From the NCBI GenBank assembly GCA_003139795.1, contig PLGM01000134.1, forward strand, positions 1 through 32,142: a stretch of DNA of 32,142 bases, read 5' to 3'. Of the stretch, positions 1-32,142 are shown in pieces. Source of the stretch: Acidobacteriaceae bacterium (GTDB lineage: Bacteria > Acidobacteriota > Terriglobia > Terriglobales > Acidobacteriaceae). The notes under the pieces are model-generated. The model saw only the letters and a program-made list of their open reading frames with translations, made no database searches and was not told the origin of the DNA. Both the position numbers and the translations under genes were made by a program. The first letter of the stretch is position 1. Every line of letters starts with the position of its first letter.

Positions 1-2
1 GA

Positions 3-764
3 TTATTTCGGGCGTTTTTTTCCCACGGGTACGCGCCCGCCGCCGGTCCTTCGCGTGCGCTCCACCTCCACTTCCTGAGCCAAGAGCTGTTGTCGTCCGC
101 GAGACACGGTGTGAGGATCGAGTTGGAGGAAGTCTGCCAGTCGACGATCGCCGCCACGGCCCAGCTTAAGCGACTCCAGTCCAGCAAACAGGCGGCGCTG
201 CTGCTCGTCCAGCAAGCTGTAAAACAGCAGAAAAGAGGCTTTCAATTCCTTCTCCGCGACCTGCAGCACAGATGCATCGGCTGCGGTGGGAACTGCCTCG
301 ACGGTGCGGCGCGTTAGTAGTTGCCCACCCCGAATAGCGCGCTCCGTGGCCGTGTAAAGGTAGCGGCCGGAGACGATCTCACGAGCCACCCGTTGCTGCT
401 GTGCCAATTGATGCAGCGTATCCTGCACTTCGACGTGCAAGGCGCGCGCCAGTTCATCGGCGAAAAATCCGCGTAGTGAACGATTGACGAACGCCTCGGC
501 GCTGGCCAGCAGTGTACCGAAACGGGAGAACCAGACGCCTTCCTGCGACCAGAGTCCGGCGTCATCGAAGCGGGCGACATCGCGCAGGGTATAGTATCGG
601 CCGCGATGGGAGTAGCTGGTGAGATAACCCAGAGGCTTCAGTTTCCGGAAGACGGTGACATTGACGGAGGTTCCGAGAGCTTGTTTCAGTTCGTCCAGGG
701 TGGCGATTTTGTTGCGCAGCAGCAGTGAACGCAGTTCATCAGAGCGGAAAGAGAGAGGTCTCAT
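3..764 (-). CDS. Transposase N-terminal protein, winged-helix plus ISAzo13-type helix-turn-helix (ORF A)
   Basis: The 253-aa product binds DNA rather than cutting it. Residues 1-70 look like a winged helix, ending in the motif YYTLRDVARFDDAGLW. Residues 80-150 form a second helical domain (FSRFGTL, FADELARALHV, GRYLYT). Residues about 184-250 match the start of ISAzo13-family transposases (LDEQQRRLFAGLESLKLGRG, then RTGGGR). The DDE catalytic domain is absent. The ORF stops at TAA (3-5) right after GKKRPK, and the coding strand there reads GGA AAA AAA CGC. A -1 slip on A AAA AAA gives KKTPEII, the usual continuation of this transposase family as I recall it, so this may be ORF A of a frameshifted transposase whose ORF B lies off the left edge. 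The ATG lies only a few bases after TATAAC in the right position for a -10 box, so the message may be leaderless. A standalone regulator is the alternative. Confidence 0.75.
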   Translation of the reverse strand: MRPLSFRSDELRSLLLRNKIATLDELKQALGTSVNVTVFRKLKPLGYLTSYSHRGRYYTLRDVARFDDAGLWSQEGVWFSRFGTLLASAEAFVNRSLRGFFADELARALHVEVQDTLHQLAQQQRVAREIVSGRYLYTATERAIRGGQLLTRRTVEAVPTAADASVLQVAEKELKASFLLFYSLLDEQQRRLFAGLESLKLGRGGDRRLADFLQLDPHTVSRGRQQLLAQEVEVERTRRTGGGRVPVGKKRPK

Positions 765-766
765 AA

Positions 767-814
767 TGTTATAGTTCCGGCTTTTGCCGACTCCTCCTGT
801 TCGGAACTATAACA
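767..814. promoter_or_regulatory. 13-bp perfect inverted repeat, candidate operator or promoter of the IS ORF
   Basis: TGTTATAGTTCCG (767-779) and CGGAACTATAACA (802-814) are perfect inverted copies separated by 22 bases, ending 2 bases from the minus-strand start codon. On the minus strand the proximal arm contains TATAAC, which fits a -10 box. A site of this geometry suits binding by a dimeric winged-helix protein such as the adjacent gene product, but that is inference; a hairpin in the IS end is equally possible. Confidence 0.45.
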
Positions 815-865
815 AATCGGAGCGTGCGAGTCTACTACTTGTCAAAGCGCAACAAAGCAATGTTT

Positions 866-891
866 ATAGGGAATACGCTATCGTTCCCTAT
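866..891. repeat. 8-bp inverted repeat in AT-rich flank
   Basis: ATAGGGAA (866-873) pairs with TTCCCTAT (884-891) across a 10-base loop. It lies in AT-rich DNA upstream of the IS ORF. It could be a transposase-binding subterminal repeat. The rest of 815-960 shows no convincing gene; the 62-codon ORF there has no ribosome binding site and no recognisable sequence. Confidence 0.3.
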
Positions 892-960
892 CGAGTATCC
901 AGCTCCGCCCGGGCGACATATTATGCAATAGAAACGACTAAATGTGAGTTGTTATTGTTG

Positions 961-1296
961 CGGCGCCGCTAAGACGGCGGTGGATCTCCCAGGTGCCATG
1001 ACGCTTCCATTTCTGTCCATGCCGAGCTCTCAGACCCCGCCGGAGTCTCCAGCGACCATCGCCTCTGGCGGTCGCCTACTGTAGCCTTCCAGATATTCGA
1101 CCCTGTCGGCCTCCGGTTAACTGTCTCACGAGGCTCAATCGCTTCACTTGCGTTACGGCCTGGACATCGCTCTGTCTACGCTTAACCCATGTCGTTACCT
1201 TCATGAGCCCAAGACTCGATTCCTGGTGGGGCGGCTCTTCCCCTTTCCAGGGCGGGAATTGCACCCGCTGAAAGCGCCGGGCTTATCCTGGCGCAC
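961..1296 (-). ncRNA. Group II intron 5' fragment (domain I and following), truncated
   Basis: Read on the minus strand from 1296, the sequence starts GTGCGCC, the consensus 5' end of group II introns. It then shows hallmarks I associate with bacterial domain I: ATGAAGGTAACG at about 1200, CCGTAACGCAAGTGAA near 1150, and later CTGAGAGCTCGGCATGGA (about 1020-1040) and ACCTGGGAGATC (about 983-994), typical of the part before the intron ORF. No reverse transcriptase/maturase and no domain V-VI follow, because the similarity ends near 960-980 where AT-rich IS-like DNA begins. The fragment lies 37 bp past the stop of the exopolysaccharide operon. It cannot splice on its own. The call rests on recalled motif similarity; no folding was run. 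The small ORFs here (1076-1264, 1182-1439) are probably not genes. Confidence 0.6.
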
Positions 1297-1332
1297 CGAA
1301 TTCGACAATGAGATCTCGCAGCTATAACCTTT

Positions 1333-2637
1333 TCAATCGATCTGCCTCGCCAACTCCCGCAACCCAGGCGCCTCAATGGCGCCAGGAATACCCCGCCGAA
1401 GGATATCCACATGCGCAATGAGAACCAGATAGATAACAACCAGAAAATTCATCGAGGACATGATGCCGATTGACATGATGTTCGTTATCCAGATGCTTAT
1501 GATCCAAATATAGAGCCCCGCAAGCGACGGATACTTCTTCCACTGCCGCGCTACTCTCAAAGTGGTAAATACAAGAATCGCGCAAGCCAGCAAGAATCCA
1601 AATATGCCCAATCCTGTAAGACATTCCAGAAACCCGTCGTGAAGGTGAGACATTTTGGAAAGAGTTCCGCCCCACATGCTGCTTAAGGCGTGCTTACCGC
1701 CCACGCCGCCGCCGTAGCCGAGGAGAGGGTGCTTTTCCCAATCCCGAATTGCGGCGGCCCACATAACGGTTCTTCCGGTCATGGTTTCGAGGTTGGCCTG
1801 GCTCTCATTCTCCCTGACGCGCGTGAGGATTCGTGGACCCAACAAATAACCGGCGGTGGCGATGCATGGCAAAAAAGCAATCAGCGCCATCTTATGCCGG
1901 CGCAGCAGGACGGCGGCGATGCCGAGTGCCAGGATTGCAAATGAAGTTTTGCTGGAAGCAAATGAAAAGACAAACAGGGCATAGGTAAGTTGAGGCAGGG
2001 CCCTTAATATCGTTACGCCGCCAAGTATGTATTCCGCAAAGGCGACCAATACGAACGATACTGACAGATAGCCAAGGCCGTTCCCCGAATAGAAAGGCGA
2101 CTCGGCAGTCGTTTGTGTGAAGATTCCGACCCTGCGATTGACAAAGACTTCGATGCCGGCGAAATATCCCAGAAGGGTTATAAGCGCGAGAAAGGATGTC
2201 AGCAATAGAGTTAAACGATAGATTCCCTCCAGCCTGCGAAGCGCGTACTTATCCCTGGACGCTTGCAAGACGATGAGTGTCCCAACAATCAACTCGAATG
2301 CTTTTCCGGCGGTTTGCAAGGGAGCGGTCGACCACGCCAGGGACAAGATGAAGTAACCGGCATAAACCAGGAACCACAGGCGCAGGTCGCGGAAAGTAAG
2401 CCTGGGGAAAGAAGGCTGTGAAAGTGCCAACATTGCCGCCACGAACGTCAAGGGCGCACGAATCAGCCAGATTGTCGCTGAATTGGAATGCATCTGGCTC
2501 ACATTTGGATCCTGCCACTGCAGAATTCCTGCCAGCAGGAGCGCCAGCATCGCCAGGCCGGACGTTCCCGACCAGGCGAAGGCCGTCTTCCAGGAATAAA
2601 TATCCCACGGCAAAAATGTGAAACGCCTCATGCCCAA
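1333..2637 (-). CDS. O-antigen ligase / exopolysaccharide polymerase-like membrane protein
   Basis: The 434-aa polytopic inner-membrane protein has about 11-12 hydrophobic segments, starting near residues 22-40. A large periplasmic loop lies in the second half and carries the motif LHDGFLECLTGLGIFGF, which matches the H-x3-L-x6-GxxG signature of the Wzy/WaaL O-antigen ligase family. Such proteins polymerise or transfer undecaprenyl-linked glycans in the periplasm. It is the last gene of the three-gene minus-strand operon, starting 24 bp after the Wza-type gene. Whether it acts as a polymerase (Wzy) or a ligase (WaaL) cannot be decided from sequence alone. The association with Wzc and Wza genes favours exopolysaccharide polymerisation. 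Confidence 0.85.
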   Translation of the reverse strand: MGMRRFTFLPWDIYSWKTAFAWSGTSGLAMLALLLAGILQWQDPNVSQMHSNSATIWLIRAPLTFVAAMLALSQPSFPRLTFRDLRLWFLVYAGYFILSLAWSTAPLQTAGKAFELIVGTLIVLQASRDKYALRRLEGIYRLTLLLTSFLALITLLGYFAGIEVFVNRRVGIFTQTTAESPFYSGNGLGYLSVSFVLVAFAEYILGGVTILRALPQLTYALFVFSFASSKTSFAILALGIAAVLLRRHKMALIAFLPCIATAGYLLGPRILTRVRENESQANLETMTGRTVMWAAAIRDWEKHPLLGYGGGVGGKHALSSMWGGTLSKMSHLHDGFLECLTGLGIFGFLLACAILVFTTLRVARQWKKYPSLAGLYIWIISIWITNIMSIGIMSSMNFLVVIYLVLIAHVDILRRGIPGAIEAPGLRELARQID

Positions 2638-2661
2638 CGCACTACCTCGGAATTCGTGGAC

Positions 2662-3672
2662 CTATCGTAACGTGTAGATTGCCGCCGATGTGGCGGCGCT
2701 GATAACGCCCGTTGCATCCGTAAGAGTAGCCTTGATCTTGCTCATCGGCACGTAGACAATATCCTGCGCCTGCAGTTGGGGAGGCGTGGTCTTCCCGTTG
2801 ACCATATCCTTATAGTTCAGCGGAAACTCCACATAAGTGCCATCGGTTCTGCGGCGGATAATGTGGATGTCGCCGGTTTTTGCCTGAATAACGGTGCCAA
2901 AGGCAAGGGAGAGCGCCTGCGCGGCATCGAGTTTTCCATCCTCCTGCATCAGATATCCGCCAGGGCGATTGACTGCGCCCAGCACATAGACGATCCCGGC
3001 CCGCGGCACGATCACGGTATCTCCGTTGTGCACGGTGATCCCGCTGATGATATCCCCGTTGCTGTTGCGCCCATAGCGATAGCCGGTCGTCGTGACCTGC
3101 CCGGCCCCCTCGTGCCGCACCTGTATCTCGCTCCCGGCGAGCGCTGTTTCGCCCCCGGCGAAGGAGATGACATCCAGCAAGCTGTGTGGGACCAGCATCT
3201 GCAGACGCCCGGGCGAGTTCACTTCGCCCAGCACCGTCACCATCGCGGGCTCGTACTGGACTACGTTGAGCGTCACCTGTGGATTCTTGAGGATCTCAGC
3301 CGTCCGGAGGGATTCCTGAATCTTCCGTTGTGCCTCAGCCGGCACGTTTCCAGCCACATGTACAGCGCCGGCAAAGGGCAGAGTCACATTGCCGTCGTCG
3401 TCCACGCGGAGTTGGCCGGAAAGATCCGGCTCATCGTAGACCTCCACATCCAGCAGAAAACCGGGGGCTATCTTCAGCTTGGAAAAGTCCTCAGGGACAG
3501 CTGTCAGGCCGGTTGTCAGCCCGGACTTGGCCGCCGCGGCCGCATTCCCCGCGGATGAAGCCTGAGCATTGCCGATCTGCACAGATGGTCCTGTCGATTG
3601 CGCATGGAGCGCTACCGCAAGCGTCGCGATCATGAACGTCAACGCGCAGTGGAAAACAAATCGGAGCTTCAT
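2662..3672 (-). CDS. Wza-type polysaccharide export protein with SLBB domains
   Basis: The product (336 aa) exports polysaccharide across the outer membrane. Residues 1-24 form a signal peptide (MKLRFVFHCA..., cleavage near ALHAQS). A Poly_export domain covers about 66-140 (APGFLLDVEVYDEPDLSG, VTLPFAGAVHVAG). Two SLBB domains follow at about 143-225 (VTVLGEVNSPG) and 228-308 (VYVLGAVNRPGGY). The C-terminal 20 residues form a short helix. I chose the ATG at 3672, not the upstream in-frame one, because AGGAGG lies just before it and it is 1 bp from the end of the kinase gene. Unlike classical Wza, no cysteine is present at the cleavage site, so the protein is probably not a lipoprotein. Confidence 0.92.
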   Translation of the reverse strand: MKLRFVFHCALTFMIATLAVALHAQSTGPSVQIGNAQASSAGNAAAAAKSGLTTGLTAVPEDFSKLKIAPGFLLDVEVYDEPDLSGQLRVDDDGNVTLPFAGAVHVAGNVPAEAQRKIQESLRTAEILKNPQVTLNVVQYEPAMVTVLGEVNSPGRLQMLVPHSLLDVISFAGGETALAGSEIQVRHEGAGQVTTTGYRYGRNSNGDIISGITVHNGDTVIVPRAGIVYVLGAVNRPGGYLMQEDGKLDAAQALSLAFGTVIQAKTGDIHIIRRRTDGTYVEFPLNYKDMVNGKTTPPQLQAQDIVYVPMSKIKATLTDATGVISAATSAAIYTLR

Positions 3673-3673
3673 C

Positions 3674-6058
3674 TCAGGCCTCCTGGCCGTAATACTTGTT
3701 GTCACCGTAGTAACCATAGGAATAGTAGTATTCCACCGATTTCGTATCCATGCCGTTGACCACGAAGCCCAGCTTGCGGCCATGGCTGTGGGAGAGGAAT
3801 CCAACGACCCTTTTCAGCACAGGCCGGGTAGTTTTCTGAGAACGGACAACGACGATCGTGCCGTCTGCCTTGGTGGAGAGGATAACAGGGTCGGTAACCA
3901 TCAGCACCGGCGGGCTATCGATAATCACCAGTTCGAATTGCTTCTTCGCTTCCTCCAGCAGGGCATCGAAGCGCCTGGAGTCAAGCAGTTCGGCTGGATT
4001 TGGCGGAGTCGTGCCGGAAGGCAGCAGGAAGAGGTTATCGAGGGACGCATGGCCCGACAGAGCATTTGCGAATTGCGCGCCGCCTGTGAGCACTTCACTT
4101 AACCCCGGCGCTTTCCGGGCGCGGAAAAGTGTATGCATGCTTGGCTTGCGCAAATCGGCGTCTATCACAAGAACCCGCCGGCCATGCTGCGCAAATGCCA
4201 CGGCAAGATTATAGGAAATCGTGGTTTTACCATCGCCGCCAAGCGGGCTGGTCACGAGCAGCACCCGTAATGGCTCATCTGTCGCGGAAAGCAGAATTGC
4301 CGTTCGCAGCGAGCGGTAGGCCTCGGCCGCCGGAGCAGTCGGGCGGGATAGCAGGAGGCTTCGCTCCTGAGGGTCCACCACGGCATTGGCATCCTCCCCT
4401 GGCAGCTTGCCGCGCTGCTTCTCATCGGGCCGCATAAGCGGAATATAGGACAGCACCGGAAGCAAGCCCACCTTCTCTACCTGCTCGGTGGTCACAAGGG
4501 AGTCATCCAGGTTTTCACGCACGAAGGCGAAAGCAATGCCCAGGAGAAGCCCGGCGGCCAATCCAATGGCAGGATAGAGCACCCAGTCGGGGCGCTCCGG
4601 TGCAGCTGCCGGACGCGCCTCATCCACCAGCACAAGATTGGTAGCACTCACTCCAGCCTGAATACTGGCCGACTGTAGCTTTGAATACAGGTCTTGATAA
4701 AGCTCCCGGTTGGATAGAGCTTCGCCAGCCAGTACCTCCAGCTGAATCGTATTGTCATTGAGCTTATTGACCTCTTCCTGTTGCTGGACATAAGCCTTCC
4801 GGATACCGTCTTCAGTCTGCAGGGCCAATGTATAGTCATTCTTTGCGCGCTCGTTAATTCGCTTCAGCTCATCCCGTATCGCCTGGTTCAGAGCTTGCAT
4901 CTGGCCCTGCATCTCCGCGAGATGCGGACTCTTCGCGCCGTATTTCGTAAGGGCGTCGCCGTACTGCATGCCCAGGAGCGCCTCCTGCGACCGCAGGCCT
5001 TGCAATACCTCTAGCCCCTGTCCCCCACTGATAACAGTAGAGCCGCCCAGAGAAGATGCAAGGCTGCTCGAGCCGAGCCCCAGAACGACTTCCGGGCTTT
5101 GCGTCTGGGTTAGATGATAAATTGCCTCTTTGCTGATGCGATCCGCCTCGGCGGCGGTCAGCTCCTGATTCAAAGCGGCCAGCTTGTCCACCGCGGGAAT
5201 ATGCATGCCTCCGCCCATGGAACCTCCGCCTCCGCCTGATCCAGAGCTGCCGGATCCTCCGATCATTCCCAGCATCAGGACGCTTAGTCCGGTCTTACTT
5301 TCGTAATCGGAGAGCTTTTGCTGTGAATCAGCCACTTTGGCCTTCAGATCATCCAACTTGCCGGTGAGCCAGTCGGATGCTCTCGCCGTCGCCTGGAAAT
5401 TGTTCGTGAGGTATTCATGTATGTAGACGTTGACGAATGTATTGGCCACATCCGCTGCGCGTTGCGCGTCGTAGTCCCTGAACTCGACGGTAATCAGCCG
5501 GGTGTCCTCCTGCGGCTCTACCTTGAGCTTGCGGCCGATCATCTTGAGGATGCGCTCGCGGGTGGCCGTCGCCTTCTCCAGCGGGAGTCCAATCTCGGCT
5601 TTCATTTTTTTATCCCCACCCCATAGGCCCGGCGTGTATTTGTAAGGGGCCACTTTATCAAGGCCCATCTCACGAATCACCAGGAGGGTGGTGGTATCGC
5701 TTTGCAGAACCTTGGCGTGGGTCTGCAGACTTGTCTTCAGATCGTCCGTGCCGCCCACGGCAGAAGCAATACTGGAGAGGCCTCCCAGGTCGAGACCGCC
5801 CGAGTTTTCCTTGTTAACCAGCAGGGTGGCTGTGGAGATGTATTGATTCCTCATCGCCGCGCACAACGAAAATGCAAGAGCTACGCCTACCAGGGTCCAA
5901 GCCAGGACCCCGTATAGGCGCTTTCGCAATACGCGAAGGATGTCGCGCAACGACTGTTCTTCGGCAGGTTCGAAACCTCCCGGTGAAACCGATTGCGCGG
6001 AAAACTGTGGTTTCGCCCCTTGAGAATTCAGGCCTGGACGATCGGAAGGCAGACTCAT
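3674..6058 (-). CDS. Wzc-type polysaccharide co-polymerase / BY-kinase
   Basis: The 794-aa inner-membrane protein controls chain length and export of polysaccharide. A Wzz domain starts at about residue 33, with TM1 at about 51-69. A long periplasmic coiled-coil region follows, including a Gly/Ser-rich insert at 267-285. The proline-rich GNVR/PCP motif AAAPERPDW comes just before TM2 (about 495-513). The cytoplasmic kinase domain has Walker A SPLGGDGKTT (604-613), Walker A' VLVIDADLRKP (629-639) and Walker B LVIIDSPP (710-717). The C-terminus holds eight tyrosines in 777-790, the usual autophosphorylation cluster. Domains and kinase are fused as in proteobacterial Wzc. It is the first gene of the operon, preceded by GGGGAGAG at a proper distance from ATG. 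Phosphatase partner not seen nearby. Confidence 0.95.
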   Translation of the reverse strand: MSLPSDRPGLNSQGAKPQFSAQSVSPGGFEPAEEQSLRDILRVLRKRLYGVLAWTLVGVALAFSLCAAMRNQYISTATLLVNKENSGGLDLGGLSSIASAVGGTDDLKTSLQTHAKVLQSDTTTLLVIREMGLDKVAPYKYTPGLWGGDKKMKAEIGLPLEKATATRERILKMIGRKLKVEPQEDTRLITVEFRDYDAQRAADVANTFVNVYIHEYLTNNFQATARASDWLTGKLDDLKAKVADSQQKLSDYESKTGLSVLMLGMIGGSGSSGSGGGGGSMGGGMHIPAVDKLAALNQELTAAEADRISKEAIYHLTQTQSPEVVLGLGSSSLASSLGGSTVISGGQGLEVLQGLRSQEALLGMQYGDALTKYGAKSPHLAEMQGQMQALNQAIRDELKRINERAKNDYTLALQTEDGIRKAYVQQQEEVNKLNDNTIQLEVLAGEALSNRELYQDLYSKLQSASIQAGVSATNLVLVDEARPAAAPERPDWVLYPAIGLAAGLLLGIAFAFVRENLDDSLVTTEQVEKVGLLPVLSYIPLMRPDEKQRGKLPGEDANAVVDPQERSLLLSRPTAPAAEAYRSLRTAILLSATDEPLRVLLVTSPLGGDGKTTISYNLAVAFAQHGRRVLVIDADLRKPSMHTLFRARKAPGLSEVLTGGAQFANALSGHASLDNLFLLPSGTTPPNPAELLDSRRFDALLEEAKKQFELVIIDSPPVLMVTDPVILSTKADGTIVVVRSQKTTRPVLKRVVGFLSHSHGRKLGFVVNGMDTKSVEYYYSYGYYGDNKYYGQEA

Positions 6059-6310
6059 TAAAATTACTCTCCCCGTATGCGGACAGATTGCATTTTGGTG
6101 TGACGGCAGAAAAAGTCGCTATTGTGAAAATGTTAACATATGAATCCAGGCACGAACAGATTACGCCAGGAATATGTCGGCGCCTTTACACTCGCGCCGG
6201 CTGCCCGCGCAAGTTGCAGAATCGGCGATGGCCCCGTCGTAATCCGTGCCCGTGACGGCCTGGGAATGCCTTCGCCTGTCGACCATATACCTGGTGTGTG
6301 ATTATTGATT
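6059..6310. promoter_or_regulatory. Divergent intergenic region between the wzc-like and phosphotransferase genes
   Basis: This 252-bp AT-richer gap must hold the promoter of the minus-strand exopolysaccharide operon and probably that of the plus-strand phosphotransferase gene. A region around 6118-6150 (ATTGTGAAAATGTTAACATA) is the most promoter-like, and contains the palindrome GTTAAC. No clear -35/-10 pair, operator or riboswitch could be fixed by eye. Confidence 0.35.
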
Positions 6311-7453
6311 ATGCTACCTCAGCAAGACGTTTCCACTCCCGATCCGGATTTGAGCCGTATTCTGGCTGCGCTGGGGATCGCAGCGAATAGCCCGGGAATC
6401 AATATCCCATACACCATAATTCCGGGCAATGACGGCCCGCGCTGGCTACTCCCCAATCGCAATAAACTTACCCGGACGATTCTCAGGGAATGGCGCCCTT
6501 ACAGCCCGGCTGCACGCTTGAGCTGGGCCGGTGTCCGCCTGGTTGCACGTCTTGGGGCACTGCGATTCCTGCCCGGCACAATGCAAACACGCCTGCCGGC
6601 AACAGCCGGCAGGCAGCTCCTAAGCCATATCGGACAAGAAGCCGATGCGTCGCCTCCGGTGATCCTGGTTGGTAATCTTTCCACTACGCGTAAATTGCTC
6701 GTTTTCATGGTAATCCCCAGCCAGGGACTGGATGCGGTTGTCAAGCTACCCCTGACGTTCGCGGCCCACGCCAGCCTTCGAAACGAGGCTGATACCCTCA
6801 GGAAACTTGATGGAAAGCATGGCACTCCGCGATTGCTGCATTACTCAGAGGAGAGCGGCGCCGCGATGCAACAATATCTGACCGGAAAGCTGGGATCCCG
6901 GCGCTGCAAACAGGAGTATCTTCGCCTCCTGCTTGATCTTGTCCGGACAGGAGAATTGGTATCGCTGCGGGCGCGCGGGCGCCGCCTTGAAGAAAGATTG
7001 CGCAGCCATTCAGCCTATGGCAACCATGCCGGCAACTTGGAGTCCGCACTTGCCTACCTGAAGGAAGACGCGGTCGTTCCCGCCGCGCTGGTGCATGGCG
7101 ATTTCGCTCCCTGGAACATTCGAGAACTGCGGGACGGCACCTGCACATTGCTCGACTGGGAATTCGCCGAATGGCTGGGTTTGCCTCTGCATGATCTCTG
7201 CCATTTCTTTTACATGCAGACCCTGTTGTTCTCCCCGGAGAAACTGTTCTATTCCACCTTTCTCCGGGAGGGTTCATGGCGTGTGTATTGTCATGCACTC
7301 GATATTCCGTTTTCCCTGGTTCCGCGGCTCGCTACCGCTTTCCTGCTGGAGAAGCTTGCCACGGGTTGGGAAATCGACAGCGCTCGAACAGCCAGTTTCT
7401 GTCTTCGGCAGCTCGATATGTTGCTCATGCAAATCGACAATCCGATTGGCTGA
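6311..7453 (+). CDS. Aminoglycoside phosphotransferase-like (APH/ChoK fold) family protein
   Basis: The 380-aa cytoplasmic protein has the kinase-fold catalytic motifs HGDFAPWN (262-269) and LDWEFAEW (DWE at 282-284), typical of the APH/choline kinase superfamily. The N-lobe is seen around 120-165, with the likely ATP-binding lysine in VVKLPL. Its position beside an exopolysaccharide operon suggests phosphorylation of a sugar or lipid intermediate; drug resistance is unlikely but not excluded. I prefer the ATG at 6311 over a TTG two codons upstream; neither has a strong ribosome binding site. It is convergent with the beta-helix gene, 97 bp apart; that gap contains one 6-bp inverted repeat (CCGGCA/TGCCGG, 7500-7529) with an 18-base loop, a weak terminator candidate at best. 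Confidence 0.75.
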   Translation: MLPQQDVSTPDPDLSRILAALGIAANSPGINIPYTIIPGNDGPRWLLPNRNKLTRTILREWRPYSPAARLSWAGVRLVARLGALRFLPGTMQTRLPATAGRQLLSHIGQEADASPPVILVGNLSTTRKLLVFMVIPSQGLDAVVKLPLTFAAHASLRNEADTLRKLDGKHGTPRLLHYSEESGAAMQQYLTGKLGSRRCKQEYLRLLLDLVRTGELVSLRARGRRLEERLRSHSAYGNHAGNLESALAYLKEDAVVPAALVHGDFAPWNIRELRDGTCTLLDWEFAEWLGLPLHDLCHFFYMQTLLFSPEKLFYSTFLREGSWRVYCHALDIPFSLVPRLATAFLLEKLATGWEIDSARTASFCLRQLDMLLMQIDNPIG

Positions 7454-7550
7454 CCATGCTGGACGGGACGCCGGATAACTCAAACGCTACGTTCTTGCCC
7501 CGGCATAAGTCCTCTTTAGCTCGTGCCGGAAACCCTTTCAGTCGCTCCAG

Positions 7551-10500
7551 CTAAGGCAACAACTCCAGCACCGCTCCCTTGGGAGTAAATTCCTCCGTGC
7601 TGGCTCCGTTGAATGTGAAATACACGCTGTTGGCCGTCGAGGTCGAGGCGGACGAAGTCAGCGACGCCGCTCCTGCCGCTGAAGACGTGTTGTTAAACAC
7701 GGCGTCCATCAAGCTGAACTGGCTGGTTGTCGTACCTGCGTTATTACACACCAGTGCGTGAAAGACGGCAGATGTGGATGTGTCTGTGCTTGTATAAGTC
7801 CAGCTGGCAACCGTCGTTCCGCCCTTCACCGCCCCATTGGACACCGTGCCTCCAAGCATGATTTTGAACGTGTTGGTTGCCGAGCCTGCCATCCGGGCAG
7901 CCGCGCCCGTAAATCTCATGCACTTACCAGCCGCCAGAGTGATTCCCGTCCAGGTATTTAGTGGCTGGTCGCCGCTGTTTCCCTTCTCCGTGCTGCCCGC
8001 AGCCGACACGCCGACCGGCGAAGCAATCGCGCTGCCCGCCAGGTTAATCGCCGTTCGCTGCTGCACCCCGTCTGGAGTGATCCCTGTAACAAATTCCCCA
8101 TCGTTCGGCGTAGTGATGGGCACAACCAGGTTCTGATAGATCGGCACCACACTGAGCTGCGAAACCACCATGTCTTTGGGGTCGGACTTTGGCCCGTATG
8201 CATCCTGACAGACGATACTTGCGGGCCAGAATCCTACCGGCACATTGTATTCCCACGAGGTATTTGGAAGAAAGTATATCTGGAGCGTCCCAATCTTGCA
8301 CATGGGAGCAACAGCGCTGGCATCGGTTTCAATGTGCATCCTCACGTATGCGCCGGTCGCATACGCGAATTTCCTCGGCGTCCAGGTCTGTGAGGCATTG
8401 GCACCGCCCACCCTTCCTGAAATTGCGCAGTTGGCGGAAAGATAGGGAGAATAATGCGAGGCGCTGGTGCAAGTGGCGAGGCCGCCGCCCGATGCGAAAG
8501 GAACTCCAGACGCCATCGTCGTGCTGGATGGATTGACTCCCACGTAAGTCACAATTGCGAAGTTGTTAGCAGCCGATGGAACCACCTGAATCTGCCATGT
8601 AGTCGCGCTGGAACTGGCCGGTATCCAAGCCCTCAGTACTCTGTAAGCTGAATATCCTCCCGCAGTCGGAATGGCCATCGTCGGTTGCACGGATGCGGTG
8701 TAGATCGTCGCGCCGGATTGATTGTCAATCACGTTCACCACGTTCGCGGACTGGCGCCCGATCCACTGCAAAACCACGACCAGTTCATATTCGGTGCCTG
8801 GCGTGAGCGTCTGTGTCGTGATGTAAGCGCCGCTCGTCGCATCCGTGGACGAAATTAGAACAGCCTGCCCAGCCTTCGCGCCGGGAGAAGTTAGCGAAAG
8901 ATTGGACAATGTTACGTGGGCCGTGGTGCCGAGCTTGGTCCAGCCGCTTGCGCCTGAGACGAGAAAAAGCGGGTCAGAGGTCAGAGTCGGCGTTTTGTAC
9001 TGCTCGCTTCCATCCAAATTAAGCGCCTGCTGGCCGGAATAACTCGCCGCCGCAAGGTGTATCTGATTGCCAACCCCATTGTCTACGATGGCCGCACCCC
9101 ACCCTCCACCTGCCATGCTTATGTCTACGTTGCTGTTAACCGTGCTGGGGTCAAGGTAAATCATGCCTGACATGATGTTGGCGCCGGTCAGATGCAGTTG
9201 CGCTTGCCGGATGCGGAAGGCGAGTCCCGCATCCCTGCCGGTGGGGTCTGGGGGAATCCGCTCGAAGTGTCCTCCGGCCCAATTCAGAATCGGCGTCCCG
9301 TTGGTGCTGCTAAAGTCCACGCCGATAGCAACCTTCTCGATGTTCGACTCCGTAAAGTCAGTGTTAGCCTCGGACGTTTGGATGAATATACCCGTATTGT
9401 TGGGGTTGACGGTCCCATTGGAAACTGCGCCGCCATAAATGCTAATCCGGTTAAACCGCATCTCCCCAAAGACTGTGGTAGCTGTTCCTGGGACGTAAAG
9501 GCCATAAGAGTTAGCCGCGTTGACGCCAAACTGTATCCCCAAATCCTCGATGGTCGTCAGGTTGTTCTGGTACATCCGCAACATCCCCTTCGGATAGCTT
9601 ACGTTGTACGCGCCGCGCAGGGTAAGGCTGTTCAGATTGGTGCCGTTGAGAAGCGATTCGCCTGTTCCTATCTGCAGTAGCGGGGCATTCGATTGTGCAA
9701 TTGCGGCGTTCGTTGCGTCCTGAATGATGCTCATGTTGAGCGTCTGTCCGCGTAGGATGAACTTGTTGGTGTTGAAAGTCAGCGCCGCCTGGCTGGCAGT
9801 GGAAGGCCCAGGAAGGATGGAGCACATGTTGCCGGGAGACGGTGGTATTTCGATGCTTGCCCCGTTCGCATTGGCGGCTATCGCCTGGAAGGCCGATGTA
9901 TCATCCGTTCCGCTCCAACCGTTCGATGTGGGGTGGCCGTCGCAAAAGGCGCCCTTGGAACGTACGTCGAACCAATGCTGCCCCGAGCGAATAGTGTCCG
10001 ATGTCTTGGCAGCCGCCGCCACTTTATCTGCAACTTGGGTACCGCTCGCGCCGCCGCTGGAGAGGCCGGAGATATAGCCTGTTCCAGCGGGCCCGGCAGG
10101 GCTTGTAAGACCGGCAACAACCTCTGCGGTGGGGGCCGCGACGGGCTTGTATGTGTCGAGACTCCAGGTGCTTCCCGTGGGCTGGACACAGCCCCCGCCG
10201 GATGCCGTTTGCTTGAAGATGGAGTCGTAGATCGCCGTCGCGTAGCAAAAGGGCGTGGAGTAGGTCAGCGAGGTATCGACTACCTGGCAAGGACCACCGC
10301 CCTGAGCGCTCGTGACCGCACCGCTTGGGATCCCGCACGCGATCGGCTTTGGTGCAACCGGACCCCCAAAGGAGCCAAAGTTGACAGGCAGGGGGTTGCT
10401 CGCCAGGTTCGTAGGCTTGAACGCGATCGTGCCGGCGCCAATGTGGGTGCCAGTTCCGCCCACAGTCGTGCCGGCAGTGATCATGGTGGTCTGCGCACTA

Positions 10501-10559
10501 AGGACGGTTGCAGCAGCCAGGATGAAAGACGTGAGAAGCAGTGCGGGTTTGCGGCGCAT
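7551..10559 (-). CDS. Secreted beta-helix (pectate-lyase-3-like) protein
   Basis: The 1002-aa protein starts with a signal peptide (MRRKPALLLTSFILAAATVL, cleavage after SAQ), which decides the start at 10559; an 88-codon upstream in-frame extension lacks any such feature and covers the GH105-like remnant in another frame. Residues 196-230 carry the beta-helix entry motif WFDVRSKGAFCDG...GTDDTSAFQAI seen in pectate-lyase-3, GH55 and phage tailspike folds. About 235-600 is rich in N, G, T and hydrophobic short strands consistent with a right-handed beta-helix. The C-terminal 350 residues look like beta-sandwich modules (for instance LTPGTEYELVVVLQWIG). No catalytic residues can be assigned. It could be a polysaccharide lyase/hydrolase or a surface structural protein. 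Its place beside the polysaccharide operon favours a role on a glycan. Confidence 0.75.
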   Translation of the reverse strand: MRRKPALLLTSFILAAATVLSAQTTMITAGTTVGGTGTHIGAGTIAFKPTNLASNPLPVNFGSFGGPVAPKPIACGIPSGAVTSAQGGGPCQVVDTSLTYSTPFCYATAIYDSIFKQTASGGGCVQPTGSTWSLDTYKPVAAPTAEVVAGLTSPAGPAGTGYISGLSSGGASGTQVADKVAAAAKTSDTIRSGQHWFDVRSKGAFCDGHPTSNGWSGTDDTSAFQAIAANANGASIEIPPSPGNMCSILPGPSTASQAALTFNTNKFILRGQTLNMSIIQDATNAAIAQSNAPLLQIGTGESLLNGTNLNSLTLRGAYNVSYPKGMLRMYQNNLTTIEDLGIQFGVNAANSYGLYVPGTATTVFGEMRFNRISIYGGAVSNGTVNPNNTGIFIQTSEANTDFTESNIEKVAIGVDFSSTNGTPILNWAGGHFERIPPDPTGRDAGLAFRIRQAQLHLTGANIMSGMIYLDPSTVNSNVDISMAGGGWGAAIVDNGVGNQIHLAAASYSGQQALNLDGSEQYKTPTLTSDPLFLVSGASGWTKLGTTAHVTLSNLSLTSPGAKAGQAVLISSTDATSGAYITTQTLTPGTEYELVVVLQWIGRQSANVVNVIDNQSGATIYTASVQPTMAIPTAGGYSAYRVLRAWIPASSSATTWQIQVVPSAANNFAIVTYVGVNPSSTTMASGVPFASGGGLATCTSASHYSPYLSANCAISGRVGGANASQTWTPRKFAYATGAYVRMHIETDASAVAPMCKIGTLQIYFLPNTSWEYNVPVGFWPASIVCQDAYGPKSDPKDMVVSQLSVVPIYQNLVVPITTPNDGEFVTGITPDGVQQRTAINLAGSAIASPVGVSAAGSTEKGNSGDQPLNTWTGITLAAGKCMRFTGAAARMAGSATNTFKIMLGGTVSNGAVKGGTTVASWTYTSTDTSTSAVFHALVCNNAGTTTSQFSLMDAVFNNTSSAAGAASLTSSASTSTANSVYFTFNGASTEEFTPKGAVLELLP

Positions 10560-10739
10560 AGGATTCAGGTGCCTCGGCGGTGAAGATGGCTGACCATGTG
10601 GTGTTTGTGGAAGACGGCTGGAGAGAGTACGCTTACTCGGCGCCGAACCCCCCGAATGGGCTTGCCTGAGGAACTGCCCCAAAGGACGGTCGTGCATGTA
10701 GCGTGAGGATTGTCCGTGGAGCCTGAAGTCGAATCGATG

Positions 10740-10963
10740 ATAACCCGAGGGATGGTCAGGACACCACAGTTGCGGAAGATAGGACCAGACAGCGAGTAGC
10801 CGCTGTTGCTCAGGTCGTCCCACTTGCAGTGAAAAGAAACCTGCCGTCCGATTGCATCCGCGCGCTTCTGGCGGTTGAACCAGGCGTCCAGCAGAACCGT
10901 TCTGCCGCTGAACCAGGCGATCAAGGGCGCGCTCCCAATCGGCTCACAAACAACTGTAACCAT
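10740..10963 (-). pseudogene. Remnant of a GH105/GH88-like glycoside hydrolase C-terminal region
   Basis: The minus strand from about 10924 to 10760 encodes a stretch (GRTVLLDAWFNRQKRADA, then FHCKWDDLSNSGYSL and FRNCGV) that resembles the C-terminal domain of acidobacterial unsaturated rhamnogalacturonyl hydrolases, as I recall the family (LLDAWFNSQ...FHYKWDD.SNSGYS..G..F...G). The similarity is lost after about 60 residues, the catalytic barrel is missing, and the 132-codon ORF continues into unrelated sequence. It therefore looks like the leftover of a deleted gene in the 506-bp gap between the beta-helix and glycosidase genes. The rest of the gap, 10964-11065, shows nothing besides the ribosome binding site of the next gene. 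Confidence 0.5.
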
Positions 10964-11071
10964 TCCGCCGCTCGCCGGACAACTCTTTGACTCTTTCGTG
11001 AAGGGGCTTGCCTCGGTCTACAATCCTATGGCAGACGCCAGGCAGCATGAGATTCCATTGAGGAGATGCTC

Positions 11072-13678
11072 GTGTCGATCGCAGATTGTATGCTCCGCGC
11101 AGCCAGGCTCGGACTTCTTCTTGGAGTCGCCGCCAGCCTGTCCTTGACGGCAGCGCGCAGTTCCGCGCAACAGAACGCGCCGGAGCCAGGCGACGATACG
11201 CGGCTCACGCTTGACACCCAGGCCGTTGCGCCGCTGCGCTTCATCGCCGCCCATGGCCGCCGTGCTCTGGTCGATGGCTACGCCGCGGATGGCCTTGAAG
11301 TATGGGTCTATCCGTTTCAGATTCTTAGCGGCTACCGGGTCGCGTTCCGCTCGCATGGCGCCACCACGCCCATCCGCGGCGAAGAAATCCTCAGCCGCGT
11401 CACCTACCAGCCGGACTCGATCACCCGCACCTATCTTGGGCCGGACTTCATGGTCCGCGAAGAGCTCTTCGTTCCGCTGGACGAGCCCGGCGCAATTCTG
11501 ACCTACCGGGTCGAGAGCGGACACGCGATCGAGATCGATGTGCACGCGACGCCCGTGCTCGACCTGATGTGGCCGGGAGCGCTGGGCGGCCAGAGCGTCG
11601 CATGGAATCCTTCGCTCTCCGCCTTCGTGCTGTCGGAGCCGGCAGATGGCTATAGCGCGGTTGCGGGCTCCGAAGAGATCGTGGCTCACGACGACATCGC
11701 CAACAGCACCGCGGGCGGCGAGAGTTCTACCACCCTTGGCTTTTCCCTTCGCCCAGACAGCTCCGGTGTTGCCCGAGTCTTCGTCGCGTTGAACCCGCCC
11801 CATGCCGGCGATCCCGGCGCGCTGTTCCGGCAGTTGATCCGCGACCGGCAGGCTCTCGAAGCGAAGGCCGCGGCGCATCTCAAAGATTTTCAGGACGCAT
11901 CGTTGCGCGTGCAAACGCCCGAACCGCAAGTCAATCAGGCCATCGCGTGGGCTGAGATTGCGCTGGATCAGGCCTGGGTGTGCAATCCCGATCTGGGCTG
12001 CGGCTTCGTTGCCGGATACGGACCCTCGCGCGGCGCGCGGCGGCCCCAATACGACTGGTTCTTCGCCGGCGATGGAATGGTGGCCGCGGATGCCGCCGTC
12101 GCCTTGAGCGACAACATGCTTGCCCGCCAGGAGCTCGAGTTCATTCTCCGCTATCGGGATCGCAAGACGGGAATGATCTGGCATGAACTCTCTCAGAGCG
12201 CCGGATTGATCGACTGGGCCGGCAAGTTTCCCTACATGTTTGTCCATGTGGACATCACCTTCCAATTTCTCTCCACGGTCGAGCGCTACGTCTCAGCGAG
12301 TGGAGACCTGGCCTTTGCGCGCGAGCACTGGGAGGCGCTCGATGCCGCATATCGCTACTGCCGGTCTCTCATCGATCCGGCAACCGGATTGCCGCGCATT
12401 CCCGCCGGCAAGGAAGGCGGCGATGAACAGGACCGCATCTCCGACGACCTCGGCCTATCCACCGGTTGGGTGCAGACTGCTCGGGCGTTTGCGCATCTGG
12501 CCGCGCTCGCCGGCCACACAGATCTGGCCGATGAGGCGGCGCGCGCAAGTCGTCTCGCCGCCGCCGCGATTCCGATTCGCTATTGGAATGCGCGCCAATC
12601 GTTCTGGGTGAGCGGCCACACGCCTTCGGGCCAGGACGCGCCCGAGCAGCGCAGTGGTCCAGGTGAGGCGCTCACTCTGCACCTCTTCAACGATGAGCAG
12701 GAAGCGACTGTGCTCGACCAGCTTGCTTCGTCTTCCTTCCAAACCGATTGGGGCACACGCAGCGTGGGCGCAGGCTCGGCCGGCTACGATCCAGGCTCCT
12801 ACGCCAAGGGCAGCGTGTGGGCTGTGGGGACAGCGTCGCTTGCCCAGGCCTTCTGGTCGGAGCATCGTCCCGTAACCGCGCTGGGCCTGTGGCGAGCCCT
12901 GCTGCCGTGGTCCTCGCTCGATTCTCTGGGCCACATGGATGAGGTGCTGGCAGGCAACGTCTACCGTCCGCAAGCTGAGTCCGTTCCCGAACAGACGTGG
13001 TCGTCCGCGGGCTTCCTTGATGCAACCATTCACGGGCTGCTCGGGCTCAACGTGGACTCCGTCGCCAACCGCATCGAATTCGCTCCGCGCCTGCCGGCTG
13101 CATGGGGAAGCGTTTCGCTCGAACACATCAGGCTGTCCAACGCGTCTGTCGCTCTCGCGTTACGGCGCACACCACGCGGGCTCACGCTCACGATCGACAA
13201 CTCCGGCGCGCCCTTCCAGCTCGCATTCGCTCCGGAGATTCCTCTCGGCGCCCGCATCGAGGGCGCGGAGCTGGAGCATCGACCGATCTCGGCGGCATTG
13301 GAAGACCATCCGCAGGAGAGTGTTGCCAAGGTGCTGCTGGACGCTCCGCACGGAAAAAGCGAAATGCACATCGACTGGCAGGGAGGAGTCTCCGTGATTG
13401 CGGAGTCGCCGCCGCTGCTGACGGGAAGGCCCTCCAGCGGCGTTCACGTGATCGGCGTCGAGCTCGAGGGAAGCGTCCTGACTATTGCGGCCGATGTGCC
13501 CTCGGACCGCGAGTCGCGCCTTCAGCTCCAGACCGGATGGGCAGTTGTGAAGGCCGAGGGCGCGGTTGCGCGGCCGGTTGCCGAAGGGCTCGTGGAGTTG
13601 ACGTTTGCGGCCACGCCGGATGCTGCCCCCTCTGTGCCCTATCGCCGCGCCCGAGCCGTTGTGCAACTGATGCGATGA
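11072..13678 (+). CDS. Secreted (alpha/alpha)6-barrel glycoside hydrolase, glycogen-debranching-like
   Basis: The product (868 aa) starts with a signal peptide (LLLGVAASLSLTAARSSAQQ) and is exported. An N-terminal beta-sandwich (about 45-270) is followed by a six-hairpin barrel from about 290 to 690. Motifs include YDWFFAGDGMVAADAA (about 330-345), HVDITFQFL and ISDDLGLSTGWVQTARAF, and the C-terminal end of the barrel is followed by beta domains (GLTLTIDNSG and repeats of that type). This layout is that of amylo-alpha-1,6-glucosidase/GH15-GH78-like enzymes; the exact substrate is open. GAGGAG ends directly at an ATG (11066) but sits 6 bases before the in-frame GTG at 11072, so I chose the GTG. 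A third candidate ATG lies at 11090. Confidence 0.8.
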   Translation: MSIADCMLRAARLGLLLGVAASLSLTAARSSAQQNAPEPGDDTRLTLDTQAVAPLRFIAAHGRRALVDGYAADGLEVWVYPFQILSGYRVAFRSHGATTPIRGEEILSRVTYQPDSITRTYLGPDFMVREELFVPLDEPGAILTYRVESGHAIEIDVHATPVLDLMWPGALGGQSVAWNPSLSAFVLSEPADGYSAVAGSEEIVAHDDIANSTAGGESSTTLGFSLRPDSSGVARVFVALNPPHAGDPGALFRQLIRDRQALEAKAAAHLKDFQDASLRVQTPEPQVNQAIAWAEIALDQAWVCNPDLGCGFVAGYGPSRGARRPQYDWFFAGDGMVAADAAVALSDNMLARQELEFILRYRDRKTGMIWHELSQSAGLIDWAGKFPYMFVHVDITFQFLSTVERYVSASGDLAFAREHWEALDAAYRYCRSLIDPATGLPRIPAGKEGGDEQDRISDDLGLSTGWVQTARAFAHLAALAGHTDLADEAARASRLAAAAIPIRYWNARQSFWVSGHTPSGQDAPEQRSGPGEALTLHLFNDEQEATVLDQLASSSFQTDWGTRSVGAGSAGYDPGSYAKGSVWAVGTASLAQAFWSEHRPVTALGLWRALLPWSSLDSLGHMDEVLAGNVYRPQAESVPEQTWSSAGFLDATIHGLLGLNVDSVANRIEFAPRLPAAWGSVSLEHIRLSNASVALALRRTPRGLTLTIDNSGAPFQLAFAPEIPLGARIEGAELEHRPISAALEDHPQESVAKVLLDAPHGKSEMHIDWQGGVSVIAESPPLLTGRPSSGVHVIGVELEGSVLTIAADVPSDRESRLQLQTGWAVVKAEGAVARPVAEGLVELTFAATPDAAPSVPYRRARAVVQLMR

Positions 13679-13811
13679 AACGGGGCCCGCAGCCGTCGCC
13701 GGCGGCCTCTTTGCCGTAGCGCATAATAATCAGTTGAAGAGATCGCCTTGCAGGACCCTGGTCATGGCCACCGGCAGCCAACCCTGCGGAACGAGAGCAA
13801 CGGAAAGCCGG

Positions 13812-15389
13812 ATGAGCACTCCCAGCAACGCGCGCCGCCTTACGGAAGCGGAAGAGAGCCAGTGGACGCCGGCGGCGAATCCGTGGGTGATCGCCGCCTC
13901 GGTCATGCTAGCCACCTTCATGGTGGTGCTTGACTCCTCGGTCGCCAACGTCGCATTGCCGCACATTGCGGGCAATCTCTCGGCTTCCACGGATGAATCG
14001 ACGTGGGTTCTGACCAGTTATCTGGTCTCCAATGCCATCATGCTGCCCACCGCGGGATGGATTGCGCGGCGCATCGGACGCAAGCGCCTGCTCATCGTTT
14101 CCATCCTGATCTTTACGGCCGCCTCGCTGCTCTGCGGAATGGCGGTCAGTATGCCGATGCTGATTGTGGCCCGGGTTCTGCAGGGCGTGGGCGGGGGCGG
14201 CATGCAGCCCCTGGCGCAGTCCATCCTTCTGGAGAGCTTTCCGCCCCGGCAGCACGGCACGGCCATGGCCGCCTTCGGCATCGGGGTGGTGGTGGCCCCG
14301 GTGATCGGACCAACCCTGGGCGGATGGATTACCGACAGCTACTCCTGGCGCTGGATCTTCTACATCAATCTTCCCATCGGCGTGCTGGCCCTGTTCATGG
14401 TCAACCTGTTTGTCGAAGATCCTCCTTACCTGCGCAAGGCCTTTCGAGGAGCCATAGACTATCTCGGTTTCGGCTTGATGGCTCTTTGGCTGGGTACGTT
14501 GCAGTTAATGCTCGACAAGGGGCAGGAGGCGGACTGGTTCTCGACTCCTTGGATACGATGGACAGCAGCGATCTCGGCGATTGCGCTTGTGGGTTTCATC
14601 TTTCGCGAACTTACAAATCGAGATCCGATCGTGCAACTGCGTGTGCTCCTGGACCGCAACTTCGGCGTGGGAACGCTGATTACCGGTATTTACGGTTTTG
14701 TCCTCTATGGCGCTACAGCCATGCTGCCGTTGTTTCTGCAGACCTTGCTGGGGTATTCGGCGCTGCAGAGCGGTCTGACCGTGAGTCCGCGCGGCATCGG
14801 CTCCATGGTTTCCATGATTGCGGTGGGAGTCCTGGTCCGGTACATCGACGGCCGTGTGCTGATGGCCTTTGGGTTCGCCCTGCTGGGCTATTCGACCTGG
14901 ATGCTGGGCCACATCAATCTCGAGATCGGCATGGCCTCGGTCGTCCTGCCCAATGTCGGCAATGGTTTCGCCATGGGCTTCATCTTCATTCCGCTGACCA
15001 CCATGACCCTGAGCCGGCTGCGCAAGCAGGAGATCGGCAATGCGGCCGGCATCTACAACCTGATGCGGAACATTGGAGGCAGCATCGGCATCGCCACCGT
15101 CACCACTCTCCTGGTGCGCGGCTCCCAGACCCATCAGAGTTACCTGGCGGCCGACGCCGGGGCCGGAAATCCCGTCGTGGGCGGGTTACTCCACGGCCTG
15201 CAGGCAAAATTGTTTGCCGCCGGCGCGGACGCCTACACCGCTCATCAAATGGCGCTGGGGGCCATTTACCGGAGCGTTCAGCAGCAGGCAGCTCTGCTGG
15301 CCTATGCGGACATCTTCCGTCTGCTGGCATTCCTTTCGCTGCTCTGCATCCCGATGGTCATGCTTTTTGAGCGCATGAAGAAGCATTAG
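13812..15389 (+). CDS. MFS transporter, DHA2 family (EmrB/QacA type), 14 TM
   Basis: The 525-aa inner-membrane drug/proton antiporter-like protein has about 14 hydrophobic segments. Motif D1 is LDSSVANVALPHIAG, motif A is GWIARRIGRKR, and motif C is GPTLGGWITDSYSWRWIFY, the signature of DHA2 multidrug exporters. Partner genes of the EmrA (membrane fusion) or TolC type are not seen nearby. The ATG at 13812 follows GGAAAGCC and precedes STPSNARRL, and the first TM begins about 25 residues later; upstream in-frame starts (TTG 13734, ATG 13764) add residues unlike an N-terminus of this family. Its TAG stop overlaps the TAA of the convergent phosphatase gene in the tetranucleotide TTAG (15386-15389). 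Substrate unknown. Confidence 0.9.
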   Translation: MSTPSNARRLTEAEESQWTPAANPWVIAASVMLATFMVVLDSSVANVALPHIAGNLSASTDESTWVLTSYLVSNAIMLPTAGWIARRIGRKRLLIVSILIFTAASLLCGMAVSMPMLIVARVLQGVGGGGMQPLAQSILLESFPPRQHGTAMAAFGIGVVVAPVIGPTLGGWITDSYSWRWIFYINLPIGVLALFMVNLFVEDPPYLRKAFRGAIDYLGFGLMALWLGTLQLMLDKGQEADWFSTPWIRWTAAISAIALVGFIFRELTNRDPIVQLRVLLDRNFGVGTLITGIYGFVLYGATAMLPLFLQTLLGYSALQSGLTVSPRGIGSMVSMIAVGVLVRYIDGRVLMAFGFALLGYSTWMLGHINLEIGMASVVLPNVGNGFAMGFIFIPLTTMTLSRLRKQEIGNAAGIYNLMRNIGGSIGIATVTTLLVRGSQTHQSYLAADAGAGNPVVGGLLHGLQAKLFAAGADAYTAHQMALGAIYRSVQQQAALLAYADIFRLLAFLSLLCIPMVMLFERMKKH

Positions 15390-16141
15390 CCCTCAGCGCG
15401 CACCAGCAGGCAAGTGATGTTGTCGTGGCCGCCGGCTTTCTTCGCGGCTTCCACCAGGCGGCTGCACAGGCCGTCGAGGGCAAGATCGACGCCCAGCATG
15501 GATTCAATCAGCGCATCGCAGAGCTCGCGCGTGAGTCCGTCGGAGCAGAGCAGGAACAGGTCGCCGGGCTCGGCTTCCAGCGCGAAGATATCCGGCGTGA
15601 CGCAGCTCTGAGTGCCGAGCGCGCGGGTGATCACGTTCCTGAGCGGTGAGCGCAGCGCCTCCGAGTGGGTCATGCGGCCCAGCCTCACCTGCTCCTCCAC
15701 CAGCGAGTGGTCCAGCGTGAGCTGCTCCAGCCGCCGGTTGCGCAACCGGTAACAGCGGCTGTCGCCGATGTTCAGCACCCACACGTGGCGCTCCTCCACC
15801 ACCAGGCCCACCAGCGTGGTGCCCATTCCGCTGAGCTTGTAGTTGCGCTCGGAGCGGGAGAAGATGGCCTCGTTGGCGGCGCGGACGGCCTCCTCGGCCA
15901 ACCCCGGCATTTGCGGCGCGACGGCCCCGCTCTCGCCCCCGGCGCGGCGGCTGAGCTGGCGCAGCATCTCGTCCACCCCAATGGAGCTGGCGATCTCCCC
16001 GGCCGCGGCGCCGCCCATCCCGTCGCAGACCAGGTAGACCCCGTGCTCGACGGAGAAACCGAATGCATCTTCGTTGGAAGGGCGTTTTCGGCCGCGGTCG
16101 GTAACCGCCGCAGCCGTATAGTGGACGACGGCCGTGGTCAA
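15386..16141 (-). CDS. PP2C-family serine/threonine protein phosphatase
   Basis: The 251-aa cytoplasmic phosphatase dephosphorylates Ser/Thr residues using two metal ions. PP2C motifs appear in order: RGRKRPSNEDAF, VYLVCDGMGGAAAGE, GMGTTLV, VLNIGDSRCYRLR, LTLDHSLVEEQV, LFLLCSDGLTREL and GGHDNITCLLV. The metal-binding aspartates in these motifs are intact. The domain starts at the very N-terminus, so the long in-frame extension back to 16552 is not believed. I chose the TTG at 16141 (TTG ACC ACG), preceded by GGGAG 8 bases away; an ATG further upstream adds a non-conserved leader. No Ser/Thr kinase gene is adjacent, so the target is unknown. Soluble, without signal peptide or TM. Confidence 0.9.
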   Translation of the reverse strand: MTTAVVHYTAAAVTDRGRKRPSNEDAFGFSVEHGVYLVCDGMGGAAAGEIASSIGVDEMLRQLSRRAGGESGAVAPQMPGLAEEAVRAANEAIFSRSERNYKLSGMGTTLVGLVVEERHVWVLNIGDSRCYRLRNRRLEQLTLDHSLVEEQVRLGRMTHSEALRSPLRNVITRALGTQSCVTPDIFALEAEPGDLFLLCSDGLTRELCDALIESMLGVDLALDGLCSRLVEAAKKAGGHDNITCLLVRAEG

Positions 16142-16724
16142 GAAAAGTCTCCCATCGCCCAGTCTACACGGGCCGGCGAACGCCGTGAACCGGATCGTTA
16201 CTGCTCGCGCACCGCGGCCGTGTCTTTGCATTGCGCGACGCAAAGATTCGGAAGACCCCGCCCTGGCAGACGGTTTTTTTATTTGTGACTGGATCGGCAG
16301 CGACTTCCCACCGCGCAACGCCCCACAATTCCGACTGGAGGATGCACATGCCGATTTTGCCCTATTCAAAATGGGCAATCCAAAGCCCCTTGCAGAGAGA
16401 GCACGAGGAAACGTCGCGAAGATGGAGTGAGAGCGCGTGCAGATATTGAAATACGGGAATTTATAGCGGTTCTCCAGTTGCTGCAGAGCAAAGCCTATGC
16501 AACTGAGTGGCTTTTTCTCTCCAAGGCCCCCAGCCATGCCCAGGGGGCACACACTTCGTCACTGGAGTGGAAGTAAAAGCCACCTTGTATGGGGCCAGAA
16601 ACGCCACACAAACGGGAGAACCGCTCGAAACACAGAAAGCTTGCCTGCCGCTGGGGCTCGCGTGGAAGCTATTCAAATCTAAAAGGGGCACAACGCAAGG
16701 GAGGTTTAGAAGTGTCCCGGGTTG
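16142..16724. other. Intergenic region upstream of the phosphatase gene
   Basis: Nothing that looks like a gene was found. Two hairpins stand out. TCTTTGC/GCAAAGA (16223-16246, 7-bp stem, 10-base loop) lies about 82-105 bp before the phosphatase start. GCCCCC/GGGGGC (16526-16548, 6-bp stem, 11-base loop) lies further out. The first could be an operator for the phosphatase; neither has a T run placed like a terminator. Short ORFs here have no ribosome binding sites. Confidence 0.35.
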
Positions 16725-17546
16725 CAGGTCCGCACACGTGGTACTCGGTACTGGGGGCTCTTCGGCTCCGTACACTTCGTACTCCGTGCTGGCGCCTTTC
16801 GGCTCCGCACACGTTGTACTCCATTCTGGTACCTATCAACTCCCGGCACGTAGCACTTCATGCTGGCGCCTTTCGGCTCCGCACACGCGGTGCTCCATGC
16901 TGGCGCCTATCAACTCCCGACACGTCGTACTCCATGCTGGCGCCTTGCGGCTCCGCACATGCAGTGCGCCATGCTGGTGCCTTTCAGCTCCCGACACATC
17001 GTACTCCATGCTGGCGCCTTGCGGCTCCGCACACACAGTACGCAATGCCGGTACCCTTCAGCCCCTCTCACGTCGCGCTCCATGCTGGCGCCTTTCGGCT
17101 CCGCACATGCAGTGCGCCATGCTGGTGCCTTCCAGCTCCCAACACGTCGTACTCCATGCTGGCGCCTTTCGGCTCCGCACACGCAGTACTCCCTGCTGGT
17201 GCTTTTCGGCTCCGCCCACGTAATACTCCACGCTTGGAGCCTTGCGGCTCCTTACACTTCGTATTCCATGGTAGGGCTTCTCGGCTCCGCCCACGCAATA
17301 CTCCATGCTTGGAACCTTGCGGCTCCTCACACTTCGAATTACATGGTCGTGCTTTTCGGCTCCGCCCACGTAATATTCCATGCTTGGAACCTTGCGGCTC
17401 CTTACACTTCGTATTACTTGGTCGGGCTTTTCGGCTCCGGCCTTGTAATACTCCATGCTAGGGCCTTGCGGCTCCTAACACTTCGTATTCCATGGTCGGG
17501 CTTTTCAGCTCCGTACACACAGTATTCCATGCTCGTGCTTTTCGGT
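16725..17546. repeat. Minisatellite, 22 imperfect units of 37-38 bp with 74-75 bp higher-order period
   Basis: I aligned the element ATGCTGG/ATGGT in each unit and found copies at 16748, 16786, 16823, 16860, 16897, 16934, 16971, 17008, 17045, 17082, 17119, 17156, 17193, 17230, 17268, 17305, 17343, 17380, 17418, 17455, 17492 and 17529: steps of 37, sometimes 38. A typical unit reads CTTTCGGCTCCGCACACG followed by TAGTACTCCATGCTGGCGC. Units alternate between a CGGCTCCGCACA type and a CAGCTCCCGACA type, giving a dimer. In the right half dimers are nearly identical (CTTGCGGCTCCTTACACTTC). Each unit can form a small hairpin around GGCGCC TTTC GGCTCC. As 37 is not a multiple of 3, the long ORFs here are not coding. 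Function unknown. Confidence 0.92.
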
Positions 17547-17738
17547 AGAGGCCTTAAAACCGTCACGAATGAAGATACTCAGGCCTACCTAGCAACCCGG
17601 AATGTCCAAACTATGCTCTTAAGCGTTGCGCCCTGTCAACATAGGGTAACTGTGGATTATGTGGAAATCTTCCCGCTTGATCTAAGCGGATAACTCTAAA
17701 TACTTTGCAGGCGTTTAACGCAGAGCTTGGACACTACC
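17547..17738. other. Non-repetitive gap after the minisatellite
   Basis: Unique, AT-richer sequence between the minisatellite and the end of the beta-propeller-like gene. No gene, promoter or RNA gene could be supported. Confidence 0.3.
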
Positions 17739-17758
17739 GCGGGGGAACAAATCCCCGC
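17739..17758 (-). terminator. Candidate terminator hairpin after the beta-propeller-like gene
   Basis: GCGGGG (17739-17744) and CCCCGC (17753-17758) form a perfect 6-bp GC stem with an 8-base loop, 1 bp past the stop codon of the minus-strand gene at 17760. No T run follows on the minus strand, so it is not a standard intrinsic terminator, but its place fits one. Confidence 0.35.
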
Positions 17759-17759
17759 A

Positions 17760-19151
17760 TCAGTGCGCGGCATGTTCTGAGGCGGCATCCTCCATCGGGG
17801 CCGGCGCGGGCAGTTCGAAAACCTGGATGGCGCCGGCGTTCAGCAAGGCCACGCGCCGTCCGGACGGCGAGATGGCCACGTTGCCGCCGGCATCCAGCGC
17901 CGGACTGGCTGGCGCCTCCAGCGCCACCTTGCCGTTAGCCGCATCGAATACCCTCACCCGTTGGCCTTTCACGTCCTCGCTCTCGAGCGGCGAGTAGGCG
18001 TTGACCGCGTGGGTGACGGCCAGCGTCTCCTGCGCCAGCCGCGAGCCATCCGGCGCCATCACCACCAGCGGCCAGATCGCCGCCGGCGAGCCCTGATCCT
18101 CCCAAAGCCGGCGGCCGTCGGTGGCCATCGCCACCAGTTTCCGTCCGCCCGATGAAGCGCAGGCGGTCACCAGCAACTCCCGTTGCGAGACAAAATCGAA
18201 GCCTGGCGAGCAGGCTGAGTTCACGCGCCCCAGAACCGCACTGCCGCCACTGAAATAATTCAGATTCAGCAGCCATTGCTCCCCGTTGCCGCGCAAGCTC
18301 TCCAGGTAGCCCTCGGAGTTGATGGGCAAATGGACGGTCGAGCGAACGCGGCTCACCAGCATCACCTCGCCGGAATCCCGGCGCAGGATGCGCACCACCA
18401 GATCGGGTTGCCCGCCAGACTTCCGCTCATCCACAACCATGTCGACCGCGGCTGTCGCGGGGCTCCCCACTTGGCCGGGCTTTTGCTCCGCCGCCCCCGG
18501 GGTCCCCGGCGATGGGTTTTGGTCGCTGGGGTGGGCTGCGGGCTCACGGGAGTTGGTCACCAGAAACTGCTGCGTCGGATCCATCTCCAGCCCCAGCAGC
18601 GGCCCCGGAAAACGCAGGAAAGGCTTCAACTCCAGCGTGGCGTCTCCCTGCTCAAGACTATCCCGGTCCCGCAGCAGGAAGTGGCCGTCCTTCAGCGCCC
18701 ACAGGTAGCGCGACCGGTCGTGCACGGTCCATAAGGCTTCGGACTCGACCGTCCCGGCAGGCAGCGCCAGCACCACGGCGCGGATCTGGCGCTCGTCGCC
18801 CCACGCGCTGTCTCCCGCCTCGCGGCGCATCAGTCCCGGCACGCGAAAGGTAAACAGCAGGCGGTTTTCGTCCAGAAAATCCAGCGAGGCCAGGCTGTTG
18901 CGCTGGCCCAGGTAGATGGCGCCGGGCGCGGAGAAACCCAGCGGATCCACGGGAATCGTGAACACGGGCGGCAGGGTGGGCTTTTCCGGGAGCCGCTCGG
19001 GATGCGTGCGCTCCTTGCCCGCGCGGGACTGTTCCGTCGGGAACGCGGCGCTGCCCTGCGCCTGCCCCGCCGGCGCCGCGCACAGCGGCAGCCCAGCCAG
19101 GACCAGCCAAAGGCCCGCATGAATCCACAGAGTTCGCAGCCGTTTCACCAT
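17760..19151 (-). CDS. Secreted hypothetical protein, beta-propeller-like
   Basis: The 463-aa protein has a signal peptide (LWLVLAGLPLCAAPAGQAQ, cleavage near residue 33) and then short beta-strand blocks such as LASLDFLDENRLLFTF, RYLWALKDGHFLLRDRD, LGLEMDPTQQFLV, RKLVAMATDGRRLWED, ALDAGGNVAISPSGRRVALL and GAIQVFEL, spaced like WD40 or YVTN blades. No catalytic motif is seen. Related proteins are annotated as hypothetical in acidobacteria. At about residues 204-218 it carries HPSDQNPSPGTPGA, encoded by a degenerate copy of the palindromic repeat found in the CPBP gene. It is divergent from a small membrane protein gene, 173 bp away. The start ATG at 19151 lacks a clear ribosome binding site. 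Confidence 0.7.
   Translation of the reverse strand: MVKRLRTLWIHAGLWLVLAGLPLCAAPAGQAQGSAAFPTEQSRAGKERTHPERLPEKPTLPPVFTIPVDPLGFSAPGAIYLGQRNSLASLDFLDENRLLFTFRVPGLMRREAGDSAWGDERQIRAVVLALPAGTVESEALWTVHDRSRYLWALKDGHFLLRDRDSLEQGDATLELKPFLRFPGPLLGLEMDPTQQFLVTNSREPAAHPSDQNPSPGTPGAAEQKPGQVGSPATAAVDMVVDERKSGGQPDLVVRILRRDSGEVMLVSRVRSTVHLPINSEGYLESLRGNGEQWLLNLNYFSGGSAVLGRVNSACSPGFDFVSQRELLVTACASSGGRKLVAMATDGRRLWEDQGSPAAIWPLVVMAPDGSRLAQETLAVTHAVNAYSPLESEDVKGQRVRVFDAANGKVALEAPASPALDAGGNVAISPSGRRVALLNAGAIQVFELPAPAPMEDAASEHAAH
18499..18538. repeat. Degenerate single copy of the 42-bp palindromic repeat, inside a coding region
   Basis: GGGGTCCCCGGCGATGGG-TTTTGGTCGCTGGGGTGG aligns with the repeat GGGGTCCCCAGCGACAGG-CATTTGTCGCTGGGGTGG at 22072-22329, sharing both arms. 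The hairpin here is partly lost. It keeps the reading frame of the host gene, and is read as HPSDQNPSPGTPG, a different frame of the repeat from that used in the CPBP gene. Confidence 0.7.
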
Positions 19152-19324
19152 CGAACCATATTCTCGCCGATGGGACGGGCTTTTGACAGTGATGCGCCTC
19201 TCCCCCGCGGGCGCGGCAACTCCAGGAACCCCCGTTCCATGGTCAGCGCGCCCTTGACTCCGTCCATCAAGGGTTCTCTAATTGATCCGGCGTTCGCGTT
19301 TTCCCAGGTACGGAGGTGAAACGG

Positions 19325-19687
19325 ATGAACCAGATTGGAGGGCGGCTGCTGTTCTGGTCGCCACGAATCCTCTCCATTGCCTTTGCCGTCTTTCTCAGCC
19401 TGTTTGCACTGGATGTTTTCAACGAATTTCATGGCTTCGGGCAAACCGCGCTGGCCCTCCTCATTCATCTGGTCCCAACAGCGATCGTCGTGGCAGTACT
19501 CATCGTCGCCTGGCGATGGGAGTGGATCGGCGCCGTTCTGTATGCCGCCGCCGCGGCGTTCTACGCGTCGAGGGTCCTTCCGAAGCATCCCAGTTGGGCC
19601 TTGACCATCGCGCTGCCATTGCTGGCGATCGCGGCATTGTTCCTTGTGAACTGGCTCAAGCGATCCGAACTGCTGGCCGCGCGCTGA
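19325..19687 (+). CDS. Small integral membrane protein (about 4 TM), unknown function
   Basis: The 120-aa protein is mostly hydrophobic, with segments around residues 10-30 (SPRILSIAFAVFLSLFALDV), 36-60 (TALALLIHLVPTAIVVAVLI), 64-82 (IGAVLYAAAAAFYAS) and 88-110 (ALTIALPLLAIAALFLVNWL). Charged residues are few and no catalytic motif is present. It resembles a conserved small bacterial DUF family, but I cannot name it with certainty. I chose the ATG at 19325 because GGAGGTGA lies 5-6 bases before it; a GTG at 19316 overlaps that ribosome binding site. It precedes the EamA gene in the same direction, 60 bp apart. Confidence 0.75.
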   Translation: MNQIGGRLLFWSPRILSIAFAVFLSLFALDVFNEFHGFGQTALALLIHLVPTAIVVAVLIVAWRWEWIGAVLYAAAAAFYASRVLPKHPSWALTIALPLLAIAALFLVNWLKRSELLAAR

Positions 19688-19747
19688 GCGCACTCATCTC
19701 CATCCCCCGGACGCTGCTGCTGTTGCGTGTGCGACAGTAAAAGAGGG

Positions 19748-20728
19748 ATGGCAAAGCACTCCACGGCCGGTCAACGCACCGCACTGTTGGGTTACGGCGC
19801 CTGCGCGCTGGCCGGCTGCCTGTGGGGCACGGGCTTCTACTGGGGCCGGCTGGCGCTCGACGAAATGAGCGTCGAGCACATGGTGCTCTACCGCTTTCTG
19901 TTCGCCTCGCTGGGCATGTTGCCGCTGGTGCTGGCCAATCGCCGCCGCTTTCACCTTACCGGCGGTGAAACCCGCACCCTCCTTCTCTCCGCCGCCCTCG
20001 GCGTGCCCATCCAGTTCCTGCTCCAGTTCCACGGCCTGGCCCTGAGCACCGTAAGCCACGCCTCGCTGATGGTGGGCGCCATGCCGGTCCTGCTGGCCGC
20101 CGCGGCCACGCTCTTTGCCGGCGAGCGCCTTGACTGGCTCGGCTGGCTGGCTCTCTGCGGCTCCACTCTGGGTGCGGCGCTCATCGCCTTGGGCGGCAGC
20201 CGCGCCCCGGCCACCCGCGGCGGGCCCTCGCTCACAGGCGACCTATTGGTCGTCGCCTCGCTCTTTACGGCCCTGGCATGGATTCTGCTCTCGAAGAAGC
20301 TGATGCAGACCCACAGCCCCCCGGTCGTCACCGCCTACACCATCCTCGCCGGAACCGTCATGCTGGCCGTCCTGATCCTCGGCCCCTGGTTGCTGAGTCC
20401 GCTTCTGAGTCCCGTAACTCATCACCGCTTCCAGCCGCCCCCGTTCGCCCACGTCAGCTCCACCGCCTGGGCCGCGCTGGCCATTAGCGGCCTGCTCTGC
20501 ACGGCCACCACCACGCTGCTCTGGAACTGGGGCATTCACCATGTGCCGGCCTCGCGCGCCGGCGTCTTCCTCAACATTGAGCCGGCCCTCGGCTCCTGGC
20601 TCGGCGTCCAGTTGCTCGGCGAACACCTCGGTCCTTACGCCTGGGCCGGCGGCGCGCTCATTCTGGCCGCCGCCATCACCCTCACCACGCGCGGACACGA
20701 GCCGGAGCCCGATATCATCCTGGAGTAG
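19748..20728 (+). CDS. EamA/DMT-family transporter, 10 TM
   Basis: The 326-aa inner-membrane protein contains two EamA repeats of five TM each. The first (about 10-145) has the motif CLWGTGFYWGRLALDEMS at its start and ends ALIALGG. The second (about 160-315) ends in the typical FLNIEPALGSWLGVQLLGE and GALILAAAITLTTRG. Members export metabolites or amino acids; the substrate cannot be predicted. The ATG at 19748 follows AAGAGGG with almost no spacer. The GTG at 19727 adds seven residues and is an alternative. It is followed after 29 bp by a CPBP-like gene, so the three plus-strand genes from 19325 may be cotranscribed. Confidence 0.9.
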   Translation: MAKHSTAGQRTALLGYGACALAGCLWGTGFYWGRLALDEMSVEHMVLYRFLFASLGMLPLVLANRRRFHLTGGETRTLLLSAALGVPIQFLLQFHGLALSTVSHASLMVGAMPVLLAAAATLFAGERLDWLGWLALCGSTLGAALIALGGSRAPATRGGPSLTGDLLVVASLFTALAWILLSKKLMQTHSPPVVTAYTILAGTVMLAVLILGPWLLSPLLSPVTHHRFQPPPFAHVSSTAWAALAISGLLCTATTTLLWNWGIHHVPASRAGVFLNIEPALGSWLGVQLLGEHLGPYAWAGGALILAAAITLTTRGHEPEPDIILE

Positions 20729-20757
20729 GCGCGGCGGATTGCCGTACCATCTCTTGC

Positions 20758-21468
20758 ATGGCAGAAGACACAGCGTCACCCTCCGGCAGGAAGAACTCCG
20801 TCGCCGCACACAGCAGGCGGCGCAGTTTCTTCGAGCTTGCCATCGCCTATGCGCTCATTCTGCTCGTCATCTGGACGCCGCGTCCCTGGCAAAAACTGCT
20901 CTGGTGGGTCGCTGCCGCCGCGGTCGTGATCATCACCTCGATCTCGTTCGACGGCCTGAAGGCTATGGGCCTGCGCACGGCAAACTTTCTCCGTTCGCTC
21001 TGGGTGACAGGCGCGGCGCTCGTGGTGGCTGCGGTCGCCGTCATCGTCGCCATCCAGCTTCACACGCTGCGTCTGCCCGGTGGTCCCATTCTGTTCATCA
21101 AAACCTACTGGGCCTATGCGCTCTGGGCCTGCGTGCAGCAGTTCCTGCTGCTGGGATTCTTTCTGCCGCGGTTCCTGCGCCTGCTGCCGGGCACGAAGTC
21201 CGCAGCAATCCTTGCGGCCGTTCTATTCGCGCTTGCGCATCTGCCCAATCCCATCCTTACGCCGGTCACATTACTCTGGGGCTTTGCCGCCTGCCTCGTC
21301 TTTCTCCGCTACCGCAACCTCTATCCACTCGCCCTGGCGCACGCTATCCTCGGCATCGCCATCGCCATCACAATTCCCGGACCCGTGGACCATAACATGC
21401 GGGTAGGCCTCGGCTATCTCACCTACCGCCACCACGCGCCCCATCCGGTTCAGTTACCGCAACCATAG
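20758..21468 (+). CDS. CPBP-family membrane protein with QQ in place of the catalytic EE
   Basis: The 236-aa membrane protein has about eight hydrophobic segments and the CPBP (CAAX protease/bacteriocin-processing) fold. Motif 1, normally EExxxRG, reads VQQFLLLGFFLPR at about 122-134, with two glutamines where the catalytic and metal-binding glutamates belong. Motif 2 is intact (FALAHLPNP, about 157-165), and motif 3 is HAILG (about 198-202). I recall acidobacterial relatives with QQF at this place, so it is probably a defined subfamily, not a recent mutation. It may be a non-proteolytic membrane protein. It overlaps the convergent CPBP protease gene by 15 bp at the 3' end. No strong ribosome binding site is present before the ATG. 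Confidence 0.8.
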   Translation: MAEDTASPSGRKNSVAAHSRRRSFFELAIAYALILLVIWTPRPWQKLLWWVAAAAVVIITSISFDGLKAMGLRTANFLRSLWVTGAALVVAAVAVIVAIQLHTLRLPGGPILFIKTYWAYALWACVQQFLLLGFFLPRFLRLLPGTKSAAILAAVLFALAHLPNPILTPVTLLWGFAACLVFLRYRNLYPLALAHAILGIAIAITIPGPVDHNMRVGLGYLTYRHHAPHPVQLPQP

Positions 21469-22605
21469 AGACCAGATCGCGTCCACCGTGGCGTGGGTGA
21501 CCGCGGATGCTCCCACCCGCCGCTGCTGCCGCCACGCCCGCCCATAGAACACTCCCGCCACCGCCGCCAGCAAGACATAGCGCCAGTTGAACAGCACCGC
21601 CCGCTTGTTGAAGTGGGCGAGTCCAAACAGCACCGCCGTCAGAAACAGCGCCGGCGTGCGTCCCATGCGCCGTTCCAGAAGATTCTGGAGCCATCCCCGG
21701 AAGAAGAGCTCTTCCGGCACCGCGATGAAGAAGAAGGTGAAAACCCATGCGCCGGCAATTGGCGCCAGCCCCGGCCACCCCCGGTGCAAATGCAGAAAGC
21801 CCAACCCCAGGCCCAGCGCCAGCGCCAGCGGCATATACAGGGCCACCTCCCGCAGGCCGATCGCGGCATCGCGCAGCCGCAGGCGCAGGTCGAAGCCGAT
21901 CCCCTCCAGTTGCCGCACCGCGATGAAGCCGTAGATGCCCGCATCCAGCAGCAGCATTTTGCTGAAGATGGCCAGGTGGGCCGGCCACGCGCCCTCAAAC
22001 CAGCGCAGATCGACCGCCAGACCCAACACCGCCAGAACCAGAAAATCCCGCCAGTTGCCGCGCTGGACACCGGGGTCACCAGCGACAGGCGTTTGTCGCT
22101 GGGGTGGCTGACCGGGGTCCCCAGCGACAGGCATTTGTCGCTGGGGTGGCTGACCGGGGTCCCCAGCGACAGGCATTTGTCGCTGGGGTGACAGATCGGG
22201 TTCCCCAGCGACAGGCATTTGTCCCTGGGGTGGTTGGACACCGGGGTCCCCAGCGACAGGCGTTTGTCGCTGGGGTGGCTGACCGGGGTCCCCAGCGACA
22301 GGCATTTGTCGCTGGGGTGGCTGGATGCCGGGGTCCGCGCGCCCAGCCTGCCAAAGCAGGCTCGCCACCGCCACCGGAAGCACGGCATACAACGCAAACC
22401 ACCCCCAGCGGAACACGCCGCCGCCGCACGCCACCAGCACATAGGGCACGCTCAACCCAGCGGGAGACACAAGTTGCGCCCACACCGGCAGCCTGCGCGG
22501 CCGCCCGGTCACGCTCTGCGGAAAGAATGCCGCTATCACAAGCGGGCTCAGCGTGAGCAAGGCAGCGATCAAATTAGCCGGCGTGATCATGGTTCTCAAC
22601 TCCAT
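21454..22605 (-). CDS. CPBP-family intramembrane metalloprotease with a 42-bp repeat insertion
   Basis: The 383-aa membrane protein is a CAAX-type glutamic/metalloprotease with intact motifs: EELFFRG (298-304), FGLAHFN (H331) and THATVD (H371). TM segments are seen at about 8-28, 45-62, 68-84, 188-200, 212-230, 253-272, 284-298, 317-330 and 343-355. Between two TM segments, residues about 95-181 are six 14-15-aa repeats (QPPQRQMPVAGDPG), encoded by hairpin DNA repeats. I chose the ATG at 22605, preceded by GGGAGGGAGG at 6 bases; upstream in-frame ATGs add a charged leader without support. Substrate unknown; relatives process prenylated proteins or bacteriocins. The repeat segment is probably a surface loop with little effect on the fold. 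Confidence 0.88.
   Translation of the reverse strand: MELRTMITPANLIAALLTLSPLVIAAFFPQSVTGRPRRLPVWAQLVSPAGLSVPYVLVACGGGVFRWGWFALYAVLPVAVASLLWQAGRADPGIQPPQRQMPVAGDPGQPPQRQTPVAGDPGVQPPQGQMPVAGEPDLSPQRQMPVAGDPGQPPQRQMPVAGDPGQPPQRQTPVAGDPGVQRGNWRDFLVLAVLGLAVDLRWFEGAWPAHLAIFSKMLLLDAGIYGFIAVRQLEGIGFDLRLRLRDAAIGLREVALYMPLALALGLGLGFLHLHRGWPGLAPIAGAWVFTFFFIAVPEELFFRGWLQNLLERRMGRTPALFLTAVLFGLAHFNKRAVLFNWRYVLLAAVAGVFYGRAWRQQRRVGASAVTHATVDAIWSLWLR
22072..22329. repeat. Six tandem copies of a 42/45-bp palindromic repeat inside the CPBP gene
   Basis: Units begin at 22072, 22114, 22156, 22198 (45 bp), 22243 and 22285 (45 bp), and a partial one at 22330. The core is CCCCAGCGACA-GGCATT-TGTCGCTGGGG, a perfect 11-bp hairpin with a 6-base loop; copies differ at one or two bases, and the fourth has one stem mismatch. 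Unit lengths are multiples of three, so the host frame is kept, and all three minus-strand frames of the repeat are open (QPPQRQMPVAGD, HPSDKCLSLGTP, ATPATNACRWGP). A degenerate copy lies at 18499-18538. Confidence 0.93.
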
Positions 22606-22797
22606 TGTGCGCCTCCCTCCCGGCCGTTTCTTCCGCATCGCGTCCTTTCGACAAAGGGAAATCCCCATCCCCTCGCTGCCAGGTTCTTCCGCCGCGAAGC
22701 CGCCGCGCCAAACCTTGGTCACACGTGCCAGGCAGATTACCCCTAACACCCCGCGAAGACTGACCGATACCTTCCTTAGCAATTAACGGAGACTCAT

Positions 22798-23205
22798 GTG
22801 ACCCTTCTTACTTGGAACCACGCCTGCACCGTCGGCGTTCGTGCCATGGACGATCAGCACGGCATCCTCATGGATGCAATGAACGAACTGCGCCTCGCGG
22901 TGGTGCATGGATGCGGCCGCGAACAGGTAAGCGAACTGCTGGACAGGCTGATCGAGTTCACCCGCATGCATTTCTGGAGCGAAGAGCAGTTGATGGAGCA
23001 GAGTGGCTTTCATGGCCTGGCCGAACACCGCGCCCAGCACCACAGCATCCTGGCGCAGATGCTCCAGTCGGCCCATCGCGTGCAATACGGCGAAGGAGTC
23101 GAGTTAGGCTCCATACTCTGCTCCCTGCGCGAGGGATACATCGAACACATCGAAGGCCTGGACCAGCAGTACGGCCCGTGGCTGAATGAGCGGGGCGTCC
23201 ATTAG
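22798..23205 (+). CDS. Bacteriohemerythrin, copy 1
   Basis: The 135-aa cytoplasmic four-helix protein binds O2 at a di-iron site. All seven ligands are at the family's usual places: H21, H58, E62, H77, H81, H117 and D122 (QH, MHFWSEE, HRAQH, HIEGLD). The N-terminal motif TWNHACTVGVRAMDDQH is typical. Roles suggested for the family are oxygen delivery, storage or sensing in microaerobic cells. GTG at 22798 is the start, with GGAGA 6 bases before; an ATG at 22796 is out of frame. It is the first of three tandem paralogues and the most diverged in the centre, but its C-terminal tail (QYGPWLNE) equals that of copy 3. Confidence 0.93.
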   Translation: MTLLTWNHACTVGVRAMDDQHGILMDAMNELRLAVVHGCGREQVSELLDRLIEFTRMHFWSEEQLMEQSGFHGLAEHRAQHHSILAQMLQSAHRVQYGEGVELGSILCSLREGYIEHIEGLDQQYGPWLNERGVH

Positions 23206-23332
23206 AACCTGCTCAAACTGCGCGTTTCCCAGACCGAGAGGCGCGGTGTCCCCATCCCGGGGATTTCCAATCAACTTCCTTGCGTAACTGCCGATGCGTT
23301 ACTTGTCGGGCAAACTCCGGAGGGAGGAATGA

Positions 23333-23740
23333 ATGGCCTTATTGACCTGGAGCAATAAATATTCCGTGGGCGTGAAGGTTCTGGACAATCAACACGCCGC
23401 CTTTCTCCGGATGCTGAATGAACTTCATGGCGCAATGATGAAGGGCCAGGCCCAAGCCGTAGTCGGCCCGTTGCTGCGCAAGCTGGTGAATTACGCACGC
23501 GAACACTTTTCCACCGAAGAAAGACTGATGGAGACCGCCAAATACCCGGGGCTGGCCAAACACCGCGAAGAACACCGCGAGTTGACTGGCAAGATCGCGG
23601 AATTCGTCGGCCGCTTCGACCGCGGCGAGGACTCGCTGAACATTCATCTGCTGAACTTCCTCCGCGACTGGCTCAACAACCACCTCCGGGAAATGGACCA
23701 CGAGTACGAGCAGTGGCTGCATGACCACGGCATCCACTGA
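23333..23740 (+). CDS. Bacteriohemerythrin, copy 2
   Basis: The 135-aa protein has the complete ligand set H21, H58, E62, H77, H81, H117, D122. Motifs are TWSNKYSVGVKVLDNQH, EHFSTEERLM, HREEH and NHLREMD. The ribosome binding site GGAGGGAGG lies 6 bases before the ATG at 23333. The centre (MMKGQAQA, GPLLRKL, SLNIHLLNFLRDWLNNH) is nearly identical to copy 3 at protein and DNA level, while the tail EYEQWLHDHGIH differs from both others. The 127-bp gap before it contains a short GC hairpin (TCCCC-ATCCC-GGGGA, about 23248-23263) that could weakly terminate copy 1. Confidence 0.94.
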   Translation: MALLTWSNKYSVGVKVLDNQHAAFLRMLNELHGAMMKGQAQAVVGPLLRKLVNYAREHFSTEERLMETAKYPGLAKHREEHRELTGKIAEFVGRFDRGEDSLNIHLLNFLRDWLNNHLREMDHEYEQWLHDHGIH

Positions 23741-23856
23741 GCCGCTGCCTCTGCGCATTGGGAGCATTTCGCAACCCCAGCCCCGAATTCCCCTCAACCT
23801 TTTGGCCTTTCCTTCCGATAACCTCGTTGCCGGCAGACTTCGGCAGGAGAGATTCT

Positions 23857-24264
23857 ATGCCTCTAATGACATGGAGCAGCAAATTTTCTGTGGGGGTTAT
23901 AGCCCTCGATAGTCAACACACCCTTTTGTTCGGGATATTGAACGAGCTGCACGACGCGATGATGAAGGGGCAGGCGCAGGCCATGACCGGCCCCCTGCTG
24001 CGCAAGCTGGCGGACTACACGCGCACCCACTTTACCGCGGAAGAAGGCATGATGGCCACGGCAAGGTACCCCGGATTGAACGAACACCGCGTCAAGCACC
24101 GCGGCCTCATGAAACAGGTCGAGGAATACGTCGGCCGCTTCGACCGGGGCGAGATCTCGCTGAACATTCAACTGCTGAACTTCCTCCGCGACTGGCTCAA
24201 CAACCACATCCTCAAGGAAGACCACCAGTACGGCCCGTGGCTGAATGAGCATGGCGTGCATTGA
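23857..24264 (+). CDS. Bacteriohemerythrin, copy 3
   Basis: The 135-aa protein keeps H21, H58, E62, H77, H81, H117 and D122 (LDSQH, THFTAEE, HRVKH, NHILKED). I chose the ATG at 23857 (MPLMTWSSKF) because AGGAGA precedes it and the resulting length equals that of copies 1 and 2; the in-frame start at 23758 would add an unrelated 33-residue leader. Central parts match copy 2, the last 12 residues match copy 1 (QYGPWLNEHGVH). The three copies have their own ribosome binding sites, and 127 bp and 116 bp gaps. Whether they form one transcript is unclear. Confidence 0.94.
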   Translation: MPLMTWSSKFSVGVIALDSQHTLLFGILNELHDAMMKGQAQAMTGPLLRKLADYTRTHFTAEEGMMATARYPGLNEHRVKHRGLMKQVEEYVGRFDRGEISLNIQLLNFLRDWLNNHILKEDHQYGPWLNEHGVH

Positions 24265-24352
24265 ACCTCTGCCGACGCTCTGGCCCCGCGTAAACCCGCG
24301 TCACCCCCCGGCTAAACTCAGCTACACTATTCCCTGAACGAGGGAGGGGTCT

Positions 24353-26416
24353 GTGGCCATCCGGTTGATGCCATCCCGTGCGGCTCTGCTTCCGCTCAGA
24401 ATCCTGGCGCTGCTTGTCAGCCTGGGCTCTCTGGGCCTCTGCGCCGCTTTCTCGCAGCGTTCATTCGACAGCGCCGCGGGCAACCCGGCGGTCGCTCTGC
24501 ATGAGCACACCGCCAGCACGCTCCAGAACGACCGCATCGCGGCCGTGTGGCAAATCCGTGATGGACACCTGACTTCCCTGGTCATCCAGGACAAGGCAGC
24601 CGGGAAATCGGCCCAGGGTGCATCGCTCGCATTGGTTGGACCCTTCACCATCGAGCTGAAAGATGCAGGCGTGTTGCGGGCCGCGGACCTGCTCACTTCC
24701 GGCCCCGCCAGGGTGGAACAGCTCACTCCCGATCCGGCTGCTTCCCGCGCCTCGGATCGGCTGCCTGGAGTTACCGTTCACTATCCGCTCGCCGATCCCG
24801 CGGGCAGGTTTCAGGCAGACTGGGCGCTCACGCTGCGCCAGGGCTCATGCTACATTCGCCAGATCCTCACCATCGCCGCGGGCAGCAAGCCGGTTCCATT
24901 GAGCGGACTCATCCTGATCGATGTGCGCTCTCCGGGCATCGCCGTCGCCGGAACCGTGAAGGGCTCTCCATTGACCGGGGGTAATTTCTATCTCGGCTTC
25001 GAGTCCCCGCTCGCTGAGAGCAGCGTGGTGGCCGATCGCGGCGTGAGCGAGCTGCACAGCGGCGTGCCCATCGGCGCCGGCCAGTCTGCCCGTTACTCAT
25101 CGGTCGTCGGCGTCGCGCCCGCCGGGCAGATGCGCCGCGCCTTCCTCACTTATCTTGAACGCGAGCGAGCCCATCCCTATCGCACCTTCCTGCACTACAA
25201 CAGTTGGTTCGATATTGGCTACGGCAACCCCTATACCCAGCAGGAAGCTCTGAACCGCATTCATGCCTTTGGCGAAGAGCTGAACAGGAAGCGCGGAGTT
25301 ACCCTCGACTCCTTTCTCTTTGACGATGGCTGGGACGATCTCAACCATCTGTGGAAGATACGCTCGGACTTCAAGGACGGCTTCGAGCCGCTCACCAAAG
25401 CTGCGGCCGAATATGGCACGGCTCCGGGCATCTGGTTGTCGCCATGGGGCGGCTATGCGCAAGCCAAGCAGGAGCGAATAGCGACCGCGAAAAAAGGCGG
25501 CTATGAGATAGTCGATGGCGGCCTGGCCCTGTCCGGTCCCCGCTATTACGCGCTCTTTCACGATGCCGTCACCGGCATGGTTTCGAATTACGGAGTGAAT
25601 CAGTTCAAATTCGACGGCACCGGAAACGCGGACCAGGTGGTGGAAGGAAGCGCATTCAGTTCGGACTTCGATGCCGCCATCCATCTCATCGGCGACCTGC
25701 GCCAATTGAAGCCCGATCTCTACATCAACCTCACCTCGGGAACCTGGCCCTCCCCGTTCTGGCTCTTCTACGCGGACTCGGTCTGGCGCGGCGGCGAGGA
25801 TACGGAGTTTGCCGGCGTCGGCTCGGACCGGGAACGCTGGATCACCTATCGCGACGGGGCTACCTACGATCACATCGTCAAGGCCGGCAAGCTATATCCC
25901 CTTAACTCCCTTATGCTGCATGGAATCGTGTTTGCGCAGCAGGCGGCGCATCTTTCCACTGACCCAGGCGGCGACTTTTCCAACGAGGTCCGTTCCTACT
26001 TCGGTTCCGGAACCCAGTTACAGGAGTTATATATCACTCCATCGCTGCTCACCGAGGGCGACTGGAACATGCTGGCCGAAGCCGCCAAATGGTCGCGCCG
26101 CAATGCCTCCACTCTCGTTGACACGCACTGGGTCGGCGGCGATCCACGCTGGCTGCAGATCTACGGTTGGGCCGCATGGTCTCCTCAAGGAGCGATTCTG
26201 ACCCTGCGCAATCCCAGCACCGAGGCCCAGGGCTTCACGCTCGATATCGCCCAGGCCTTCGAACTCCCCACCGGAGCAGCCCGCCGCTACAGCGCGCGTA
26301 GCCCGTGGTCCGCCGATGCCTCGCAGCCCGCAATTGAACTCGAAGCGGGCAAGCCTCACACCTTCCACCTGGAGCCCTTTCAGGTGCTCACATTGGAAGG
26401 TCTTCCGCAGCCATGA
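24353..26416 (+). CDS. Secreted alpha-galactosidase-like glycoside hydrolase (melibiase, GH27/GH36 clan)
   Basis: The product (687 aa) begins with a signal peptide (LRILALLVSLGSLGLCAAFS, residues 16-35). A beta-sandwich N-terminal domain (about 50-255) precedes a TIM barrel from about 275 to 600 and a C-terminal beta domain. Barrel motifs are FLHYNSWFDIGYGN (about 279-292), FLFDDGWDDL (321-330), GIWLSPWGGY (359-368) and NQFKFDGTGN (416-425), where D421 is the likely nucleophile by analogy with GH27/GH36. The acid/base may be in DSVWRGGEDTEF, but this is uncertain. The substrate could be alpha-galactoside-containing plant or fungal polysaccharide. The start is GTG at 24353, preceded by GAGGGAGGGG, 4-5 bases away. 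Confidence 0.82.
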   Translation: MAIRLMPSRAALLPLRILALLVSLGSLGLCAAFSQRSFDSAAGNPAVALHEHTASTLQNDRIAAVWQIRDGHLTSLVIQDKAAGKSAQGASLALVGPFTIELKDAGVLRAADLLTSGPARVEQLTPDPAASRASDRLPGVTVHYPLADPAGRFQADWALTLRQGSCYIRQILTIAAGSKPVPLSGLILIDVRSPGIAVAGTVKGSPLTGGNFYLGFESPLAESSVVADRGVSELHSGVPIGAGQSARYSSVVGVAPAGQMRRAFLTYLERERAHPYRTFLHYNSWFDIGYGNPYTQQEALNRIHAFGEELNRKRGVTLDSFLFDDGWDDLNHLWKIRSDFKDGFEPLTKAAAEYGTAPGIWLSPWGGYAQAKQERIATAKKGGYEIVDGGLALSGPRYYALFHDAVTGMVSNYGVNQFKFDGTGNADQVVEGSAFSSDFDAAIHLIGDLRQLKPDLYINLTSGTWPSPFWLFYADSVWRGGEDTEFAGVGSDRERWITYRDGATYDHIVKAGKLYPLNSLMLHGIVFAQQAAHLSTDPGGDFSNEVRSYFGSGTQLQELYITPSLLTEGDWNMLAEAAKWSRRNASTLVDTHWVGGDPRWLQIYGWAAWSPQGAILTLRNPSTEAQGFTLDIAQAFELPTGAARRYSARSPWSADASQPAIELEAGKPHTFHLEPFQVLTLEGLPQP

Positions 26417-26496
26417 GGGCGTGGAGATGAAATCTCAAGGATGCAGTCCTTGAAAGGGCCGCTGCGCAGGCTCCAAATTGAGTGCAACGCTCGGCG

Positions 26497-27663
26497 CTAC
26501 CCTTCAAACGAAAGCTGGCTCGATGCAAACAGCGGCGAAGCGGGCTTTGGCTCCGATGCCAGCTCATACACCAGCCGCTCCAGCACCAGCCGCTTGTCCG
26601 GCGGAGACGAGCGCAATTCCAGATCCGCCCGCGCCACCAGCCGCAAGGCACGCGTCAGGTCGCGGCGGCTCTTGTAGCGGCGCGCCTGGCGGATCAGGTC
26701 GTCGGCGGCAAACGGAGGCATCCTGAAGCCCTGCCACAGCGCCTGCCAGATGGCGCGCGAGTCGCGCACGTTCTTCTCCAGAATCACCAGCATCTGCCGG
26801 AAGGTCCGCGCCAGCATATAGAGATGACCGATCGCCGCGTCCTCGCCCGCGTCCGAGCTGTTCAGCAGGCCGTGCAGCAGCGCCAGCGCGCGCACCCGGT
26901 CGCGGGCGCTGATGGCGTCGGTCAGCTCGTAGAGCGAGCGCTGCTTGGCGGCCAGAACCATGGTCTCCACGTCGCCCAGCGTGATGCGGCCGCGCCCCAG
27001 CGTATAGAGCAGCAGTTTTTCGAGTTCCGAGGAGATCAGCATCATGTCCGCGCCCAGCGCGTCCACCAGCTCGCGCGCCGCGTCGGGCTCCACGCGGATG
27101 CCGGCCTCCTGCGCGGTGGCCACCGTCCAGCGCATCGCGTCTTCTTCGTTCACCCGCGCCAGCTCCACCATGCCGCAGTGCTCGCCAAGGGTCTCCTTCA
27201 GCCGCTCGAAGCGGTTCTTGTCGTCCATCTCCATGCGCCGCGCGTCGGAGGGAATGCGGATGAAGTCGGCGACAAAAATCAGCAGCGCCTGTGGGTTGGG
27301 CGAGCGGAAATACCGGTCCAGCGCCGCAAACTCGTCCTTCTTGGCGCCGCGGGTGTAAAGCTGGCGCACGTTGCGCACAAAAATCACCTGGAACGGAGCC
27401 ATCAGCGAAGGCGTCTGCGCCCGGTCCAGCACCTCGAAGAGCGAAGTCCCGTTCAGGTCCAGGTCCGAGAGGCAGAAATCCCTCAGATCCGGCGGCACAA
27501 AGCCCTTGAGCACAGCCCCGCGGCAGCGATCCAGCAGGAAAGCCTCGTCGCCGGCCAGCACGTAGCCGGGCCGCAGCGGACCCTTGGCCGTAGCGGCGGC
27601 CTCAATCTCCGCCACAAAGCGGCCCACGGCGGCAAAGCCCGCGCCCCAGCGCCCGCCGCTCAA
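26497..27663 (-). CDS. holA: DNA polymerase III subunit delta
   Basis: The protein (388 aa) loads the beta clamp as part of the DNA polymerase III clamp loader. The N-terminal AAA-like domain shows LRPGYVLAGDEAFLLDRCR, then LFEVLDRAQTPSLMAP with VIFVRNVRQL, and the C-terminal collar region includes SSELEKLLLYTLG, ITLGDVETMV and RSLYELTDAISARDR, the characteristic HolA segments. Start choice: TTG at 27663 follows GAGGAGG with about 8 bases spacing and gives a family-like N-terminus; an ATG at 27780 (MVQVLVTSC) adds 39 residues and is the alternative. It follows lptE in the same direction, as is usual. The frame stays open far upstream through lptE, which is an effect of GC-rich DNA. Confidence 0.9.
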   Translation of the reverse strand: MSGGRWGAGFAAVGRFVAEIEAAATAKGPLRPGYVLAGDEAFLLDRCRGAVLKGFVPPDLRDFCLSDLDLNGTSLFEVLDRAQTPSLMAPFQVIFVRNVRQLYTRGAKKDEFAALDRYFRSPNPQALLIFVADFIRIPSDARRMEMDDKNRFERLKETLGEHCGMVELARVNEEDAMRWTVATAQEAGIRVEPDAARELVDALGADMMLISSELEKLLLYTLGRGRITLGDVETMVLAAKQRSLYELTDAISARDRVRALALLHGLLNSSDAGEDAAIGHLYMLARTFRQMLVILEKNVRDSRAIWQALWQGFRMPPFAADDLIRQARRYKSRRDLTRALRLVARADLELRSSPPDKRLVLERLVYELASEPKPASPLFASSQLSFEG

Positions 27664-27821
27664 CGGCTCACCCTCCTCGCAGCGCGGCCCATGAATGCGT
27701 TGTTCATTCGGCTCCAGAATACCCTGCCCGGCGCTGCGAGGCCAGCCTTGCGAGCAGGAAGTGACCAAGACTTGCACCATCCGCTCTCCGCGCCACCTGG
27801 GAACTACCGCGGCGGAACGCT

Positions 27822-28343
27822 CTAAAAGCCCTCCAGCACATCGGCCACCAGAGCCCGCGCGAATTCGCGGCTGAGCCTCTCCAGCGCCGCCGGATTCTCC
27901 TGCAGGAAGGTCGGCAGGTCGGTGGTCGACTGGAACTGCTGGCGGAACACGTAGTTCTTGTTCTCGTAGAGGACTTTGCCGTCCCGACCGTTCAGCGTGA
28001 CTGAAACCACCATGGTGATGAGGAAGCTGGACGACTCCTGCGTCGAGGCATTGTAGGTCAGCGGCGCCACATACTCCTTCAGAATCGTCCCGTGCAGGAC
28101 GGCGTCGGCGCCCGGGTTCGCGTCGGTCGTCACCCGGAACCGGGTCCGCGCGGCAAACTCGCGGATCACCGCGTTGGTCATTACCGTCTCTGTGTGATAG
28201 GCCTCGGTGCGTGTGGCAAACACCGGCACGGAGAGCGTCCGCACATCGGGCGGCAGATGCGTAGCCGAGCCCACCGTGTGATATCCGCAGCCGCAGAACG
28301 TGAGCAGCGCAAAAGCGATCGAGACAAAACCCAACGGGCGCAT
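27822..28343 (-). CDS. lptE: LPS-assembly lipoprotein LptE
   Basis: The 173-aa outer-membrane lipoprotein has a signal peptide with the lipobox FCGC (residues about 16-19) followed by GYHTVG, the typical start of LptE. The rest fits the LptE fold (LSVPVFATRTEAYHTE, TTDANPGADAVLHGTI, SFLITMVVSVTLNGRDGK, YVFRQQFQSTTDLPTF). LptE plugs LptD, the translocon inserting LPS in the outer membrane; no lptD lies in this window. It is immediately before holA in the operon, the usual acidobacterial and proteobacterial arrangement. The ATG at 28343 lacks a strong ribosome binding site. Confidence 0.9.
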   Translation of the reverse strand: MRPLGFVSIAFALLTFCGCGYHTVGSATHLPPDVRTLSVPVFATRTEAYHTETVMTNAVIREFAARTRFRVTTDANPGADAVLHGTILKEYVAPLTYNASTQESSSFLITMVVSVTLNGRDGKVLYENKNYVFRQQFQSTTDLPTFLQENPAALERLSREFARALVADVLEGF

Positions 28344-28380
28344 GACTCATCTTATCGCGCAGCCTTGCCCAGCTGTGCAG

Positions 28381-29220
28381 CTAGACCCAGGCGGTCGCCA
28401 CCATGCCCAGTTTCACGGCAGACAATTTGAGGCCGTCGGCTCGGTCTTTGAAGTAGAGGTCGTTCAGTTGGTCTGAATCCAACTGCTCAGAGCGCTGAAA
28501 TCCCGCGCGGCGCAGTTCCGACTCCAATGTTTCCGGCGTAAAGAAGAGCTGGAATGGCTCTCCGTTAGCGGCAACGCGCCCGGCCAGTGCGTCGAAGGCC
28601 TTGCGGCCGATTGGGCTCAGGGTCTCCGGCGCGAGCGCGTAATCGAAGCCCACGCCGCTCCCGGCCGGCAGTTGCGCAATGGCCTCCAGCGTGGCGCGGA
28701 ATGCTTCCAGCGTCAGGTAGGGAACCACTCCCAGCCAGCCAAAGAACGCGGACCTTCGTGCATCGAAGCCCGCCTCGGCCAGCCCCTCGGCCAGCGTATG
28801 GTGCTCAAAGTCCAGCGCAACAAACGTCAGGCTGTGAGGCAGCTCGATGCCGGCTTCGGCCAGCATCGCCCGCTTCCACTCCTGCGTGGCGGGAAAGTCC
28901 ACTTCGAACACCCGCAGTTCGGGGAACGGATTGCGATAGGCAAAGGTCTCCAGCCCGGCGCCGAGGACCACATATTGCGTCACACCCTGCGCCACGGCTG
29001 CAGCCAGTTGGTCTTCCACATAACGGCTGCGCACCGCCATGAAGGCGCGAAAATCCCGCCCCACCGGGTGCATCGCGCGCTCCATGCCCCGGGCGAATCC
29101 GGAGCCGATCAGGCGCAACGCGATGGGATCGTCCAGAATGCGGGGCCGCTCCATGATCTGGTGCGCGGCGCGGCGAATGGCCACACCGAGAGCTGTTTTG
29201 CTGGCGCGGCCGGTCTCCAT
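28381..29220 (-). CDS. Class I SAM-dependent methyltransferase, TIGR00027/LCMT-like
   Basis: The 279-aa cytoplasmic protein belongs to the SAM-dependent methyltransferases of the leucine carboxyl methyltransferase-like family. Motif I is VVLGAGLETFAYR (about 84-96), motif II is RVFEVDFPATQEWKR, and later LTFVALDFEHHTLAEGL and FFGWLGVVPYLT (the family motif). An N-terminal cap begins METGRASKTALGVAIRRA. Substrates of the family are mostly unknown. The start at 29220 is the ATG just before this cap; upstream in-frame sequence overlaps the EamA gene antisense and is not conserved. No ribosome binding site is evident. It is divergent to the EamA gene (54 bp apart). Confidence 0.88.
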   Translation of the reverse strand: METGRASKTALGVAIRRAAHQIMERPRILDDPIALRLIGSGFARGMERAMHPVGRDFRAFMAVRSRYVEDQLAAAVAQGVTQYVVLGAGLETFAYRNPFPELRVFEVDFPATQEWKRAMLAEAGIELPHSLTFVALDFEHHTLAEGLAEAGFDARRSAFFGWLGVVPYLTLEAFRATLEAIAQLPAGSGVGFDYALAPETLSPIGRKAFDALAGRVAANGEPFQLFFTPETLESELRRAGFQRSEQLDSDQLNDLYFKDRADGLKLSAVKLGMVATAWV

Positions 29221-29274
29221 GAATTTCAGTGTAGCCGACCCCACGTCTAGGGCCCGGCGCGTAACATACCTCCC

Positions 29275-29694
29275 ATGAGCTGGATTGGATGGGCGCTGCT
29301 CTCCGCTGCCTTTGCCGCCGCCACTGCCCTGTTGGCCAAGGTGGGCGTGGCGCATGTTGATTCGAACCTGGCCATGGCGCTGCGCACCAGCGTGGTGCTG
29401 GTCTTTGCCTGGGCCATCGCCCTGGCGCTGGGCAAACACGGCGAGATCCGCTCCCTCGACCGCCGCACCATGCTCTTTCTCGCCCTCTCTGGCCTCGCCA
29501 CCGGCCTGTCCTGGCTCTGCTACTTCCGCGCGCTGCAGTTGGGACCGGCTTCCCGCGTGGCCCCGCTCGACAAGCTCAGCGTCCCGCTGGTCATGCTCTT
29601 CGCATGGCTGCTGCTGGGCGAAAAACTCACTCCTGCGGCCCTGGTCGGCGGCCTGCTCATCACCGCCGGCGCCGTGATCATGGTTCTCAGCTGA
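29275..29694 (+). CDS. Single-domain EamA-family membrane protein
   Basis: The 139-aa inner-membrane protein has five TM segments, i.e. one EamA repeat: 3-22, 33-52, 67-88, 97-113 and 118-138. The motif LCYFRALQLGPASRVAPLDK followed by PLVMLFAWLLLGEKL marks the EamA fold. Half-size proteins of about 140 aa are a known group and presumably dimerise to make a 10-TM transporter. Substrate unknown. The ATG at 29275 has no clear ribosome binding site and may be part of a leaderless or short-leader message. Confidence 0.88.
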   Translation: MSWIGWALLSAAFAAATALLAKVGVAHVDSNLAMALRTSVVLVFAWAIALALGKHGEIRSLDRRTMLFLALSGLATGLSWLCYFRALQLGPASRVAPLDKLSVPLVMLFAWLLLGEKLTPAALVGGLLITAGAVIMVLS

Positions 29695-29772
29695 ACGGAC
29701 GCGGACGCGGGATCCTCCTTCCCTATACTGGATTGAGAAAGCGCGTTCTTTGCCTGCCGCGGAGAAGCTCTC

Positions 29773-30339
29773 ATGCCCACCCAGCTCCAGTCCGAAGCCA
29801 ATCCCGATCCTCAGCACAGCCCCGCAGCCTCGCCCCGCCGCATCGTCCTCACCGGCTTCATGGGCTCAGGCAAAACCACCGTCGGCCCGCTGCTTGCCGG
29901 CCGCCTGGGCTGGAGCTTCATCGATGTGGACGACATCATCGAGGCCGAGGCCGGCGTCACCATCGCCGAACTCTTCGCCCGCCACGGCGAAGCCCCGTTC
30001 CGCGACCGCGAACACTTGACCATCGCCCGCCTGGCCGCCGCCGACGCGCTGGTACTCGCCATGGGCGGCGGCGCCATTGAGCATCCCGCCACCCGCGATC
30101 TGCTGCTCACCACCCCCGGCACGCTCCTCGTTCATCTCGAGGTCGAACTGGCCACCACCCTCGACCGCTGCCGCGGCACTGAGCACCTCCGCCCCATCCT
30201 CGCCGACCACGCCAACCTCGCCAGCCGATACCAGCGTCGCCTCCCGCTCTACCGCACCGCCCACGTCTCCATCCCCGTCGACGCCCTCACACCGGAGCAG
30301 GCCGCGGACGCAATCCTTCAAGCCGCCCGACTAGGCTAG
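29773..30339 (+). CDS. aroK: Shikimate kinase
   Basis: The 188-aa cytoplasmic enzyme phosphorylates shikimate at O3 with ATP in the pathway to chorismate and aromatic amino acids. Motifs: Walker A GFMGSGKTT (28-36), substrate-binding D51/D53 in IDVDDI, RDRE with R77/R79 region, Walker B-like MGGGAI (97-102), LRPIL (R140, lid) and YRTAH (R161). The length is within the family range with a 20-residue N-terminal extension (MPTQLQSEANPDP). The ribosome binding site GGAGAAG lies 5 bases before the ATG at 29773. Other aro genes are not seen. Confidence 0.95.
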   Translation: MPTQLQSEANPDPQHSPAASPRRIVLTGFMGSGKTTVGPLLAGRLGWSFIDVDDIIEAEAGVTIAELFARHGEAPFRDREHLTIARLAAADALVLAMGGGAIEHPATRDLLLTTPGTLLVHLEVELATTLDRCRGTEHLRPILADHANLASRYQRRLPLYRTAHVSIPVDALTPEQAADAILQAARLG

Positions 30340-30478
30340 ACCGGAAGGGAGCATCCCTGCGCTCAGGACGATTCGCAGCGAGCGGCCGCATACCTCAAGA
30401 ATGTTGTGCCATTGGGGACCTCTTTGCAGTGGGGAATGCAAGAAACGCTTGACGCCAGACATCGGCGCGCATAACCCG

Positions 30479-30856
30479 CTAGAGTTGCACAAAACCTGAG
30501 CACAGGTCCGATAGGGATGGATCATCTGAAATGTTCGATCCAACTTCGTGGGTCACCAGCGGCCCGACCCCAAGTGAGGAGAGCTGGTTGAAGAGATCTT
30601 CCGGATGCTGTTTGGCGCGTTCCACGCAATCCCACAGCAGGGAGTCGAGATAGTCCAAGTCAGTTCCTCGAAGTATATTGCGCAACTCTGGATGGACCAG
30701 GAAGCTCAGATTGCCTTCCTCATCCCTAAGCACAAAGAGAACGATCGATGCGCTACGCGATGCGGCGTAATGCCGATCCTGCGGCCTGTACTCCAGAGCG
30801 CAGAACCGACGTTGGCGGCTTTGGCCCGAATTGATACTCTCTACGTTCAAAGCCAT
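30479..30856 (-). CDS. Conserved hypothetical protein paired with a HipA-like kinase
   Basis: A small soluble protein of 125 aa. The conserved-looking part is the C-terminal 90 residues: SIVLFVLRDEEGNLSFLVHP, DLDYLDSLLWD, HPEDLFNQLSSLGVGPLVTH and SLSDLCSGFVQL. I recall similar short proteins in acidobacteria but know of no function. The ATG at 30856 has AGAGGG just before it but overlaps the last 104 bp of the HipA-like gene in another frame. A GTG near 30735, after that gene's stop, would remove the overlap and the less conserved N-terminus. The tight coupling suggests a functional pair. No DUF3037-type motif is seen, although DUF3037 proteins often accompany this kinase family. Confidence 0.65.
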   Translation of the reverse strand: MALNVESINSGQSRQRRFCALEYRPQDRHYAASRSASIVLFVLRDEEGNLSFLVHPELRNILRGTDLDYLDSLLWDCVERAKQHPEDLFNQLSSLGVGPLVTHEVGSNISDDPSLSDLCSGFVQL

Positions 30857-31646
30857 TGGCCCTCTGTTGGGCATCGACCATCGTGTCGAGAACATTCTGC
30901 AAGAGACAAGCGGTTGACAGCCTGTTGAGGCATTGCGTGAAGCCGTCGAGCGCCGATGCTGTCTTCCAATCGTCCGGCAGTGCTTGTACCCGTTGCCAGA
31001 GTTTTTCAGCATCCAAGGCCCGTACAACCCTCTGGAAATCAAGCAGTTGCTCCGAGCATACATCAGGGTAGATGCGCGGATCAAGGTAGCGGGATGCGAA
31101 GAAGCCTTGGTGCAGGTCCGCTTTGGGACCGCCGAAAAGGTGTCCGTTATCGACAAAGAACGCATTCAACCAGCCTTGAGCGTCTTCAACAAAGAGAGCT
31201 TGCCGGTTATCGACATGCCCGGCGCAAATGTCGATTAGCCATGCCAGCCAAAAACTGGCCCGGTTGCGGACTCGCTGGAAGCTGGTTCCAGGGAGGATTT
31301 CCAGGAGGCGAATCCCGTCCCCGCCCAAAAAGCGTGAGCCGAAGCACAAACCTGATGCTGGCCGAAGACGCCCTTCCGGGGTTTGCATCCAACAGTCTGG
31401 ATTCTCATCGAGGAAGGAATCGGTGACCAGCAACAGCTTCCACGAGGGAGCAGCCAGCCCGCAGGCGCGATACAGTTCGCTTCCAATGCTCTCGTTGAAG
31501 GGCAGGTTTGGCCCTTGAAGGTTGTTTGTGAACTTGGCTACGTAAAGCAGGCCGTCGCTTGCCTGAACCAGAATTGGTTGTGAGCCACCGCGAAGATTGC
31601 GAATATATTGTGTTGCAAGAACAAAATCGTTCCCCCAGGCTTGCAT
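30753..31646 (-). CDS. HipA-like kinase domain protein (HipA_2 family)
   Basis: The 297-aa protein has a HipA-like Ser/Thr kinase fold. Residues 11-40 (ATQYIRNLRGGSQPILVQAS, YVAKF with K38) match the N-lobe. Then come LCFGSRFLGG (100-109), the catalytic loop CAGHVDNRQALF with D146, N147, R148, Q149 (141-152), and the metal-binding region FFVDNGHLFGG with D166 (163-173). The C-terminal tail is helical. Active-site residues look intact. HipA in Escherichia coli phosphorylates GltX and acts as a toxin with HipB; this short family has no known target. No HipB-like helix-turn-helix gene precedes it. I chose the ATG at 31646, preceded by a G-rich GGGGGGA; the in-frame extension to 31898 has no conserved features. 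Confidence 0.82.
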   Translation of the reverse strand: MQAWGNDFVLATQYIRNLRGGSQPILVQASDGLLYVAKFTNNLQGPNLPFNESIGSELYRACGLAAPSWKLLLVTDSFLDENPDCWMQTPEGRLRPASGLCFGSRFLGGDGIRLLEILPGTSFQRVRNRASFWLAWLIDICAGHVDNRQALFVEDAQGWLNAFFVDNGHLFGGPKADLHQGFFASRYLDPRIYPDVCSEQLLDFQRVVRALDAEKLWQRVQALPDDWKTASALDGFTQCLNRLSTACLLQNVLDTMVDAQQRANGFERREYQFGPKPPTSVLRSGVQAAGSALRRIA

Positions 31647-32065
31647 GGTCCCCCCAAAAAACCTAAATTGAACAAACGCAGACGGACTCCTACCGCGATC
31701 TTTGGGATACACCAAGCAACTGATCAACCAAAATGAGGGAGAGTCAATGAGCAATCTCTCATTCAAAAGACGAGCAAACGCTTTCAAGTCCGAGCTAAAC
31801 TTCGCACTGCGTGGCGCAAGTTTTTCGCCCACTTTTCCACAGACAAGAGAAGGTAATCTCACGTTAGAGGGCGTTGTTTTTCCTGTCAAGCGATACACGT
31901 AGAAACACGTGCATAAAGTTCCATAAGTTGTAGAAACTACTCAATCAGTTGTAGCCATGTCACATGTATCACACTTGCATTGGGCAGGATTTCTGAATGC
32001 GGGAACGGGACTCGAGGATGTCCCGCGTCTAGTTGAAAGTTCTGGCGGCGGTTGGGTTGATGATA
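31647..32065. other. Intergenic region upstream of the HipA-like gene
   Basis: Low-GC, 419-bp stretch without convincing genes. It contains a direct repeat AGTTGTAG (about 31926 and 31948) and CACGTAGAAACACGTG (about 31899), a near-palindrome. The kinase promoter is probably here but no clear -35/-10 pair could be set. Confidence 0.3.
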
Positions 32066-32142
32066 CTACGCTGCAACCTGCCCGGTGGTAGGCTGAGCGT
32101 CGTTGAGGATTGCCTCCAGGGTCCACAGATCGCGATATCCCA
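32066..32142 (-). CDS. C-terminal end of an unidentified gene (partial, runs off the window)
   Basis: The minus strand reads GYRDLWTLEAILNDAQPTTG-QVAA then TAG (32066-32068), entering from the right edge. The composition and helix-like pattern (LWTLEAIL) look coding, but 24 codons are too few to name a family. The other two minus frames are also open, so this is only a probable gene. Confidence 0.35.
   Translation of the reverse strand, partial: GYRDLWTLEAILNDAQPTTGQVAA

Follow-up and report, generated by a model that had tools for sequence, protein, structure and literature searches.

A 38-bp palindromic element dispersed in Acidobacteriaceae and its probable tandem expansion in an intramembrane protease gene

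A tandem array of six hairpins in the gene of a CPBP/Rce1-like intramembrane protease very probably arose when a non-autonomous mobile palindrome, with a unit of 38 bp and a target duplication of 4 bp, expanded in tandem. The element is dispersed within one Acidobacteriaceae genus, duplicates its target, is matched by empty sites in relatives, and keeps the reading frame in genes. The array lies in a contig of 32,142 nucleotides from an Acidobacteriaceae bacterium (GenBank assembly GCA_003139795.1, contig PLGM01000134.1, positions 1 to 32,142), and this whole stretch of analyzed DNA is referred to as the window.

The array and its host gene

The host gene occupies positions 21457..22590 of the minus strand, and its product matches PF02517 (E 4.2e-19). 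TRF places the array, on the same strand, at 22069..22323, with a period of 42, 6.0 copies, and 89% matches. Individual copies of the element were located with R1, a covariance model built from an alignment of ten copies. Its six minus-strand matches in the array lie at 22067-22107, 22109-22149, 22151-22191, 22193-22233, 22238-22278, and 22280-22320, with unit starts spaced 42, 42, 42, 45, and 42 bp apart. The 11-bp stem is fully paired in four of the six units and carries one mismatch each in those at 22079 and 22205. For instance, the unit nearest the N-terminal side of the gene (22280..22320, minus strand) has a perfect 11-bp stem and scores 67.9 bits, while the lowest-scoring unit (22193..22233, minus strand) reaches 60.3 bits, with one stem mismatch and a GGGGAACCCGATC end. 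A sequence-only reading of the window had described six tandem units with perfect or near-perfect 11-bp hairpins, and both points hold. Its further claim, that the repeat is open in all three frames, does not. Over 22072-22329, the minus-strand frames contain 0, 0, and 1 stops and the plus-strand frames 1, 3, and 0; stops are thus present in three of six frames, with the host gene's own frame open.

In the CPBP protein, the array forms an insertion after ADPG that is absent from all 20 aligned relatives. The earlier reading had proposed an addition of about 86 residues to a membrane protease; the insertion and the kind of protein stand, and the size is 87. The proposed location between transmembrane segments agrees with an AlphaFold2 model (mean pLDDT 71.9), in which the insert falls between two predicted helices (residues 62-85 and 180-193). 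Ten-residue pLDDT means are 42-58 across residues 91-180 of the model, with no helix or strand, and the insert is accordingly predicted to be an unstructured, low-confidence coil over about residues 91-179.

The same site was read by eye in loci fetched from relatives, and was found empty in 25 of 29 (one locus, L256, was unreadable). It is occupied by other inserts in L237 and L255, and by one unit in L238, a locus of genome G003, where a second palindrome is nested in the loop of the unit. Since a single unit in G003 compares with six here at the same site, copy number varies, a property for which the earlier reading had proposed a test. The single unit also points to a founding single insertion. 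In the CPBP gene, unequal duplication would then have raised one such insertion to six units, giving the protein a disordered loop of 87 residues between two of its membrane helices.

A second copy in the window is single and diverged (18494..18534, minus strand; R1 43.9 bits, 5.3e-9), and lies inside an open frame (17763-19277, minus strand) that matches no Pfam family at E ≤ 0.001. A different element, a 37-bp (and 75-bp) tandem repeat of the GGCGCCTTTCGGCTCCGCACACGTCGTACTCCATGCT type, is present in ~22 degenerate copies at 16729-17545. Identity of the palindrome with a known RNA family was excluded by an Rfam search at the gathering threshold, in which the element matched no family. The only Rfam match in the window is a group II intron (D1-D4-6, 132 bits) elsewhere, at 1025-1261 on the minus strand.

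Dispersal, unit structure, and target duplication

The repeat is a dispersed family and is not confined to the CPBP gene. In the genome that carries the array, a draft of 412 contigs, a pattern search returned 19 strand-wise matches (several of which are both strands of one palindrome) versus none for a reversed-pattern control, with copies on seven contigs besides that of the window. The first look at this genome scored 150 of 10,681 candidates, and copy counts may be low. Searching it with R1 gave 96 rows at E ≤ 1; 12 reverse-strand echoes and six weak or partial rows were left out by hand, and the 78 kept were merged into 66 arrays. From a further set, 125 of 173 rows were carried; the others were echoes, along with a few rows that were weak or partial. 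The relatives are mostly MAGs. Among 60 genomes searched, R1 matches (E ≤ 1e-3) are present in all 36 of the same genus, the array-bearing genome included, with at least 3 to at least 110 matches each. Weaker matches (at least 1 to at least 11) occur in seven of 14 genomes from another family of the same order, and one of ten genomes from other families of the class has matches. The copy count proposed earlier for this genome and its relatives thus gives dozens of copies in the former and a presence throughout the genus. An exact-pattern search of a named genome collection yielded 89 stretches, and all 80 of those listed are from Acidobacteria; one isolate, Occallatibacter savannae AB23, carries the exact element among the matches listed. 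Agreement in coordinates suggests that this isolate is G009 of the genomes searched, which would place the array-bearing genome in its GTDB genus. Acidobacteriaceae assemblies with the element measure 2.7-6.7 Mb. Four viral contigs (L275-L278) also carry the exact element.

Host proteins are diverse. Pfam matches were obtained for eight of ten host proteins scanned from the array-bearing genome, and include asparaginase, PMT_2, DUF885, UvrD with PD-(D/E)XK, a PUA/SAM methyltransferase, DNA polymerase III delta', a nucleotidyltransferase with hexapeptide repeats, and a DEAD/Lhr helicase. The hosts GatB, MutM, TrpA, and GalT were assigned their names via solved relatives.

The 38-bp unit has the form CCACCCC-stem-loop-stem-GGGGACCCCGG. 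Its two ends are common to the copies and make up an imperfect terminal inverted repeat, while the stems vary (AGCGAC, ACGGAC, and others), with matching changes on both arms as judged by eye. The boundaries were set with position profiles of 90 isolated 41-bp copies, from which tandem and composite copies had been dropped. The terminal GG is nearly constant at the right end (86 and 80 of the 90 copies), which is not so on the left, and the agreement between flanks spaced 42 bp apart is strongest at the last four positions. A first guess of a 36-bp element with a 6-bp duplication was ruled out by these profiles, since the terminal GG is part of the element. Long forms of 54-69 bp also occur. 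Those of 68 bp in the array-bearing genome, such as C364:1012-1079, C338:11055-11122, and C161:14175-14242, apparently contain a further hairpin within their loop.

Target duplications matching at all four positions were found in 23 of 161 arrays, versus 1.3 on average and at most 6 in 2000 permutations; the rest of the 166 arrays had no flank or a repeated flank. In a later set from four relatives, five of 28 arrays have such a duplication (mean 0.5, maximum 4; 5000 permutations), 38 of the original 67 having been dropped as already seen and one for a missing flank. Both sets were then pooled and tandem remnants and similar flanks removed, and 14 of the resulting 94 strictly single, mutually unlike copies show the full duplication (permuted mean 0.84, maximum 6; 5000 permutations). 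The duplicated 4-bp target is variable in sequence. Because duplications exceed chance, the element moves or has moved. The other 80 single copies do not match at all four positions, as expected if many copies are old, or if other events were involved too. A 38-bp unit plus a 4-bp target duplication amounts to a net 42 bp, which is exactly 14 codons.

This net gain is observed directly where filled and empty sites can be compared. Of 30 GatB loci fetched, 22 are empty, with 24 nt between two anchors, while the eight filled loci are longer by 42 nt (five), 39 nt (two), or 54 nt (one). These inserts are read as occupying three positions of one loop, and R1 matches seven of the eight in place, six at 31 to 53.9 bits and that of L219 at 23, with no match to the insert of L217. 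Against solved GatB chains, the insert appears as a 14-residue gap. In TrpA, the corresponding interval is 9 nt in 28 of 30 loci, 51 nt in the array-bearing genome (+42), and 42 nt in L325 (+33); both inserts are matched by R1, the latter at 38.2 bits and the former weakly, at 21.4 bits. Thus, the filled site exceeds the empty one by 42 bp in five of the eight filled GatB loci and in the TrpA gene of the array-bearing genome. Together with the target duplications, these cases bear out the earlier suggestion of a palindrome that is mobile and that enters genes, GatB and TrpA being unrelated and conserved. A MutM loop that holds a copy (L279-L308) measures 33-132 nt depending on the species and is always a multiple of three, but its length varies in all 30 loci and it offers no clean empty-site case.

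Reading frames and hairpin tips

Arrays were called genic by a home-made codon score rather than by a gene finder. By this score, 40 of 166 arrays are genic (22 of 66 in the array-bearing genome and 18 of 100 in relatives, whose loci were picked by exact pattern), 12 are classed as "frameshift?", and 114 are intergenic or unclear. Random sites in the same loci were called genic in only 51% (array-bearing genome) and 50% (relatives) of cases, from which it follows that the caller undercalls genes. Element copies are nonetheless depleted in genes relative to these sites, and the majority are not called genic. The 12 "frameshift?" arrays represent 7% of arrays versus 1% of random sites and may include real frame breaks, for example L163.

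Where tandem copies lie in genes, the frame is preserved, and elsewhere it need not be. Among tandem copies, the spacing is divisible by three in 18 of 19 genic cases versus nine of 18 others (Fisher p 0.003); the same test by array is weaker (11 of 12 versus eight of 17, p 0.019). The single genic case that departs from this, L159, sits in a transposase-like frame; read by eye, its net addition remains 30 codons. The 40 genic arrays draw on all six frames of the element, albeit unevenly (18, 9, 6, 4, 2, and 1; chi-square p 2e-5), a result that weighs against the proposed interpretation. The sequence-only reading had named two outcomes that would speak against it, namely a repeat confined to this gene, or one that is mostly intergenic and shows no frame preservation. 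The repeat is not confined to the CPBP gene; most copies were indeed not called genic, yet the frame is kept in the genic ones.

Stop-freeness, which had been credited with letting the palindrome enter genes without harm, is a different matter. Shuffles of the consensus that preserve the palindrome are stop-free in six frames in 94% of cases, versus 37% of plain shuffles. Openness is thus to be expected of a GC-rich palindrome and is no sign of adaptation; six-frame openness as an adaptation to coding was rejected on these grounds. Genic copies are no more open (21 of 31 in the array-bearing genome and 26 of 28 in relatives) than other copies (32 of 47 and 90 of 97, respectively). One length in three is divisible by three by chance alone, and the element may just happen to be suited to genes from the outset.

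Outside genes, we infer that hairpin tips are favored targets. Inverted flanks of at least 7 bp surround 29 of 121 non-genic arrays (permuted mean 4.2, maximum 13) versus one of 40 genic arrays, so that roughly a quarter of copies not called genic occupy the tip of a longer inverted repeat, although these counts are not independent events because the copies of one genome, G029, share one composite. That genome has ten copies (L339-L348) with one and the same sequence over 41 bp. The nine for which both flanks are present lie in a near-identical, terminator-like hairpin (GGCCCGGCT...GCCGGGCCCTTTT), and the outer flanks are similar too, suggesting a recent burst or the spread of a composite. Several other cases with inverted flanks also recur as composites, such as GGTGGCTTTT...AAAAAGCCAC. 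Some copies, then, have spread within a larger repeat, or one repeated terminator has been hit repeatedly.

Mobilization and comparison with known repeats

Under the preferred explanation, an enzyme would cut the target with a 4-bp stagger and paste the element in. Outside genes, the element would prefer hairpin tips that are already present, for instance those of terminators. As 38 plus 4 is a multiple of three and a GC-rich palindrome is mostly free of stops, insertions into genes would usually add 14 residues to a loop; those in which the added loop is tolerated would survive, with selection filtering genic insertions. A bolder version is possible, though rather doubtful. It sees a codon-length selfish element, in which a 38-bp hairpin, an enzyme opening hairpin tips with a 4-bp stagger, a 14-codon net insertion, and six-frame readability have together allowed spread through coding sequence across the genus, as a continuing source of protein loops in free-living bacteria.

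The nature of the enzyme bears on how the element is classified. An ordinary REP spread by a RAYT (an IS200/IS605-like tyrosine transposase) and occasionally overlapping genes would be in keeping with the REP-like size, palindrome, and copy number of the element. The array-bearing genome has three PF01797 matches, and the passages of PMC3733652 cited here describe a group of such transposases particular to Acidobacteria, some of them flanked by repeats. Neither end of the 38-bp consensus CCACCCC...GGGGACCCCGG has a GTAG or CGTC tag, however, and the element makes a 4-bp target duplication of variable sequence, while known IS200/IS605 members are said, in the relevant passages of PMC2817692, not to generate larger target duplications. 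No R1 match was found in the 12 PF01797 loci searched, out of many more PF01797 matches, and the number of PF01797 matches does not correlate with element copy number over 35 genomes (rho 0.09, p 0.60). RAYTs were rejected as the mobilizer on these results, and the REP account as a whole is improbable. A MITE moved in trans by a DDE-type transposase that recognizes CCACCCC and CCGGGGTCCCC ends can be put forward tentatively: the target duplication has a constant length and the ends form an imperfect terminal inverted repeat, both in keeping with a cut-and-paste mechanism. Against it, 38 bp is very short for a MITE moved by a DDE enzyme, and the fetched loci contain no full-length partner with these ends. 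A scan of 134 right ends, and of left ends, in those loci found no transposase or longer relative bearing the ends of the element; seven lone ends were flagged as candidates for an autonomous partner, and all proved by eye to be variants or long forms. Such a transposase would name the enzyme class for the preferred explanation and does not contradict it.

Two further accounts leave mobility aside. The near-identical tandem units, and the difference in copy number from G003, are what would be expected of a plain minisatellite, i.e., a gene-internal repeat grown by slippage that resembles sequences elsewhere by chance. Yet single 38-bp units stand at dozens of unrelated places, with stem changes on both arms (by eye) and target duplications, which makes this account hardly tenable; slippage explains just the growth from one to six units and remains as a second step, but is contradicted as a full account. 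It is likewise very improbable that the array was domesticated, in the sense of being maintained for a regulatory effect of its repeated peptide or mRNA hairpins on the protease. The frame is kept across six units and the insert is modeled between helices, but the site is empty in 25 of 29 relatives' loci (by eye), the insert is predicted to be unstructured, and the same element occurs in unrelated enzymes.

As a mobile palindrome, the element functions like a rickettsial palindromic element (RPE), an analogy that the sequence-only reading had drawn and that holds at this level, and it also works like a MITE. RPEs, as described in the cited passages of PMC2229807, are dispersed palindromes found in frame in unrelated conserved genes and also between genes, with empty relatives; one RPE-bearing enzyme is reported there to be active. 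In-frame palindromes in conserved genes with empty orthologous sites are likewise seen here in GatB and TrpA. By the descriptions in the same passages, RPEs measure 105-146 bp and their target duplication is marked "?", versus 38 bp and a 4-bp duplication here, and the present element uses six frames and resides in Acidobacteriaceae. Size does not decide RPE membership, since RPE-4 and RPE-6 are equated with short CGTC-tagged repeats in part of PMC3733652, a tag that the acidobacterial element does not have.

REP/BIME sequences are also high-copy palindromes of 20-40 bp, both single and tandem, and the element agrees with them at 38 bp and at least 3 to at least 110 copies per same-genus genome. 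It differs in two REP characteristics: it does not have the GTAG/CGTC end tetranucleotide of the definition given in PMC3733652 (in the passages cited), and it shows no association or correlation with RAYTs, a trait of GTAG repeats only, in 12 loci and 35 genomes, respectively. Its target duplication is a further difference. MITEs such as ERIC, Correia/NEMIS, and RU resemble it in being non-autonomous, with inverted ends, target duplication in several, and reported in-frame fusions (PMC2229807 and PMC10969869, in the parts on these repeats). A target-site duplication is present in the element as well, but MITEs measure about 100-200 bp in the passages of PMC2229807 cited, versus 38 bp, and no parent insertion sequence for it was found in the fetched loci.

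Palindrome tips are targeted by other mobile DNA, too, although by larger elements. IS1397-type elements insert into the loops of REP hairpins and are full insertion sequences, in contrast to a 38-bp element. The best-known small palindromes within genes are those of Rickettsia and the REPs of several species, Opitutus terrae (O. terrae) among them. Intragenic GTAG/CGTC REPs are reported from several species in the relevant passages of PMC3733652, with the highest numbers in O. terrae and Rickettsia conorii. Among the best matches in the open-access literature (main texts), no report of an acidobacterial intragenic palindrome family was found.

The family described here, from soil and peat Acidobacteria, can be compared across dozens of related genomes, has both occupied and empty sites within the same conserved enzymes, and shows a measurable target duplication. 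It makes testable how palindromes move, what selection tolerates in genes, and how new protein loops are seeded, and the one genome with ten identical copies adds to its value for such questions. Other in-gene repeats, with peptides like HPSDKDK..VARVGHPD and FDSAQGRLRHK, were encountered in the MutM gene of G031 (L284) and in an Lhr-type helicase gene (L084, C348), and apparently represent further intragenic palindrome families of the same genus.
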